From contig JAOAAK010000020.1 of NCBI GenBank assembly GCA_026418905.1, positions 1 to 64,000 of the forward strand: a DNA stretch of 64,000 bases, written 5' to 3'. Each line of letters starts with the position of its first letter. Position 1 is the stretch's first letter. Position numbers and translations under genes: made by a program. Below the pieces are notes generated by a model. It saw nothing but the letters and a program-made list of their open reading frames with translations. It was not told where the DNA came from and ran no database searches. Of this stretch, positions 1 to 64,000 are shown one piece after another. Source of the stretch: Bacteroidales bacterium. Its GTDB lineage: Bacteria > Bacteroidota > Bacteroidia > Bacteroidales > DTU049.

Positions 1-145
1 TACAATCCGAAAAAAATGAATCATCGTATTGACCAACCCTCCTTTGCAACAAAATAAACGACTGCGCCTTCTGACGAAAAAAATGAATCAAATTTTCAAT
101 CCCAAATTCGTTGGTCAGTTCCTCAACAATCGATTTGTCCACCAT
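1..145 (-). CDS. Start of a probable Eco57I-type DNA methylase / type IIG-like protein (runs off the left edge)
   Basis: Reading leftward from the ATG at 145-143, the frame stays open to the window edge (48 codons). The peptide begins MVDKSIVEELTNEFGIENL and continues with a segment containing HFFRQKAQSF. The motif 'E-F-G-(I/L)-E-x-L-x-x-F-F-R-x-K-x-x-x-F' near the N-terminus is, as I recall the family, how many Eco57I-like adenine methyltransferases / type IIG proteins begin. No catalytic motif (such as NPPY) lies inside the window, so the assignment rests on this N-terminal likeness and on the neighbouring PLD-helicase, a frequent partner of such methylases. The start lies 53 bases after the helicase stop on the same strand, so the two are probably co-transcribed. 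An in-frame stop further left cannot be excluded. Confidence 0.5.
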   Translation of the reverse strand, partial: MVDKSIVEELTNEFGIENLIHFFRQKAQSFILLQRRVGQYDDSFFSDC

Positions 146-198
146 GGATATATTTTTATATGGAGGAAAATCATGCCATGGAGTTTTAAAGATTCTTG

Positions 199-3100
199 TC
201 AGACTTCACTGAAAGGAATGCTAGTTTCACTTTCCATTTCACTAGCACTTGCCTTGTTACGAGCTTTTTGCTTGTTTTTAATAGCCACAATGATTTCTGG
301 TGCTGATTTCGGTAATCGTGTTTTTTCTTTTTCGAGGTAATGATCTCCCAGCTCATTTCGTAAAACATTGATTTCGTCAACGATTTTCTGGAAATTACTA
401 TTGTCGTTGTTCAGGTTGGCTATACGCCGCAGCGTATATTGCGACAAGGTACCATAGTCGATTATATCTTCACGCAACATTCGTAAAAAAGGCTTGATGG
501 GCAATAGTTCAGGTTTGTTCGAGCGTATCCAATAATCGAGTTTATTGAGTGCGATTTTTTCAACACTTTGTTCTGAGATCGAAGACTCGACTTTTGGTTC
601 AAATTTTTTTATCATTTCGTATTGTTGCCAAAAATCATTATCCAGAGGCAGCGCTTCAGTATCGGGTTGGCATTCTATTTCATCGAGCACTGTTTCGAGC
701 GATACCTCCTGAATATCCACACCGTTATTGGTGGGCTGCAACATGCGGATATACAAACGGTTTTTTTTGAAAACTAAAATCAAATTGTCGTGTTCCGATG
801 GTTTCACAACTTTTATACGGTTGGGTAAATTGGCCAATCGATCCACTATATCGGGGTATTTGTTTTTGTACTCGTTGAAGCGGTTAAGAACTTTAGTGTA
901 AAAGCTTTCTTCCTCTGCTTTGTCGGGGTTTTGCATAATTTTACCATACAGTCCGGCGGGCGATGGTTCTTCATCAATATCGAAAATTTTAGCGTCTTCG
1001 CCCAAGGTATTATGAATCATAAACATCTTGTTCTGGGCAATCTCGCGCGATTTTACTAATTCTGCACCCTTCTCGGTAGGGAAAAAATTCACGATATATA
1101 ACCGCTCGAAAACCTTTTTACTGATGCGATTGATACGTCCCAAACGTTGAATTACTCTTACGGGATTCCAAGGAATATCATAGTTGATGATCATTCCTGC
1201 TCGGTTGAGATTAAACCCTTCGCTCAATTTATCGGTACAGAGCAAAATATCGTAATTGTCGGTCTGATGAGGATGGGCTGCATCAAAATTTTTTACAATA
1301 GCTTCGTACTTCTCTTGTGTAAGATTACCTCTCACTACCAACGTGCGTTGCTCTAAACGAGGATCAGCTTTTTTGATATACTGATAGAGATAATCGACCG
1401 TATCGGCATACTCCGAAAAAATAATAATTTTTCTCTTGGGTTTTTCCATTCGAGCAGAATCTCCAAATCTTTCATTGAGGTGTTTTATCAAGCAAGCAGC
1501 TTTAGGATCCTGAGTCAAAAGCTCATACTTGTTTAAGCGTTCTAGGATTTCGTCGAAAAGCTTAAGGTCGGAGTGAATATCTTCAATAAATTTAACTTTT
1601 TCAGCAAAGGATCCGATTTTGTATCGCTTATGTTTTTTGGGATAAACACCATTGCGAATTTGGGCTTCATATTCGTTAAGTTTTTCTTCGATTTCATCCT
1701 CATCGGAAAGTTTTATGATATCTTCGAGCAGGGTGCGATCGAGAATATATTCACCATCAAGCGGATTGTCTTTGCCGGTTTTTTTTATAAAATCGAGAAC
1801 CGTTTGAGTGATTCGTCGGAAATTGCGTATAGTTTTTTCGAATGCACCAAACGAACTTTCGAAACGTTTGACAATCAAACGTCTCATGAGGTTATAGAGG
1901 TTTAACTGCTGGACAAATTCGCGGGTCTTCTGGGAATCTTTTTCTTTGATGGAGGAAACTCCCACTTCGTATTCGTAAGGGCGATAGATGGCACCCGTAA
2001 ATCGTCCTCCTTCGGCGGGGTCAGCAAAGTACGAGCTTATGATTTCATCATAAAACGCCGACTGCTGAGGGGTAAGTTCGTAGAACCATTCAATAGGATC
2101 GTCGACAATCGAAAGTTCTTTCACTTCATTGCTATAGTCGGGGTTTTTCTGCAAATCAAGCCGATTACGACGTATCGTAATAGGTTCAATAACATTGCGA
2201 ATTTTTTTAGCTAATTGTCGGGTTCTTCTTGTCACCTTCGATAAATTAATAGTTTCTTCTTTGAAAAGCTTTTTATAGTATTCTCGAGCTTTAGATTTTT
2301 TTGTAGAATCTTTCGACTGCCAGTTTTTTCGGATATAAGCAAGCATGTCAAATTCGTTGCTAAAGCTTCGAAACTCATCGATTATATTGCTATCAAGTGT
2401 AATCGACGACTTTCGAGGCACAATAAACAGGTTGAGCAAAGCAAGAATATCGTCGGGGCTGTTGTTGAAAGGGGTTGCAGTAAGCAAAATAACTATGCGC
2501 CCACGACATATGTTCTTGAGAAGCTCATATCCCTGAGTATCGGGGTTGCGAAAACGATGAGCTTCGTCGACAATGATTACTTCAAAATCATTGTGTTCCT
2601 TGATATACTGAAACGTTTCTTCGAGCTTTCCTATCGACCTTACCTCCCAGTCGTGAAGTTCAAACTGATCGAGATACTTATTCCAACCCTCAGTTTTATT
2701 ATCGTCACCTATCAAACCTGGAGGACATATGACCATGCCACGTTTTTTTAAAGCCTTGGCAATGGCACAGGCTATAATGGTCTTTCCAAGCCCTACTACA
2801 TCGGCCACAATTACCCCATGATGCTTTTCAATGATCGATAAACCCATTCTGATAGCATCGAGTTGATATCGATAGCTTTTGTAGCCTATTTTTTCAAGAA
2901 ACTGCGGAATATAAGTACCTATGTCTTTATGCTCATACGATTCAAGATACGATTTAAGTACCAACAGATAAGCCTCGAAAGGAGAGATTTTTTTAACATG
3001 CGTTTGATGTTCAACGATTTCAATGAGGCGTTTTTTAACATCCTCCCTTTCGGTTATTATTACTGCTTGTTCCCAAAGTTTATCAAAATATCGCTCGGCA

Positions 3101-3636
3101 TCGTCGAATCCATAATCTGAAATTTCAACATTAAACTCGTTTTGTTTGGAAAGACCGGCTTGTGTTAAATTGCTGCTACCGGTAATGAATAAGCTTTTCG
3201 TAATTTTTTGTTGGTCGTCCAAATTAAAAAGATAAAGCTTGGCATGATTGGGCTCAAAAGTTTTCCGGATTTCGATTCTACCTTCAGCAATAAGTTGCAA
3301 GAAAAATCCAACCTGTTCGTAAAAGTCTTTGTTGTCGAAATCATCACTATTTAAAGCCCGCCGAACAGATCGATATAAAGATTCGATTTTTTCCTCATCA
3401 CTTAGGTATTCATTGTTAGCATATTCGAGCAACCGGCCGTTCACCTGATCTACATCAAGACCCACGAGAATTTTAAGTTTGACATCCTTTTTATCCTGTA
3501 GCGCTTGCATGAGCTCTCGTAAACCCGAAAAATAGAAAAAACCAACAAGAAATTTCAACTCACGGCTAAACGCTATAATTTCAGTAATTCTTTTTTTCAG
3601 TTCTCGAGTTGGATTGTTGGTAATAAAATTCGACAT
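199..3636 (-). CDS. SNF2-family helicase with N-terminal phospholipase D-like domain (probable defence protein)
   Basis: This is a large ATP-driven DNA or RNA translocase, 1145 aa from the chosen ATG at 3636. A longer frame opens at 3702, but its extra 22 residues look non-coding and the start at 3636 lies 24 bases after a TAnnTTTG box. Residues about 1-200 form a PLD-like domain with HAKLYLF at about 131-137 and GSSNLTQAGL at about 153-162. In the HxK(x4)D motif the aspartate position is Asn. The helicase core has motif I DVVGLGKT (about 279-286), DEAH (about 357-360), motif III LLTATPFNN, and motifs V/VI in the second lobe (LSEGFN and QRLGRINRIS). The C-terminus is charged and likely helical. 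PLD-SNF2 fusions usually sit in defence islands (DISARM-like or restriction-like modules) beside adenine methylases, which fits the next gene to the left. The role as a defence protein is inferred; the helicase and PLD domains are clear. Confidence 0.85.
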   Translation of the reverse strand: MSNFITNNPTRELKKRITEIIAFSRELKFLVGFFYFSGLRELMQALQDKKDVKLKILVGLDVDQVNGRLLEYANNEYLSDEEKIESLYRSVRRALNSDDFDNKDFYEQVGFFLQLIAEGRIEIRKTFEPNHAKLYLFNLDDQQKITKSLFITGSSNLTQAGLSKQNEFNVEISDYGFDDAERYFDKLWEQAVIITEREDVKKRLIEIVEHQTHVKKISPFEAYLLVLKSYLESYEHKDIGTYIPQFLEKIGYKSYRYQLDAIRMGLSIIEKHHGVIVADVVGLGKTIIACAIAKALKKRGMVICPPGLIGDDNKTEGWNKYLDQFELHDWEVRSIGKLEETFQYIKEHNDFEVIIVDEAHRFRNPDTQGYELLKNICRGRIVILLTATPFNNSPDDILALLNLFIVPRKSSITLDSNIIDEFRSFSNEFDMLAYIRKNWQSKDSTKKSKAREYYKKLFKEETINLSKVTRRTRQLAKKIRNVIEPITIRRNRLDLQKNPDYSNEVKELSIVDDPIEWFYELTPQQSAFYDEIISSYFADPAEGGRFTGAIYRPYEYEVGVSSIKEKDSQKTREFVQQLNLYNLMRRLIVKRFESSFGAFEKTIRNFRRITQTVLDFIKKTGKDNPLDGEYILDRTLLEDIIKLSDEDEIEEKLNEYEAQIRNGVYPKKHKRYKIGSFAEKVKFIEDIHSDLKLFDEILERLNKYELLTQDPKAACLIKHLNERFGDSARMEKPKRKIIIFSEYADTVDYLYQYIKKADPRLEQRTLVVRGNLTQEKYEAIVKNFDAAHPHQTDNYDILLCTDKLSEGFNLNRAGMIINYDIPWNPVRVIQRLGRINRISKKVFERLYIVNFFPTEKGAELVKSREIAQNKMFMIHNTLGEDAKIFDIDEEPSPAGLYGKIMQNPDKAEEESFYTKVLNRFNEYKNKYPDIVDRLANLPNRIKVVKPSEHDNLILVFKKNRLYIRMLQPTNNGVDIQEVSLETVLDEIECQPDTEALPLDNDFWQQYEMIKKFEPKVESSISEQSVEKIALNKLDYWIRSNKPELLPIKPFLRMLREDIIDYGTLSQYTLRRIANLNNDNSNFQKIVDEINVLRNELGDHYLEKEKTRLPKSAPEIIVAIKNKQKARNKASASEMESETSIPFSEV

Positions 3637-3660
3637 GGATATTAGATGTTTATTTTTATT

Positions 3661-3668
3661 CAAAAATA
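3661..3668 (-). promoter_or_regulatory. Bacteroidota -7 promoter element for the PLD-helicase
   Basis: On the minus strand the octamer TATTTTTG matches TAnnTTTG. It ends 24 bases before the ATG at 3636, and a TTGG lies about 21 bases upstream of it as a weak -33 candidate. The box falls inside the extended ORF that would start at 3702, which favours the shorter start. Confidence 0.5.
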
Positions 3669-4141
3669 AAAATTTATTTTTACAGCAGACCAATTTTACC
3701 AACTAATTACCTATTGTATTTCTATATCCTTGCCCGAGTTTTCCGTGGCATGGAGACCAGTTCCACCCCCCTTTATTATACTCCAATATCTTTGCCGTAG
3801 CTTTTGCTAACAAAGATGCTAGCCTCCTCCACATATATTACACATTGGACATACTTCAGCGTTTTTTTCATTTTCATAAAAACACCAACATGATTTTTTG
3901 CATTGAAATTGAACTTTACCCTTTTCTTAACAAATTTCTTCTTTGGCAAACTTCATTGAGTTATTTTGCTCCGCATAACAGAAAATTCACTACGGAACGG
4001 TTACATTCATGGCTAATGAATCTTTATGTAAATCTTTCTTACGATGCAACATTTAACATTGAGTGCCTACACTGATTGTATTTGAGGGTAGTGATTAAGA
4101 TTTTTTAATGATTTCTTTACAGTCATTACAGAAAAAAGAGT

Positions 4142-4149
4142 TAATTTTG
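4142..4149 (+). promoter_or_regulatory. Candidate -7 element for the lamin-tail repeat protein
   Basis: TAATTTTG matches TAnnTTTG and ends nine bases before the ATG at 4159. No clear TTTG is seen 19-21 bases upstream. If it is used, the 5' leader would be very short. Confidence 0.3.
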
Positions 4150-4158
4150 AAAAAAAAG

Positions 4159-7100
4159 ATGAAACAGATCTGTTTTTTTGCTTTTGTAAGTTTATTTTGC
4201 ATATCGTTTTTTTCACAACAACAAACTTTAGCCAGTTGGTACTTTGATGGATTGCCAGCTTCTCCTAACACGCCAGTAGTGATAGCAGCCGAAGGTGGCA
4301 TTCAGCAGGGGGTCGCTACCATCTATCTCAATGGAACTCAAGGGTCAAGTAGTTGGGTTCAAGCTACAGAACTCAATTCATTCAGTGGAACGACCCTCAA
4401 CGATGACCGTCCTACCCCCAATGCCAGTCAAGCTCTTGCTCTTGTGGGTAACTCTGCCAACGGAAAAAGTTTTGTCATTGTTTTTTCTACAACTGGCAAG
4501 AATAATATTCAATTGAGCTATGTGGTGCGTGCAACTTCGACAGGCTTTTCTTCTCATCTTTTTGAATACAGCGTAGATGGGATTAACTTCATTTCAATAG
4601 GAACTATAACCATTACTCGTGATGGGACATTCCGCTTGTATTCTCTCGATTTCTCTTCTATAACAGCCATGAACAATCAGCCTACTGTTTATTTAAGAGT
4701 TACTGTTAATGGTGCAACATCAGCAAGTGGAAATAACCGCCTCGACAATATTCTGATTAAGGGTACACCTATAGGAGGTGGATCCATAGATACCATACCA
4801 CCTCTTGCCTTGAATGCGTGGGTGGTCACACCTCGACGTGTAAAGGTATCTTTCAATGAAGCCATAGCCGATACAGCTGCTACAAACCCATCGCACTATC
4901 AAGGAGTAGGTAGCATGGATTCGATTAAACTCAATACGAGTAAAGATACTGCTACTTTATTTCTAACTCAACCCCTGGCCAATGCTACTCCTTACATCCT
5001 CCATATTTCCAACTTACGCGATATTTCCAACAATGTGATGGACAGTATATTCACATTTACCCTATTCTACGATACGTTGCCTCCTCAACTTGTGATTACA
5101 GAAATCATGTACAATCCTCCAGAAAGCGGAATAGATAGCCTCGAATTCATTGAGATCTATAATAATGGCCCTCAGACTATTGACCTAAAAGGCTTTACGT
5201 TACGCTACGGTTCAATAAATTATGTGTTTCCCAATCATATTTTATTATCATCTGGAAGCTTTTTCCTAATAGCTCCCCAGGCTGCAAAAGCATCCAATTT
5301 TTATGGAATGACATTTTATCAGGGTCCTACAAATGGAATTAGTAATTCCGGAACAACCATCAAAATTTTAACTCCTAGTGGTCAGTTCGTTGACTCAGTT
5401 AGATACCTACCCAATGCACCATGGCCAACAGCTGCCAATGGTCAAGGTTACAGTTTATCGTTATGCAATCCAAATCTCGATAACAACAACCCTGCTAACT
5501 GGGGACTTGGAACAAACGCCTTTGGTGTTGTTAATGGATATACAGTCTACGCTGACCCAGGTCAACTCTGTACGACCCCGCCCGACAATACACCACCTAC
5601 GCCTATCAATGCATGGGCCACGAACTTTACTACAGTAAAAGTATCGTACAACGAGCCCATCGACCCAGTAACGGGTACCAATCCCGCCAACTATACTGGC
5701 CTTGGCACCATTTCTAATATTGTTTTAAATTCATCCAAAGATACTGCCACTCTTCAATTGTCATCACCTTTACAAAATGCTACCATGTATACATTAACTA
5801 TCAACAACATCAAAGACTTGAACAACAACCAGATGACTCAACCCGTACAATTTATCATTTACCTTGATACCAACAACCTCATTCCTAATATCGTTATTAC
5901 AGAAATTATGTACAATCCACCCGAAAGTGGTATAGATAGCCTAGAATTTATAGAATTCTACAACAACGGTAATGGGGTTGTAAATTTGAAGAATTTTACC
6001 ATCAAACATGGGTCGGCAGTTCACACCATTACCCAAAATTATTTCCTTCAACCTCATCAATACTTTCTCTATGCTCCGAAAGCTTCAGCAGCTTCCAATT
6101 TTTATGGTCTCAATTTCTATCAAGGTGCTACCACAGGACTAAGTAATTCTGGTTCTACCATCAAAATATTTGATGCTCAGAATAACTTATTAGATTCAGT
6201 CAGGTATCAGCCTTCAAGTCCTTGGCCTACCCAAGCCAATGGTGGTGGTTACTCATTATCTCTATGCGATCCAAATAGCGATAACAATGATCCAAGTTCC
6301 TGGACATTAGGTCATCAAGCTTTTGGAGTTGTCAATGGTGTAACAGTATATGCTGATCCTGGGCAAGGTTGCCCTTCTCCCATAGATACCGTACCACCAG
6401 TACCAATTTCTGCTCAAGCCGTCAATGCTACAACCATTAAAGTTACTTTCAACGAACCTGTGGAAACCATATCAGCAACCACAGCTTCAAATTATTCTGG
6501 TGTTGGTGCCATTACGAACGTAACTCTTGATGCTTCGCAAACTGTTGCTACTCTTGCCCTCTTAACACCACTTACACCTAATGTCGTATATTACCTTACC
6601 GTGCAAAACATATCTGATCTCGCATATAATATCATGCCTCAACCCTATATTCTGCAACTGATCTATGATACCTCAACAACTACCAAAAAACTTGTCATTA
6701 CAGAAATTATGTATAATCCCCCTGAAAGTGGTGTAGATAGTTTAGAATTCATTGAAATTTATAACAACGACAACGCTAGCGTAGATCTGATCAATTACGT
6801 CCTTAAATATGGGGGAGCTCAATATACTTTTAGTCAGTCTACAGTCATACAACCCCAAGGATTTGTCATTCTCGCTCCACGTAAAACTGCTGTAAACAGT
6901 TTTTATAACGTTAATTCTATACAAATTTCTAATACAGGATTGAGTAATAGCGGTACGTTCATTGTCCTGAAAGACAACCAAGGAAGAACTGTTGACTCTG
7001 TCTATTACCTACCTTCTTCACCTTGGCCTACACAAGCCAACGGCCTTGGAAGATCACTGACACTTTGCGATCCTAATGCTGACAATACTTTACCTTCAAA

Positions 7101-7437
7101 CTGGTATGTTTCTAACCAATGGATTGGAGAAATAAATGGTTACGGGGTTTACGCTGATCCCAACTCCTTGTGCATTTTACAAAATATTGAAGAAAAAGAC
7201 AATGTCAACATCGTTGTATATCCTAACCCATTCTCCGATAGAATTAAATTAATAAGTGCTGATCCTGTATATTCTATACGAATCATATCAATTACAGGAA
7301 AAATAGTATTCGAAGAAACATCACCTTCTCATACAAACTCATTCGATATTTCTGTGGAGCATCTTTCTCGAGGCGTCTACATCGTTAGTGTTTACACTAC
7401 TCGAGGCTCAAAACATTTCTCATTGATAAAACAATAA
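4159..7437 (+). CDS. Secreted protein with three Ig-like/lamin-tail repeat units and T9SS sorting domain
   Basis: The product is 1092 aa from the ATG at 4159; an upstream ATG at 4108 would only prepend a charged tail to the signal peptide. Residues 1-24 are a signal peptide (MKQICFFAFVSLFCISFF). After a beta-rich N-terminal region (about 25-205) come three units, each made of an SbsA_Ig/Big_5-like domain followed by a lamin-tail domain (LTD). The hallmark VITEIMYNPPESG(I/V)DSLEFIE begins at residues 312, 579 and 846. Each LTD ends in a Trp-Pro-Thr and Cys-x-Pro-(N/D) segment and a conserved (N/D)GxxVYADP stretch. The last about 80 residues are a T9SS type A sorting domain (VYPNPFSDRI, then SITGKIVF and LSRGVYIVSV), so the protein is expected to be exported and anchored at the cell surface or released. 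The substrate is unknown. A hairpin terminator follows at 7459-7486. Confidence 0.85.
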   Translation: MKQICFFAFVSLFCISFFSQQQTLASWYFDGLPASPNTPVVIAAEGGIQQGVATIYLNGTQGSSSWVQATELNSFSGTTLNDDRPTPNASQALALVGNSANGKSFVIVFSTTGKNNIQLSYVVRATSTGFSSHLFEYSVDGINFISIGTITITRDGTFRLYSLDFSSITAMNNQPTVYLRVTVNGATSASGNNRLDNILIKGTPIGGGSIDTIPPLALNAWVVTPRRVKVSFNEAIADTAATNPSHYQGVGSMDSIKLNTSKDTATLFLTQPLANATPYILHISNLRDISNNVMDSIFTFTLFYDTLPPQLVITEIMYNPPESGIDSLEFIEIYNNGPQTIDLKGFTLRYGSINYVFPNHILLSSGSFFLIAPQAAKASNFYGMTFYQGPTNGISNSGTTIKILTPSGQFVDSVRYLPNAPWPTAANGQGYSLSLCNPNLDNNNPANWGLGTNAFGVVNGYTVYADPGQLCTTPPDNTPPTPINAWATNFTTVKVSYNEPIDPVTGTNPANYTGLGTISNIVLNSSKDTATLQLSSPLQNATMYTLTINNIKDLNNNQMTQPVQFIIYLDTNNLIPNIVITEIMYNPPESGIDSLEFIEFYNNGNGVVNLKNFTIKHGSAVHTITQNYFLQPHQYFLYAPKASAASNFYGLNFYQGATTGLSNSGSTIKIFDAQNNLLDSVRYQPSSPWPTQANGGGYSLSLCDPNSDNNDPSSWTLGHQAFGVVNGVTVYADPGQGCPSPIDTVPPVPISAQAVNATTIKVTFNEPVETISATTASNYSGVGAITNVTLDASQTVATLALLTPLTPNVVYYLTVQNISDLAYNIMPQPYILQLIYDTSTTTKKLVITEIMYNPPESGVDSLEFIEIYNNDNASVDLINYVLKYGGAQYTFSQSTVIQPQGFVILAPRKTAVNSFYNVNSIQISNTGLSNSGTFIVLKDNQGRTVDSVYYLPSSPWPTQANGLGRSLTLCDPNADNTLPSNWYVSNQWIGEINGYGVYADPNSLCILQNIEEKDNVNIVVYPNPFSDRIKLISADPVYSIRIISITGKIVFEETSPSHTNSFDISVEHLSRGVYIVSVYTTRGSKHFSLIKQ
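4791..7180 (+). repeat. Three tandem ~800-bp coding repeats (Ig-like + LTD)
   Basis: Three copies lie in frame. The segment encoding VITEIMYNPPESG starts at 5092, 5893 and 6694, exactly 801 bases apart each time, and the flanking Ig-like domains repeat with nearly the same spacing. The copies differ mainly at third codon positions and in loops, so the duplication is old rather than recent. Confidence 0.85.
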
Positions 7438-7458
7438 AAAACGAACGATTTCATCTTG

Positions 7459-7486
7459 AAGGTTACCCTTGCGGTAACCTTTTTTT
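7459..7486 (+). terminator. Rho-independent terminator after the lamin-tail repeat gene
   Basis: A perfect stem GGTTACC / GGTAACC with a five-base loop (CTTGC), extended by A-T pairs at the base, is followed directly by seven T. It lies 22 bases after the stop codon at 7437 and separates the gene from the Fur-family gene. Confidence 0.85.
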
Positions 7487-7553
7487 GTAATATTTCATTA
7501 ATCTTAAATTATTCTAAATAAGTTTTGTATATTTACCTCGAAAAAATCGAGTT

Positions 7554-8003
7554 ATGGTATTATCGCAAGATGAAGTCATACAGTTGTTTTCAAATTTTCT
7601 ACAACAGAAAGGACTTAGGAAAACAAGTGAACGATATATCATTGTAAAGGAAATATACAATTTGCGACGTCATTTTGATGTGGATACTCTGTTCATCTAT
7701 TTAAAGAATAAAAAAATTCATATCAGTAAAGCTACTCTGTACAGCACACTCGACCTTCTCGTCGAAGCTGGGTTAGTAGTTAAACATCAGTTTGGTGAAG
7801 CATGCGCACAATATGAGCCAAGTTTTAGATTTGATATGCATGATCATGCTATTTGTATTCGTTGTAAGCAAATTATTGAATTCTCTTTTCCCGACCTGGA
7901 TGCAATCAAAGAAAAATTTTCTCAACAACATAATTTCATCATAACCAGCTATTCTTTTATTCTATATGGTATTTGTAGTTCATGCAAAGTAAAAGACAAG
8001 TAA
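7554..8003 (+). CDS. Fur-family metalloregulator with structural zinc site
   Basis: This is a 149-aa DNA-binding repressor or sensor of the Fur superfamily. The N-terminal winged helix covers residues about 1-85 (LRKTSERYIIVKEIY, then SKATLYSTLDLLVEAGLV as recognition region). The C-terminal half has the metal-binding segment MHDHAICIRC and a second Cys pair, GICSSC, near the C-terminus. Two CxxC motifs mean it can hold the structural zinc of classic Fur/Zur/PerR. Which metal it senses cannot be told from sequence. It precedes purA by 57 bases, but purA has its own promoter element. It clearly differs from the cysteine-free Fur homologue at 58581. Confidence 0.85.
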   Translation: MVLSQDEVIQLFSNFLQQKGLRKTSERYIIVKEIYNLRRHFDVDTLFIYLKNKKIHISKATLYSTLDLLVEAGLVVKHQFGEACAQYEPSFRFDMHDHAICIRCKQIIEFSFPDLDAIKEKFSQQHNFIITSYSFILYGICSSCKVKDK

Positions 8004-8036
8004 AGACCGATTTTATTATTTATCCGAAAAACATAT

Positions 8037-8044
8037 TAATTTTG
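8037..8044 (+). promoter_or_regulatory. -7 promoter element for purA
   Basis: TAATTTTG matches TAnnTTTG and ends 16 bases before the purA ATG. The -33 position is T-rich (TTTA) but not a clear TTTG. Confidence 0.5.
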
Positions 8045-8060
8045 TGAATAAACCAACTAG

Positions 8061-9347
8061 ATGAAATTAGATGTTGTTTTAGGCCTTCAATGGGGCGACG
8101 AAGGGAAGGGAAAAATTGTGGATGCTTTGGCACCTGAATACGATATCATTGCACGTTTTCAAGGAGGACCCAACGCAGGTCATACCATTAGTTTTAATAA
8201 CAATAAATATATTTTGCACATCATACCTAGTGGAATATTTCATGAGAATATTATCAATGTAATTGGCAATGGTACAGTTATTGATCCCGTTTTATTCTCA
8301 TTTGAGTATGAAATGTTAAAAAAGGTTGGGCTTTTTCCTGAGAATAATCTTCTCATAAGCAATAAAGCTCACCTTATTACTCCTACTCACAAGCTTTTAG
8401 ATTACTACCAAGAAAAAAAGAGAGGTGATAATAAGATTGGAAGTACCCTTAAAGGGATAGGACCCTCCTATGGTGACAAATACTCTCGAAAAGGGCTACG
8501 CGTTGAAAGTATTTTTCATTCTTCATTTTTTGAACATTACAAAACCTTACGTAATCATCATCTCGAAAGCTTAAGAGAAATAGATATTAATGAAGTTAAA
8601 CTGGAAGGATATTCTTTTCAGGAATACGAAGAAAAATGGTTTCTTTCTATCGAACTTCTAAAAAAATTCAACATCGTTTCCACTGAAATTTATTTAAACA
8701 AAGCAATCGATGAGAAAAAGAGAATTCTTGCTGAAGGAGCTCAAGGAACATTGTTGGACATTGACTTTGGTTCCTACCCCTATGTAACTTCCTCCCATAC
8801 CACCATCGGAGGAGTCATAAGTGGTCTTGGAGTGCCTCCTCAACGAATTGGGCGAGTTTTTGGTGTTTTTAAAGCATATTGCACACGTGTTGGAAATGGG
8901 CCATTTCCAACCGAAATCAACTCTGAAGTAGGCAATATGCTTCGTGATTTAGGGCATGAGTACGGTTCTACCACCGGTAGGCCCCGACGAGTAGGCTGGC
9001 TCGACCTCCCTGCCCTTCGCTATGCTATCATGATAAATGGTGTAACTGATCTCATTATGACTAAAGCCGATGTCCTTGCTGATTTGGATTCGATCAAAAT
9101 TTGCTATGCTTATCAAGTAAACAACAAAAGTTATACTCATCCCGTTTCAGGAAATTTTAATCATGTTATTCCTCTGTACCGTACATTTTCTTCCTGGGAT
9201 CATGACTTAGTCAACATCAAACAATTTGATGATCTATCCCCAAATCTTCATGAATTTATTCGTTATATCGAATCACAAATTGAAACATCCATTTCAGCCA
9301 TTTCCCTTGGACCTGATCGTGAACAATTGATAAAGAAAAACATATGA
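8061..9347 (+). CDS. purA: Adenylosuccinate synthetase
   Basis: This cytosolic enzyme condenses IMP and aspartate with GTP hydrolysis to give adenylosuccinate, the first step from IMP to AMP. The 428 aa match the usual family length. The P-loop-like GDEGKGK at residues 12-18 carries catalytic Asp13, and GPNAGHT at 36-42 carries catalytic His41. GSTLKGIGPSY, AEGAQGTLLDIDFG(S/T)YP and STTGRPRRVGWLD follow in the order expected. Its last four bases (ATGA) overlap the start of the next gene, so it probably heads an operon with the PepSY-like and OstA-like genes. Purine genes purE and purH lie elsewhere in the window. Confidence 0.97.
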   Translation: MKLDVVLGLQWGDEGKGKIVDALAPEYDIIARFQGGPNAGHTISFNNNKYILHIIPSGIFHENIINVIGNGTVIDPVLFSFEYEMLKKVGLFPENNLLISNKAHLITPTHKLLDYYQEKKRGDNKIGSTLKGIGPSYGDKYSRKGLRVESIFHSSFFEHYKTLRNHHLESLREIDINEVKLEGYSFQEYEEKWFLSIELLKKFNIVSTEIYLNKAIDEKKRILAEGAQGTLLDIDFGSYPYVTSSHTTIGGVISGLGVPPQRIGRVFGVFKAYCTRVGNGPFPTEINSEVGNMLRDLGHEYGSTTGRPRRVGWLDLPALRYAIMINGVTDLIMTKADVLADLDSIKICYAYQVNNKSYTHPVSGNFNHVIPLYRTFSSWDHDLVNIKQFDDLSPNLHEFIRYIESQIETSISAISLGPDREQLIKKNI

Positions 9348-10855
9348 AAAAAACAGGTTTTCTTTTTTTATTTATAAGTTTTTTTGTTGTTATTTACGGA
9401 CAGAATTTTAAAGAAACTTCGCAAGTACCCGTTGTGGTTAGTTCTAAGTTGGATAACCTTTATCCACAACACGAGCAGGCTAAATGGTATACCGACGGTT
9501 CTCAGTACATGGCTAAATTCACCTTGAATGGCTTATCAACGCGTGTTTATATCATGGAGTCAGGACGATGGGTAGAAACCCAACAGGATTATTTCATCGA
9601 AAATTGCCCCAGGAACATGCAAAAACACATCTCACAAGAATTTGCCGGATACAATGTGAAATCAATTACTAGGGTAGACAACAAAGACAAATCTGAATTT
9701 CGCGTTGAACTAGAACAAAATAATATCATCATTACCGCTACCTACGACGCTTCTGGCAAATATGTGGAACAAAAGTCTTCCCAAAACCAATCCCAGGACC
9801 TTACATCTCAAGGTGGTAATACACAAAAAGAAAAAAAATTACCCGTACATCCTAAAGAACTTCCGAGCAACATTACGTCGTACATTATGAAAAATTATCC
9901 AGGTTATTCTATCAAAGAATGCTACATCCTTAATGATGAAACATATCGTAATGCATATCACGTTATTCTATCAAACTCTGCTGGAGATATGCAAAAACTC
10001 TGGTTCGACTTTCAAGGAATTTTAATAAAAGTTGAAAGCAAAGAAGTTCTCACTAGTCAAAATGAGCAAAAACAAGCTAAGAATGAGAAAAAATCTGATA
10101 AAAAGACAGCTAAACAACGTGTTCCTATCCCTGAAAGCAAGGTTCCAACAGCTGCATTAGATTATTTCAACAAGAAAGCTAAAAAATCTGAAAACGTTCG
10201 TTGGGATACCATTAATAAAGAATATGTGGTTTCTTATGTCGATCCTGTAAAAAACAATGAATGCCGCATGCATTTTGACCAAAAAGGAAATTTTCTCAAA
10301 CAAGTGACCCTCATACCACCAAAAAGCCTTGCCCCTCAAATTGTATCTTATATTCAAAAAAATTATCCTGGTCTTGATTTGCACGAAGCTCAAAATGTCG
10401 TCACAGCCGATAAGAAAAAATATATTCTTGTTCTCATTTACAGTCCCACATGGATCAATGATCCGATGGTTTATCATGAATTATATTTTTCGGGAAATGG
10501 TAAACTCGAAAATGAAATTCTTGCTGATTACATCGACGAAAATGATGAATATTTTAACAAATTGAAACAAGAAAAAGAAACCTATTTTATTGAATACTTA
10601 GATCAAGATAATCCGGATATAAGTGATCCAAATCTTATTGATGGTCAGCCAGTTTATCTCAAAGATCTTCCCTCTATCATCATTAACCATCTTAAAACAA
10701 ATTATCCCGATTACTCCTTCAAAGAAGGTATTATCATTACCGAAAATAATCAGCTCATTTATAGTTTGATAATTAAGAAACAAGGATATAAGGAAAGAAA
10801 AAGGGTTTTCTACGACATAAAAGGTAAATTTGTTCGAGAAGAGAATGTTTATTAA
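9344..10855 (+). CDS. Periplasmic PepSY-like repeat protein
   Basis: The product is 503 aa with a signal peptide (MKKTGFLFLFISFFVVIYGQ). It contains several copies of a PepSY-like (DUF2874-type) unit, recognisable by 'LP..I..YI.KNYPGY' followed by a beta strand pair. Clear copies begin at about residues 167 (SNITSYIMKNYPGYSIKE), 330 (QIVSYIQKNYPGLDLHEA) and 445 (SIIINHLKTNYPDYSFKE), with weaker ones near 30-130 and 265-320. A Lys/Gln/Glu-rich linker (about 230-265) separates two groups. In Bacteroidota such proteins are periplasmic or surface proteins of unknown function. Its ATG overlaps the purA stop, and the next gene starts inside its 3' end, so co-expression is likely. Confidence 0.75.
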   Translation: MKKTGFLFLFISFFVVIYGQNFKETSQVPVVVSSKLDNLYPQHEQAKWYTDGSQYMAKFTLNGLSTRVYIMESGRWVETQQDYFIENCPRNMQKHISQEFAGYNVKSITRVDNKDKSEFRVELEQNNIIITATYDASGKYVEQKSSQNQSQDLTSQGGNTQKEKKLPVHPKELPSNITSYIMKNYPGYSIKECYILNDETYRNAYHVILSNSAGDMQKLWFDFQGILIKVESKEVLTSQNEQKQAKNEKKSDKKTAKQRVPIPESKVPTAALDYFNKKAKKSENVRWDTINKEYVVSYVDPVKNNECRMHFDQKGNFLKQVTLIPPKSLAPQIVSYIQKNYPGLDLHEAQNVVTADKKKYILVLIYSPTWINDPMVYHELYFSGNGKLENEILADYIDENDEYFNKLKQEKETYFIEYLDQDNPDISDPNLIDGQPVYLKDLPSIIINHLKTNYPDYSFKEGIIITENNQLIYSLIIKKQGYKERKRVFYDIKGKFVREENVY

Positions 10856-12344
10856 AAGATGTTTTTTCTTATATCTTATCTTAGCAAACTCTCTGGTTGC
10901 TCAAAATAAAAAAGTACTCTTACAAAATGCTAACGTCCTTGAATATAACAAGGATGTCAATCCTGACGTTCAGCGATTAATTGGAAATGTAATTTTTGAA
11001 CATGATGGCTCTTTACTCTTTTGCGATAGTGCCTATTTTTACTTATCTTCCAATTCTGTAAAAGCTCTCGGTAAGGTTCACATACAAATCAATGATTCTG
11101 TTAGTGCTTACGGAGATGAACTTTTCTATGATGGAGATAAGAAACTAGTCCACTTACGAGGCAAAGAAGTAGAATTGCGCGATGGTAGCATACGTCTCCT
11201 AACTAAAGAATTATCTTATGATATTAATCAGCAACAGGCCTACTATTTGGATGGTGGTATTATCCAGGATCCACGCAATACACTCAAAAGTAAACATGGG
11301 TATTATTTTACCGATCGTAAGGAATTTTTCTTTCGATTCAACGTACAAGCTGAAGGAACAAAATACAAGTTAACTTCTGATTCCATGCTTTACAATACGG
11401 ATACGGAGATTCTTAGTTTTTTCGGAAAAACACATATTACATACGACTCAACGCATCTTTGGTTTAAAATGGGGTGGTTTAATAGCATAAAACTCACAGC
11501 TAAAGCTTGGGATAGTGCTTTTCTTCGCTATCGTAGTTCTATTCTGAAAGCCGATACTATTTTTTATGATGATAAAAGTAAAATAGGAAAAGGATTTATT
11601 CGTGTCCATTTTACGGACACCAATGAAAGAACTGCGTTTACTTCAAATTTTGCTCTATATCGGCAATTAGATAGCTCAATACTACTAACAGACAGTGCAC
11701 TTTTTTTTACCTGGAATGAAGAAAACGACACTCTATACTTACATGCTGATACGTTGTTTTCGTATGTAGACAGTATGAAACAAAGATGTGTGGCAGCTTT
11801 TCATAAGGTGCGGTTTTACCACCCTCAACTTCAAGGACGTTGTGATTCTTTATTTTATACGACAGCTGATTCAATCCTAAAACTCTATTATTTTCCCATC
11901 ATATGGTACGATCAATTTCAAGCAATTTCCGATACTATCCAATCATTACTTGGAAATAAAAGCATCAAAGAAGTCATGCTCAAATCCAACGCTTTCATTC
12001 ATTACCCTTTCAAAAAAGATAGCTACAACCAAGTCAAAGGAAAAAATATTCAGATCATCTTCCAATCTGGTCAAATTTCAAAAATGAACGTTATCAACCA
12101 AAGTGAAATTCTTTACTTTATCGATGACTCTGTTCGTGGAGTAGCTGCAGATTACAGCCAGGCTGAAAAAATGACTATTCTTTTTTCTGAAAACGAAGAA
12201 ATAGAAAAGGTATTTTTTTACCAAAAGATAAAAGGTTCGATTTATCCATACGATCAAATTCCAAAAGAAAAAAAAATATTAGAAGGTTTTCATCAACATT
12301 TGCTTCTAAGACCTCAGTCAGTCGGCGATTTGTTTCGTTTTTAA
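10845..12344 (+). CDS. OstA/LptA-like protein (outer-membrane LPS transport family)
   Basis: The product is 499 aa from the ATG at 10845, which gives a signal peptide (MFIKRCFFLYLILANSLVAQ). An ATG 15 bases earlier would add five residues. The body is a series of short beta-strand repeats with the 'G.V...(D/N)..L.CD.A.FY' and 'YG.ELFYDGD.K...LRGK.VEL.DG..RL.T..L.YD' patterns of the OstA/LptA family, the periplasmic beta-jellyroll bridge that passes lipopolysaccharide to the outer membrane. Family length in Bacteroidota is about 500-600 aa. It overlaps the PepSY-like gene by 11 bases and meets the histidine kinase gene tail to tail with a four-base overlap. Confidence 0.75.
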   Translation: MFIKRCFFLYLILANSLVAQNKKVLLQNANVLEYNKDVNPDVQRLIGNVIFEHDGSLLFCDSAYFYLSSNSVKALGKVHIQINDSVSAYGDELFYDGDKKLVHLRGKEVELRDGSIRLLTKELSYDINQQQAYYLDGGIIQDPRNTLKSKHGYYFTDRKEFFFRFNVQAEGTKYKLTSDSMLYNTDTEILSFFGKTHITYDSTHLWFKMGWFNSIKLTAKAWDSAFLRYRSSILKADTIFYDDKSKIGKGFIRVHFTDTNERTAFTSNFALYRQLDSSILLTDSALFFTWNEENDTLYLHADTLFSYVDSMKQRCVAAFHKVRFYHPQLQGRCDSLFYTTADSILKLYYFPIIWYDQFQAISDTIQSLLGNKSIKEVMLKSNAFIHYPFKKDSYNQVKGKNIQIIFQSGQISKMNVINQSEILYFIDDSVRGVAADYSQAEKMTILFSENEEIEKVFFYQKIKGSIYPYDQIPKEKKILEGFHQHLLLRPQSVGDLFRF

Positions 12345-13852
12345 CCTTCTGTCTGCAATATTATACGAACAATCGTTCCTTTACCTAGTGTCGACGAATG
12401 AATAAAAATTTTGCCGTGATGATCTTCCTCTATAATTCGTTTTGCAAGAGCCAGGCCCATACCTCGAACTGTTCCCTTTTTTGTAGTAAATCCAGGTTCA
12501 AATATTCTCTTGAAATAAGCACGTGGAATGCCTTTTCCGTTATCTTCCACGTCAATAATGATTCTTTTTCTTTCTTTAAAAACCCTGATAATGATATCTC
12601 CTTCCGATACGAGAGCATCTACAGCATTTTTTAAAACATTTTCCATCACCCACATAAAAAGTTGCCGGTTAATTTTAGCATAGGCTTCCATAACATCATT
12701 GATTTGAAAATGAAAACGTATTTTGGAAGGACTTCTTTTTTGTATGTACGTAATAACTTCTTGAATGAGTGGCAAAATATTCATTTTTTCCAGTTGAGGT
12801 TTAGTTCCAATTTTATCGAAACGATCAAGTACACCACGTAATTTCATTAAATCTTGCTTTATTTCTTGAATATAAGGTGACTTAACACCTTCGATCTCAA
12901 GCATTTCCACTTTGGCTTCCAAAGAAGACAACGGTGTCCCCAATTGATGAGCTGTCTCTTTGGTCATCCCGAGCCAAATTCTGTGCCGTTCCTCTCGTTT
13001 AAACGTAGAATAGTAAATAAATATGAGCAAAATCATAAATATCAAAATTGCCACTAACAAATAGAGAGACCATTTGATGTTTTTTACCCATGGTGACGAC
13101 TGATAGTAGACATAATGTGTTGTGCCATCCTTAAGTTTAATCTTTAAATAGGTATTTTCGGATTTGAGCTGGTTAATAAATTTCCATAATTTAATAGAAT
13201 CAGTGTCATAATTAGGAGGCAAATTTCCTTTAGCAACGACTCGTGTTTTGGTTGAATCTAAAATGACTACAGGAACTTGAAGAGAGTTTCGAACTATTTC
13301 ACTTAGAAAATTACCAATCAGATCTTCCAACATTTTTTTAAGCTCGTGGAATAAGATTGATTCCTTGTAAAACAAGTAATTACGAATGGATTTATAGTTG
13401 ATCTCAATAGGAGGATTATGAGAAAATTCTTGATAAAGCTTCCCAGTTAAGTTGTGAACCGTATCTGGAGAAAAATCCACGTTTTTTACAGCAATGATCT
13501 TCAAGTTTTCATCGGTCAAAACAACTGGTATGGTTGTGTTGCGAGAAATGATATAGATATAAAAACTCAGATCTTCACGATCATCAGAATAAATTAGCCT
13601 TTTAGTGGCTTCTGCCCAAATTTCAACTCGCTTTTTTTCTTCTTCTTCCACTTTCTGGAAAAACTCACGAGTATAGTCAACGAGTTCAGCTTTTTTCTGA
13701 ATGGTCGATGCCCACAGGGTAACTTTATTTTCATCCTCTTTGACCACAGAGTAAATAAGCAAATTCACTGCAAAAGCGAATACCAAAACAAAGATCCCAC
13801 CAAGAACAATTAAAATAATTTGCCAATGATATTTTTTTGCTCTAGATAACAT
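12341..13852 (-). CDS. Membrane sensor histidine kinase
   Basis: The start at 13852 (MLSRAKKYHW) is preferred to 13885, because a TAnnTTTG box lies at 13865-13872 between the two. The product has 503 aa. A transmembrane segment at about 9-35 and a second at about 261-281 enclose a periplasmic sensor region of about 225 residues. The cytoplasmic part has the H-box KETAHQLGTPLSSL (His about 302), the N-box MENVLKNAVDAL, the G1 box DNGKGIP, the F-box FEPGFTTK and the G2 box GMGLALAKRI. It is an autophosphorylating kinase of the NtrB/HPK4-like type. No response regulator gene is adjacent, so it is an orphan here. The signal is unknown. Confidence 0.88.
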   Translation of the reverse strand: MLSRAKKYHWQIILIVLGGIFVLVFAFAVNLLIYSVVKEDENKVTLWASTIQKKAELVDYTREFFQKVEEEEKKRVEIWAEATKRLIYSDDREDLSFYIYIISRNTTIPVVLTDENLKIIAVKNVDFSPDTVHNLTGKLYQEFSHNPPIEINYKSIRNYLFYKESILFHELKKMLEDLIGNFLSEIVRNSLQVPVVILDSTKTRVVAKGNLPPNYDTDSIKLWKFINQLKSENTYLKIKLKDGTTHYVYYQSSPWVKNIKWSLYLLVAILIFMILLIFIYYSTFKREERHRIWLGMTKETAHQLGTPLSSLEAKVEMLEIEGVKSPYIQEIKQDLMKLRGVLDRFDKIGTKPQLEKMNILPLIQEVITYIQKRSPSKIRFHFQINDVMEAYAKINRQLFMWVMENVLKNAVDALVSEGDIIIRVFKERKRIIIDVEDNGKGIPRAYFKRIFEPGFTTKKGTVRGMGLALAKRIIEEDHHGKIFIHSSTLGKGTIVRIILQTEG

Positions 13853-13864
13853 AACAAACAAAAA

Positions 13865-13872
13865 CAAAGTTA
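13865..13872 (-). promoter_or_regulatory. -7 promoter element for the histidine kinase
   Basis: TAACTTTG on the minus strand is an exact TAnnTTTG match ending 12 bases before the ATG at 13852. It lies downstream of the alternative start at 13885, which argues against that start. Confidence 0.45.
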
Positions 13873-13885
13873 GCGTATATTTCAA

Positions 13886-14300
13886 AACTCTATTTTGTTC
13901 GAACTAATGACTGTTATCGCAACAAATAATACATCATGGAATCGTTCCGGGTCATATATCCCTTGCTGGAAAGAACATGCTTTCTCGAATGCAGTTTTAA
14001 AATCAAACTTGAATCCGTTAAACGAGTAAAAATTTTTCAATAAGTTCTGATAAAATATTCACACCAGTTCAAACAACCTATTCAATGTTATTGTTTTGTG
14101 AGGTTTCATGGAAAGATTATAAAAATTTGAAAATAATTCCCCATGTAAACTTTCAAAAACGATGGAGATCGGTAATTTATATTACAATAAAATAAAAAAT
14201 TCAAATTCCTTTTTTGATTAAATGAAAAAACCATCTATGAAAATAAATCAAGTCTTATTTCTCTTCATGGTATATGAGCAAGAAAACATACACCTTAATT
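13886..14300. other. Intergenic stretch, nothing recognised
   Basis: These 415 bases lie between the histidine kinase start and the umuC stop. I see no open frame with coding character and no tRNA. The conserved GAGGAAAGTC core of RNase P RNA is absent, and no strong hairpin with a T-tract is present. AT content is high. Confidence 0.55.
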
Positions 14301-15566
14301 CTATTTTGCTTTGACCACTAGAATATCTTCCCAGCGAGTGGTATAGGATGGGGAAAGTTTTTGTTGCAATACTTTGTGACGCAAAGGTGCTTGCTGAGCA
14401 GCAATTCGAAGTGTATCAAATCCATACTTTTCATTGACTTTGTCGAGAACATGCATTAATTGCTCATGTTTTGCAAGATACTCGTGAAAAAAAGAAAGTT
14501 CTCTCGCCTCGGATGAGACTAGATCCATAAGAATAATACCTGCTTTTTTGATGGGATGAGGTTCATAAATCTTTTGTAATACGCTTTTAGCATAATGTAA
14601 CAATTCGATAGTTGAATCAGTTCGGTGCGAAAGTCTTGCTAATCCCTGACGAAAGAAAATTTTTTCGTTGTTTTTGAAAGGATTAGATCGAAGGTAAACC
14701 ATAAGCATTCCTGCAACTGAGTTTTGTTTGCGAAGCTTGAAAGCCCCACGCGAGACAAACGTAGCAATGCGTTCATATACTTCATTAAAAGTGGTAAGTT
14801 CTTCATAAAATGAACGACTTACAGAAATACTTGACCGAACATTTAGATTTTCTTCTAATTCAAAACAGGATTCACCCATTAGCTCCTTTTTTAACCGAAG
14901 CCCTACGATAGTCATCCGCTTACGGACCCATTCGTCTGAGAGCTGCGTAAAATCATAGGCTGTCTTAATTCCAATCTTATGAAAACGTGCAGACCATCGG
15001 GAACCTATACCCCAGACATCTTCAACCGGTAGCCATTTCAAAGCCTTTTCTCTCTTTCTTTCATCGTCTATGGCATAAACTCCTTGTGTTTTTTCGGGAA
15101 AAGTTTTGGCTATTTTATTAGCAACTTTGGCAAGAGCTTTGGTTGGAGCAATTCCAATGCTGATGGGGATTCCAGTACATTGATAAATGTATTTTTTGAT
15201 TTTTAATCCATACTCTCGTAGAGAAGGTTCAGGTGAGAAACCACGAAAGTCGAGGAAAGCCTCATCGATACTGTAAATTTCAATTGCTGGGGCAAATTCT
15301 TGCAACAGGGTCATAACTCGCCTGCTCATGTCACCATACAACATGAAGTTAGAAGAAAAATATGTTCCATTGTGCAGATCCAGTAGGGGTTTTATTTCAA
15401 AAAAAGGAACTCCCATTGGAATTCCTAACTTTTTAGCTTCGTTGCTACGAGAAATTACGCAACCATCGTTATTAGAAAGGACCACTACGACTTTACCACG
15501 CAAATCTGGTCGAAAAACTAATTCACACGATACATAAAAGTTATTACAATCCACCAACGCAAACAT
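14301..15566 (-). CDS. umuC: Translesion DNA polymerase V subunit UmuC
   Basis: This is a Y-family error-prone DNA polymerase of 421 aa, full length for the family. Motifs are MFALVDCNNFYVSCE at the N-terminus (first catalytic Asp), SNNDGCVISRSNEAK, IEIYSIDEAFLD (catalytic Asp-Glu pair), ISIGIAPTKALAKVANKIAK and VEDVWGIGSR (helix-hairpin-helix). The C-terminus ends in the DUF4113-type tail RWEDILVVKA. Its ATG directly abuts the umuD stop (TGAATG), giving translational coupling. Together with UmuD it copies past damaged bases during DNA-damage stress. No LexA gene is in the window. Confidence 0.95.
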   Translation of the reverse strand: MFALVDCNNFYVSCELVFRPDLRGKVVVVLSNNDGCVISRSNEAKKLGIPMGVPFFEIKPLLDLHNGTYFSSNFMLYGDMSRRVMTLLQEFAPAIEIYSIDEAFLDFRGFSPEPSLREYGLKIKKYIYQCTGIPISIGIAPTKALAKVANKIAKTFPEKTQGVYAIDDERKREKALKWLPVEDVWGIGSRWSARFHKIGIKTAYDFTQLSDEWVRKRMTIVGLRLKKELMGESCFELEENLNVRSSISVSRSFYEELTTFNEVYERIATFVSRGAFKLRKQNSVAGMLMVYLRSNPFKNNEKIFFRQGLARLSHRTDSTIELLHYAKSVLQKIYEPHPIKKAGIILMDLVSSEARELSFFHEYLAKHEQLMHVLDKVNEKYGFDTLRIAAQQAPLRHKVLQQKLSPSYTTRWEDILVVKAK

Positions 15567-16022
15567 TCACAAAACTGATTTAATCACATACGTAACGATG
15601 CCCCAAATGATAAAATCGTTATCTGCTGTTACCATGATAGGTGGGTAGTCGGAGTGTGCTGGCATGAGATAGCAGATATCTTTCTCAAAATGAAGGCGTT
15701 TAACAGTGAATTCTCCATCTAAAAAACACACAGCTATTCTTCCTTCTGCAGGTGAGAGGCTGCGATCGATAACGAGAATGTCACCATCACCAATTCCTGC
15801 GTCTTGCATGGAATTACCAGCTACGCGTGCGAAAAAAGTTGCTGAAGGATTTCGAATAAGAAGCTTGGCAATATCTAAAGGCATTTCAGCAAAATCATCA
15901 GCCGGAGATGGAAACCCTGCAGCAATGGTTTCGACGAACGGAAACTCACATGCTGCCTCAGATGAAGCAGAATACATCGTCCACGTAGAACTTGACCAAA
16001 CCTTTTTCATTTCCATAAACAC
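15567..16022 (-). CDS. umuD: Self-cleaving UmuD subunit (S24 peptidase family)
   Basis: The 151-aa partner of UmuC belongs to the LexA/UmuD peptidase family. It has an Ala-Gly cleavage site in TIAAGFPSPADD (about residues 33-44), the catalytic serine in GNSMQDAGIGDGDILVIDR, and the catalytic lysine in EFTVKRL. After cleavage UmuD' joins UmuC to form polymerase V. The start is either 16022 or an ATG two codons later; the choice changes only two residues. Only 25 bases separate it from the stop of the amidase gene, so its promoter must be short or lie within the 3' end of that gene. An SOS operator is not recognisable by eye. Confidence 0.93.
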   Translation of the reverse strand: MFMEMKKVWSSSTWTMYSASSEAACEFPFVETIAAGFPSPADDFAEMPLDIAKLLIRNPSATFFARVAGNSMQDAGIGDGDILVIDRSLSPAEGRIAVCFLDGEFTVKRLHFEKDICYLMPAHSDYPPIMVTADNDFIIWGIVTYVIKSVL

Positions 16023-16047
16023 AAAATAATTTCTGGCAGATAAAACT

Positions 16048-19000
16048 TTATTTGATTTTTTGGATTAAAACGCGTGTATAATCGCCCGATGACGATTGAA
16101 GAAGCAACATGTATTGTCCTTCACTCAAAGATGCAAGTTGCTTCACCTGAACCAATTCCCTGTTGTCAATTACATCCTGAAAGACTATTTGGCCTATCAT
16201 ATCATAAAGGCTCACTTTACCAGAGAATGGTTTTTCGAAACGAATCGAAAGTTCATGTTCAAAGGGTATAGGGTAGATATAAATTCCCATTTCAAATTCA
16301 CTCACAAATGAAGAATTTAAAACTGTTACGCATTGGGGCACCACAAGTGTATCAGAAGGCAAAGGTGAATTAGATGCTATGAGGGATACAGTATACGAAC
16401 CACTTGTAGTATAAGTATGGACAGGATTTACCTGAGTAGAAGTTTGACCATCACCAAAATCCCATAAAAAAGTGGTAGCATTTTGACTTTCGTTGATGAA
16501 AGTAACTGTAGCATTGGGCAAAAAAACTGTATCTTGATCAGGATGAAAAGCAGCCTGAGGAAGGTTTTGTGTCCAGTATACGAAACCATCTGAATAGGCA
16601 TACGAATCTTTCCCTGCACCGTTTAGAGCCCTTATGCTAGCATAATAACGCTGGCCATAAACGAGCGATGGTAAAGGTATGGTAATTTGAGTCAAGGTTC
16701 CAGTTGAAGCCCATGTAATGACATCATCCAAACCTGGAGCAGTTCCTAAAGCAAACCAATACTGACTGATACCTGAATTTGGATCTTGAGCTTCCCAACT
16801 AGCAGAGTATACCTGACTATCATACAACGTATCCACATCGATATTAATCCCATCGCGAACCCAACTAAAAACAGGAGATGTTAAATCCACGTTAACTAAA
16901 CATTCAAAAGCTAAAGATATATTATGAGCACTGTCCGTTACCAGTGAAACAATTTTAGCACCAGGTGTAGATGGATTTATATTATCATAAAGTATATGAG
17001 CACCATTACCCTGTGTACTAATGGTCACTTGAGGATAGCGTGTCCGGTAAACTTTCACGTTGTTGATACTAAGACGGCTGTTGCCACTACGAAACGATAT
17101 GTATTTTCCAGTAGAAAATGGCGCATCATCTTTCCACTCGCCCACAAGAACATCATCGAGATAAACAAAAGTTTCGCCGGTGATGCGATCAAAAATAATT
17201 TTCACATTATACCATTTTCCAAGTTGAATATTACACGGAAGTACCTTTACTTGTTCGAATACGTCGTTATATACTTTATAAAACTCGAGATATTTCTCTT
17301 GAGTAGCAGGTTTGATCCTAAACCAAACAAAATAGGAGTTTCCCCGATTTGTCAATGATGCAGAATCACTCATATAATGAAAACCTGCACGTATGTTGGT
17401 GCCACTTCCTTCTATTTTCATGTCAAATTCGTAAAGGTAACGATTACTGAGATCCTGTTTTAAATAAGTCCAGATATTGGTATTTGATAAAGATTCATCT
17501 GTCTGAACTAAAGTATCGCCATTATTAATAATCCACGTACCCGTCTGAACAGTCCACGAAGACAAAGATGAAGAGTTAATGTCATCGTAAATGAAACCTG
17601 CTTGAGAATTAGCAGTCCATTTGTTTCCATTCCAGCATCTTGCTTGGTAAAATCTTCTAGAAACTCCACTCCCATTGACATTATCAGAATCTTGAAAATT
17701 TACAATAAAATCAGATGTTTGCCATCCTGATACAGAAAATTGAGTGGTTGGTCTTGTCCAATCAATTTTAACGTTTTTTATGACTACGTTTGACCAATTT
17801 TTTGCTTTATCCAAAACAACTGTATTGATTCTGCAAGCTTCTTGACTTTTTGTTGGACTTTGATAACGAATCATTTTATTAGACTGGCTTCCCACAGTAA
17901 TGAATTCTAAATGATCTCGAGATACGCGTACTTTAAAATCATCATAAATACCAATGCAACCACCAGTCCGAAGAGAAATATAATTGCCTGATGTTAGAGG
18001 ATTAGGATCTGTCCATGAAACAACAAACGTATTATTGACATACACTTTAATGGTACCGGTGGATGGATTGTAGGTTACCTTGAAGTCATACCACACGTTG
18101 GGATCGATGACATAAGTTCCTTGAGCTAAAATTCCACTGATGGAATTGTTGGTACTTTTATATATTTCAACATTGTCACCATCAGCCCTGAAATACACCA
18201 TATAAGCATTTCCACGATAAGTTTGCGTAGCATCCGAAGCAAAAAAGAAAAAGCCGAATCTACGATTAGTGCCAGTACCTTCTATACGACCAGCATATTG
18301 ATAGAGGTAAACGTGTTGAGAAGTTTGAGTTAAAGATGCATAAATGTTAGGATTGGTAAGACTTTCATCACTTTGTTTTAGCCGACCATTGTCAATCGAC
18401 CAATTACCCGAAACAATAGTCCAATCTGGATGTATGGTTGGTCCATTGAAGTTATCATTGAACATACCATGCTGAGCATTACATCGCCATTCAGTACCGT
18501 TATATTCAATGACTTGAAAAAATGACGTATCAATTCCAGAACCCCCAGGGTTGTCATAGTCGTCAAATTCTACCCAAAAATCATTTCCACGCCAATCATT
18601 CAATACATTTCCATCTATGTTGATGGTAGTAGCAGGAGGAATATTGTCGGAAGGTTGCGAACAAGCAAGAATTTTGTTTTTTGTTTCCGTGCGAATGAAC
18701 GAGAGCTTATTATAGAGAGTATCTCCCGGGCATGTCGTTCCTCCGACATTTACATCTCTATGACCACAAATACGCTTAACAGTACCTGTTCCTCCGCTTT
18801 GCAAAACAATACTTGCTGAGGAAGTGGGATCAAATCCGTAATGATGATACCACCAAGCAAGAAATTGTGCACATTTATCAAGTTGAACTGCCGTAGGGAC
18901 AGTTACATCTGCATTACCAAGGAAATTAATTCCTATGGAATATGAGTTAGATGCACCTGCATGTGCACCTTTTACGTCTCTATAATTGGAAGGATTCAAG

Positions 19001-19779
19001 TAGTTTGGATTATGACGTCCCTGATACATATTACCATACTTGTCAAATAGATAGTTGTAACCAATGTCGCTCCAACCAAGTGTGTTTACATGATAATTCC
19101 AATAGCTGTATACCACAGCTGCTCCATCCGTATAGGTATTTGGTGATGCACCATGATGAACTACCGTATGAGTCGGATTGATGTAAGTGATAGTATATGT
19201 GGGATTTAAACATGCATTATTACTTCCACACCAGCCTGATCGACCAATGTAAGAAGGAAAAGCAGGACAGGACTTGGGATGATCCTCGGGTGATGGATGA
19301 AGCAAACCACGATCCTCGTAATTACTCTCGGGAACAAATTGAAATGAAATTCGAATTTCTTCAATTTTGCATCTGACAGGTGCATAAAGTATGGCTTCAA
19401 TGCTGTCGTGCTCGCCCATATCTATACCAAAAAGAAGATCAGTCCAAAATAGACCTGTGGGAGTTTCTTCAGGAGTCACGAATGCATCAGCATTTTTCCA
19501 GAAATCCCATTTTCCTTCTTTTTTGTGGACTCTGTAAGTAAGTAAAAATTCATTTCTCTCAACTTCATATGAAAAACATCGCCAACCTATTCCAAAGCTA
19601 TTAAAAGAGATGGGTGAAGCAAGTTTAAAATAATATCCCCCTTCTTGAGTTAATTTAAAATCGTTAATTTGAACTTCAACATTTTGATTTTTCTTAGATT
19701 GTGATGGGGATATTTCTAAGACTTGACCACGTACGAACACAAAGCTCAAGAAAAACGAAAATACTAAAAGGATCTTCAT
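16048..19779 (-). CDS. Secreted PGRP-type N-acetylmuramoyl-L-alanine amidase with PKD and T9SS domains
   Basis: The product is 1243 aa with a signal peptide (MKILLVFSFFLSFVFVRGQ). Residues about 170-370 form an Amidase_2/PGRP domain. Zinc ligands are visible as His208 or His209 in TVVHHGA, His340 in ICGHRDV and Cys350 in TTCPGD, so it should cleave the MurNAc-L-Ala bond of peptidoglycan. Two similar LamG/concanavalin-like modules follow (about 440-620 and 700-900; each has 'W.I.(N/D)G.L.Q.DESL(T/S)N.NI' and 'RGN(A/S)Y.V(Y/W)FR'), then a fibronectin/Ig-like part, a PKD domain (FLWDFGDGQTST) and a C-terminal T9SS sorting domain (IYIYPIPFEHEL to the end). Export to the surface suggests action on peptidoglycan outside the cell rather than housekeeping turnover, but this is inference. 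Confidence 0.9.
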   Translation of the reverse strand: MKILLVFSFFLSFVFVRGQVLEISPSQSKKNQNVEVQINDFKLTQEGGYYFKLASPISFNSFGIGWRCFSYEVERNEFLLTYRVHKKEGKWDFWKNADAFVTPEETPTGLFWTDLLFGIDMGEHDSIEAILYAPVRCKIEEIRISFQFVPESNYEDRGLLHPSPEDHPKSCPAFPSYIGRSGWCGSNNACLNPTYTITYINPTHTVVHHGASPNTYTDGAAVVYSYWNYHVNTLGWSDIGYNYLFDKYGNMYQGRHNPNYLNPSNYRDVKGAHAGASNSYSIGINFLGNADVTVPTAVQLDKCAQFLAWWYHHYGFDPTSSASIVLQSGGTGTVKRICGHRDVNVGGTTCPGDTLYNKLSFIRTETKNKILACSQPSDNIPPATTINIDGNVLNDWRGNDFWVEFDDYDNPGGSGIDTSFFQVIEYNGTEWRCNAQHGMFNDNFNGPTIHPDWTIVSGNWSIDNGRLKQSDESLTNPNIYASLTQTSQHVYLYQYAGRIEGTGTNRRFGFFFFASDATQTYRGNAYMVYFRADGDNVEIYKSTNNSISGILAQGTYVIDPNVWYDFKVTYNPSTGTIKVYVNNTFVVSWTDPNPLTSGNYISLRTGGCIGIYDDFKVRVSRDHLEFITVGSQSNKMIRYQSPTKSQEACRINTVVLDKAKNWSNVVIKNVKIDWTRPTTQFSVSGWQTSDFIVNFQDSDNVNGSGVSRRFYQARCWNGNKWTANSQAGFIYDDINSSSLSSWTVQTGTWIINNGDTLVQTDESLSNTNIWTYLKQDLSNRYLYEFDMKIEGSGTNIRAGFHYMSDSASLTNRGNSYFVWFRIKPATQEKYLEFYKVYNDVFEQVKVLPCNIQLGKWYNVKIIFDRITGETFVYLDDVLVGEWKDDAPFSTGKYISFRSGNSRLSINNVKVYRTRYPQVTISTQGNGAHILYDNINPSTPGAKIVSLVTDSAHNISLAFECLVNVDLTSPVFSWVRDGINIDVDTLYDSQVYSASWEAQDPNSGISQYWFALGTAPGLDDVITWASTGTLTQITIPLPSLVYGQRYYASIRALNGAGKDSYAYSDGFVYWTQNLPQAAFHPDQDTVFLPNATVTFINESQNATTFLWDFGDGQTSTQVNPVHTYTTSGSYTVSLIASNSPLPSDTLVVPQCVTVLNSSFVSEFEMGIYIYPIPFEHELSIRFEKPFSGKVSLYDMIGQIVFQDVIDNRELVQVKQLASLSEGQYMLLLQSSSGDYTRVLIQKIK

Positions 19780-19792
19780 ACATTTCTTTTTT

Positions 19793-19824
19793 CAAAGATA
19801 TCATATATAAACAAATAAAACAAA
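19793..19824 (-). promoter_or_regulatory. Complete Bacteroidota promoter (TTTG-N20-TATCTTTG) for the amidase
   Basis: On the minus strand TTTG (19824-19821) is followed after exactly 20 bases by TATCTTTG (19800-19793), which ends 13 bases before the ATG. The -33 TTTG falls in the T-tract of the upstream floA terminator. It is one of the best promoter matches in the window. Confidence 0.7.
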
Positions 19825-19846
19825 AAAGCAGCCCGAAGGCTGCTTT
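19825..19846 (-). terminator. Rho-independent terminator of clpS-nfeD-floA
   Basis: Minus-strand hairpin AAAGCAGCC / GGCTGCTTT with a four-base loop, followed by a run of T and TTTTG. It begins three bases after the floA stop codon. Confidence 0.85.
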
Positions 19847-19848
19847 AA

Positions 19849-20856
19849 TTATTGTTGGGAGCTATCTTGTTGCCCTGGCCGGGCAATGGATTCACGCATA
19901 GTTGTATCCGCTTGAATGTTTTTAAGACGATAATAATCCATAATGCCAAGATTGCCCGTTCTGAAAGCTTCTGCGATGGCTTTCGGAATCTCAGCTTCGG
20001 CTTCGATCACCTTGGCACGTGCACGTTGTGCTTCTGCTTTCATTTCTTGCTCAAGGGCAACTGCCATAGCTCTACGCTCTTCTGCTTTAGCTTGAGCAAT
20101 ATTCTTATCTGCTTGAGCTTGATCCATCTGAAGAATAGCTCCAATGTTCTTACCTACATTAATGTCTGCAATATCAATGGAGAGAATCTCGAAAGCCGTT
20201 CCAGCATCAAGTCCACGAGCTAGAACTACCTTGGATATTTTATCCGGATTCTCCATCACTTCTTTATGGTTTTCACTGCTACCAATAGCTGTAACTATAC
20301 CTTCACCAACCCGGGCAATGATGGTTTCCTCACCAGCCCCACCAACCAGCTGTTTAATATTGGCACGTACAGTAATTCGAGCAAAAACTATCAACTGAAT
20401 ACCATCCTTTGCCACCGCCGTCACCGCTGGAGTACTGATCACTTTTGGATTTACACTCATCTGCACTGCTTCAAAAACATCACGACCCGCCAAATCAATA
20501 GCAGCAGCAGCCTTAAAATCAAGTGGAATATTTGCTTTATCCGCTGATATAAGAGCTCGAACCACATTCTTAACACGACCCCCCGCCAGGTAATGAGCCT
20601 CTAGTTCATCTCTATTTAATTTAATCCCAGCCTTCCACGACGTAATCATGGCATCCACAATTACACGAGGTGGCACTTTACGCCATCTCATTAAAATAAG
20701 CTGAATCAGAGAAATTCGAACACCAGAAATTAAAGCATTGAACCACAGCCCAATAGGAATTAAATAAAAAAACAACCACAACAACACCAGAATTCCCAGA
20801 ATCATCAAAAGAATGGGACCAGTTTCAGATTTCAATAAAATGAATAAAACTTCCAT
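19849..20856 (-). CDS. floA: Flotillin-like membrane scaffold FloA (SPFH family, UPF0365)
   Basis: FloA-type proteins form oligomeric scaffolds in membrane microdomains. The 335 aa match the family length. The N-terminus has a hydrophobic hairpin (about 14-35) followed by the SPFH domain ([51 protein letters not shown]). The second half has [19 protein letters not shown] and an Ala/Glu/Lys-rich coiled coil (about 230-300). It follows nfeD by three bases, the NfeD-flotillin pairing seen across bacteria in which NfeD is thought to assist the flotillin. Confidence 0.95.
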
Positions 20857-20859
20857 TTT

Positions 20860-21333
20860 TTACTCTTTTTTTAATGGTTCTACATAAATTTTATATCCTT
20901 CAATCTTGACAATCTTAACAGAAACATTTTTTTCAACAAACTCGCCAGAGGAGTGAACTTCCATGATTTCATTACGAATTAGAGCTTTACCAGAAGGAGT
21001 TAATTTCGAAACCGTAACACCAATGTCTCCCACCTCGACAACATTGTTAACCTCATTAACTTTGCTGTCAATAGCATTATTCAAAGCAATTCTATTCCAC
21101 GTTTTTGATTTCATGACAAAATACATAAGTACAACAAAAGCCACAAGTGTAGAAATCAGCGTAATATGGCCAGCTTCAGTTCCGTATACTTTATAAGACT
21201 GATAAACACCAATTAAAATCGATATAGCACCTAGTATACCTGCTACAAAACCTGGCAAAATCAAAAATTCCAGAATGAGCAACAACATCCCAAGTACGAT
21301 CAAAAAAATGATAGCCGTCCATGTCATGATCAT
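20860..21333 (-). CDS. NfeD-like membrane protein
   Basis: This 157-aa protein has three to four transmembrane helices in residues about 5-85 (WTAIIFLIVLGMLLLILEF, FVAGILGAISILIGVY, ITLISTLVAFVVLMYFV) and a C-terminal OB-fold domain (about 100-157, with GDIGVTVSKLTPSGKALI and KIEGYKIYVEPL) typical of NfeD. It is the short form without the ClpP-like protease domain. Its ATG overlaps the clpS stop (ATGA) and it is three bases from floA, so the three genes are one transcription unit. The NfeD OB-fold is thought to bind the partner flotillin. Confidence 0.88.
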   Translation of the reverse strand: MIMTWTAIIFLIVLGMLLLILEFLILPGFVAGILGAISILIGVYQSYKVYGTEAGHITLISTLVAFVVLMYFVMKSKTWNRIALNNAIDSKVNEVNNVVEVGDIGVTVSKLTPSGKALIRNEIMEVHSSGEFVEKNVSVKIVKIEGYKIYVEPLKKE

Positions 21334-21599
21334 TCAATTTTAGAACTGAGGTTACATGATCTTAATTCTTCTTGATATTGACTTAGCAACTCAGGCGAAC
21401 CTGTTTTTAAGATGCATGTACCTCTCAAATGAGTGATTAAAGTAATTTGATATGCTTGTTCCTCCGAAAATTCAAAAATACTCATCAAACATTCTAAGAC
21501 ATATTCAAACGTATTGACGTTGTCATTGATTAGATATAATGATCTGATCGCTTCTTTATCTTGATTTTGTTCGAGCTTTTTTCTTTTTTCAATTACCAC
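21330..21599 (-). CDS. clpS: ClpS-like adaptor of the Clp protease, GTG start
   Basis: The 89-aa product has the ClpS core: LYLINDNVNTFEYVLECL (the NDxxxT substrate-binding loop), then ITLITHLRGTCILKTGSPELL matching the usual 'H..G...V..G..E.A' strand and helix. ClpS brings N-degron substrates to ClpAP/ClpCP. The first codon is GTG and there is no in-frame ATG before the conserved core. The GTG lies 17 bases after a TAnnTTTG box, which supports it. Bacteroidota ClpS proteins are short like this one. Linkage to nfeD-floA by a four-base overlap suggests a protein-quality or membrane-stress theme, which is inference. Confidence 0.82.
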   Translation of the reverse strand: MVIEKRKKLEQNQDKEAIRSLYLINDNVNTFEYVLECLMSIFEFSEEQAYQITLITHLRGTCILKTGSPELLSQYQEELRSCNLSSKIE

Positions 21600-21616
21600 G
21601 TTTCGAAATTGTTTTA

Positions 21617-21624
21617 CAAAAATA
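21617..21624 (-). promoter_or_regulatory. -7 promoter element for clpS-nfeD-floA
   Basis: TATTTTTG on the minus strand matches TAnnTTTG and ends 17 bases before the GTG start of clpS. Confidence 0.45.
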
Positions 21625-21684
21625 AAACTTTTTACTTAATCAAAAAAAATTTATAAAAGATATTGTTTTAATATATTCAAAGTA

Positions 21685-22479
21685 TTATTTTCGTATAAAT
21701 CTATACGTAATGGTTCCTCTTTGAATTTCGGGTGCATCTTCGTCTTTGTTAAATCTGGCCTTAAGTGCTGCCTCCTTAGCAAGATCCCAAAGAGGACCTG
21801 GTTTTGCTGTTGTTCCCACTGCACCAGGTTCTGCACGAGTAACGTTACCATCTCTGTCAACCCATATAGTAACAACCACAATCCCCTGTTCTTCCTCATC
21901 ATAGGACGGTAATGGTAAATTTCTTACACTCCTGCCAACCAGAGAATACGAAGGACCGGTTCCGCCTCCAGTACCAGTTCCTACTCCCCCACCTGCTCCA
22001 CCACCACTTCCTGGTCCGCTTCCAGTACCACCACCTCCGCCATTACTCCCTTTTCCGCTACCTTTTCCTTGTCCCCAAGCATAATTTTTCAAACGTTCAT
22101 CAATCTGGGTGTTTTGCTGATTTTCTTGTGAAGTAGATTGTGATGTTGGATTGCTAACATTATTTTCTTCCACTCGCTCAGTCGTGGTAGGTTGTCGATT
22201 TTCAGGAACAACATAATCTACAGGTTCGGTATTTTGCGTCAAAATTTGTTCGAGTGGTTTTGGATTCGAGGGAAGTTTATATTCCTCCGGATTATCAATA
22301 GCTGTCGAACTACTTTCACTTCCTCCACCACCTCCCCCTCCTACTTCGATCACTACCCCTTGCTCCTCGGGTAATGGCAAAGGAGTTCTGAAAGCCATTA
22401 AGAAAAGGAGCACTATGATCAACACTGTTATAAGTGCTGTCAAACCTGCCGACTTATATTGCTCGCTCGACATTTTCAT
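21685..22479 (-). CDS. TonB-like energy transducer with glycine-rich linker
   Basis: The product is 264 aa. A single N-terminal transmembrane helix (about 12-30, ALITVLIIVLLFLMAF) is followed by a Pro/Asn/Gln-rich periplasmic segment, then an extreme Gly/Ser linker (about 135-175), and a C-terminal TonB-like domain (about 185-264, with LPSYDEEEQGIVVVTIWVDRDGNV and AALKARF). TonB links proton motive force captured by ExbBD to outer-membrane transporters. The gene overlaps exbD by four bases and completes an exbB-exbD-tonB order. The Gly linker replaces the Pro-rich rod of classic TonB. It could equally be a TolA-like partner of a TolQR pair; sequence does not decide. Confidence 0.8.
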   Translation of the reverse strand: MKMSSEQYKSAGLTALITVLIIVLLFLMAFRTPLPLPEEQGVVIEVGGGGGGGSESSSTAIDNPEEYKLPSNPKPLEQILTQNTEPVDYVVPENRQPTTTERVEENNVSNPTSQSTSQENQQNTQIDERLKNYAWGQGKGSGKGSNGGGGGTGSGPGSGGGAGGGVGTGTGGGTGPSYSLVGRSVRNLPLPSYDEEEQGIVVVTIWVDRDGNVTRAEPGAVGTTAKPGPLWDLAKEAALKARFNKDEDAPEIQRGTITYRFIRK

Positions 22480-22904
22480 GGTTTATCAGGTCTGGTTGCT
22501 AATATTACCTTATGGGTTGTATTATTTACTTTATTAATGTTGTTGACTATATCAATCACGTTGACAGCAAACTGAATAGGTACAGTTGCATCAGTTCTGA
22601 GAACCACGGAGGCATCCGTTTGCCCAGCAAGAGCGTTGACAATTCCACTTTTCAAACCTTTTTCATCCACTGGAATATTTTCGATATAATATTGATATTT
22701 TGCATCGATATACACATTTACAGCTCGTTTAGGTGCCATAACTCGTTCACTTTTACTGCTTGGCAGCAAAAGTTTAATTGCATTAGGGCTAATTAAAGTA
22801 GAAGTCAACATAAAAAAAATCAATAACAGAAAAACTAAATCACTCATAGAAGCGCTATTTACGTCAATCCCTCTTCTGTTTCGCATACGCAGATTCATAG
22901 GCAC
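22476..22904 (-). CDS. exbD: ExbD/TolR-family proton-channel subunit
   Basis: The 142-aa protein has one N-terminal membrane helix (SMSDLVFLLLIFFMLTSTL, about 18-36) in which the Asp of 'SMSDLVFLLLIFF' is the proton-carrying residue of the family. The periplasmic domain (about 50-142) has VNVYIDAKYQYYIENIPV and SVVLRTDATVPIQFAVNVIDIV. The start is 22904 or an ATG two codons later. It lies nine bases after exbB and overlaps the TonB-like gene, so the three form one operon. Confidence 0.88.
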   Translation of the reverse strand: MPMNLRMRNRRGIDVNSASMSDLVFLLLIFFMLTSTLISPNAIKLLLPSSKSERVMAPKRAVNVYIDAKYQYYIENIPVDEKGLKSGIVNALAGQTDASVVLRTDATVPIQFAVNVIDIVNNINKVNNTTHKVILATRPDKP

Positions 22905-22913
22905 TACATTTTA

Positions 22914-23630
22914 TTATGAAATAGGTTCATTTAATATATCCATAAATTCTGTAGCACGAGCTTCCAAGATAAAAACAATTTTTTCAATTCTTCCCACAAT
23001 TATATTGTAAGCCAAGCTTGCTAGAATGCCCACAATAAGACCACCTACAGTTGTCACCATAGCTTCATAGATACCTCCCGAAAGCATGGAAATGTCGATG
23101 TTGTTTCCAGATTTTGAAAGGTTATAGAAAGCATTTATCATGCCTGTAACCGTACCCAAAAAGCCAATGGAAGGAGCCACACTGGCAATTGTTGAGAGAA
23201 AAGCTACGCTTTTTTCTAGCTTAGCTACTTCTAGTTTTCCCACATTTTCAATAGCTGCAGCAATATCTTCAAGGGGCCTTCCGATGCGAGAAACCCCTTT
23301 TTCTATCATCCGAGAAAGAGGTGTGTTACTAGCACGACACATGGCAAGAGCGGTATCTATTTTCCCATCTTTAATAAATTGCTTAATGTTCATCATAAAT
23401 CCCTGATCTTCTTTACCTGCTTTATTGGTTACAAAGTACCTTTCAAAGAATATATACAAAACCAAAATTAGCAAAATACCTAGTACGATCATGATCGGCC
23501 CTCCCTTGAGGGTCAACTCCCAATACGAAAGGGTATCATACCCCTGTGAAGTTTGAACAACATTAGCGGTATCACTTACCACATTGTTTGTCTTATTTAC
23601 CACAACATCTAGAAGAACTAGCAGATTCAT
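22914..23630 (-). CDS. exbB: ExbB/TolQ-family (MotA-like) proton-channel subunit
   Basis: The 238-aa product has three membrane helices (about 40-62, 135-158, 175-205) and the family signature GFLGTVTGMINAF in the second, with LSGGIYEAMVTTVGGLIVGI in the third. With ExbD it forms the proton-driven motor in the inner membrane that energises the TonB-like partner. A short Asn/Val-rich N-terminal extension before the first helix may be periplasmic. A TAnnTTTG box lies 17 bases upstream of the ATG. Confidence 0.9.
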   Translation of the reverse strand: MNLLVLLDVVVNKTNNVVSDTANVVQTSQGYDTLSYWELTLKGGPIMIVLGILLILVLYIFFERYFVTNKAGKEDQGFMMNIKQFIKDGKIDTALAMCRASNTPLSRMIEKGVSRIGRPLEDIAAAIENVGKLEVAKLEKSVAFLSTIASVAPSIGFLGTVTGMINAFYNLSKSGNNIDISMLSGGIYEAMVTTVGGLIVGILASLAYNIIVGRIEKIVFILEARATEFMDILNEPIS

Positions 23631-23647
23631 AATTTTTGAAATTTACA

Positions 23648-23655
23648 CAAAAATA
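23648..23655 (-). promoter_or_regulatory. -7 promoter element for exbB-exbD-tonB-like
   Basis: TATTTTTG on the minus strand matches TAnnTTTG and ends 17 bases before the exbB ATG. Confidence 0.45.
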
Positions 23656-23703
23656 ACAGTTTATTTGATAACGATTTTTTTATGAAAATTATTTTTTTCG
23701 TGT

Positions 23704-23736
23704 TTTGTTGTTTTTTTAAAAAAAATTATATATTTG
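23704..23736 (+). promoter_or_regulatory. Promoter of the tRNA-Asp gene
   Basis: TTTG (23704-23707), 21 bases, then TATATTTG (23729-23736), a full Bacteroidota -33/-7 pair. The tRNA starts 12 bases after the -7 element, consistent with a short 5' leader. Confidence 0.65.
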
Positions 23737-23747
23737 CACTGCAAAAC

Positions 23748-23821
23748 GGTCCGGTAGTTCAGTTGGTTAGAATGCATGCCTGTCACGCATGAGGTCGCGG
23801 GTTCGAGCCCCGTCCGGACCG
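23748..23821 (+). tRNA. tRNA-Asp (GTC)
   Basis: The 74-base cloverleaf has acceptor stem GGTCCGG pairing with CCGGACC, discriminator G, anticodon stem CATGC/GCATG around the loop CTGTCAC (anticodon GTC, Asp), and a T-loop GTTCGAG in stem GCGGG/CCCGT. CCA is not encoded. It lies alone on the plus strand, 10 bases from the convergent purE stop. Confidence 0.97.
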
Positions 23822-23831
23822 CTTAAATTTT

Positions 23832-24329
23832 TTAAAGCTTTCCTTCTTGTAATTTTTCGTTTTTCTCAACAACCTCTTTTTCAAGTTTCTCTTTGTAAGC
23901 AATGATTTTTTGTTGAATTTCAGAATCGGAAACACCAAGTATTTGAGTTGCTAAAATGGCAGCATTTTTAGCATTGTTCAAAGCCACGGTTGCAACTGGT
24001 ATTCCGCTTGGCATCTGAAGAATAGAAAGCACAGAATCCCATCCATCCATAGAAATGCTCGACTTAATAGGTACACCTATTACAGGCAAAGGTGTAAGCG
24101 CAGCAATAACACCTGGTAAATGTGCAGCTCCTCCTGCTCCAGCGATAATCACTCCAATACCTCTTTTATGGGCATCGGATGCAAATTCGAAAAGTCGCTT
24201 TGGCGCTCGATGTGCCGAAAGAATTTGCAATTCGTAAGGAATACCAAAATTTTCCAACATTTCTGCTGCTTGTCTCATGATCGACAAATCTGAATCTGAA
24301 CCCATTAAAATGCTAACTTTCTTACCCAT
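23832..24329 (-). CDS. purE: N5-carboxyaminoimidazole ribonucleotide mutase
   Basis: PurE moves the carboxyl group of N5-CAIR to give CAIR in purine synthesis. The 165 aa are full length. Motifs are GSDSDLSIMRQAA (residues about 8-20), LSAHRAPKRLFEF with the conserved Ala-His-Arg, GAGGAAHLPGVIAALTPLPV and MPSGIPVATVALNNAKNAA. The class I type implies a PurK partner elsewhere. A TAnnTTTG box lies 17 bases before the ATG. The extra Lys/Glu-rich C-terminal tail (about 145-165) is longer than in E. coli PurE. Confidence 0.95.
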   Translation of the reverse strand: MGKKVSILMGSDSDLSIMRQAAEMLENFGIPYELQILSAHRAPKRLFEFASDAHKRGIGVIIAGAGGAAHLPGVIAALTPLPVIGVPIKSSISMDGWDSVLSILQMPSGIPVATVALNNAKNAAILATQILGVSDSEIQQKIIAYKEKLEKEVVEKNEKLQEGKL

Positions 24330-24664
24330 AAGCGTAAAATTTTGCTCAAATGTAAAAAAAATAATAAATATGTTTTACACAAAATCCTTTTGTGTTGTTG
24401 TTGTTTAAAATAAAAGTTACTATACTGATTCATATTTAATGCCTTTACCCTATATCATAAATCTTAAAAAAAAATCATCACATTTTATTGTTCGTATCGC
24501 TCTTAATATTTTTCTGAAAAAAAAGAAAGTTATCTACTACTTGAAATTCAAATCTGATAACATAAGGTTTATCTTTGGCATGGTTATATTCTGCAAAAAT
24601 CAAAATATTGCCATCAGAATATAAGATGTCAAATATGGACTCTTAAACCTGAATTAAAAGAAGA
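24330..24664. other. Intergenic stretch between purE and cysE
   Basis: These 335 bases contain the purE promoter element. The remaining AT-rich sequence shows no supported gene; a 61-codon plus-strand frame (24439-24624) is Lys/Ile/Phe-rich and looks like chance. Confidence 0.55.
24347..24354 (-). promoter_or_regulatory. -7 promoter element for purE
   Basis: TACATTTG on the minus strand matches TAnnTTTG and ends 17 bases before the purE ATG. Confidence 0.45.
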
Positions 24665-25537
24665 TCAGATAGTTACTTTTGAATTAGGGGGAACGTCCGT
24701 TGTTATCCATGTGTTTCCTCCAATGATAGAATTTTGACCAATTCGAACTCTTCCCAAAATAGTAGCATTAGCATAAATGATGACATTGTCTTCTACTATG
24801 GGGTGGCGAGGTATACCTTTGACAGGATTTCCATTTTCATCCAAAGGAAAGCTTTTAGCACCTAATGTTACACCTTGGTATATTTTGACATTTTCACCTA
24901 TTATCGTTGTCTCACCTATTACAATACCAGTGCCATGATCCATAGCAAAATATGGTCCTATCGTTGCACCTGGGTGTATATCAATTCCAGTTTTGGAATG
25001 AGCAAGTTCGGTCATCATTCGTGGGAGAATAGGAACATTCTGGACGTACAGTTGATGTGCTATCCTATAATGCATCATGGCAAGGAAACCTGGATAGCAT
25101 AGGATAACCTCTCCATGATTTTTAGCAGCTGGGTCACCAAGAAAAGTTGCATGTGCATCTGTTATAAGCATTTCCTTAATAGTAGGCAGAGAATCCAAAA
25201 AAACCTCAACTTCCATCAATAATTTTGAAAAAAGTTTTTCATCATACTCGTCATTATTTAAGCCGTGATCATCACACCCATAACAAAATGATTTCTTAAG
25301 TAAGACCATCAGATTGCTTTTGGCTTCAAGTAACTTCGACAACAAAAAATCATTCAAAGCAACGGATTTTACAATATCTGTCGAAAAATAAGTAGGAAAA
25401 AGGATTTGTTTGCAGGTGCTGACAAATTCATCAACTTCTTTCCATTGTGGGAATATACCCGATGAACACTTTTGAATAAAAGGATATGTACTATCTATTC
25501 GATTAAGCTTCTTTATCAGCTGCTGCAAGTAGTTCAT
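24665..25537 (-). CDS. cysE: Serine O-acetyltransferase
   Basis: This enzyme makes O-acetylserine from serine and acetyl-CoA for cysteine synthesis. The 290 aa comprise a helical N-terminal domain (about 1-165, with [14 protein letters not shown] and [17 protein letters not shown]) and a left-handed beta-helix of hexapeptide repeats (about 175-280). Catalytic signatures are [29 protein letters not shown] and GVTLGAKSF. It resembles the EpsC-like form. The start at 25537 lies 35 bases inside the 3' end of the upstream zinc-ribbon gene; no later in-frame Met precedes the conserved part, so the overlap appears real. No cysK is in the window. Confidence 0.92.
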
Positions 25538-26402
25538 CTAATTTCACTTTTTCAGCAATTTCGTTATCAACTAGGATTCTACCACAATATTCACAAATCA
25601 TTATTTTTTTATGCATGTTAATTTCCAATTGTCTTTGAGGTGGTATCTTGTTAAAACACCCACCACAAGCATCTCTTTCAATTTTCACAACTGCCAATCC
25701 ATTTTTTACGCTCGAACGAATTCGTTGGTATGCTATTTTATATCTGTCGTCAAGATTATCCCATGCTTTTTCTCTAAGTTCGAGCAAAAATTTTTCTTCT
25801 TTTTCTGTTTCTTTGATAATTTCTTGTAGTTCTGCTTCTTTTTCCACAAGAATTTCTTCTTTCGAGGCTATTTCTTTTTTAACCTCTTCTATTTCAAATT
25901 TTATTTGTTCAATTCTAGACTTTGCTTCGCGAATATGTTTTTCGAAAAGTTCAATCTCCAGTTGCTGATATTCAATTTCCTTCGAAATAGATTCATACTC
26001 CCTGTTATTGCGTATTTTTTTTAGATCTTCATTATATTTCTCAATTAACAGTCGAGATTGTTCAATAGATTGCTTGTTATGATTGATGAATTTTTCTTTT
26101 TCAGAGATTTCTTCAATAAAATTATTTAATCTTGTTTTTAGACCATCAATGCTATCCCGAAGATCTTGAACTTCCAGAGGTAACTCGCCTCGAATGATTC
26201 GTATTTTATCAATCTGGGTATCTATATTTTGAAGAGTATACAAAGCAACAAGTTTGTTGATAACAGCTTTTTCAACTGGATCCTGAATAACTTGTTCAGT
26301 CTTTTTAATCTCTGCTGATGATAACGTATCCAATGTTGCTTTCTTTTCTTTTTCTTTTTTATCTTTGGAAGAAGTTTTTGTAGATTTTTTCGATGTAGCC
26401 AT
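25503..26402 (-). CDS. Coiled-coil protein with C-terminal C4 zinc ribbon
   Basis: The 299-aa protein has a charged N-terminus (Lys/Thr/Ser-rich, 1-40), a long antiparallel-type coiled coil (about 50-235) rich in Glu/Lys/Ile, and a C-terminal zinc ribbon with paired cysteines [13 protein letters not shown] and [11 protein letters not shown]. This is the conserved 'C4-type zinc ribbon domain' family found next to nif3 in many genomes. Its role is unsettled, with links to RNA or ribosome regulation proposed. It starts nine bases after nif3 and overlaps cysE, so the three form one minus-strand operon. Confidence 0.85.
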
Positions 26403-26411
26403 AATTGTACA

Positions 26412-27509
26412 TTAAAAATATTGAACTTTGTTTTGTTTCTTATACATTTTTACGTTTGCAAAATTAGAGAATTTGGAAATTAAATTAAACAATTTTTTCA
26501 ATCCAACATATTCCATTTCATAGTGACCTGCATCAATTAACCAAATTTTTTCGTAAGCATCAATAAAATCATGATATCTAATATCTGATGTGATGAATGC
26601 ATCGGCGCCTAGCTTCAATGCTTGCCTAAGCAAACCTATGCCTGATCCACCACAAAGAGCAACTTTATGAATACGAGAAGAATTACCAACAACAAAACGT
26701 AAAATGGGCATGTCAAACACATCTTTTACCTTTTTTAATAATTCCTCTGGAGGTAATGGAACAGGAAGCATTCCTGCAACTCCTAAGCCTACCTGTGGCC
26801 AGTTATTTTCGAGTGGGTAGATGTCGTATGCAACTTCTTCATACGGATGCGCAGCAAATAGTGCCTCAAGAATTTTATCTTCAAGATCAACAGGATAAAT
26901 CGTTTCAACTCTAGTCTCAGGTTCTTTATGGAGCTGACCTTTGTTTCCGACAAAAGGATTGGTTTGTTCGTTACCTCTGAATGTCCCGTAACCTTCGACG
27001 TTGTAACTACATGAGTCATAATTTCCTATGACTCCTGCTCCAGCTTTAAAAATAGCCTCTCTGACTTTTTCGACGTAATCATGTGGACAAAAAGTGACGA
27101 GTTTGCGCAATTTCTTTCTTTCAGGCTCTAAAATTTGAACATTCTCCAAACCAAGAGCTTCTGCAATGGAAAAATTTACTCCATATCGACTCTTATCCAG
27201 ATTTGTATGGAGGGTAAAAACGCAGATTTGATGTGTTATGCAATATGAAATAATTTTTCCATACTCCGACTCAAGAGGAATGTTCCTGAGAGGATGAAAA
27301 AACAAAGGATGATGTGAAATCACCAAATTTGCATCATTTTCATGAGCAAATTGCAATACATTCATGTCTACATCTACACATAAAACCACTCCTTTGAGTT
27401 CAAGAGAAGTATCGCCTATCTGTAGACCCGAGTTATCGTAATTTTCTTGCCAACTGACAGGAATGAATTGTTCAAGATTGATTAAAAATTCTTTAATCGT
27501 AAATTTCAT
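26412..27509 (-). CDS. Nif3-like dinuclear metal-centre protein (DUF34/YqfO type)
   Basis: The product is 365 aa from the ATG at 27509 (MKFTIKEFLINLEQFIPVSW). A longer frame starting at 27584 would run through the divergent promoter region and is rejected. Metal-binding motifs are ISHHPLFF near residue 70 and TSDIRYHDFIDA plus IDAGHYEMEYVG near the C-terminus. The middle holds the YqfO-type CutA-like insert (about 130-235, with HPYEEVAYDIYPL). The family is widespread and forms hexamers; reported links include GTP cyclohydrolase I-like metal handling, but the reaction is not established. Confidence 0.9.
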   Translation of the reverse strand: MKFTIKEFLINLEQFIPVSWQENYDNSGLQIGDTSLELKGVVLCVDVDMNVLQFAHENDANLVISHHPLFFHPLRNIPLESEYGKIISYCITHQICVFTLHTNLDKSRYGVNFSIAEALGLENVQILEPERKKLRKLVTFCPHDYVEKVREAIFKAGAGVIGNYDSCSYNVEGYGTFRGNEQTNPFVGNKGQLHKEPETRVETIYPVDLEDKILEALFAAHPYEEVAYDIYPLENNWPQVGLGVAGMLPVPLPPEELLKKVKDVFDMPILRFVVGNSSRIHKVALCGGSGIGLLRQALKLGADAFITSDIRYHDFIDAYEKIWLIDAGHYEMEYVGLKKLFNLISKFSNFANVKMYKKQNKVQYF

Positions 27510-27518
27510 GACATTTCT

Positions 27519-27540
27519 TAATTTTGCTTTTACAAAAATA
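27519..27540. promoter_or_regulatory. Overlapping divergent -7 elements between nif3-like and T9SS gene
   Basis: TAATTTTG on the plus strand (27519-27526) ends 20 bases before the ATG at 27547. TATTTTTG on the minus strand (27540-27533) ends 23 bases before the ATG at 27509. Only 37 bases separate the two starts, so the two promoters must overlap and may exclude each other. Confidence 0.5.
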
Positions 27541-27546
27541 TGTTTT

Positions 27547-28848
27547 ATGAAAAAATCTGGTTTTATTTTGACATGTGTAGTCATTTTTAGTTTGAACTCA
27601 CAAGTTTTTTATTCAGGTTTTGAATCATGGACTGGTGGAATTCCTGATCAGTGGAATGGAGTTCAGACAAACATCGGAAGTGCTAACATTATTCAAGTTA
27701 CATCCGGAGCCTTGGAAGGTAATTTTGCTGTTAAGCTTGTCAATTCTTCGAGCACACATAAAAGGTTTACAACCAAGTCACTTTCGATCAATGCAGGAGA
27801 AACATATAAAATCACTTTCTATGCAAGAGGGGGTGGAGATGTGCGTGTGGGTTTATACGATGGCAATGCTTCGCAAAATCAATATTCTTCTTACACAACA
27901 TTAAACAATGCTAGTAACTGGACAAAAATAACAGCCATGCTCACGGCTGATACTACGTCTACTGTAGCTGAATTTATCATCTCTGTGAGAAATACCAATA
28001 ATTCTCTCGGTGACATTCAAGTTGACTCTTTCTACGTTCAAGTAGCAAATGCTCCAGAAGTTTCTGTTCAAAACATTCAATATACAACAAATACTTCAGG
28101 AAGTAGCCCTTATGCAGGTCAAGTAGTTAAAACTCGAGGAGTAGTAACTGCCGTATATCCAACTAAAGGATATTGGATTCAAAATGGCTCAGGTCCTTAT
28201 TCTGGCTTGTATATTTATGATCCTAATCATTCACCTACTTTAGGGGACAGCATCGAAATCGTAGGACTGGTAGAAGAATATTACGATCTGACTGAAATGA
28301 AAAATATTTCTATTTACCAAGTCCTTAGTTCTGGTAATTCTCTGAAATACACTAATATTACACCTGCACAAGGTAACACTGAAGCTTTTGAATCTGTCCT
28401 CGTTCAACTCAATAACGTTGTATGTATTAATACCAATGCTGGTTATGGCATGTGGACTGTAGGCGATGGAATGGACACACTTCTAGTCGATGACGTTCTT
28501 TATGCTTTTTCTCCCTCTCTAAATGCTCATTATAATATTAAAGGAGTTATATACTACAGTTATTCTCAGTATAAAGTTTTACCACGCTTCGATACAGATA
28601 TACAACAAATTACCACAAGTATTCAAGAATATGAAGACATTGCCGTGTATCCAAATCCTTTTTCAAGCTATCTTTACTTACAGGGACTTTATGGTACTCT
28701 TTCAATTTACAACTTAGCAGGCAAACTCATGCACGAAGAAATTATATCAAATCCACAAATAGACCTCAATCACTTAAAACCAGCCATTTATATTGTAAAA
28801 ATCAAAAATAACAATGAAGTACATAATTTTGTAATCGTAAAAGAATAG
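27547..28848 (+). CDS. Secreted protein with carbohydrate-binding-like and OB-fold domains, T9SS sorting domain
   Basis: The product is 433 aa from the ATG at 27547; the longer frame from 27463 overlaps nif3 and lacks a signal peptide at its start. A signal peptide (MKKSGFILTCVVIFSLNSQ) precedes a beta-sandwich of carbohydrate-binding type (about 22-170, with GFESWTGGIPDQWNG). Next is an OB-fold region (about 185-340, with VVKTRGVVTAVYPTKGYWIQ and LGDSIEIVGLVEEYYDLTE) like that found beside secreted nucleases (YhcR/DUF5689 type). The C-terminus is a T9SS sorting domain (VYPNPFSSYLYL, YNLAGKLMHEE). No nuclease catalytic domain is present. It sits 11 bases before the PASTA gene. Confidence 0.78.
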   Translation: MKKSGFILTCVVIFSLNSQVFYSGFESWTGGIPDQWNGVQTNIGSANIIQVTSGALEGNFAVKLVNSSSTHKRFTTKSLSINAGETYKITFYARGGGDVRVGLYDGNASQNQYSSYTTLNNASNWTKITAMLTADTTSTVAEFIISVRNTNNSLGDIQVDSFYVQVANAPEVSVQNIQYTTNTSGSSPYAGQVVKTRGVVTAVYPTKGYWIQNGSGPYSGLYIYDPNHSPTLGDSIEIVGLVEEYYDLTEMKNISIYQVLSSGNSLKYTNITPAQGNTEAFESVLVQLNNVVCINTNAGYGMWTVGDGMDTLLVDDVLYAFSPSLNAHYNIKGVIYYSYSQYKVLPRFDTDIQQITTSIQEYEDIAVYPNPFSSYLYLQGLYGTLSIYNLAGKLMHEEIISNPQIDLNHLKPAIYIVKIKNNNEVHNFVIVKE

Positions 28849-28859
28849 ATTTTCAAAGT

Positions 28860-29621
28860 ATGTCTTTTTTTAGTTTAATCACTAAAAAATACTTCTGGAA
28901 GCATACTTTGCTTATGCTTTTTATTACTTTCATACTTGTTTTATTAATCCAAATTTTCTTACGTTTCATTACATTTCACGGAGAAAAACTTGAAGTTCCT
29001 GATTTTACGGGAATGAATATCGTTGAACTTCAAGTCAATAAAGAATTTAGGCATTTTCAATTTGAGGTGATAGATTCCGTCTATAATAACGATAAAAATC
29101 CTGGAACAGTTGTTTCGCAAATTCCTTCACCGGGCTCATTCGTAAAAAAGGGACGCAAAATATATCTTACCATTATTTCTTTTTCGCCTGAAATGACAAA
29201 GATGCCCAATCTGATTGATTTATCCTTGCGAGAATCACAAGCTATTTTAAAAACTTACGGTCTTAAAATAGGTAAAATAGAATATGTACCTGATATTGGC
29301 AGAACAGTCATTCGAGCTAAGTATAAGGGAAACGTCATTGCATGGGGAGCTCCCATTCCCAAAGGTTCAAAAGTTGATTTGGTAGTAGGAAACGGAAGTA
29401 GAAGTGTGGATTCTGAGGAAGAAATCATTGTTCCCAAACTAATCGGTCTATCAAGAACAAAAGCACTCGAAAAAATTAGTTCATGTGGCCTCAGTGTGGG
29501 AAAAGAAGTTTTCCTGAACAATGAAATTAAAAACGACGATCAATATCGTGTGGTAAAACAAAAACCCGGACAATCTCAAAAAGTCGACTATGGAACAGAA
29601 ATTGACCTTTGGTATGAATAG
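28860..29621 (+). CDS. Membrane-anchored PASTA-domain protein
   Basis: The 253-aa protein has a short cytoplasmic N-terminus, one membrane helix (about 15-38, HTLLMLFITFILVLLIQIFL), and three PASTA domains in the periplasm: VPDFTGMNIVELQ (about 46), MPNLIDLSLRESQAIL (about 113) and VPKLIGLSRTKALEKI (about 190), each closing with a 'P.PG..V..G..(I/V)' turn. PASTA domains in penicillin-binding proteins and Ser/Thr kinases bind peptidoglycan precursors; here no kinase or transpeptidase domain is attached. It may help position cell-wall or envelope enzymes, which is inference. It overlaps the next gene by eight bases. Confidence 0.88.
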   Translation: MSFFSLITKKYFWKHTLLMLFITFILVLLIQIFLRFITFHGEKLEVPDFTGMNIVELQVNKEFRHFQFEVIDSVYNNDKNPGTVVSQIPSPGSFVKKGRKIYLTIISFSPEMTKMPNLIDLSLRESQAILKTYGLKIGKIEYVPDIGRTVIRAKYKGNVIAWGAPIPKGSKVDLVVGNGSRSVDSEEEIIVPKLIGLSRTKALEKISSCGLSVGKEVFLNNEIKNDDQYRVVKQKPGQSQKVDYGTEIDLWYE

Positions 29622-31467
29622 TAAATTCTTTCCTCTACTTCTTTTGCTTACGATTTCTTTTTCAATGATTTCTCAAGAAATAATTTCATCTTGTCATGTT
29701 TTCCCACCCCATTCATTCTGTTCTTCAACTAAATCTAATCCGATTAAATTGCCTTTTTATGAAGATTTTTCCAGTACTTATGGAAACGTTGATTCTTCCA
29801 AATTCTCTGCTAGCACCAGCTTTGTGAACAGAACTTTTGCCATTAATCCTCCAACTGTTGGAACTTTACTTTTTGATGCTTTAAATGAAAGAGGCGAAAT
29901 ATACGCTCACGGGAACACTTATCACTTCTTAGCCGATTCGCTACTTTCCAGACCCATACGACTTGATTCCATTTTTATTGGAATTCCTCACAAGACAACG
30001 CCTGCCGATAGTATTTATTTTAGTTTTTTCTATCAGCCACAAGGGATTGGTGAAGCCCCTGATCAAAATGATTCATTAATACTTGAATTTTTCAATCCAA
30101 CGCTTAACACATGGAATAGAGTATGGGCTTCAGCGGGACGATCTTTTCAACAATTCATTCAAGAATATCCTACTGGCTGGGCATATGTGATAATTCCTAT
30201 CATTGACACTACATATTACCGCCATAATTTTCAATTTAAATTTAAAAATTATGCTAGTTACGCTAACAATCAATTTCCTACATGGTCAAGCAACGGTGAC
30301 TATTGGCTTATTGACGCTATTTATTTGAACTCTCAACGAACCATACATGACTCCTTACCAGCTGATTTGGCTTTTAAAACTGACATGATTACCATCCTCA
30401 AAGATTATACGTCTATGCCATGGAATCAATTCTTGAATTCCCCAAGTGCAATAAAAACATCTATTTCCCTACCCTACAAAAATCACTCTTCACAAATTCT
30501 TAATGTATCAGAACTCATCAAGGCAAAAGAACTTTCCGGAAATGGAACCAATTTCATATCCCCTTTACTCGCCAACAATCTTTTTCCATACAAAGATACT
30601 GCTTTTTATCGTCAACCCATTCCTTTTACTCTAAGTTCTACTAAAACAAAAAATGTTGATTTTAAGATTCAATTTTGCATTAATACCAATACCATTGCAG
30701 ATTCATTCCAATCCAATGATACCATTACCATATACCAACGATTTTATAATTTTTTTGCTATTGATGATGGAAGTGCCGAAGCTGGTTATGGTCTTTCGGT
30801 TGCCAATGGAGAGTTCACCCTACAATTTACTTTATACAAGCCTGACACTTTGAGGGCAATTTTACTGTTTTTTAATCCAGTCTTTTTTGAACCGTCTGAA
30901 ATACCATTTTTTGATCTTGTTATTCGTAAGGATGAAAATGGTTTTCCAGGAAATATTATATATCAAAAAACTTATCTTGAACCAATTTACGATGGATACC
31001 AATACATCAATTATGTTCTGGACGAACCGGTTGTTATTCAAGGAAAAATATACATTGGAATACGACAACACTTAGATGAATCGATTAACATAGGATTTGA
31101 TCTCAACACGCCAAACAATAATCGTTTATTTTTCAATGTAAATGGTACATGGTATAACTCTCTTTATAATGGTGTTCCCATGATTAGAGCTGTTGTTGGT
31201 CAAAGTTCTGAACCTTATGTCTCTTCCAATGTTCTCGAATCGCAACCTCTTTTATTTCCTCACCCTTGTCCAAGAGGTAATTACCTTTTTCTGAACCTGC
31301 AGGAACCAACCAAAATTTTCTTATACAATCTGGATGGAAAATTACTTTACGAATCAACTTCTTGTGAAAATAAAGTTTTTATACCTACAGAAATGACACC
31401 TGGATTTTATTTGATGAAAATTAAGACTTCTTCTGCTGAATATTATCAACAGATTATCATTCAATGA
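29614..31467 (+). CDS. Secreted T9SS-sorted protein of unknown function
   Basis: The product is 617 aa from the ATG at 29614; the frame from 29590 would add eight residues before the signal peptide. Residues 1-20 are a signal peptide (MNSKFFPLLLLLTISFSMIS). The bulk is beta-rich with 'LPFYEDFSS', 'SIYFSFFYQPQGIG' and 'DYWLIDAIYLN' segments seen in Bacteroidota gliding- or adhesin-associated proteins with a MAM/jellyroll-like fold. The C-terminus (about 540-617, with LFLNLQEPTKIFLYNLDGKL and TPGFYLMKI) is a T9SS sorting domain. No catalytic motif was found. It is the third gene of an apparent operon ending with the RluD-type synthase. Confidence 0.75.
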   Translation: MNSKFFPLLLLLTISFSMISQEIISSCHVFPPHSFCSSTKSNPIKLPFYEDFSSTYGNVDSSKFSASTSFVNRTFAINPPTVGTLLFDALNERGEIYAHGNTYHFLADSLLSRPIRLDSIFIGIPHKTTPADSIYFSFFYQPQGIGEAPDQNDSLILEFFNPTLNTWNRVWASAGRSFQQFIQEYPTGWAYVIIPIIDTTYYRHNFQFKFKNYASYANNQFPTWSSNGDYWLIDAIYLNSQRTIHDSLPADLAFKTDMITILKDYTSMPWNQFLNSPSAIKTSISLPYKNHSSQILNVSELIKAKELSGNGTNFISPLLANNLFPYKDTAFYRQPIPFTLSSTKTKNVDFKIQFCINTNTIADSFQSNDTITIYQRFYNFFAIDDGSAEAGYGLSVANGEFTLQFTLYKPDTLRAILLFFNPVFFEPSEIPFFDLVIRKDENGFPGNIIYQKTYLEPIYDGYQYINYVLDEPVVIQGKIYIGIRQHLDESINIGFDLNTPNNNRLFFNVNGTWYNSLYNGVPMIRAVVGQSSEPYVSSNVLESQPLLFPHPCPRGNYLFLNLQEPTKIFLYNLDGKLLYESTSCENKVFIPTEMTPGFYLMKIKTSSAEYYQQIIIQ

Positions 31468-32501
31468 ACGATCTAACATTAACAACAGAAAATCTTGCTG
31501 ATAGCGAAGATTTTACGAGCGATTTGTATGAACATTATCGCATAGTGGTAGATCCTGGTCAAGAGCCTTTTCGAATCGATAAATATTTAACTCAAAGACT
31601 TCCTTACGTTAGTCGTAGCAAGATTCAGCACGCCATTAAGGCTGAAGCTATACTTGTCAATGATCATCCTATCAAATCTAATTATCTCGTTAAACCCCAC
31701 GATGTTATCAGAGTTCTATTACCTCGCCCACCTGTCGATATAAAAATTTTTCCTCAAAATATACCTATCGATATGATATATGAAGATCGATGGTTGATCA
31801 TTGTTAATAAAAAACCAGGTATGGTCGTCCATCCAGGCTATAATAATTACGATCAAACACTACTTCATGCCTTGCTCTATCATTTTGAACAACATGGAGA
31901 AACCCATGCACAACCCTATCTCGTGCATCGTATTGATAAGGATACTTCAGGATTAATAGTTGTAGCTAAAGATGAATATGTTCAGACTCATCTGGCGAGA
32001 CAGTTTTTTGAACACAGCATTCAGCGCAAATACATTGCACTTATTTGGGGCAATATCGATACAAACGAAGGAGTTATTGAAGGTTATTTAAGTCGTAACC
32101 CTAAAGATAGAAGAAAAATCATCCTTCATGCAGACGAAAACAAAGGAAAGTATTCAAAAACATTTTTTCGCGTGCTGGAACGTTTTGATTTTATGACTTT
32201 AGTCGAGTGCCAACTTGCTACAGGCAGAACACATCAAATTCGAGCTCATTTCGCATCAATTAAACATCCCCTGTTTGGAGATCCTCTGTACGGAGGTAAT
32301 GAGATTATTATCCATAGCACACGACCAAAATTCAAACAATTTATATCGAATTTGTTTTCGTTTTTTCCACGACAGGCTTTACATGCTAAGGAATTAGGTT
32401 TTTTTCACCCTATCTTAAATCAAAACCTTCTGTTTAGCTCCAGTTTACCTCCTGATTTTCAAATGTTGATTAACAAGATCCATGCATACATAAACACCTA
32501 A
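31464..32501 (+). CDS. RluD-family 23S rRNA pseudouridine synthase
   Basis: The enzyme isomerises uridine to pseudouridine in large-subunit rRNA. The 345 aa include an N-terminal S4 RNA-binding domain (about 30-90, RIDKYLTQRLPYVSRSKIQHAI), the catalytic motif VHRIDKDTSGLIVVAK with Asp in HRIDKDTSG (about 150-158), and the C-terminal signature TGRTHQIRAHFASIKHPLFGDPLYGG. It belongs to the RluA/RluD group; RluD is likely given the S4 domain and length, but the exact target sites cannot be read. Its ATG overlaps the upstream stop by four bases. Confidence 0.93.
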   Translation: MNDLTLTTENLADSEDFTSDLYEHYRIVVDPGQEPFRIDKYLTQRLPYVSRSKIQHAIKAEAILVNDHPIKSNYLVKPHDVIRVLLPRPPVDIKIFPQNIPIDMIYEDRWLIIVNKKPGMVVHPGYNNYDQTLLHALLYHFEQHGETHAQPYLVHRIDKDTSGLIVVAKDEYVQTHLARQFFEHSIQRKYIALIWGNIDTNEGVIEGYLSRNPKDRRKIILHADENKGKYSKTFFRVLERFDFMTLVECQLATGRTHQIRAHFASIKHPLFGDPLYGGNEIIIHSTRPKFKQFISNLFSFFPRQALHAKELGFFHPILNQNLLFSSSLPPDFQMLINKIHAYINT

Positions 32502-32579
32502 AACATGTATCAATTTTTTTAATAACAACAATCATTTGTTTTTTTTAAAAAAGATTTCAAATAATTTTTGCGAATATCA

Positions 32580-32587
32580 TAGTTTTG
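32580..32587 (+). promoter_or_regulatory. -7 promoter element for the mce-mmdA operon
   Basis: TAGTTTTG matches TAnnTTTG and ends 16 bases before the mce ATG. Confidence 0.4.
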
Positions 32588-32603
32588 TAGAAACGACAGG
32601 ATT

Positions 32604-33020
32604 ATGAAAATTTCTCATATTGAACACATAGGGATTGCCGTTAAAAACCTCGAAGAGAGTATCAAGTTTTATGAAAATTTATTAGGCATAACTTGTTACG
32701 CCATAGAAGAGGTTGCTGACCAGAAAGTTAAAACAGCTTTTTTCTTAGTGGGGCAAACAAAAATTGAATTACTTGAAAGCACCGACCCCGATGGACCTAT
32801 TGCTAAATTTATCGAAAAAAAAGGCGAAGGCATTCACCATATTGCATTTGCTACTGATGAAATTGAAAATCAATTACAAAGGTTAAAAGAGACTGGAATT
32901 GTACTTATTGATGAAAAACCAAGGAAAGGCGCTGAAAACCTCGATATTGCTTTTTTACATCCCAAATCAACAGGTGGTGTTTTGATAGAACTGTGTGAAA
33001 ATAAGAACAAAAACAAGTAA
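32604..33020 (+). CDS. mce: Methylmalonyl-CoA epimerase
   Basis: It interconverts (2R)- and (2S)-methylmalonyl-CoA. The 138-aa vicinal-oxygen-chelate protein has metal ligands in [14 protein letters not shown] (His near residue 7), [15 protein letters not shown] (His) and GGVLIELCE (Glu). It heads a five-gene run with the methylmalonyl-CoA decarboxylase subunits, which fixes its pathway: epimerised methylmalonyl-CoA is decarboxylated to propionyl-CoA. Methylmalonyl-CoA mutase genes are not in the window. Confidence 0.95.
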
Positions 33021-33026
33021 AATCAT

Positions 33027-34586
33027 ATGTCGATAGAAGATAAAATTAGGGAATTACTTGAAAAGCGAGAACTAGCTCGTTTAGGGGGTGGAAAAGAGAA
33101 AATCGAAGCTCAACACGCTAAAGGTAAATACACTGCACGTGAACGCATACATATGTTGTTAGATGAAGGATCCTTCGAAGAATTCGACATGTTTGTATCC
33201 CATCGTTGCCATGACTTTGGAATGGAGAAACAAAGAATTTTATCCGACGGAGTAGTTACCGGTTACGGAACAATCGATGGGAGACTTGTGTATCTTTACA
33301 GTCAAGATTTCACTGTATTCGGAGGTTCACTTTCAGAAACATATGCAAATAAAATTTGTAAGATCATGGATCATGCTTTGCGTGTTGGTGCTCCGATCAT
33401 AGGTTTTAATGATTCTGGAGGTGCTCGAATTCAAGAAGGTGTAAGAAGCCTTGGAGGTTATGCTGAAATCTTCGAGCGGAATATTTTAGCATCAGGTGTA
33501 GTCCCTCAAATATCACTGATTTATGGCCCTTGTGCTGGAGGTGCAGTATATTCTCCTGCCCTTACTGATTTTATCATCATGAGCAAACGCAACAGCTACA
33601 TGTTCGTAACTGGACCGAAAGTAGTTAAAGTTGTTACAGGTGAAGTTGTCACAGAAGAAGAATTAGGAGGGGCCATGATTCATGCTGCCAAATCAGGAGT
33701 AGCTCATTTTGTTACTGAAACTGAAGAAGATGGCATATTACTCGTGCGTAAACTTTTAAGCTATTTACCTTCTAATAACCTCGAAGATCCACCTTTTATT
33801 CCCACAGATGATCCTATTGACAGACTAGACGATGAGTTAAACTATATCATTCCAGAAAATCCTAATAAACCATATGATGTTAAAAAAATCATCCTTTCTA
33901 TTGTTGACAATCATGAATTTCTCGAAGTTCATCAGCTTTATGCTCCTAATATTGTAGTCGGTTTTGCAAGAATGGGTGGTATGACTGTCGGCATTGTTGC
34001 AAATCAGCCAAACTATTTGGCAGGAGTTTTGGATTGCGATGCAAGCAGAAAAGCAGCACGTTTTGTTCGCTTTTGTGACGCCTTTAACATTCCCATCGTG
34101 ACATTAGTAGATGTTCCTGGTTTCATGCCTGGGACACAACAAGAATACAACGGAATTATCATTCACGGAGCTAAATTACTTTATGCATATGGAGAAGCCA
34201 CTGTTCCTAAAATTACTGTGACACTACGTAAGTCTTATGGCGGAGCTCATGATGTTATGGGATCAAAACAGCTAAGAACAGATATCAACTATGCCTGGCC
34301 AACAGCAGAAATTGCTGTTATGGGTGCTCGTGGAGCTGTAGAAATTATAGAAGCTAAAAGGCTTGCTCAAATTACTGATGAAGAAGAACGCCGTAAATTC
34401 ATTGAAGAAAAAGAACGTGAATACCGTGAAAAATTTGCTTCTCCTTACCAAGCTGCTCGCTATGGTTATATCGACGATATTATTGAACCAAGAAATACTC
34501 GTTTTCGGATCGTAAGAGCTCTGCAATCTCTCTCAACCAAGAAACAAACATTACCCCCTAAAAAACATAGTAACTTGCCCCTTTAA
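33027..34586 (+). CDS. mmdA: Methylmalonyl-CoA decarboxylase / acyl-CoA carboxyltransferase alpha subunit
   Basis: This 519-aa carboxyltransferase carries CO2 between acyl-CoA and biotin. Motifs of the family are [62 protein letters not shown] and [15 protein letters not shown]. With the downstream biotin carrier, OadB-type membrane subunit and OadG-like subunit it forms a sodium-pumping decarboxylase rather than a propionyl-CoA carboxylase, since no biotin carboxylase gene is present. Start follows mce by six bases. Confidence 0.93.
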
Positions 34587-34598
34587 AACTATATTGAA

Positions 34599-35507
34599 AT
34601 GAAAAACTATCTATTATTTCTTGCTCTCATGCTTTACTTTCCTGTTTTTTCACAAAAACAGGAAGACGTACGAATCAATGAAATTATGGGAATTAACAAA
34701 TCATCTATTATTGATGAATTTGGAAGACATCAACCATGGTGTGAACTTATTAATACTGGATTTGGAACTGTGAACATTTCTGGAATGTACCTTTCAAACG
34801 ATAAAAACAACTTAAAAAAATATCAAATTCCGGCAAATAATAAAATGATTCTACCTCCACAAGGGGTGGTTGTTTTTTTTCTCGATAGTAATGATCATTT
34901 TGGTATTTTTCATACCAATTTTCTACTTAAGCCAAAGGGTAGTCTTTATTTAACCGGCACAGATGGTAAAACAATTATTGATTCAATTTCTTTTTCATTT
35001 GTCTACCCTGACGAGGTCTTGGCACGAATCCCAGATGGAAATGGTAATTGGCAAAAAAGCAATATATTCACCCCTGGTCAATTAAACCAACATGAATTAA
35101 GAAGCAAGACAAATGAAATTTTCTCTACTCATGACCCTTATGGTTTTGCTGTTACTATCATAGCTATGTCTGTAGTTTTTTTTGCATTAATTCTATTAAC
35201 TTTGATATTTTCCTATACAGGAAAATACTTTTCCCGCTCCATACACATTCCGATAAAACTCAAAAAGACAAGTAAAAATAACAAAGATGAAATTGAAGAT
35301 ACTATTGAATTAAGCAGCGAAACAATTGCTGCAATAGCAGCAGCAATTTATCAATATCAGTTACAACTTCATGATCAAGAATCAACTATCCTAACGATAA
35401 AAAAAATAAGCAAACCTTACTCACCATGGAGCTCAAAAATTTATACTTTACGACAATTACCCAATAAAACATATCGTCGATTTAATACAAATCGAAATCA
35501 AGGCTAA
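34599..35507 (+). CDS. Lamin-tail domain fused to OadG-like gamma subunit of the sodium pump
   Basis: The 302-aa protein starts with a signal peptide (MKNYLLFLALMLYFPVFSQ). A lamin-tail domain (about 22-165) follows, with VRINEIMGINKSS, WCELINTG, LSNDKNNLKKYQIP and VVVFFLDSND. Next is one membrane helix with OadG features (about 180-212, GFAVTIIAMSVVFFALILL) and a Lys-rich cytoplasmic segment ending in SSETIAAIAAAIYQYQLQLHD. This last segment matches the cytoplasmic 'E.IAAI.AA' tail of Bacteroidota OadG proteins. Its place between mmdA and the biotin carrier identifies it as the gamma subunit that assembles the complex. The extracytoplasmic LTD is absent from classic OadG and its role is unknown. 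Confidence 0.82.
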   Translation: MKNYLLFLALMLYFPVFSQKQEDVRINEIMGINKSSIIDEFGRHQPWCELINTGFGTVNISGMYLSNDKNNLKKYQIPANNKMILPPQGVVVFFLDSNDHFGIFHTNFLLKPKGSLYLTGTDGKTIIDSISFSFVYPDEVLARIPDGNGNWQKSNIFTPGQLNQHELRSKTNEIFSTHDPYGFAVTIIAMSVVFFALILLTLIFSYTGKYFSRSIHIPIKLKKTSKNNKDEIEDTIELSSETIAAIAAAIYQYQLQLHDQESTILTIKKISKPYSPWSSKIYTLRQLPNKTYRRFNTNRNQG

Positions 35508-35518
35508 GGAGGGAAAAC

Positions 35519-35953
35519 ATGAAAAAATTTTCATTTCAGATTCATGGAAATAAATACGAAGTAGAAATTGAAGAAGCGGAAGGAAAAAATTTGTTGGTCC
35601 AAGTAAATGGTATTCCTTATCAAGTAGTGTTGGAAAAAGAAATTTACGAAGCAAAAACTCCAAAACTTGTTCAAGGAGCAACCATACCTAATACTGACAT
35701 TGCTAACCAAACCAAAAAAACATCACCACCGTCTCTGGGCGGCGCGATTAAATCACCTTTACCTGGTGTCATATTAGAAGTGCATGTTAAAGAAAATGAT
35801 AATGTTTCGATGGGTCAGAAAATCATTACTATTGAAGCTATGAAAATGGAAAACGTCATCTACGCTGATAAAAGTGGCAAAGTAAAAGCAATCAAAGTAA
35901 AAAAAGGTGATAATGTTCTCGAAGGTGATATTTTAATTGAACTTGAAACTTAA
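35519..35953 (+). CDS. Biotin carboxyl carrier protein of the decarboxylase
   Basis: The 144-aa protein has an N-terminal beta domain, a Thr/Pro/Ser/Lys linker (about 55-75) and a C-terminal biotinyl domain. The biotin attachment lysine is in EAMKMEN (near residue 109). It shuttles carboxyl groups from MmdA to the membrane subunit. It is 11 bases after the OadG-like gene and has a good purine-rich ribosome-binding site (AAGGAGGG) six bases before the ATG, unusual in this window and perhaps reflecting a need for high expression. Confidence 0.93.
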   Translation: MKKFSFQIHGNKYEVEIEEAEGKNLLVQVNGIPYQVVLEKEIYEAKTPKLVQGATIPNTDIANQTKKTSPPSLGGAIKSPLPGVILEVHVKENDNVSMGQKIITIEAMKMENVIYADKSGKVKAIKVKKGDNVLEGDILIELET

Positions 35954-35964
35954 AACATAATATT

Positions 35965-37116
35965 ATGAATTTTGGTCAGTTTGTCATTGAGAAGATTGAG
36001 CAATTTTTTCAATATACGGCTTTTGCCAACTTCACTATTGGGCACATGGTAATGATTATCGTGGGGTTATTTTTTATTTACATTGCCATTAAAAAGCACT
36101 ATGAACCTTTACTTTTAGTACCTATCGGATTTGGAATCATTATAGGAAATATTCCATTTTATCCAGGTCTGAAAATAGGTATATATGAAACAGGGAGTGT
36201 TTTAAATTACTTGTATTTTGGTGTCATTCAAGGAATTTATCCTCCTCTCATTTTTCTAGGCATTGGAGCTATGACTGATTTTTCAGCATTGATTTCTAAT
36301 CCCAGATTATTTTTAATTGGTGCTGCAGCTCAATTAGGCATTTTTGGAGCATATGTTTTTGCACTTCTCGTTGGCTTTTCGCCTCAGGAAGCAGCTGCTA
36401 TTGGAATCATTGGTGGAGCAGATGGCCCAACTGCTATATTTCTTTCATCTAAGTTGGCTCCAGATTTGATGGGTGCTATTGCCATTTCGGCTTATTCCTA
36501 TATGGCACTTGTACCCGTGATCCAACCACCTATTATGCGTCTTTTAACTACGAAAAAAGAACGTCTTATTCGAATGAAACCTCCGCGTGCTGTTTCTCAA
36601 ACAGAAAAAATACTTTTCCCAATTATTGGATTGTTGATTACTGCTTTTATCATACCCTCTGGTTTACCATTGCTAGGGATGCTCTTTTTTGGAAATTTAC
36701 TCAAAGAGAGTGGTGTTACTCGACGTTTGGCAGAAACTGCCCGTGGGCCTTTGATCGATATAGTCACAATTATGATAGGCTTGACAGTTGGAGCATCAAC
36801 ACAAGCAACTAATTTTCTCACAACCAAATCGATTGGAATTTTTACATTGGGTGCCATCTCGTTCATTATTGCTACGGCAGGTGGAGTTCTTTTCTGTAAG
36901 TTCTTCAATCTTTTTCTAAAAGAAGGCAACAAAATTAATCCTCTGATAGGTAATGCTGGTGTCTCGGCCGTCCCCGATAGTGCTAGGGTATCTGAAATCA
37001 TCGGATTGCAATACGATAAAAACAATCATCTCCTCATGCATGCTATGGGACCCAATGTCGCAGGCGTGGTGGGAAGTGCCGTTGCTGCAGGTATCTTACT
37101 TTCTTTTTTGTACTAA
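35965..37116 (+). CDS. Sodium-translocating decarboxylase beta subunit (OadB/MmdB type)
   Basis: This integral membrane subunit decarboxylates carboxybiotin and exports Na+. The 383 aa contain about nine to eleven helices. Conserved motifs are GIIGGADGPTAIFLSSKLAPDL (cut here for length: GGADGPTAIF holds the essential Asp), IAISAYSYMALVPVIQPP, LTVGASTQATNFL, NAGVSAVPDSARVS and HAMGPNVAGVVGSAVAAG. It ends the operon and meets mreD tail to tail with three bases between stops. Sodium export here would conserve energy from methylmalonyl-CoA, typical of propionate-forming anaerobes. Confidence 0.95.
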   Translation: MNFGQFVIEKIEQFFQYTAFANFTIGHMVMIIVGLFFIYIAIKKHYEPLLLVPIGFGIIIGNIPFYPGLKIGIYETGSVLNYLYFGVIQGIYPPLIFLGIGAMTDFSALISNPRLFLIGAAAQLGIFGAYVFALLVGFSPQEAAAIGIIGGADGPTAIFLSSKLAPDLMGAIAISAYSYMALVPVIQPPIMRLLTTKKERLIRMKPPRAVSQTEKILFPIIGLLITAFIIPSGLPLLGMLFFGNLLKESGVTRRLAETARGPLIDIVTIMIGLTVGASTQATNFLTTKSIGIFTLGAISFIIATAGGVLFCKFFNLFLKEGNKINPLIGNAGVSAVPDSARVSEIIGLQYDKNNHLLMHAMGPNVAGVVGSAVAAGILLSFLY

Positions 37117-37119
37117 ATT

Positions 37120-37644
37120 TTACTTAGCTTTTTTCTTAATAATCAGAAATATCATTTCAAAACTTATAATAAAAAACATGGTAATAATCGTACAAAAAAT
37201 TATGTCTTTGAGGATCGTAAATTGAAAACGAAAACTGAAATATTGTAAAAAATACAACACTGTGCTATATATCAAGGTCATTAAAAGCACATAACCCAAC
37301 CATTTTCTCCAACCAAGCAATTTGCTATCAACCAAAGATCCTTCAGCAAAAACTTCCATTCTTGAAAAAAGCTGAAGTACGGATGGCCTAATAAAAGAGA
37401 TAAACGTGAGTGCTGCAGCATGAAGGCCTTGTTTGGTGGTAAAGATATCCTCCATTAATCCTAAAAAGAATCCCACTAACAGCCCCGCATACCATGGCAA
37501 AGGAAGTGGCAAAATCAACAAAATCATGATATATGCAAATGAAGTATATGACTGATGCCAAGTGTAATAATTGAGAACAAAAATTTGAAAAAATAATATA
37601 AATAATGAACGCCAAAGAAATTCATAAAATCTCTCTAATTTCAT
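37120..37644 (-). CDS. mreD: Rod shape-determining protein MreD
   Basis: A 174-aa membrane protein with five to six helices (for example LFILFFQIFVLNYY, YIMILLILPLPLPWYAGLLVGF, YVLLMTLIYSTVLYFLQYF). Sequence conservation in MreD is low, so the call rests on size, topology, the GLLVGFFLGLMEDIF motif and its place overlapping mreC by four bases after mreB. It is the last gene of the mre block; penicillin-binding protein 2 and rodA, which often follow, do not. Confidence 0.88.
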   Translation of the reverse strand: MKLERFYEFLWRSLFILFFQIFVLNYYTWHQSYTSFAYIMILLILPLPLPWYAGLLVGFFLGLMEDIFTTKQGLHAAALTFISFIRPSVLQLFSRMEVFAEGSLVDSKLLGWRKWLGYVLLMTLIYSTVLYFLQYFSFRFQFTILKDIIFCTIITMFFIISFEMIFLIIKKKAK

Positions 37645-38474
37645 TGACTTATGTTTGTAAATTTATGCAATTGGTTAATTTCTTCTTTTAATAAGTCGGT
37701 CACCACATAAACAATCGACAGGTTTCCAAAATCCACAGCCAGCTTAAATTCCAAAAGATAAAAAGAATTAGACTCATCAATATCAATTTTTTCAATGGTG
37801 CCGATGAGTAATCCGGCTGGAAATATATCTGAATAAGGACTAGTAATCACGGAATCACCTACCAATGGTTTCACGTGTAAGGGAATATCTTGTAAAATAC
37901 CATATGAATAATGTTTTCCACTCCATGATGCTGTACCGACAGAGGGCTTACCTTTGATTTGAGCACTGACAAAAAAACGACTATTTAAAAACGAACGTAC
38001 AAGGGCATAGTTAGGAGTCACCTCTTCAACAACTCCTACAATGCCGGTTGGTGAGAAAACACCTTGTCCTTTTGCTACACCCTGATTAGTTCCTTTGTCT
38101 ATCGTGATGTAATTATCTTTATATTGAGTTGTACTACGGATTACTGTTGCAGGAACAAATCGAAACCGTTGCCTATAGAGTGTATCATTTTTCTGAAAAC
38201 TTGCTTGGTAAGAAATCAAATATGATGTTTTTAGCAGAGAACGTAAATATGCATTTTCTTTTTTGAGTTGTTCGTTTTCCTGTTTTAAATAAAAATATCC
38301 CACGATACTTTCACGAAGATAAGATATTTGACCTTCGATGGCTACAAAAGAATTAAAAAGAAGTGTTCGTTGATACAATGAATTTTCGTAAAGCATGAGC
38401 AAAGACAAAACTTCTAAAAAAAGAAATAATAAAATATGCTTAATTCGTTGTAAAAACAACCATAGATTTCTCAT
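37641..38474 (-). CDS. mreC: Rod shape-determining protein MreC
   Basis: The 277-aa protein has an N-terminal membrane helix (about 12-30), a coiled coil (about 55-85, with YFYLKQENEQLKKENAYLRSL) and the MreC beta domain (about 105-270: RFVPATVIRSTTQYKDNYI, TIDKGTNQGVAKGQGVFSP, GIVGVVEEV). In the periplasm MreC links cytoskeletal MreB to wall synthases. It lies two bases after mreB and overlaps mreD. Confidence 0.92.
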   Translation of the reverse strand: MRNLWLFLQRIKHILLFLFLEVLSLLMLYENSLYQRTLLFNSFVAIEGQISYLRESIVGYFYLKQENEQLKKENAYLRSLLKTSYLISYQASFQKNDTLYRQRFRFVPATVIRSTTQYKDNYITIDKGTNQGVAKGQGVFSPTGIVGVVEEVTPNYALVRSFLNSRFFVSAQIKGKPSVGTASWSGKHYSYGILQDIPLHVKPLVGDSVITSPYSDIFPAGLLIGTIEKIDIDESNSFYLLEFKLAVDFGNLSIVYVVTDLLKEEINQLHKFTNISQ

Positions 38475-38476
38475 TA

Positions 38477-39499
38477 CTATTTAAGCAAAAAGGGGAAATT
38501 ATCAAAATTTTTCAATGCAATAGCTGCTCCACGAGCAACTGCATGCAAGGGATCTTCTACTCTATGAACTTTTAATTTTGTCTTTTCTGATATCCTTTTG
38601 TCAAGACCTCTTAGAAGTGATCCACCTCCTGTCAGGTAAATTCCTGTTTTTAAAATATCAGCAGAAAGCTCAGGAGGCGTATTTTCAAGGGCATTAAGAA
38701 TAGCCGTTTCTATTTTTAGAATTGTTTTATCTAGAGCTTCAGCAATTTCATGATGGCTAACCATCACTTCTTTAGGTATTCCTGTCAGAAGATGTCTTCC
38801 CTGGACGGGGAACTTAGGGGGAGGGTTATCAATGTCAGGAATAGCTGCGCCAACTTCGATCTTGACGCGTTCAGCCGTTCTTTCACCGATACTAAGGTTA
38901 TGTGCCTTACGCATGTATTCTTCTATGTCAGCATTAAAATCATCACCTGCAATACGAATACTTTTGTTACTTACGATACCTCCTAAAGCTATAATGGCAA
39001 TTTCACTAGTACCTCCTCCAATGTCAATAATCATGTTACCTGTTGGCTCCATGACATTGAGACCTATACCTATGGCAGCTGCCATAGGTTCATAAATCAG
39101 ACGAACTTCACGAGCTCCAGCTTGCTCTGCCGAATCTCTTACAGCACGAGTCTCTACTTCAGTTATCCCACTTGGGATACTAATCACCATTTTCAAAGCT
39201 GGTGGAAAAAGTGGCTTACGCTTATATATTTTGTTTATCATTTCTCTCATCATGTACTCAGCCACCTTGAAATCAGCAATAACTCCATCTCGCAACGGAC
39301 GTATAGTTTTAATGTTTTCATGTGTTTTACCATGCATCATCATAGCAGTCTTGCCCACAGCAATAACTTTGTCTGTTTGTCTGTCAATAGCTACAATGGA
39401 AGGTTCATCCACCACAATTTTATCATTATGTATAATGATGGTGTTAGCTGTTCCAAGATCCATGGCAATTTCACGAACGAAAAAATTGAAAATTCCCAT
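38477..39499 (-). CDS. mreB: Actin-like rod shape protein MreB
   Basis: A bacterial actin that polymerises under the membrane to guide wall synthesis in rod-shaped cells. The 340 aa carry ATP-binding signatures AMDLGTANTIIIH (phosphate 1), IDIGGGTSEIAIIALGG (phosphate 2) and LTGGGSLLRGLDKRI (adenosine), plus IYEPMAAAIGIGL. An amphipathic N-terminus (MGIFNFFVRE) fits membrane binding. It is 11 bases downstream of purH, an order kept in many Bacteroidota, and begins the mreBCD block. Confidence 0.97.
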   Translation of the reverse strand: MGIFNFFVREIAMDLGTANTIIIHNDKIVVDEPSIVAIDRQTDKVIAVGKTAMMMHGKTHENIKTIRPLRDGVIADFKVAEYMMREMINKIYKRKPLFPPALKMVISIPSGITEVETRAVRDSAEQAGAREVRLIYEPMAAAIGIGLNVMEPTGNMIIDIGGGTSEIAIIALGGIVSNKSIRIAGDDFNADIEEYMRKAHNLSIGERTAERVKIEVGAAIPDIDNPPPKFPVQGRHLLTGIPKEVMVSHHEIAEALDKTILKIETAILNALENTPPELSADILKTGIYLTGGGSLLRGLDKRISEKTKLKVHRVEDPLHAVARGAAIALKNFDNFPFLLK

Positions 39500-39510
39500 A
39501 TAACCCTTTT

Positions 39511-41019
39511 TTAATGTTTAAAGTACCTTTGATGTGTAAAAATAAGAGAAATTGTTTTTTCTTTACAAAATTGAATAATTTCTTTGTCTCGGATACTTCC
39601 ACCTGGTTCGATAACTGCCTTAATACCTTCTTGATAAGCAAGTTCAAGACTATCAGTAAAAGGGAAAAAACCGTCACTAACCAGAATACCGCCATTGAGA
39701 TCAAAACCAAAACGTTTAGCCTTCTCAATAGCATGACGAACTGCATCAACCCGATTAGGTTGCCCCATTCCAGCACCAATTAATTGCTGGTCTTTCACTA
39801 TTACAATGGCATTGGATAATAAATGTTGAACCACTTTAACTCCAAATTTAGCATCAGCTAATTGCTGATCTTCTAGTTCATACCCAGAAACATATTCCCA
39901 TTCTTCAAAATTTATTTTCTGTTTTGTTTGCAATAGGTAACCTAGATTGATTTGCCTTAAAACACGATCTATCTCAGGAAACGACTTTATCTTAATCAAA
40001 ATCCTGCTTTGCTTAGCGGACAATACTTCAAGAGCATCTGGTGTAAAAGATGGTGCTAAAAGCACTTCATAAAACATTTGCGATAAAAATTCTGCATCCT
40101 GCCTTTCTACCTGATCATTGGTTGCGATGATCCCCCCAAAGGCAGAAATAGGATCACTAGCTATAGCTCGTTGTAGACTTTTTTCATGAGATTTTCGAGA
40201 AGCTACCCCACATGGATTACCATGCTTGACCACCACCGACACTGGTTCCTCAAATTCTTGCAACAAAGAAAGCGCCGAAGAAATATCAAGTAAATTATTA
40301 TATGACAATTCTTTTCCTTGCAAAATATCGAAATATCGAGTTAAATCTCCATAAAAGTAACCTTCCTGATCTGGATTTTCACCATAACGTAACCTCATAG
40401 GATTTCCCAATACAACAAAATTTTCGCATTCAAATCGGCCTAGCCAATTAGCAATGCAAGCATCATATTTGAACGTGTTGAAAAAAGATTCATATGCAAG
40501 CTTTCTTCGTTCCTCATAAGTTGTAACTTTCTTTCGCAAAATATCACGCAAGACTGGTAATTGATCTTCCGATGAAATTACGACAACATATTTATAATTC
40601 TTCGCAGCAGCACGAATAAGAGATACACCTCCAATATCAATTTTTTCGATTAATGCATCTTCATCTTTTCCTAGTTTAAGATATTCTGCAAATGGATATA
40701 ATTGTACGCAAACTAAGTCAAACGGTTTTAAATTGTGGTCGACTATATCTTGACTATCGGGTAGGAAATCGTTTCTGGCAAGAATACTTCCAAAAACAAG
40801 TGGATGCAGAGTTTTAACTCGCCCATCCAACATAGCCGGATAGCCAGTCCACTCAGAAACAGAGGTACAAAGAATTCCATGTTCTCGTAAGAATTGAGCT
40901 GTCCCATCCGAAGCTATGATTTCTCCTTCAAACTGACGAAGTTCAGGAAGGACAGATAATAAAGCTTTCTTATCGAACCACGAAAGAAAAATTCTTTTAA
41001 TTGTTCGTTCTTCTAGCAT
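39511..41019 (-). CDS. purH: Bifunctional AICAR formyltransferase / IMP cyclohydrolase
   Basis: PurH performs the last two steps of IMP synthesis. The 502 aa contain the N-terminal IMP cyclohydrolase domain (about 1-190: SDGTAQFLREHGI, GYPAMLDGRVKTLHP, IDIGGVSLIRAAAKNY) and the C-terminal transformylase domain with LRYGENPDQEGYFYG, VVKHGNPCGVAS with the catalytic Lys-His pair, SDPISAFGGIIATN and GMGQPNRVDAVRHAI. The protein ends HQRYFKH like the usual RHFRH. It is somewhat short in spacer regions but keeps all key motifs. The TAnnTTTG box at 41038-41045 precedes the start by 18 bases. Confidence 0.96.
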   Translation of the reverse strand: MLEERTIKRIFLSWFDKKALLSVLPELRQFEGEIIASDGTAQFLREHGILCTSVSEWTGYPAMLDGRVKTLHPLVFGSILARNDFLPDSQDIVDHNLKPFDLVCVQLYPFAEYLKLGKDEDALIEKIDIGGVSLIRAAAKNYKYVVVISSEDQLPVLRDILRKKVTTYEERRKLAYESFFNTFKYDACIANWLGRFECENFVVLGNPMRLRYGENPDQEGYFYGDLTRYFDILQGKELSYNNLLDISSALSLLQEFEEPVSVVVKHGNPCGVASRKSHEKSLQRAIASDPISAFGGIIATNDQVERQDAEFLSQMFYEVLLAPSFTPDALEVLSAKQSRILIKIKSFPEIDRVLRQINLGYLLQTKQKINFEEWEYVSGYELEDQQLADAKFGVKVVQHLLSNAIVIVKDQQLIGAGMGQPNRVDAVRHAIEKAKRFGFDLNGGILVSDGFFPFTDSLELAYQEGIKAVIEPGGSIRDKEIIQFCKEKTISLIFTHQRYFKH

Positions 41020-41037
41020 AATTGATATAATTCACTG

Positions 41038-41045
41038 CAAAAATA
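41038..41045 (-). promoter_or_regulatory. -7 promoter element for purH-mreBCD
   Basis: TATTTTTG on the minus strand matches TAnnTTTG and ends 18 bases before the purH ATG; a TTTG lies 16 bases upstream of it, slightly close for a -33 element. Confidence 0.45.
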
Positions 41046-41090
41046 CAGGAATAATAAATAACAAATAGCACTCTTTTAACAAAAGCATAT

Positions 41091-44000
41091 TTATATACCA
41101 GATCTATACAAAATCTTTAATCCGGGTTTTGTTACCACGCCTGTTGATTGCCTAGCATCAATAACAACCTCGACAGGCTCATTAAATTGAACGTGTCGAA
41201 TGAACTCATTTTCATACCGTGCCTCACATCGATCTAAAAAATCATAATCAATCCATCCCTTTTTTTGATAAGGATTTATGGTCAAGTACCCCACTCGAAA
41301 CGAAGTTAAGTTTTGAAAAAAATGCGTTCCCTGGCTTGGATCAATTTGATACTTTTCAAGACTAGTTTCTACGATAACTTTAGCAGCACTTACATGTGGC
41401 CATTTAACTGGTATTCCTAGCCATGGATCGCTCGTACCCCACCGACCAGGACCAATCAGTATATAATTTCGCTTTCTTTGGACAAAAATCTGATTCATCT
41501 TATCGATAGAAGCAACCATTTCCTGAGTCTTAGAGGGATCAAATGAGTTTGGCTTTATATATATAAGATCCCTAATATTTTCATAAACTCCATTTCCCAA
41601 AGCAGAAGGACTGAATATCATACAACATGTAGGAGTAATTTCATTGATCTCGATTTGAACAAGTTCTTTATTATCAACAATAGGTCTTATTTGAAGCAAA
41701 TGTAATATAATACTATCATGGTGAGTTCCATCAAATTGTAATGAAAACTCAATTTCTACTGGTTTACCCATTTCGAATTCACATTTTTTTAAAATATCAT
41801 ATATAGCACCTGAAAGTGGGATTTTGTGATATTTGAAAATATAATTAAATGAAACCACAGGTATCCCTATGCCAGAAGATATAGGCATTTCTGAAAACAT
41901 ATCGTCTTGCACTGAATAAGTAGTCACTGCTTTTCGAACCATTGGCGAATCTAACATATCCCTCACTTTCAATCTGGTAAGTTGAGCGCTATCATCAACA
42001 GAAAAATTCACATAATAATTCGACAAATCTATCACCAAAAATTCTTTTTGTGTTTCTCGTAGCATTAACTCTTTGGTAGAAAGCTGTATGGCTTTTTCGG
42101 GATGCACCGGAGAAATTCGAAGACTTAAACCACCATCCACTATGTATTTTCCAAGACCTAGTGCAACATTGAGAATTCCATCATCAGAGCGTTCACCTTC
42201 TAAAGGATAAAAATTAAGGGATCTTGCCACCCCACTGAGATACGGAAAAAAGTACTGTTTCCATTGTGAGCCACTAACCTCCTGAATAACAATGGCCATC
42301 TTTTCCTCATCAATCACGTTCGATGTCGCTCTAATATAAGATTTACTTCCTTGATAATATACTGAAGCATATACTGCTTTAATTGCCTGTTCCAAATTAT
42401 AAAGCCTTTGTTCAAACGTACCAGTATTAGGAATAAGATAAGTACTATAAATGCCAGCAAAAGGTTGATAATAAGAATCTTCGAGTAAGCTACTCGATCG
42501 AATGGCAAGAGGTTTTTGAAATACATCTAAAATTTTTAAAAAGTCATCTTTCAATTCGACAGGCAAAGGACAAGAAAGAAATTTTTGAAATATTACTTCA
42601 TCATTTTTTTCTTGAGCAGACCACTGAAAAAGTTCATTTTCCTCCATAAATCGAACGAAATAATCGGTTGTCAAAACCACCGTTCTTGGTATAGAAACTT
42701 CTAAGCCAGGGTAAGAATTTGTTAAATTGTATTTTTTTATGATATGATCCAAGAAAGCAATGCCACGACCTTTACCTCCAAGATTACCCTTGCCTAATCG
42801 ACTAACAATCAAATAAGGATTATAAGTTTCCCTGTCAAACGTGGCAATGATGCCTCTACTTCGCTGTGCACGATATCTAGCAATAGAATCATATAAAAAC
42901 TCCCTCACTTCATCGAGATTTTTAAAATCCTGAGTTTTCGCTCTTCTAAAAAGATCTGCCAGTGAAAACAATGCTCTTGCTCTGAGCCATCTAGAAAAGT
43001 GATTTCGTTCAATGCTATATTTCAATGAATTGTGAGGTATCTTATAAATAATCTCCTGCAAAGATGCTAGATCACTAGCTCTCATGATCTCTTCACCGGT
43101 AACAGGATCAATTACAATGAAATCTCCAAACGACAAATATTGCCTAAAAAATTGAATCAGCTCCTGGTGAAGAGTCTTTGAATATTTATAGAGAAACTGA
43201 ACACCTAATTGATCCGCGTATCTTTTATTAGATAAATCAGAAGATTGAAGAAGAATAGGAAGTTGAGGATCCTGCGATCGAACAATTTGGCAAAATTTTA
43301 CACCAGCCATGGGGTCTTTTGTCCCACCACTTTTAAAACTTACATCCGAAATAATACCAAGAATGTTTGACTTGTATATCTCATAATAACTGATTGCCTG
43401 TTCAAAGCTCGTAGCAAGCAATATTTTAGGTCTACCTCGCATTCGCAACATTCTTTGGTGCTCGTTGAGACCTTCAGTCATAAAAAGTTGGCTTTGTTCG
43501 AAAAGAATTCTGTACATGGTTGGAAGGTAACTAGAATAATATCGTACTGAGTCTTCAATAAGAATAATTGCCTGCACGCCAATCTGACGAATATCATGAT
43601 GAGCATTCATTTTATCTTCAATAAGTTTGATGATAGCCAGTAGAATATTAGGGTTCCCCAACCAGCAAAAAATTTGATCTACTGAACTTAATTCTTGGGT
43701 CATGAGCCTTTGTGAAATTTCTTTCGAAAAAGGAGTTAAAATTACAATAGGTACTTGGGGATATTTTTGACGAATGAGATGATTAAGAAGAAAAGGATCT
43801 ATGTCGTTAATACTTAACATGTTGATGACAAGATCTATGCGTTCCTGTTCTAGCATTTCCAAAGCATGTTTACCTGAATGTACCTGAATAAAAGCTGGAG
43901 GATAACGAAGATTTAGAGAAACATATTCTTGAAAAATGCTTTCATTGATTCTTCCATCCTCTTCAAGTATAAATGCGTCATAATAACTGCAAATTAGCAA

Positions 44001-44111
44001 AACATGCTGAATACGTCTTTTCATGAGATGGTCAAAAGACGTATCTTGAAAAAAATAATGCTCCAGATCAAATTTTTCTCTGTATCCCATAGAAAAAATT
44101 TTTTCAAACAA
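41091..44111 (-). CDS. Receiver-like / PEP-pyruvate-binding (PPDK_N) giant protein, copy B
   Basis: The 1006-aa product has a first receiver-like domain (about 30-160), a second one (about 225-345; IISDVSFKSGG holds the phospho-Asp position and LYKYSK the Lys position), a helical linker and a PPDK_N ATP-grasp domain (about 430 onward). Its motifs are LGKGNLGGKGRGIAFLD, AIRSSSLLEDSYYQPFAGIY, and the nucleotide-binding C-part with ILIGPGRWGTSDPWLGIP. The mobile phospho-His and PEP-binding TIM-barrel domains of true PEP synthase are absent, so it cannot run the full reaction alone. It overlaps its paralogue upstream by eight bases; the two are a tandem duplication of about 30% visible identity in the C-terminal halves. 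The family is widespread in Bacteroidota and of unknown function. Confidence 0.75.
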   Translation of the reverse strand: MFEKIFSMGYREKFDLEHYFFQDTSFDHLMKRRIQHVLLICSYYDAFILEEDGRINESIFQEYVSLNLRYPPAFIQVHSGKHALEMLEQERIDLVINMLSINDIDPFLLNHLIRQKYPQVPIVILTPFSKEISQRLMTQELSSVDQIFCWLGNPNILLAIIKLIEDKMNAHHDIRQIGVQAIILIEDSVRYYSSYLPTMYRILFEQSQLFMTEGLNEHQRMLRMRGRPKILLATSFEQAISYYEIYKSNILGIISDVSFKSGGTKDPMAGVKFCQIVRSQDPQLPILLQSSDLSNKRYADQLGVQFLYKYSKTLHQELIQFFRQYLSFGDFIVIDPVTGEEIMRASDLASLQEIIYKIPHNSLKYSIERNHFSRWLRARALFSLADLFRRAKTQDFKNLDEVREFLYDSIARYRAQRSRGIIATFDRETYNPYLIVSRLGKGNLGGKGRGIAFLDHIIKKYNLTNSYPGLEVSIPRTVVLTTDYFVRFMEENELFQWSAQEKNDEVIFQKFLSCPLPVELKDDFLKILDVFQKPLAIRSSSLLEDSYYQPFAGIYSTYLIPNTGTFEQRLYNLEQAIKAVYASVYYQGSKSYIRATSNVIDEEKMAIVIQEVSGSQWKQYFFPYLSGVARSLNFYPLEGERSDDGILNVALGLGKYIVDGGLSLRISPVHPEKAIQLSTKELMLRETQKEFLVIDLSNYYVNFSVDDSAQLTRLKVRDMLDSPMVRKAVTTYSVQDDMFSEMPISSGIGIPVVSFNYIFKYHKIPLSGAIYDILKKCEFEMGKPVEIEFSLQFDGTHHDSIILHLLQIRPIVDNKELVQIEINEITPTCCMIFSPSALGNGVYENIRDLIYIKPNSFDPSKTQEMVASIDKMNQIFVQRKRNYILIGPGRWGTSDPWLGIPVKWPHVSAAKVIVETSLEKYQIDPSQGTHFFQNLTSFRVGYLTINPYQKKGWIDYDFLDRCEARYENEFIRHVQFNEPVEVVIDARQSTGVVTKPGLKILYRSGI

Positions 44112-47100
44112 GATGAATCATGGCTTTTCTTTGCTTGCCATCAAGAAGGATCTGAAATTTAGAGTTAAATTGTACTAAACGTACATAATCCAATTCTTCC
44201 ACTGTCTTTTGATTAACTATCAAATCCCAGTTGATAAAACCCTTGTTATGAACCGGATCAATCGATACATAGCCAATATTTAATGACGTCAGGTTATGAA
44301 AAAAATGGCTTCCCATGCTAGCGTCTAAAGGAAAATCTTCCAACCCAAGCTCTACAATTACCTTTGCCTGTGAAATTTGGTTCCACTGCACAGGTATACC
44401 AATAAACTTATCTCTTGTACCCCAACGTCCAGGCCCTATTAAAACGTAATGTTTCTTTTCAGTAAGCATTTTTTCATTTATCTTTTGAATCTCAGTAGCT
44501 ATAAGTTCCGTTCTTGTTTTATCGAATTGTTCAGGCTTCACATACAATAGATATGAAATGTCACTATATTTTCCATGACCCATGCTTTTCTCAGCTTTTA
44601 TGATACATTTTTCATTAGGCACGCCAGTAAAATCAAGCTTTACCTCAGCTGTATGCCCAAGTAAAGGCTTTATTTGTAGGATGTACATTTCAGCCAGGGG
44701 TTCAGGATTAGATTTAAGTTGTATAGCATATTCAATTTCAACAGGACCACCTATAGCTTCTTTGAATACGTCAAGTAAGAAAGATATGGACTCCGATAAA
44801 TTCACAACTCCATGCTTAAGGATGTTGGCGAAATTAATCACACGAGGTCCCTCTATATGAAGTCCAGGAATCAAAGTTTCATTGTTTGGATCGTACGTGC
44901 TAGCAAGGTGTTTTAAAGTGCCATGTCTTTCTGCATCATAAATGCTTAATCTTGCTAAAGATGACTCCTCACCTTGCAATATATCAACAAATTTTTTTCT
45001 GAGGTCTATGGCCCAAAACTCAGTCTGGCTGTTCTTAATTTCTTCCTTAATGGTTTGAACACTGACTGTCGGATATTTTGGACAAAAACGGTACGATTTT
45101 TCACCTTCTACTACATACTTTCCTAAACCAATTGCCATGACAGCAACACCATCTTCTGGCTCCATTTTCTCTAGAGGATAATAATTGTAAGATTGAGCAG
45201 TTCCCGCAATATGAGGATACCAGTAAGCCTGTTCATAAGCATTCCCAACAACATCTTGAATAATTACAGCCATTTTTTCATCTTCAATCTTAAAACCTAC
45301 CGACTTAAAATAGGATTTTGAGACGGGTGAAAAAACTGAAGCATAAACGAGCTTGATAGCCAAAACAAGTTGTCTAAATCGTTCCTCAAAATCCTCATGT
45401 TGATTGGGTAAAAAATAAGTTTCAAAGATGCCAGCAAAAGGTTGTCTCATAGAATCCTCAAATAAACTAGAAGATCGTATTGCCAGAGGTTTATTAAGAA
45501 TTTTTAATAGTTTCCTCAATTGCTTTTCTAATTTTGGCGACAATTTTGCCTTAGCAAAATTTTTTTTGACTTCATCGTAGTCTTCATTGAGAGCAATTTT
45601 TAGTAAATCATTTTCTCGCATAAAGTATTCAAATTCATCTGTTCCAATGATAGCAGTTCTTGCCACTTTGAATTGCACATTCCCCATTGAGGAAAACAGA
45701 TTACTTATACTGAGAGCAGCTTGCAAGAAAGCTAGGCCTCTACCTTTTCCCCCAATGCTGCCCGACCCCAAAAGAACAATGTTATTATCATCGAGAATTT
45801 CAACTTCATCGAAAGGAACTAACCTGCCTTTATTTTGTTCCTCCCGATAACTCTTGAGAATTTTAAGCAAACCATGACGAATTTCACTCATTGAACTTAA
45901 CGAGAGTATACCAGCATCTTTTATTCTTCTTACAAGTTCAATTTCACCTCGAGCTAAAAGCCAATGAATAAAGTGATTTTTTCTTAGATGATACTCGATT
46001 GAATCGTCAGGAATGTTTCTCAATATTTTTTCAAAATCACGTACATCCTTAGCTTCTGCTATGAAATGCCCTTGCGCTGTTCTGAATGTTAGCGAACCAA
46101 AATTTAGTGTATAGGTAATAAAACTTTTTAATTCATCATACAAAAACTCACTTTCTTTATGAATAAACACACATTTGAGCCGGTGTGCAAGATGTATATT
46201 TTCCAATTCGGTAGAATGTAATACAACAGGTAACTCAGGATACTTATTTCGCAAGTATTCAATAAGTTCTAAACCAGCACGTTCCTCCAATTTACCCCCT
46301 TTATAAAATTTAACATCTGAAAAAACAGTCAGTAAATAATCTCCAAACTGATCAATGTATTCAATAGCTTTTTCATAACTCTGAACATGTATGATTTTTG
46401 GTCTTGTTTTAAATTTCAAAATACGCAAAATAGGATCCTTTACTGTCTCATCAACAACCTTACTAATCTGTTCGAATAAAATGGAGTACAATTGAGGCAA
46501 AATCCTACTTGCATGAACCAAATCGTCTTCAATAAATAAGATGAATCTTACGAAAGCTCTTTGTATATCTTCTCTGAGATTTCTAGCATCCTCTAATAAT
46601 TTCACCATAGTAAAGACAAGACTCGTCTCACCATTCCAAATAAATGCCTTGTCAATCAACTTAAGGGTAGAAGTTTTGGCAAATAATTCTTCCTGACTTT
46701 GCCTTGAGTTAACTAATACGTAAATAGGGATATATGGATATTCGGTTTTAATTTTTGCAATAACTTTTAGGGGAGTCGAGAGATCAGCAGTTATCATGAA
46801 AATAATCAGATCGAAATGCCTGTTCATCAATTTATCATAAATTTCCTCTTCACTACTTGCACCTGTTATTCTAGGGAAATACATTCCTTCTCTAATGAAA
46901 AAATTGTGGAAAAAAACATCGAGAAATTCTCCGTTGTTCACAATGTGAAATGCATCATATAGAGTAGAAATAAGCAAAATTTCTTTGACAGAGAATTTCA
47001 TCAGATCCCTGTATGTATTTCTTGCATCATTTCTTTTTTGCAAAAAAGTCTGAAACAATTTAAAATTATGTTTACCTTGTGATGGAAGTGTTTCTGTTGA

Positions 47101-47556
47101 AGAGGATTCCGAAAGCCACGTCATGGCCTGCAAAGCTCGATGACTATTGATGTAGCCGGAGATGATTACAGCTATATTCTCAATAAGATCTTGTTCTTCT
47201 TTTAGAAATAGATTTTCTAAATTAATTTCCTTAACTATTTCAGATCTATACTGAACAATCACTTTACCTTTAGTTCCATCAAAAGACTGAAAAGATGCCT
47301 CAATGAAAAACTCACCTTCCTTTGCAAACCGATTAGTAGTAAATTGCAACCCCCCATATTCAATCGAAGCTTCTGCATACTCTGGAAATTGCATAGCAGG
47401 GGGTAACAAATAGCAAATATCCTGCAAGGTTTCTTCTAAGGTTTTATTTTCACGAACAACTCGAGATGCCTTATTGATAGCATTCAATTCTTTCAAACGT
47501 TCACGTTGTTCATACTTTAATCTTTCAATATCTTGTTCATTGAAATAAGTCATCAT
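44104..47556 (-). CDS. GAF-like / receiver-like / PPDK_N giant protein, copy A
   Basis: The product is 1150 aa from the ATG at 47556 (MMTYFNEQDIERLKYEQ); the longer frame from 47607 runs into the upstream terminator and is rejected. It has an N-terminal helix and GAF-like sensory domain (about 10-150, with INKASRVVRENKTLEETLQD and FLKEEQDLIENIAVIISGYI), absent from copy B. A first receiver-like domain (about 190-320) and a second (about 370-490, VFSDVKFYKGG) follow, then the PPDK_N domain: LLGSGSIGGKGRGLAFLQ, AIRSSSLFEDSMRQPFAGIF and VLIGPGRWGTRDKFIGIP near the C-terminus. No phospho-His or PEP domain follows. GAF plus receiver modules suggest ATP-dependent phosphotransfer signalling rather than central metabolism, which is inference. 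Confidence 0.75.
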   Translation of the reverse strand: MMTYFNEQDIERLKYEQRERLKELNAINKASRVVRENKTLEETLQDICYLLPPAMQFPEYAEASIEYGGLQFTTNRFAKEGEFFIEASFQSFDGTKGKVIVQYRSEIVKEINLENLFLKEEQDLIENIAVIISGYINSHRALQAMTWLSESSSTETLPSQGKHNFKLFQTFLQKRNDARNTYRDLMKFSVKEILLISTLYDAFHIVNNGEFLDVFFHNFFIREGMYFPRITGASSEEEIYDKLMNRHFDLIIFMITADLSTPLKVIAKIKTEYPYIPIYVLVNSRQSQEELFAKTSTLKLIDKAFIWNGETSLVFTMVKLLEDARNLREDIQRAFVRFILFIEDDLVHASRILPQLYSILFEQISKVVDETVKDPILRILKFKTRPKIIHVQSYEKAIEYIDQFGDYLLTVFSDVKFYKGGKLEERAGLELIEYLRNKYPELPVVLHSTELENIHLAHRLKCVFIHKESEFLYDELKSFITYTLNFGSLTFRTAQGHFIAEAKDVRDFEKILRNIPDDSIEYHLRKNHFIHWLLARGEIELVRRIKDAGILSLSSMSEIRHGLLKILKSYREEQNKGRLVPFDEVEILDDNNIVLLGSGSIGGKGRGLAFLQAALSISNLFSSMGNVQFKVARTAIIGTDEFEYFMRENDLLKIALNEDYDEVKKNFAKAKLSPKLEKQLRKLLKILNKPLAIRSSSLFEDSMRQPFAGIFETYFLPNQHEDFEERFRQLVLAIKLVYASVFSPVSKSYFKSVGFKIEDEKMAVIIQDVVGNAYEQAYWYPHIAGTAQSYNYYPLEKMEPEDGVAVMAIGLGKYVVEGEKSYRFCPKYPTVSVQTIKEEIKNSQTEFWAIDLRKKFVDILQGEESSLARLSIYDAERHGTLKHLASTYDPNNETLIPGLHIEGPRVINFANILKHGVVNLSESISFLLDVFKEAIGGPVEIEYAIQLKSNPEPLAEMYILQIKPLLGHTAEVKLDFTGVPNEKCIIKAEKSMGHGKYSDISYLLYVKPEQFDKTRTELIATEIQKINEKMLTEKKHYVLIGPGRWGTRDKFIGIPVQWNQISQAKVIVELGLEDFPLDASMGSHFFHNLTSLNIGYVSIDPVHNKGFINWDLIVNQKTVEELDYVRLVQFNSKFQILLDGKQRKAMIHLV

Positions 47557-47595
47557 GAAACTTTTTTGTAAAAATATGAAATCCTTAATAGAAAA

Positions 47596-47617
47596 AAAGC
47601 TGCCCAAAGGCAGCTTT
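47596..47617 (-). terminator. Terminator between ompH pair and the PPDK_N pair
   Basis: Minus-strand hairpin AAAGCTGCC / GGCAGCTTT with a four-base loop, then seven T. It lies 25 bases after the ompH stop (47642) and ends the bamA-ompH-ompH unit. Confidence 0.85.
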
Positions 47618-47641
47618 GCTACTATCAGATCCTATAGATTA

Positions 47642-48145
47642 TTATTTTATGCCTAATTTTTCTTTAACAAAGGGCATAATATCATCAGAATCTTGATAAT
47701 ACAAGAGAACACCAACTCCAGTATCAAAAATATAGGTATAACCTTTTTCCTTTGCAACTGCTTCGATGGCTTTTTTAGCTTTGTTGATTAATGGCTGCAA
47801 TAATTCTTGTTCTTTTTTAGACAAAAGTTCTTGCGACTGGTTTCTGAATTCTTCAATCCTAGTTTGTAAGTCTACCAGTTCTTTTTCTTTAGACTTTTTG
47901 ACAGGTTCTAGATATTTTTCAGAATTTTCAAGATAATCCTGATATTTGGTCTGAAATTCATTGAGCATCATGTTCAACTGGTCCTGCAAATTTTTTGCAT
48001 AATCATTCAAAACTTTTTCTGCAGAATCACGGCCAGGCATTACTTCCATTAAATCATTAGAATTAATATGACCTATTTTAATTTTTTGCTGACCGAAAAT
48101 CATCATTCCACACATAATGAAAACCACAAACGCATATTTTTTCAT
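47642..48145 (-). CDS. OmpH/Skp-family periplasmic chaperone, second copy
   Basis: The 167-aa protein has a signal peptide (MKKYAFVVFIMCGMMIFGQ), a start of the core strand (KIGHINSNDLMEVMP) and a long coiled coil (about 50-125) ending in the strand pair AKEKGYTYIFDTGVG. Skp-type trimers hold unfolded outer-membrane proteins for BamA. It lies 27 bases after a paralogue, which is usual in Bacteroidota. The start follows the pattern of its neighbour. Confidence 0.9.
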   Translation of the reverse strand: MKKYAFVVFIMCGMMIFGQQKIKIGHINSNDLMEVMPGRDSAEKVLNDYAKNLQDQLNMMLNEFQTKYQDYLENSEKYLEPVKKSKEKELVDLQTRIEEFRNQSQELLSKKEQELLQPLINKAKKAIEAVAKEKGYTYIFDTGVGVLLYYQDSDDIMPFVKEKLGIK

Positions 48146-48172
48146 ACAATCAATTTTTGCAAAAATAAGAAT

Positions 48173-48688
48173 TTATTTTTTGTAACCTAATTTTTGAAGA
48201 ACTTCGTCACTTTTATCATATTTATCATTCGCATAGATGACGGTCGTTGAACCAGCTCTATCAAAAATAATTGCATAGTTTCCTTCCGTAGCAATTTGTT
48301 CGATAGCATTATACACCTTTTCCTGTATAGGACGAATCAGTTCCTGTCGTTTTTTGAAAAGTTCGCCTTCTGTTCCAAAATATTTTTTTTGCAATTCTTT
48401 GACTTCCTTTTCTTTGTTGATTATCTCTTCTTGCCTTTTCTTTTTCATCTCTTCACTAAGCAAAAAAGCTTCGTTCTGATACGCTTTATACATCTTATCA
48501 ATCTCAGCATATTTTTGTTCAAGTTCTTTTTGCCATTGCAAACTTAATTCGTCCAACGTATTTAAAGCTTGCTGATATTCAGGAATGTGTTCAAGTATGT
48601 ATTTCGTATCTACAAAAGCAAATTTTTGAGAAAGCAAAAAACCAGAACTCAAGAAAAAAATGCTCATAAAAACTAAAACTTTTTTCAT
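48173..48688 (-). CDS. OmpH/Skp-family periplasmic chaperone, first copy
   Basis: The 171-aa protein has a signal peptide (MKKVLVFMSIFFLSSGFLLS), the core strand KFAFVDTKYILEHIPEYQQAL and a Lys/Glu-rich coiled coil (about 50-125) closing with EGNYAIIFDRAGSTTVIYAN. It is 11 bases downstream of bamA and is expected to deliver unfolded barrel proteins to it. The two copies share architecture and limited identity. Confidence 0.92.
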   Translation of the reverse strand: MKKVLVFMSIFFLSSGFLLSQKFAFVDTKYILEHIPEYQQALNTLDELSLQWQKELEQKYAEIDKMYKAYQNEAFLLSEEMKKKRQEEIINKEKEVKELQKKYFGTEGELFKKRQELIRPIQEKVYNAIEQIATEGNYAIIFDRAGSTTVIYANDKYDKSDEVLQKLGYKK

Positions 48689-48699
48689 ATGATTCTTTT

Positions 48700-51222
48700 T
48701 TAATCAATTGACGAATTAATTGAGAAATGAAACTGTCCCTTAAATGGGTCTTGTATGCCAGGGATTTTATCAAAACCTATGCCATAATCTAAACCCAACA
48801 AACCAAACATAGGAAGGTAGACTCTTACCCCAAGGCCAGCAGAGCGTTTAACCTGAAAAGGTGTAAAGTCTTTAAATCGTAACCAAGTATCTCCACCTTC
48901 CATAAAAGCCAGAACAAAAATAGTTGCCATAGGGTTGGTCGATAATGGATAACGAAATTCCAACGTATACTTGCTGAAAATTGTAGCTCCCACTTGTCTC
49001 CCTTTAGAATCACGCGGGGTAAGTACCTGATTTCCATATCCTCGCATACCGATGATTTCACGTCCGTCTAAAGCAAAACCTGATAATCCATCTCCACCCA
49101 AATAAAATCTTTCGAAAGGCGACAAGCCAACATTAGCATTGTACATTCCAAGAAAACCATATTTTACCCTGAACATGAGGACTAAGTTCTGAATTAGCCT
49201 GGAGTAAAAAGTCATGGATAGTTTCCATTTATGATATTCAAGCCACTTGAATTTCTCTTCATCAGACATTTGAGAATAATCTCTTTTATTCATTAGCGAA
49301 TAAGGGGGAGTAAATGCCGCAGAAATCGAGATATCTGAACCGCTTTTGGGAAAAATGGGATCGAAAGTCGAATTTCTTGAAAGAGTGATGTTTAAATTTA
49401 TGTTGTTAGAACGTCCCTTGGTAAAAGTATAAGCTTCGAAAAAATCATCTAAATAATAATGTTGATAACCCAACGTGTAGAAAATGTTAAAATAATCATC
49501 TGGCCATTTAAGGCGTTTTCCTAGTCCCAAACTAATACCCGTGATTTTAATTACTTGCCTTTTTAATGTGTCGCCCGTTTCACTTAAAGTTCCATCTTTC
49601 TTTTTCGAAATACCATTGGTTTGTATGGAATGATAAACAGTAAAAGAGAACATATTGGGTTTTCGCCCACCTAACCATGGATCAATAAAATTAAAATTAT
49701 AGCTTTGATAGTACAAGCCATTCGATTGTGCTCTGACGGAAACTTTCTGACCATCTCCAGAAGGTAGTGGCCTGTAACTTTTAAAATCAAGAAGTTTCCT
49801 AGCTGAAAAATTATTGAAAGAAAGTCCGAACGTCCCAACTATTCGTCCCATGCCCCACCCACCTGATAATTCCAACTGATCGTTCGAAGTCTCTTCAACA
49901 GTGTATTCCAAATCGACTGTGCCATTAACTGGATCAGGTTTGGGATTGACACCTATTTTTTCATTATTAAAATACCTAAGTTGCATCAATTCACGCTGCG
50001 AACGTATGATATCAGCCCTACTAAAAAGGTCGCCGGGTTTTGTTTTTAACTCCCTAAGTATAACATGATCATTTGTCTTTGTATTGCCAACTATAGTTAC
50101 ATCATTAATGATAGCTTGTTTTCCCTCATAAATTTGCAATTCAATATCGATCGTATCATTGTATATTTTCTTTTCTATGGGACTAACAGAAAAAAACAAG
50201 TATCCATCGTCCATGTATAAAGACGATATATCTTTTCCATTTGGATTCATGTAAAGACGAGTTTCGAGCCATTTTTGATTATAAGGATCACCCTTTTTTA
50301 TCTCAAGAATATTTTTAAGTTGTTCGTCAGAATATTTTACATTACCACTAAAGGTGATATCACCAAAATAATATCTATTACCTTCATCGACAAATACGTA
50401 TACAATCAAACCCTTTTCCCCACGAACGAGAGAATCTTTAATAATACTAGCATCTCTATATCCTTGTTCTCGATATTTCTGCAAAACAAGATATTTGTCT
50501 TTTTCAAAATCCGATCTAATAAGCTTTGAAGTTTTGAAAATTCCATAAATTCTTTTTTCTTTGGTATCTTTCATCGTCCTCTTGAGCTTACTCTCCGGTA
50601 TAGCAGATGCTCCTATAAAATGTATTTTTTCAATTTTAACCCGTTTTCCTTTATTTATTTCGAAAGTTAATGTTTTGTAAGCACCACCGACAGAATCTGA
50701 ACTCAAATAATATCTGACATCTGCCTCATAAAAACCTTTTTTTACAAAATAGTTTTCGATGATTCGTTGAGCATTGAGAATAGCATATGTCGTAAGGATG
50801 TCACCTTTTTTTAGATTTATTTTTTCTTTGATGTTTTTTGCTTCACTTTTCCGAAGTCCTCTGATACCAACAGCCAAAAGACGCGGCCTGTCTTTAATGT
50901 CAATATTGATATAGATAAAATTCCCTTCAACACGAGTAAGTGAAATTGTTACATTTTCAAAAGAACCATTCTTATATATTCGCCGAATAGCGTCTGAAAA
51001 AATATCGCTTGGTAACTTAACCTTTTGCCCAATACTTAATCCGGACAAGGTAATGATGAGATCCGGGTTGGATACATTTTCGCCCGAGACAGTAATGCCA
51101 GCAATTTCATACTCTTTTGGAATTCTGTAATCCAGATTTAGTAAAACTGTATCTTGCTGCGAAAAAATAAAAAAAGATGTTTGGAAGATAAATCCAAGAA
51201 AAAAAGAAAATTTATTCATCAT
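48700..51222 (-). CDS. bamA: Outer-membrane protein assembly factor BamA
   Basis: The product is 840 aa from the ATG at 51222 (MMNKFSFFLGFIFQTSFFIF signal peptide); the extended frame to 51306 lies wholly inside uppS. Residues about 40-430 hold five POTRA domains (for example IAGITVSGENVSNPDLIITL, RVKIEKIHFIGASAIPES, QAIINDVTIVGNTKTNDHVI), followed by the 16-strand barrel (about 440-840) with VSVRAQSNGLYYQSYNFNF and GGDGLSGFALDGREIIGMRGY, a VRGY-like motif in loop 6. The C-terminus ends in an aromatic-rich strand (GQFHFSI). It inserts beta-barrel proteins into the outer membrane. It overlaps uppS by 11 bases. Confidence 0.95.
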   Translation of the reverse strand: MMNKFSFFLGFIFQTSFFIFSQQDTVLLNLDYRIPKEYEIAGITVSGENVSNPDLIITLSGLSIGQKVKLPSDIFSDAIRRIYKNGSFENVTISLTRVEGNFIYINIDIKDRPRLLAVGIRGLRKSEAKNIKEKINLKKGDILTTYAILNAQRIIENYFVKKGFYEADVRYYLSSDSVGGAYKTLTFEINKGKRVKIEKIHFIGASAIPESKLKRTMKDTKEKRIYGIFKTSKLIRSDFEKDKYLVLQKYREQGYRDASIIKDSLVRGEKGLIVYVFVDEGNRYYFGDITFSGNVKYSDEQLKNILEIKKGDPYNQKWLETRLYMNPNGKDISSLYMDDGYLFFSVSPIEKKIYNDTIDIELQIYEGKQAIINDVTIVGNTKTNDHVILRELKTKPGDLFSRADIIRSQRELMQLRYFNNEKIGVNPKPDPVNGTVDLEYTVEETSNDQLELSGGWGMGRIVGTFGLSFNNFSARKLLDFKSYRPLPSGDGQKVSVRAQSNGLYYQSYNFNFIDPWLGGRKPNMFSFTVYHSIQTNGISKKKDGTLSETGDTLKRQVIKITGISLGLGKRLKWPDDYFNIFYTLGYQHYYLDDFFEAYTFTKGRSNNINLNITLSRNSTFDPIFPKSGSDISISAAFTPPYSLMNKRDYSQMSDEEKFKWLEYHKWKLSMTFYSRLIQNLVLMFRVKYGFLGMYNANVGLSPFERFYLGGDGLSGFALDGREIIGMRGYGNQVLTPRDSKGRQVGATIFSKYTLEFRYPLSTNPMATIFVLAFMEGGDTWLRFKDFTPFQVKRSAGLGVRVYLPMFGLLGLDYGIGFDKIPGIQDPFKGQFHFSINSSID

Positions 51223-51943
51223 GTTGAATTTGCTCTGAAATTTTTCCAAAACGCCGTTCACGAGAATAATAATCTGCCAGTGCTTTTTCAAATTCAGTTT
51301 CATCAAAATCGGGCCATAGAACTGGTGTAAAATAAAGTTCAGTATAAGCTAATTGCCAAAGTAAAAAATTAGAAATCCTTAATTCACCTGAAGTACGAAT
51401 TAGCAAATCGGGATCAGGTATATCATTCGTATAAAGAAAACGAGAAAATAATTTTTCGTCAATATGGTCTAAAGTTATTTTTCCATCCAATACCTGACGA
51501 CTAATCTCTCTGGCTGCTCGAACAATCTCACACCTTCCTCCATAATTTAAAGCTATGTTGAGCACAAGGGTAGAATTCTGGGCTGTTTCTTCCTGTAATT
51601 TATTGATCATTTCTTGAATATGCTTCGGAAATTTACTCAAATCCCCAAGTATGCGAAGTTTAATTCCACGACTAGTAAACTCCTCCCGTTCTGAATGCAT
51701 TCTTTCGACAAGTAAATTCATCAACCCTTTTATTTCGTTTTCGGGCCTGTTCCAATTCTCAGTAGAAAAGGCAAAAAGGGTCAAATATTGTATTTTGTTT
51801 TTGATAGCAGTTTTAACAATGGTCTTGACTGTTTCAGCCCCTTTGGTATGACCTGCAATTCGTGATAAACCTTGTTTCTTTGCCCATCTTCCGTTTCCAT
51901 CCATGATGATAGCTACATGCTGCAGAATCTTCTTAGTTCCCAT
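51212..51943 (-). CDS. uppS: Isoprenyl (undecaprenyl) diphosphate synthase
   Basis: It extends farnesyl diphosphate with isopentenyl units to the lipid carrier for peptidoglycan and O-antigen. The 243 aa carry VAIIMDGNGRWAKKQGL with Mg-binding Asp15, RIAGHTKGAETVKTIV, LTLFAFSTENWNRP, and DLLIRTSGELRISNFLLWQ. Family length is standard. Together with bamA and ompH it makes an envelope-biogenesis operon. Confidence 0.95.
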   Translation of the reverse strand: MGTKKILQHVAIIMDGNGRWAKKQGLSRIAGHTKGAETVKTIVKTAIKNKIQYLTLFAFSTENWNRPENEIKGLMNLLVERMHSEREEFTSRGIKLRILGDLSKFPKHIQEMINKLQEETAQNSTLVLNIALNYGGRCEIVRAAREISRQVLDGKITLDHIDEKLFSRFLYTNDIPDPDLLIRTSGELRISNFLLWQLAYTELYFTPVLWPDFDETEFEKALADYYSRERRFGKISEQIQHDE

Positions 51944-51946
51944 GAT

Positions 51947-52819
51947 TTATCGATTAAATATAGATTGATTTTGTTTTTTCAATTTTTGAAAAAGGCTTTT
52001 TCTATCCTTATTGCGTCTTCCTGAATAACACGATTCAGATTTATCCTTAATTTTGAAAGAACAAACTAATCCAGCCCACCCATACCAGTCCTTGGTTTGA
52101 TGATTGCCCCGATCAAAATCTTTCTTGCCACCTGTCTCATAGTATGAAGGATCTGACAACAAAAGTGCATGAGCACCATTTTGAGATAAAATCACCTGAG
52201 GATCAGGATAGGTCTTACTACAATCATCCAAGTAGTCGGTAAACGTCATTCGCATGCCCCATTCGACTCCGAAGACAAAAGAACCAGTTACATTCCACTT
52301 TATACCCATCCCAAAAGGAAGACTCACTGTTACCAAGGAATAATTCTTTCTATCAGGATATGCCGTTGTTCCTTGTCCTTCGGTGCCGAACTGATGTAAA
52401 TAATACGTTTCATCATTAATTATTGCAACTGGATTAAATCGAGTAAAAGTAATTCCTGTAAAAAGATAAGGTGTAAATGAGTATTTTTCAGAACCTATTA
52501 TGAATTTCTTGTATGTCAACTCATAGATGCCAGCTAATTCAAGCAATGACGACTGAAAAGAAAGTTTCCTTTCAGGATAATAAGAAGAAACTTTATCATC
52601 CCCACGAATGGAACCATATAATACTTGCAGTCGCAGGCTCATTCGTGAATTAAAATTATATCTATACATCCCACCAGCAGAAGGTTGTGTCTGAAGAAAT
52701 GGATATAAAGGGTTTAAATCACCCATGTAATACATTCCACCTGCTAAAATACCAATTTCGTGTTGCTGTGCAAACAAACCTGCAAATAAAGTATATAATA
52801 TAACTGTCAGCTTTTTCAT
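51947..52819 (-). CDS. DUF6089-like outer-membrane beta-barrel protein, copy 2
   Basis: The 290-aa protein has a signal peptide (MKKLTVILYTLFAGLFAQQ) and alternating strands of a small barrel. Characteristic segments are EIGILAGGMYYMGDLNP near the N-terminus and FGVEWGMRMTFTDYLDDCS, shared with the next gene upstream (GLEYGMRKTFTDYIDDVS). In Bacteroidota this family commonly sits between nadK and uppS-bamA. Function unknown. It follows the first copy by 97 bases with a hairpin between. It is three bases before uppS. Confidence 0.82.
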   Translation of the reverse strand: MKKLTVILYTLFAGLFAQQHEIGILAGGMYYMGDLNPLYPFLQTQPSAGGMYRYNFNSRMSLRLQVLYGSIRGDDKVSSYYPERKLSFQSSLLELAGIYELTYKKFIIGSEKYSFTPYLFTGITFTRFNPVAIINDETYYLHQFGTEGQGTTAYPDRKNYSLVTVSLPFGMGIKWNVTGSFVFGVEWGMRMTFTDYLDDCSKTYPDPQVILSQNGAHALLLSDPSYYETGGKKDFDRGNHQTKDWYGWAGLVCSFKIKDKSESCYSGRRNKDRKSLFQKLKKQNQSIFNR

Positions 52820-52862
52820 TAGATTTATTAACGGTAATTAGCTTTCTTTATTTTAAAATTAA

Positions 52863-52882
52863 ACCCATTCAAATGAATGGGT
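52863..52882 (-). terminator. Hairpin between the two DUF6089-like genes
   Basis: Perfect eight-base arms ACCCATTC / GAATGGGT around AAAT, followed on the minus strand by TTTAATTTTAAAAT. The T-tract is broken, so it may act as a weak or partial terminator, or as an RNA-stability hairpin. A TAATTTTA sequence nearby is a candidate promoter for the downstream gene. Confidence 0.5.
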
Positions 52883-52916
52883 GACAAAATTATGCAATTT
52901 TATGATGGATAAAAGG

Positions 52917-53846
52917 CTAAAATTTTGGAACCGAAAAACCTCCTTTTCTAAGTTTATAGTAAATAGTAATCTCAGCAAACAAATAGGCATCTTTGTATTT
53001 AGGATCACCGCGCTGTTCACCAGGTAAAGTTTGAGCCTCAATGAGACCAAGCGAAGGATCAGCAAGATAAGCAGCGATATCACCAAAATGAGCTCGTATT
53101 TCATCATTATCATAATACGTGGTACTTACATCATCAATATAATCAGTAAAAGTTTTTCTCATACCATATTCAAGACCAATAGAAAAATCACTCGTCAAAG
53201 AATAGCGGAAACCAATGCCAGCAGGAATACCTATTTGAAAACGATGATAAGGTTTTCGAGTTTCGACTAGGCCCTGTCCTTCTGTATGTAATGGCTTCAG
53301 GTTATGCCAGGATCCGTCAATGTATCGGCCTTGGGGGTTAAACCAGAAGAAAGCTATACCACTAAAAAGATATGTTTCAAAATTCAACTCTCTCCAACCA
53401 CGAACTCTTCTAAAACGTGTTGCTTTTAATTTATAGCGATGCCCCTCTCGCTGGATCTGAGTAAGAAGTACTTCAAACTGCCCTGCAGTTTCAATGATAG
53501 GACTTCTAAAATTGAGATTACGATTATTCCGAATTGGTTCTTTAGTAAATTTATCATCGCCGTATAAATAACCAAAATGAAAATTTCCCCTTAAAAAAAA
53601 ATATTTCCCTCCTCTATATCTATAACCCATACTTACAAGCGGTCGTGTTGATTTCCAATCAAGATCTCGAAGAGTATGAGTTCCTATTTGGTTGGCACCA
53701 CCAAGGTCTCCAAGAAAGTTTGCAGCACCAATACCCACAACCAAAAAGCGCCTATCCCTTCTCCACATTTCATAAAACTGTGCATCCAAAAATAAAGGCA
53801 TGAGCACTAACAACATTATCAACAATAGCATGTATTTTTTCATCAT
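52917..53846 (-). CDS. DUF6089-like outer-membrane beta-barrel protein, copy 1
   Basis: The 309-aa protein has a signal peptide (MMKKYMLLLIMLLVLMPLFL), a start of the barrel VVGIGAANFLGDLGGANQIG, and the family motif GLEYGMRKTFTDYIDDVS near residue 235. It ends in a terminal strand YKDAYLFAEITIYYKLRKGG. It is a tandem relative of the following gene. A TAnnTTTG box lies at 53860-53867, 13 bases before the start, so it can be transcribed apart from nadK. Confidence 0.82.
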   Translation of the reverse strand: MMKKYMLLLIMLLVLMPLFLDAQFYEMWRRDRRFLVVGIGAANFLGDLGGANQIGTHTLRDLDWKSTRPLVSMGYRYRGGKYFFLRGNFHFGYLYGDDKFTKEPIRNNRNLNFRSPIIETAGQFEVLLTQIQREGHRYKLKATRFRRVRGWRELNFETYLFSGIAFFWFNPQGRYIDGSWHNLKPLHTEGQGLVETRKPYHRFQIGIPAGIGFRYSLTSDFSIGLEYGMRKTFTDYIDDVSTTYYDNDEIRAHFGDIAAYLADPSLGLIEAQTLPGEQRGDPKYKDAYLFAEITIYYKLRKGGFSVPKF

Positions 53847-53859
53847 ATGTATTTTTTTA

Positions 53860-53867
53860 CAAAATTA
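53860..53867 (-). promoter_or_regulatory. -7 promoter element for the DUF6089-uppS-bamA block
   Basis: TAATTTTG on the minus strand matches TAnnTTTG, ends 13 bases before the ATG at 53846, and lies in the 28-base gap after nadK. Confidence 0.4.
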
Positions 53868-53874
53868 ATAACTT

Positions 53875-54789
53875 TTATATAAAAGAAAAATTTTTTTCAG
53901 TAGATTTTTCATCATTGCGTATATCTTCACCCCATTTCATCTTTTCCCTTAAAATGTTAAAAAAATTATCACCTGGCATTTCCAGAAAAGGAATAGTAAA
54001 AGGTGCCTTTTTAACAATTATTTCCACATCATTTTCCACAAAAAACTGCATGGAATCAGCTGAAACAACAAATCGCTTTGTCCTCCCTTCTGGAATAAAT
54101 GATATCACATAATTATCAGGAATTACAATAGGTCTGACAGAAAGATTATGCGGAGAGATTGGAGTAATGATAAAATCATGAACATCAGGAGAAAGAATAG
54201 CTCCCCCACAACTTAAGTTATATGCTGTTGAACCCGTCGGTGTTGACACAATTATTCCGTCACTCCAATACGCATTGAGGTATGTACCATTGATGTACGT
54301 TTTAACCAAAATCATACTCCCAGTATCGGTTTTGTGAATACACACATCATTGAGAGCATAGTATTCTTTTCCTGTCAATTCTCGTGCATTGGCTATTTCA
54401 AGAACTGTTCTATTAGATAACCTATAATTACCCTCTATGAAATTCTCCAGAACCAACGGTAAATCTTCACGAGGTGTGTAAGATAAAAAACCCATTCGTC
54501 CAAAATTTATTCCTAAAATTGGAATATTCCTATTTTTTACAATATTAACCGTAGCAAGTAAGGTCCCATCTCCTCCCAAGCTGATTACCAAATCAGTTTC
54601 TTCATCCAGCAAGTCGTGATCATCTAAAAAAACCGTATTCTTTGGCAACTGAAAAGCTGAAATTAAATCTTTTTCAAGATTTTTTGGGAAAAAAATTCTT
54701 CCTCCGGTTTCCAAAACTTTTCCAATGATGTACTGGATTTCTTGATAATATATGGATTGGTATGACCTTGAATATACAAAAACATTCAT
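53875..54789 (-). CDS. nadK: NAD kinase
   Basis: It phosphorylates NAD to NADP. The 304 aa include DLVISLGGDGTLLATV (catalytic GGDGT, Asp near 75), GINFGRMGFLSY, and YWSDGIIVSTPTGSTAYNLS with GGAILSP. The N-terminus MNVFVYSRSY starts the Rossmann-like domain. It lies two bases after the CBS protein gene, a conserved neighbour in Bacteroidota. Confidence 0.95.
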   Translation of the reverse strand: MNVFVYSRSYQSIYYQEIQYIIGKVLETGGRIFFPKNLEKDLISAFQLPKNTVFLDDHDLLDEETDLVISLGGDGTLLATVNIVKNRNIPILGINFGRMGFLSYTPREDLPLVLENFIEGNYRLSNRTVLEIANARELTGKEYYALNDVCIHKTDTGSMILVKTYINGTYLNAYWSDGIIVSTPTGSTAYNLSCGGAILSPDVHDFIITPISPHNLSVRPIVIPDNYVISFIPEGRTKRFVVSADSMQFFVENDVEIIVKKAPFTIPFLEMPGDNFFNILREKMKWGEDIRNDEKSTEKNFSFI

Positions 54790-54791
54790 GG

Positions 54792-55463
54792 TTACATATT
54801 TAAATATTTAAACAATAATTGTAATCGTTCCTCGAAAATATCCTGAGAAAAATTTTCACCGGAAAGAGCTAATACATGATAATTGAATCGTTCAAAATGT
54901 GGTAGAATATAACTCACATCTTGTGTATCCAATTTTAAAAAAACTTGCATCAGCATACTATCAGGACATGTATGAACGAAAGTAGCAAGCACGTGAGCAT
55001 TGTTTTCTTCAATTATTGATGAGATATGAGTCAGGGAGTAATCTCTAACTGGTAACTCCAACATGATAACAGCTCCCGGATAATGTGCAGATAGAAGTTC
55101 CGAAATCGACTCAAGTAATGATAGGGGTGAACAATATTTAACAAAACGATTTTTTCGATCCACGATAGGTAAAACAGATAATTTATGGGTAATAAATAAA
55201 TAAAGCAAATCCAACACGTTGTCGGAAATTTTTCCGAAAACAGAGATAATTTTTAAAGGTAGGGCTCCAATAGCTTGTTTACTTTTTTTGAAACCGAGTA
55301 TTTCGTTTTCATCTATGAGACCAAGATACTCCTCATTATTAACAATAGCCAAATGATTAATTTTATAATCTCTGAATATTTGAAGTACCTCTGAAACGGT
55401 GGAACTTGTTTTCACCGTAGGTATGGCCTCTGGCTTTAAGTCTTTTGCAAAAAAACCACTCAT
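54792..55463 (-). CDS. CBS-domain protein with C-terminal ACT-like part
   Basis: The 223-aa cytosolic protein has two CBS domains (about 8-60: AIPTVKTSSTVSEVLQIF, NHLAIVNNEEYLGLIDENE; about 70-125: LDLLYLFITHKLSVLPIVDR). A C-terminal domain (about 133-223, with AVIMLELPVRDYSLTHISSI) resembles an ACT domain. CBS pairs bind adenine nucleotides and act as energy sensors. Linkage to nadK by a two-base gap suggests a role near NAD metabolism or its control, which is inference. A TAnnTTTG box (55468-55475) lies four bases before the ATG, which would give a leaderless transcript. Confidence 0.85.
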   Translation of the reverse strand: MSGFFAKDLKPEAIPTVKTSSTVSEVLQIFRDYKINHLAIVNNEEYLGLIDENEILGFKKSKQAIGALPLKIISVFGKISDNVLDLLYLFITHKLSVLPIVDRKNRFVKYCSPLSLLESISELLSAHYPGAVIMLELPVRDYSLTHISSIIEENNAHVLATFVHTCPDSMLMQVFLKLDTQDVSYILPHFERFNYHVLALSGENFSQDIFEERLQLLFKYLNM

Positions 55464-55467
55464 ATTA

Positions 55468-55475
55468 CAAAAATA
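55468..55475 (-). promoter_or_regulatory. -7 promoter element for CBS-nadK
   Basis: TATTTTTG on the minus strand matches TAnnTTTG but ends only four bases before the ATG at 55463. Either the mRNA is leaderless or translation starts later. Confidence 0.35.
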
Positions 55476-55519
55476 TGATTTTTACATAATTGATGATTTT
55501 TTGTTTTTTTTGCAAAAAA

Positions 55520-56236
55520 ATGACACGACTCAGTGTAAACATCAATAAAGTTGCAACACTAAGAAATGCAAGAGGAGGCAATGTACCTAATGTTCAGCAA
55601 GTGGCTGTTGATGCTCAGCGTTTTGGTGCAGACGGAATCACAGTTCATCCCCGTCCTGATGAACGACACATCAGATATAAGGATGTCTACGATCTCAAGC
55701 CTCTTATTTCAACCGAGTTCAACATCGAAGGCTTCCCTTCAGACAAATTCATGCAGCTCGTTCTTGACATACAACCAACTCAAGTTACTTTGGTCCCCGA
55801 TCCACCCGATGCATTGACCAGCAATGCTGGATGGAAAATCAAAGAAAATCTTTCTTTTCTCAGAGAAGTCATAGAAGCCATCAAGAAGAAAGGTATGAGA
55901 GTTTCTATTTTTGTCGAGACTGATTTAGAAAATCTCAAATATGCTCCGGAAACAGGAACTGATCGAGTTGAATTATATACAGAACCCTACGCCAAACTTT
56001 TTCCCCAATCTCCTCGAGAAGCGATTATGCCCTACATAAAAGCAGCTACCTTCGCACAAAACCTGGGACTAGTAATCAATGCAGGTCATGACCTTAATTT
56101 GCAAAATTTACATTTTTTCATTCAAAATATTCCATGGATAGCTGAAGTCTCTATTGGTCATGCTCTTATCTCCGATGCACTATATTTTGGTTTGGAAAAT
56201 ACCATTCAAATGTATAAAAGGCAACTCATGGTATGA
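55520..56236 (+). CDS. pdxJ: Pyridoxine 5'-phosphate synthase
   Basis: PdxJ joins 1-deoxyxylulose 5-phosphate and 3-hydroxy-1-aminoacetone phosphate to give pyridoxine phosphate (DXP-dependent vitamin B6 route). The 238 aa from the ATG at 55520 ([20 protein letters not shown]) are full length; the frame from 55490 adds ten Phe/Lys-rich residues without homology. Motifs are [44 protein letters not shown] and [11 protein letters not shown]. It overlaps the next gene by four bases. Confidence 0.95.
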
Positions 56237-57414
56237 CCTACAACATAAAAGGACGAATCATTGTTAAAAAAAGTAAAATAGAATCAATCGATCGTTTTCA
56301 TCCATGGATTTTTTCAGGTGCAATAAAGACTGTTGAAGGTAATCCTGCCGAAGGAGATCTAGTAGAGGTTTATGATCATCATGATCGATTTCTTGCCATT
56401 GGTCATTACGGTAATCAATCCATTGCGGTTCGAATATTATCTTTCTCACCCATCAAAGATTTAGGAGATCTATTTCAAAACCGTATAAAATCAGCATATG
56501 ATTTTCGCTGCCGATTGGGATTCCCATCTCATCAAACTAATGCATTTCGTCTCATTTTTGCTGAAGCCGATCTACTTCCTGGATTAATTATAGATTACTA
56601 CAATGGGCTTGTTATGATCGAGTACCACAGCCGCGGCATGGTAAATCACGAAAATGAAATTTTACAAGCTTTGCTTAGCTTGCGCCATGACTTACCCATT
56701 TATACAGTGTTGGCTTATGAAAAAAATACACAACCTAGTTCTAAAAAATGCATATGGGGCAAAGAACCTTTCGAGGAATTATACTTTTTTCTAGAAAACG
56801 GTCTTACCTTTCTCTTGCCATGGAAAGAAGGTCAAAAGACAGGTTTTTTTCTCGATCAACGAGAAAACAGAAGTTTACTAAAACAAATATCTCAAAACAA
56901 AAACGTACTGAATATGTTTTCTTACACAGGAAGCTTTTCAATATATGCTTTAAAAGGCAATGCTCTTTCTGTTACGTCCGTAGATAGTTCACAGAAAGCA
57001 ATAGAAGTATACCAAGAAACATTAAAGGTAAACGGGTTTTCGCAACAACCAGCATTTGTTGAGGATGCTTTTGACTTTTTAGAAAGTCTAGAACCTAACA
57101 TGTTTGATATTATTGTTCTTGATCCACCAGCTTTTGCTAAACACATACAACATCGACATCATGCTTTACTTGGCTATAGAAGAATCAATGAACTAGCTAT
57201 TAGGAAAATTAAAAAAGGTGGACATATTTTTACTTTCAGTTGTTCTCAGGCTGTATCTATGACTCAATTTATAGGAGCTATTACTTCCGCAGCCATCCAT
57301 GAGGGAAGACATATAAGGGTTGTTTCTTATCTTAATCAATCTCATTGTCATGCATATTCTGTTTTTCATCCAGAAGGCTCCTATCTTAAAGGTTTATGGC
57401 TTTATGTAGAATAA
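56233..57414 (+). CDS. Class I SAM-dependent 23S rRNA methyltransferase (RlmI/YccW-like)
   Basis: The 393-aa protein has an N-terminal PUA domain (about 1-75, [20 protein letters not shown]), a middle RNA-binding segment and a Rossmann methyltransferase domain (about 185-393). Motifs are [34 protein letters not shown] (SAM binding), [13 protein letters not shown] (active site DPPAF) and [10 protein letters not shown]. RlmI methylates C1962 (m5C) of E. coli 23S rRNA; equivalence is likely but not proven. Translationally coupled to pdxJ (ATGA). Confidence 0.92.
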
Positions 57415-57421
57415 TTTTTTT

Positions 57422-57429
57422 TATTTTTG
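57422..57429 (+). promoter_or_regulatory. -7 promoter element for the small secreted protein
   Basis: TATTTTTG matches TAnnTTTG and ends 19 bases before the ATG at 57449. Confidence 0.45.
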
Positions 57430-57448
57430 TACAATAAAAATCTAAAAA

Positions 57449-57769
57449 ATGAAAAAAGTAGTTTTGTTTTTCGTCTTTAGCTTTATTTTTGTTTTTTTGC
57501 AAGCACAAGAACAAATAATCGATGATATAGATATCAAAGTTGACCTCAAGGAAAAAAAGCTTATGATTACCATCAAGGATGAAAAAGTTAAAAGCTACGA
57601 TCTTGTGGTGTACAGAACTTATGAAGACGTCATTCTGTACCAAAATAACTTACGTGATAATCCCATCGTTTTTGATATCTCTCAGTGGAAACCAGGTATA
57701 TACCATTTTAAATTTGATTACAATCATATTACCCAATTCCGCCATTTTGAGTTGGTCCCACTAGAATAA
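57449..57769 (+). CDS. Small secreted protein of unknown function
   Basis: This 106-aa product has a clear signal peptide (MKKVVLFFVFSFIFVFLQAQ) and an 85-residue mature part with alternating strands (IDIKVDLKEKKLMITIKDEK, YDLVVYRTYEDVILYQNN, DISQWKPGIYHFKFDYN). The 'W.PG.Y.(F/L)' ending recalls the last strands of T9SS sorting domains, but the whole is shorter than usual for a cargo protein and lacks the YPNP motif. It may be a free-standing domain of that fold. It has its own promoter element. Confidence 0.7.
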   Translation: MKKVVLFFVFSFIFVFLQAQEQIIDDIDIKVDLKEKKLMITIKDEKVKSYDLVVYRTYEDVILYQNNLRDNPIVFDISQWKPGIYHFKFDYNHITQFRHFELVPLE

Positions 57770-58214
57770 CTTTTCAAATTATCATTTACAATGCAATCTT
57801 AGAGTGACTTCTAAATTGCCAAAAGCTATAACAAAATGGATGTTGGTGTTATCTAAAAAAATTATCATCTTGTTCAAAAATTTTCAACGTAAAATTTCTT
57901 ATAAGCACAATAGCTATTCTCCAAAAGTAAAAACTTAAATTCCTAAAGTCATTCTAACCCCGAAAACCTTGGTGAATTACTCCCAAAAAACAAATAAGCT
58001 TGTACGTGAGAATTTGAAATTTATATTTTTTAAGGGAAAAAAAACAAAAATCATTACTAGGTGCAACGACACAGAGAATGGAAACAGCTGATCATCTCTG
58101 TCATTCTGTCCCTTAACGTAATTGAAAACGATATGATCCTGTCGATTATTAGACCAATATTTGCTCATACTTTAGTAAGCCCCATACAGCATTACAGTTT
58201 TTTACCAAGAATTA

Positions 58215-58235
58215 TCCCATTGTAAATCAATGGGA
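58215..58235. repeat. Perfect inverted repeat, hairpin of unknown role
   Basis: TCCCATTG and CAATGGGA flank a five-base loop (TAAAT). It is GC-richer than its surroundings, has no following T-tract on either strand and lies far from gene starts (about 345 bases before the Fur homologue). Confidence 0.55.
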
Positions 58236-58510
58236 CACAAACTGTATTTGACACCATATCTCGCCCCGTTAACCTTACGTTACTCACTTGAATATTGCTA
58301 GCTGTGATCTTGAGAAGAAATAGAAATTAAGAAAAAATAACAATACTGCTTTCATACTTTTTTCAATGGTATGATGACTCAAGTGTTTTTTAAGCCTAAG
58401 TTCTTAAATTATTAGTGCCAATTAATAAATTGGTATAAAATTACGAGCTTCACTTCAAATTTAAATCTCAATTTAAATCAACTGTTCATTATATCACAAG
58501 CTCTTAGTTT

Positions 58511-58527
58511 TGATATGATTTATATCA
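58511..58527. promoter_or_regulatory. Palindrome upstream of Fur/PerR-dps-prx, possible operator
   Basis: TGATAT-gattt-ATATCA is a six-base inverted repeat with a five-base spacer, 54 bases before the ATG at 58581. Fur-family repressors often bind AT-rich palindromes and regulate their own operon, so autoregulation is plausible. A CAATTTTG at 58557-58564 is a one-mismatch -7 candidate downstream of it. Confidence 0.4.
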
Positions 58528-58580
58528 TTTTAATTTTTACTTGCTAAAAAAAATTACAATTTTGTAAAAATTTAAATTTA

Positions 58581-59003
58581 ATGATCGAATACGCAAAACA
58601 CATACTGCAGCAACAACACATGAAAGTGACACCACAACGACTTTATACACTTGTTTATTTTTTAAAAGAAAAAAATCATCCAACCGTAGATGAACTTCGT
58701 CAATATCTACAAACTTTCATTCCTAACATTTCTAAAACTACTGTGTACAACGTATTGGAAGATTTATCCCGTGCTAAAATTCTTGAAAAAATACCCACAC
58801 TTGATGGAATCATCCGATACGACATACAAATTGAGCCACATCATCACTTGATAGACATATCGAATCATACCATCATTGATTTTAAAGACGAAGAACTTTT
58901 TGATGTGATCCAACATCATATTGCTCAAAAACTTGATGAAAAGTACGAGGTGGTAAACATACACGTCGAAATAGAAGTAAATCCTAAAAAACACGACATA
59001 TGA
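58581..59003 (+). CDS. Cysteine-free Fur/PerR-family regulator
   Basis: The 140-aa protein has the Fur winged helix (residues about 1-80: MKVTPQRLYTLVYFLKEKNH, HPTVDELRQYL, SKTTVYNVLEDLSRAKIL) and the regulatory-metal region HHHLIDISNHTIIDFKDEEL with three consecutive His. It contains no cysteine at all, so the structural zinc site of typical Fur and PerR is absent. Its operon partners dps and peroxiredoxin point to a PerR-like peroxide or iron response. It overlaps dps by four bases. Confidence 0.85.
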   Translation: MIEYAKHILQQQHMKVTPQRLYTLVYFLKEKNHPTVDELRQYLQTFIPNISKTTVYNVLEDLSRAKILEKIPTLDGIIRYDIQIEPHHHLIDISNHTIIDFKDEELFDVIQHHIAQKLDEKYEVVNIHVEIEVNPKKHDI

Positions 59004-59479
59004 AAACAAACAATTCCATAGGCATTGATATCATGAAAGCCTCAGAAATAGCTTCGAAGCTTAATCATCTGTTGGCAAATTATCAAGTTTTTTACCAGAA
59101 TGTTAGAGGCTTTCATTGGAACATCAAAGGAGATAAATTTTTTGAATTACATTTAAAATTTGAAGAACTCTATACTTCTCTAGCGACTAAAATTGACGAA
59201 ATCGCCGAACGTATTCTTACCCTTGGCTATACTCCCGATCATACATATTCTGACTACGTAGCCAAGAGTCAGGTTAAAGAAGTAAAAGATGTTTCCGAGC
59301 CTACACCTGCAGTCCAAAGTATTTTGGATGCTTTTTCCATCATCCTACCATTACAAAGAGAATTGCTTCAGCTTACGGCAGAAGCTATCGATGAAGGAAC
59401 CAATGCTCTTATGAGTGACTACATCCGCGAACAAGAAAAACTCGTTTGGATGTACAGTGCCTACATTCAAAAAGTTTAA
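59000..59479 (+). CDS. dps: Dps-family ferritin-like DNA-protection protein
   Basis: The 159-aa protein oxidises and stores iron using H2O2 and can bind DNA. Ferroxidase-site residues are visible in NVRGFHWNIKGDKFFELHLK (His and Asp) and FEELYTSLATKIDEIAERI (Asp, Glu), followed by LTLGYTPDHTYSDYV. The C-terminal helix SDYIREQEKLVWMYSAYI completes the four-helix bundle. The start at 59000 overlaps the regulator stop; an in-frame ATG at 59033 (MKASEIASKL) is an alternative start that would drop 11 residues. Confidence 0.93.
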   Translation: MKTNNSIGIDIMKASEIASKLNHLLANYQVFYQNVRGFHWNIKGDKFFELHLKFEELYTSLATKIDEIAERILTLGYTPDHTYSDYVAKSQVKEVKDVSEPTPAVQSILDAFSIILPLQRELLQLTAEAIDEGTNALMSDYIREQEKLVWMYSAYIQKV

Positions 59480-59498
59480 CCTTTAAAACATTATAATT

Positions 59499-60152
59499 AT
59501 GGAAAACACAGGAAGATTTCCTCTCATTGGCGAGCCAATGCCAGAGATGACCGTGCAAACCACTCACGGAGTTAAAAACATTCCCGCCGATTACAAGGGA
59601 AAATGGGTTGTTATTTTCAGTCACCCTGCTGATTTTACCCCAGTTTGTACCACTGAGTTCGTAGCCTTTGCTAAACGCTACGAAGATTTTAAAAAACTCA
59701 ACACCGAATTGCTTGGACTTAGTATCGATCAGGTGTTTAGTCATATAAAATGGGTGGAATGGATCAAAGAAAAAGTAGGTGTAGAAATTCCCTTTCCTAT
59801 CATTGCTGATTCGTTGGGAATTATGGCCAATAAACTGGGTATGATTCACCCGAAGAAAGGCAGTGAAACAACTCGCGCTGTCTTTATCCTCGATCCCAAT
59901 GGTATCATACGCATCATTTTCTTCTATCCCCAAGAAATAGGGCGTAACATCGATGAAATTATCCGCTCCATACGTGCTCTTCAAATGCATGAAAAAGAAA
60001 AAGTGGCTATTCCAGCTAATTGGCCTAATAATGAACTTATCGGTAACAAAGTGATCGTACCCCCAGCCAAAAGTATTGAAGAAGCTGCTACACGCCTTAA
60101 AGAATACCAAGGCTACGATTGGTGGTTTGTCTATAAAGAAGTTAAGGAGTAG
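59499..60152 (+). CDS. 1-Cys peroxiredoxin (Prx6 / AhpC-TSA family)
   Basis: The 217-aa thiol peroxidase has its peroxidatic Cys50 in [13 protein letters not shown], the conserved Arg in [18 protein letters not shown], and the Prx6 C-terminal domain (about 160-217, ending in [11 protein letters not shown]). Cys50 is the only cysteine, so it is a 1-Cys type that needs an external reductant. It removes H2O2 and alkyl hydroperoxides. It lies 19 bases after dps and is closed by a strong terminator, so regulator-dps-prx form one operon. Confidence 0.94.
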
Positions 60153-60176
60153 ACCTACCTCCCTTTACCCCGTTTG

Positions 60177-60202
60177 AGCTGCCCATTGGGCAGCTTTTTT
60201 TT
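60177..60202 (+). terminator. Terminator of the Fur/PerR-dps-prx operon
   Basis: Eight-base stem AGCTGCCC / GGGCAGCT with a three-base loop (ATT) and eight T, starting 25 bases after the peroxiredoxin stop codon. Confidence 0.9.
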
Positions 60203-60828
60203 AATCAGTATTTCCTCGTATCTATGTAGCAAGTCTACTCATCAACTAAAAAAAATTTCGTGGTTTTACTTTTAAGTTCACCTAATTCTAATTAAGAATC
60301 AATTTCGAAACTCGTAACTTAAAATTATTCATATATTCATATTTGTAACGTTAAACCACAAACTATAATAACACATCCAGTAAATCATCTTGTAAATCAT
60401 CTTTTATGTTTTTAAGAAAAGAAGACTTGTCCCTCCAGGTTTGTTAGTTGTTTTCCTCAAATGAAGATCCCCCTACTATTTTATCAACTCAGAATAGGTA
60501 CATTAGAAAGTTTCATAAAACCTTTTCTTTTATTAGATAATTTAGATAAACGATTTTTTGATTTAAGCTAAATTTTTTTATATCACGTTTGAATTTTTTT
60601 ACAATTCTATAATAAACTTTAGCAATTTCAATTAATCTCAATTAATTTTTGAGTAATTATAATACAAACTAGCGTAAAAACCCATCTTATCCCACAATCC
60701 AGAGAACCACCATCAATCAATTTGCCAAATAAAAAAAATGATAAATTAACAAAAGGTGGAGGCTGAAAACCACATTAAAAAACAGGGCTTTATTACCAAA
60801 TTAATTCATCATTAAAAAAAGTAAAAAA
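60203..60828. other. AT-rich intergenic region, nothing recognised
   Basis: About 626 bases between the prx terminator and the frameshifted T9SS gene. I see no coding frame, tRNA or strong hairpin, and no TAnnTTTG box directly before the ATG at 60829. Confidence 0.5.
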
Positions 60829-62161
60829 ATGAAAACAATAAAGTTAATTTATTTATTTATTACCATAATTGGAATCCATAATTTTGTTAGCGCACAATGC
60901 CAGCTAGATCAAAGCCAAACATACTCTAATGGCGGTAGAAGTGCCCGCAACATTCCTGGGGCTTATGAAGGTCAATCTTTCACAGTAGGAATTTCGGGTA
61001 AGCTTTGCAAAATTGAAATGCTGATGTTTAGCACTGTGCCTGGTCCTATGTCTGGTTCTGGAACTTTAAAAATATACTCAGGAAATGGAGTATCTGGCCC
61101 ATTGCTTGCTTCGCAGACCGTTTATGTTTATGTTCCTTCAGGTGATGTATGGCAATCATGGACCATTTCTTCCCCTCCTACTGTTGTTGCTGGTTCCATT
61201 TATACATTTCAATTTATTCCAACTCAAGGAGGAGGACTGCCCGACCCTTATGGAGTACGCGTAAGTCTAACAAACGTACATCCAGGGGGAGTTGATCTTA
61301 ATAATCCAACCGGTGATTTAGCATTTAAAGTTCATGTTCAAAGCTGTTCATTAAATGCAAATATTTACACTAATTCCCCAACATCCTTTTGTCAGGGAGG
61401 AAGTGCTATTCTTTATTCCTCTCAACAAGGAAGTCCCTTTACATATCAATGGTTATTAAATAATAATCCCATCAATGGTGCAACCAATTCAACATATACT
61501 GCAACTCAAACTGGTAATTATTCCTTGATATTAGACTCTCTTGGTTGTAAGGATACTTCTAATATTATTTCTATAACAGTATATCCATTACCATCGGTAT
61601 CAATCAATCCAATTCCTTCATACATCAATTACTTTGCATCCCCCTTAACTTTAACAGGGAACCCTAATGGTGGAACATTTTCAGGTAGTGGAATTACAGG
61701 AAATATTTTCAATCCTAGTGCAGCCGGATTAGGAAAGCACACCATTTTTTATAATTATACAAACAATTATGGTTGTAGTAATTCAGCCAATGTTACAACT
61801 ATAGTTTATGATACATTAGGTGTTGTATGCACGAGTTATGACACCATACTCATATCAGTTACAGATACATTGATAGTTGATGTAGTTCTTACAGGATTGC
61901 TCCCCCAAATAATATTAACACAATTCGTATTTATCCAAATCCGCTTCAACCCATTATATAGATAATGGAAATTATCTTACTATGTCAGGCTATACAATAA
62001 GAATTAGTAATAGCATGGGAGTCGTTGTATTTTCTCAGCCGATTAACCAACCATTATTTTACGTAGATCTCTCTACTTGGACTGGTCTAGGGATGTATTT
62101 TGTACATATCATCGATAATCTTAGCAATACAATTGAAGTAAAGAAAATAATTTTACAGTAA
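60829..62161 (+). pseudogene. T9SS-sorted secreted protein broken by two single-base losses
   Basis: The frame from the ATG at 60829 gives a signal peptide (MKTIKLIYLFITIIGIHNFV), a beta domain (about 25-180), and Ig/PKD-like parts (FTYQWLLNNNPINGATNSTY, LTLTGNPNGGTFSGSGITG). It stops at 61965 in a nonsense tail. The expected T9SS sorting domain is present but split: NNINTIRIYPNP is in the frame -1 from about 61905, and YTIRISNSMGVVVFSQPINQ to KKIILQ is in the next frame from about 61943, ending at TAA 62159-62161. Restoring one base at the C-tract 61902-61906 and one near 61942 gives a 444-aa protein reading ...RIYPNPASTHYIDNG... . It is either a decayed gene or a sequencing fault at C runs. 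Confidence 0.8.
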
Positions 62162-62509
62162 GGGTCCTCTATATAAAAGTTAACTTTGGCAACTGTCTTA
62201 CCACAATTTAAATGGAAGTGATTATCATATTTTATCCTTTTTTGAGTTATGAAGAGGTTAGTAATTAAGTTTATAATGAACAATTAAAAAGATAGCATAA
62301 ACTTCTGATAAATCTGAAAGTGCTTACAAGAAATTTGCAACAATAATGACAATTTTCATGAAAGCTTTATCATGTCAACCCCTTTCTACACAGAATCTAT
62401 TATGTAATCTCGAACATGAAGTTTTTTGAAAATCCACGATTGTCCTATGATAGCAATTTTACGATTTGGATAATAGATGTTTCATGCCGTTGATTTAATC
62501 TTCAGCTAT
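62162..62509. other. Gap between the two broken genes
   Basis: About 350 AT-rich bases between two convergent broken genes. No gene, tRNA or clear terminator seen. Confidence 0.5.
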
Positions 62510-62840
62510 TTATAGCATAAATTCATCGTCGGTAATACGTTCTGAACATCCGCAACCCCTTTGGATCCAAGTCACCACACGATATTTGTTTGAAAAGCTT
62601 TCAAAGATATTTCTGTAAGATCTAGAATCGTTGTAGCTTCCATGCAGAATAAAAAGTGTAAGCTTAGTGGGGGCTCGGTGTGTACGTGAATGAGGCGTTC
62701 TCTGTCGGCTACGTTCATGAAAACGCTTGGTAAAATGGGATATCGATCTACGGTTGGCGAAACCAATACGCTAATGTTATCTACTTGTTCACAGCTTGTA
62801 AAAGCAAAGCTGCTATCAAGTACAAGTAAATCCTCTTCAT
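62510..62840 (-). pseudogene. Small lipoprotein gene split by two single-base losses
   Basis: Reading minus from ATG 62840-62838 gives MKRIYLYLIAALLLQA, then a stop four codons on. Adding one base at 62793/62794 turns the next codon into the lipobox cysteine (LLQAC) and continues in frame as EQVDNISVLVSPTVDRYP, FMNVADRERLIHVHTEPP and ATTILDLTEISLKAFQTN. A second missing base near 62577 restores VTWIQRGCGCSERITDDE and a natural stop TAA at 62512-62510. The rebuilt product is about 110 aa with a type II signal peptide, a beta-like body and a Cys-x-Cys motif near the C-terminus. I do not recognise the family. The coherent peptide across three frames argues that this is a real gene, now broken or mis-sequenced. 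Confidence 0.65.
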
Positions 62841-63747
62841 TGCTTCTACTTTCTTGTTATAATGTCATTTGTAAAATAGCACATAACTTGTTTATATACG
62901 TACGAAAAGTAATCTAACACAGATGATGTTTAATGGATTAAAACAAATTTTGGCAAGATTTATTGATTATAAATTTATATAAAAATTTCAATTTACTTAC
63001 AAACGAATAAAATATAGTCCAAGATTACCATGAGCACTAACTATGCCCCAGACATAAACGTGTATTCGTAATTTAATTCTAAAAAAATTGCTGCTAGACG
63101 TGTACGAATTTACAGTGTATTGTGCTTTTTACAATGGGTAAACACATAGTGAAGTAAAGGAATATTCTTTCTTAACTCCATCCATAAAGCTGATGTGGGT
63201 ATATTCACAATCACAAGGAGCAGAAGAACTAGCGATAGAAAGAAAAGGAAGACTAGGATATATGTATAGAACATTTAGAGAAGTTAGATTTTAAGTTCAT
63301 TTTACTGAATCCATTATTTATAAAGTAAATGTTTGGCAGGAAGTACGATGTAAAAAAGATGTCCAATAGAGACATTGCTTTAAAAGGATTATTTGCAGTA
63401 GTCTTGTTCCTGATGAGAGCATACGGAAGTTGTATATTTAAACAATACTTCAGCAATGACATACCTCAATATCATAGGAAAACAGAACGGAACTTAGAGA
63501 TGGGGGCAAGTGATACCCAGTTTTGAAAACAATATATCAAAGAAATAGTATGCTTGTTATAGAAAAAATAATTTCAGGAGCAACAGAAGCCGCAGAACTT
63601 CTTAAGTGTGTAAACAGACAAAAAACAAACACAATTTCATAGAAAAAAATAAAACCTTTCAAAAAGCCTATTTCAAATTTCAAAAAAAAAAAATAAAATG
63701 TGATAAAATAAAATTTTATATTTTTGCCAATGATAAATTTTAACACT
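62841..63747. other. 907-base stretch with no convincing gene
   Basis: Very AT-rich. Short frames such as 63329-63526 (plus) have no recognisable motif. It contains the promoter element for the right-edge gene. Given the broken genes beside it, further decayed genes could be hidden here, but I could not rebuild any. Confidence 0.5.
63719..63726 (+). promoter_or_regulatory. -7 promoter element for the right-edge gene
   Basis: TATTTTTG matches TAnnTTTG and ends 21 bases before the ATG at 63748. Confidence 0.45.
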
Positions 63748-64000
63748 ATGAGTTATATTACAAGTTATTTTGAAACAGTAGAAAAATTAAGCAAAGTCTT
63801 TAAAAAAAATAAAGACTTCAAAGAATCTATTGCTAGTCTAAGTGATTTTTTATTCGGCTTAAAACAAGAAATAGAAGATGGTGAAGAAATAACTGGTAAA
63901 CTCTCTGAATGGATTAACGGCATTGAAAGGCTTCATAAACTTGGTTTATCTCCTAATGCTATCATAGATATCTCTAACTCTTTAAACGAAACTTTCGACA
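63748..64000 (+). CDS. Unrecognised helical protein, truncated by the right edge
   Basis: The frame from ATG 63748 is open to the window end (84 codons). It begins MSYITSYFETVEKLSKVF and goes on with FKESIASLSDFLFGLKQEIE, TGKLSEWINGIERLHKLGL and SPNAIIDISNSLNETFD. It is rich in Lys/Glu/Leu/Ser and predicted largely helical, without a signal peptide. Normal codon use and a well-placed TAnnTTTG box support it as a real gene. I do not recognise the family from this fragment. Confidence 0.65.
   Translation, partial: MSYITSYFETVEKLSKVFKKNKDFKESIASLSDFLFGLKQEIEDGEEITGKLSEWINGIERLHKLGLSPNAIIDISNSLNETFD

Follow-up and report, generated by a model that had tools for sequence, protein, structure and literature searches.

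The window, a 64,000-nucleotide stretch of a Bacteroidales contig, contains two neighbouring open reading frames on the minus strand (44111-41091 and 47607-44104). They encode two large proteins in tandem, as an earlier note on this DNA had claimed, and the pattern is common to 131 relatives. The smaller (A-type) frame gives 1006 aa from a TTG at 44111 or 999 aa from an ATG at 44090, and the larger (B-type) frame gives 1167 aa from a TTG at 47607 or 1150 aa from an ATG at 47556. The ATG at 44090 lines up with the first methionine of the nearest relatives (L006/L007), and with this start a gap of 13 bases separates the two genes. The eight-base overlap previously described needs the TTG at 44111 and is therefore doubtful. 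A terminator-like stem-loop with nine pairs and a T-rich tail (47596..47617, minus strand) separates the Skp/OmpH gene from the B-type gene. The upstream TTG of the B-type gene falls inside it, which favours the ATG at 47556, but only suggestively, as the region has four terminator-like sites against 3.9 expected by chance. The A-type gene (P0001) thus occupies 41091..44090 and the B-type gene (P0002) 44104..47556, and the pair adjoins Skp/BamA and purH.

The architecture of both proteins is well supported, and their domain order and the residues of the ATP site and receivers can be read from the sequence. The A-type protein has a degenerate receiver (REC1), an intact receiver (REC2), a helical linker, a PPDK_N ATP-grasp domain and a C-terminal swivel-like His domain. 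The B-type protein has a GAF-like domain, REC1, REC2, PPDK_N and a swivel-like His domain. PPDK_N was found in both proteins by Pfam (E values of 3e-38 and 2e-35). In the A-type protein it lies at 41673..42842 on the minus strand (model residues 424-813) and includes K447, R538, E786, E788, Q807 and R809. The positions equivalent to K22, R92, D321, E323 and Q335 of PPDK are invariant or conservatively replaced across 131 family members, and R538, E788, Q807 and H930 (A-type numbering) are invariant in all 131. With so many relatives sharing the pattern and these catalytic positions, it is not due to chance. The ATP site is intact in both copies, and the loss of ATP-binding residues on which the earlier note would have given up its reading was not seen. 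By structure, the nearest solved ATP-grasp domains are those of RPH (Z about 26) and HpeI (Z 19).

Receiver-like modules had been proposed to precede PPDK_N. Receiver folds are found there in both predicted models, while Pfam reports Response_reg above its cut-off in the smaller protein only. REC2 of the A-type protein (43122..43577, minus strand; residues 179-330) has E186, D187, the acceptor D256, S290 and K309, and REC2 of the B-type protein keeps all five key residues as well (E360, D361, D431, S465 and K484). The same set is kept in about 125 of the 126 receiver-bearing family members. In contrast, REC1 (43596..44012, minus strand, in the A-type protein; residues 34-172) has lost the acceptor aspartate, and Met, Thr, Trp or Ala is found at this position in relatives. 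Thus, REC2 has everything expected of a two-component receiver (acid pair, acceptor Asp, Ser/Thr and Lys) and REC1 does not, so the receiver Asp and Lys that the earlier note wished to see conserved are there in REC2 of each protein. REC2 resembles the two-component receivers ArcA, PmrA, PorX and RR468 in fold (Z 12-14) and key residues. REC1 differs from these in lacking the acceptor, and REC2 differs in being fused to an ATP-grasp/swivel kinase, whereas the known receivers have a DNA-binding or PglZ output. The GAF-like sensor expected in one copy is present in the larger, upstream protein (47104..47517, minus strand; residues ~31-168 of P0002). A Pfam search of this protein did not detect it, but residues 31-168 of the predicted model match residues 231-386 of DosP (Z 13.6, rmsd 2.9), consistent with a GAF/PAS-like fold.

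The C-terminal domain of the A-type protein (41094..41675, minus strand; residues ~813-1006) carries the motifs GRWG and S-x-G-[ST]-H930-F-F, and that of the B-type protein (44107..44655, minus strand) carries H1101. Both motifs are invariant in the 131 members, and H930 and GRWG are also invariant in a set selected without regard to motifs (about 36-37 members; 37/37). By sequence, this domain could not be related to any known His domain. Pfam PEP-utilizers (PF00391) is absent from both proteins, hhalign found no relation to PPDK or to a wider set of PPDK, PpsA and PtsI (probabilities 0.3% and 0.2%), and a profile search of the PDB was negative as well. The domain also lacks the GG that His domains usually have in their T/SxxGGxxxH motif, and a structural search of BFVD returned nothing specific. 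The assignment as a swivelling His domain is therefore made on fold, from AlphaFold models of the two proteins (pLDDT 87.7 and 81.4). Read as ranges on whole-protein models, residues 424-1006 of the A-type model align with PPDK 3-517, PpsA 4-467 and RPH 2-866. Both models align past the ATP-grasp domain into the His domains, to 488-517 in PPDK, to 466-467 in PpsA and, with the rifampin-binding domain skipped, to 866 in RPH. In the A-type model H930 is exactly at the start of a helix, with a strand before the helix and another after it, in the same order as around H455 of PPDK. These models suggest that the C-terminal ~170 residues are probably a divergent swivelling phospho-His domain. The earlier note had regarded both the phospho-His and the PEP-binding domains as missing, and this appears to hold for the latter only.

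The PEP/pyruvate barrel (PEP-utilizers_C, PF02896) had no Pfam match in either protein, and no barrel is seen in the models. A PEP domain supplied in trans was ruled out, since no free-standing PEP-binding domain is encoded in the genome and PF02896 is carried by PPDK alone. With PPDK and PpsA the two proteins share the PPDK_N domain, the ATP-site residues and the order of domains along the chain, in which PPDK_N is followed, by predicted fold, by a swivel-like His domain. They differ in the N-terminal receivers and GAF-like domain, in the missing barrel and in a swivel that cannot be detected by sequence. Both match PEP-synthase families in their ATP-grasp region. However, these matches score at most 50 bits against NCBI cut-offs of 740-1300, the barrel is missing, and a complete PPDK is already encoded on contig C30. 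That they are a divergent yet ordinary PEP synthase or PPDK is thus hardly credible, and the PEP synthase with divergent forms of the missing domains against which the earlier note had guarded was not found. The A/B pair belongs to an ancient, widespread and unnamed family whose members are not PEP synthases.

This family is common in Bacteroidota, including Bacteroides, Prevotella, Parabacteroides and Lutibacter, and no function for it was found in the literature. No relatives were found in a pattern search of viral contigs, and an anti-phage system was ruled out, as PADLOC gave no match. A search for co-conserved partners, suggested earlier with His domains in mind, turned up glutamate dehydrogenase (GDH), which had not been foreseen. 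Of the 80 named A-type loci, 29 contain GDH, where 0.86 would be expected; among 29 loci that were read together with flanks of 1.5 kb, GDH turned up in 20. Family members therefore adjoin GDH genes far above chance, an association described here for the first time. The neighbours belong to two GDH subfamilies and occur in several gene orders (divergent, downstream and others), such as GDH-A-GDH in Lutibacter, A-GDH-A in a Delongbacteria MAG, GDH-A-HK-RR-GDH-A-GDH in L156/L157 and GDH-C-D in L153/L154. Also beside GDH are "type C" members of 591 aa, with little except the ATP-grasp and C-terminal domains. KorAB-like genes (2-oxoacid:ferredoxin oxidoreductase), identified by eye from sequence, adjoin about 10 of the 80 loci. 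The GDH neighbour is not universal. The pair in the window has none, and its genome encodes two GDHs elsewhere. Many Bacteroidota have GDH without the A/B family, and because nearly all genomes (185 of 198) encode GDH, a correlation of presence and absence across the phylum is uninformative.

A signalling role had been called undescribed for PPDK_N enzymes, but VadK (Rv1127c) of Mycobacterium tuberculosis, which has no PEP domain, is already on record. VadK has no domains besides an ATP-grasp and a His domain; it phosphorylates itself on His422 and binds methylcitrate-pathway enzymes that are encoded next to it (PMC13400623). The A/B proteins share with it the PPDK-type ATP-grasp domain, the lack of a PEP/pyruvate domain and, by fold, the His domain. 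The VadK gene lies beside those of the metabolic enzymes under its control, and A/B relatives lie beside GDH, which they may similarly regulate. However, VadK, at ~50 kDa, is a shortened PPDK that has no receiver or GAF domains and whose His domain can be recognised, whereas the His domain of the A/B proteins is not recognisable by sequence and their proposed target is GDH and not the methylcitrate cycle. By this likeness, the A/B proteins may work as VadK does.

Of the roles proposed for the pair, ATP-dependent phosphotransfer in signalling, not PEP synthesis, fits best, as the ATP sites are intact and the barrel is absent; we infer the phosphotransfer itself, the identity of the phospho-His and GDH as the target. 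The A/B proteins could then be self-phosphorylating regulatory His proteins of the dikinase type, gated by their REC and GAF domains and acting most likely on the GDH/2-oxoglutarate node, a reading to which we give an even chance. The ATP-grasp domain would bind ATP and phosphorylate the invariant histidine (H930 of the A-type and H1101 of the B-type protein), as in PPDK and PEP synthase, on the divergent swivelling C-terminal domain. Since there is no PEP/pyruvate barrel, signalling would use either the phosphoryl group itself or the state of phosphorylation. REC2 (D256, D431), together with the GAF-like sensor in the B-type protein, would gate the activity or accept the phosphoryl group, and GDH or the 2-oxoglutarate node next to it would most likely be the family's main target. 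A more tentative extension, and on balance a doubtful one, is a full His-to-Asp phosphorelay assembled from PPDK parts. In this reading the swivel histidine would pass its phosphoryl group to REC2, either of its own chain or of the paralogue, and the state of that receiver would set GDH activity. The two copies had also been thought to act as a hetero-complex, on the strength of the doubtful overlap. An obligate complex is weakly supported, since A and B are on separate contigs in three relatives' genomes (G031, G035 and G037) and either gene occurs alone in some others.

It is unlikely that the ATP-grasp and swivel domains instead phosphorylate a metabolite, for example near glutamate/2-oxoglutarate, with the receivers and GAF serving only to regulate. 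The closest solved ATP-grasp domains do come from RPH and HpeI, RPH and HpeHI/phenylphosphate synthase share the swivel His domain and the absence of a PEP barrel, and two-component small-molecule dikinases exist (PMC12167813). However, those enzymes have a dedicated small-molecule binding domain, and none like that of RPH or HpeH was found in the A/B proteins by Pfam or in the matched structural ranges. Moreover, the type C members hold little besides the two core domains, and input domains of the receiver, GAF and PAS kinds are characteristic of signalling proteins.

The remaining readings do without a phosphorylated swivel. ATP-grasp enzymes are often ligases, and the C-terminal domain has no sequence homology to known His domains, as expected if it were no phospho-His carrier and the ATP-grasp domain took a protein or amino acid as its direct substrate, for example as a ligase or as a kinase of GDH. 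The topology and chain order of PPDK, PpsA and RPH in both models, and an invariant histidine at the predicted position, make this quite improbable. A nucleotide-sensing scaffold, which would bind ATP and its partner enzymes and act on the latter as an allosteric switch, would suit proteins with no PEP domain in trans and hence no known phosphoryl acceptor. Nevertheless, it is very improbable, since binding alone would hardly require catalytic-type residues such as R538, E788, Q807 and H930 to be invariant in every member.

If self-phosphorylating regulation of this kind is correct, the family would provide, alongside VadK, another PPDK-like regulatory kinase, one that carries its own receivers, and the phosphorelay, if true, would mean that two-component signalling was invented a second time and independently. 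The control of GDH in Bacteroides is a long-standing question, for which a gene of ~3 kb recurrently beside GDH is a specific candidate. A 1996 paper, by its title, reportedly bears on GDH regulation in Bacteroides, and our literature search on reversible GDH inactivation in this genus found no primary paper in the library searched. Since the A-type gene is divergent from GDH and not downstream of it in the Bacteroides loci seen, it is a lead and not a match. The recurrent adjacency to GDH in Bacteroidota suggests that the family may be a switch for ammonia assimilation in the gut and environmental members of this phylum.

The A-type and B-type genes are neighbours on the minus strand of contig C20, in a 2.1-Mb Bacteroidota genome. 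The open reading frame of the smaller, downstream A-type gene runs from TTG 44111 to 41091 and that of the larger, upstream B-type gene from TTG 47607 to 44104, and the gene coordinates in the earlier note were correct. The eight-base overlap described there needs TTG 44111, but ATG 44090 lines up with the first Met of the closest relatives and gives a 13-base gap to the B-type gene. TTG 47607 sits inside a terminator-like hairpin, and thus ATG 47556 is the likely B-type start. Pfam found PPDK_N in both proteins (E 2.6e-38 in A-type, 2.2e-35 in B-type) and Response_reg over the cut-off in A-type only, while no NCBIfam PEP-synthase model scored above 50 bits, with cut-offs at 740-1300. In both proteins the AlphaFold models (A-type, pLDDT 87.7 and pTM 0.81; B-type, 81.4 and 0.60) place receivers 1 and 2 ahead of a helical linker, which is followed by the ATP-grasp domain and, at the C-terminus, an alpha/beta domain. 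An additional N-terminal GAF-like domain, matching DosP (Z 13.6, rmsd 2.9, 126 residues), is indeed present in the larger protein, here named B-type, which is the "copy A" of the earlier note.

The ATP-site residues of the ATP-grasp domain are conserved. In A-type numbering, K447, R538, E788 and Q807 were invariant in 131 relatives, and position 786 was Glu or Asp; by motif we take the four to be K22, R92, E323 and Q335 of pyruvate phosphate dikinase (PPDK), and E786 to be D321. The two receivers differ in their acceptor residues. Of the 126 receiver-bearing sequences, about 125 have E186, D187, D256, S290 and K309 in receiver 2, which thus looks functional. In receiver 1 the acceptor position is mainly Met or Thr, otherwise Trp or Ala, with Asp absent among the residues listed, and by sequence receiver 1 is therefore a pseudo-receiver.

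The phospho-His and PEP-binding domains had both been taken as missing. The PEP/pyruvate barrel is absent from both proteins, and because of this PPDK/PEP synthase membership was rejected; PF02896 was found only in the PPDK of this genome. The phospho-His domain, by fold, is probably not missing, since both models align into the His domains of PPDK, PEP synthase (PpsA) and rifampin phosphotransferase (RPH), although sequence methods were negative. The top structural matches of both models run beyond the ATP-grasp domain: A-type residues 424-1006 aligned with PPDK 3-517 (Z 18.6, rmsd 4.8, 357 residues), 424-1000 with PpsA 4-467 (Z 26.1, rmsd 4.5, 368 residues) and 424-996 with RPH 2-866 (Z 26.1, rmsd 5.4, 386 residues). 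As the RPH His domain comes behind the rifampin-binding domain, the last alignment would have to skip that domain to get there. In the A-type model a helix begins at invariant H930 between two strands, and the surroundings of PPDK H455 have the same strand-helix-strand order. H930, the S-x-G before it and GRWG never vary. Because these motifs served to find the named loci, it is important that they were equally invariant in a set picked by similarity alone (37 of 37 sequences). Neither Pfam nor a PDB profile search related the C-terminal domain to His domains, and hhalign gave probabilities of 0.3% against PPDK His domains and 0.2% against a mixed PPDK/PpsA/PtsI set. We therefore name it by fold, as probably a swivel-like His domain, and infer that H930 is its phospho-His.

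Of 80 named A loci, spanning 17 kb on average, 29 contain a glutamate dehydrogenase (GDH) gene, whereas the number of GDHs and the genome size would predict 0.86. A GDH gene was also present in 20 of the 29 whole-genome loci for which the flanks are just 1.5 kb, and of 59 family matches in the phylum sample at least 35 were within 10 kb of GDH. The tested GDHs, of two subfamilies, were confirmed by Pfam and NCBIfam. GDH is downstream in several Bacteroidales and divergent from the A-type gene in Bacteroides and Prevotella; the A-type gene in these Bacteroides loci is thus not downstream of GDH, and a connection to a 1996 report on a Bacteroides GDH is therefore a lead at most. Reversible inactivation of the B. 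fragilis GDH in vivo has also been reported (Yamamoto et al. in 1987). Other orders are GDH-A-GDH in Lutibacter, A-GDH-A in a Delongbacteria MAG, GDH-C-D at L153 and L154, and, on one strand, GDH-A-HK-RR-GDH-A-GDH at L156 (G070:C10:122500-136500) and L157 (G187:C85:40500-55000). In the last two, every A-type paralogue has a GDH as its partner, and between them lies a classical two-component pair, made up of a PAS histidine kinase and a LuxR-type response regulator. On one contig of L079 (Candidatus Delongbacteria MAG) the genes follow one another in the order A-type, type D, A-type, GDH, A-type, which could reflect horizontal transfer or mis-binning. On the family tree (FastTree, midpoint root) the GDH link requires 24 changes, partly from contig ends.

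Genes like KorAB, a 2-oxoacid:ferredoxin oxidoreductase, are next to about 10 of 80 loci. The window locus, between Skp/BamA and purH, has neither GDH nor KorAB, although the genome overall encodes two GDHs along with four POR-domain genes; we infer the function of the window pair from its relatives. Ahead of the pair (47642-51306) is a tandem of two Skp/OmpH-like genes, together with a BamA-like gene. Since L059 and L070 have the order Skp, MurI, KorA, KorB, B, A, the window locus looks like the same cluster after loss of MurI and KorAB.

Most likely, by analogy, the ATP-grasp domain would bind ATP and H930 would be phosphorylated, after which the C-terminal domain would swivel; receiver 2 and GAF may gate the process or accept the phosphoryl group, with transfer from H930 to D256 as a candidate step, and the phosphorylation state would act on GDH or on the 2-oxoglutarate node. 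VadK of M. tuberculosis is the closest precedent: it has an ATP-grasp and a His domain without the PEP domain, autophosphorylates on His422 in an ATP/Mg-dependent manner and interacts with enzymes of the adjoining methylcitrate pathway (PMC13400623). In contrast to VadK, the A/B His domain is not recognisably PPDK-derived, and thus we propose that the A/B proteins work like VadK and do not claim membership. The main rival is that they are small-molecule dikinases, as are RPH and HpeHI (HpeHI, PMC12167813).

We found relatives in 31 of the 40 near genomes and also in genera scattered through the phylum sample (41 of 103, a figure that takes in some genomes with receiver-only matches), with named records from Bacteroides, Prevotella, Parabacteroides, Lutibacter, Gillisia, "Chlorobiota" and Delongbacteria. 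Types A, B and D form separate groups on the tree, one fragment aside. The window A-type has a long end branch, 0.92 where the median is 0.25, a hint that this lineage has evolved faster. B-type relatives can have additional units of the PAS or GAF kind, and a nucleotidyltransferase domain ends some of the D-type relatives; such sensor shuffling is typical of signalling proteins. Type D proteins (L042, L079:1224-4406, L041; about 1065 aa) have an N-terminal GAF-like region, PPDK_N and a GRWG/GTHFF domain, with a C-terminal NTP_transf_2 domain in L042 and L079, and their gene is often the second after GDH. "Type C" relatives (591 aa) lack receivers but have PPDK_N and the C-terminal motifs. No family match was found in six genomes (G003, G005, G007, G009, G010, G011) that belong to a single genus of the window's family, which suggests lineage-specific loss, and they would offer a natural comparison for GDH regulation.
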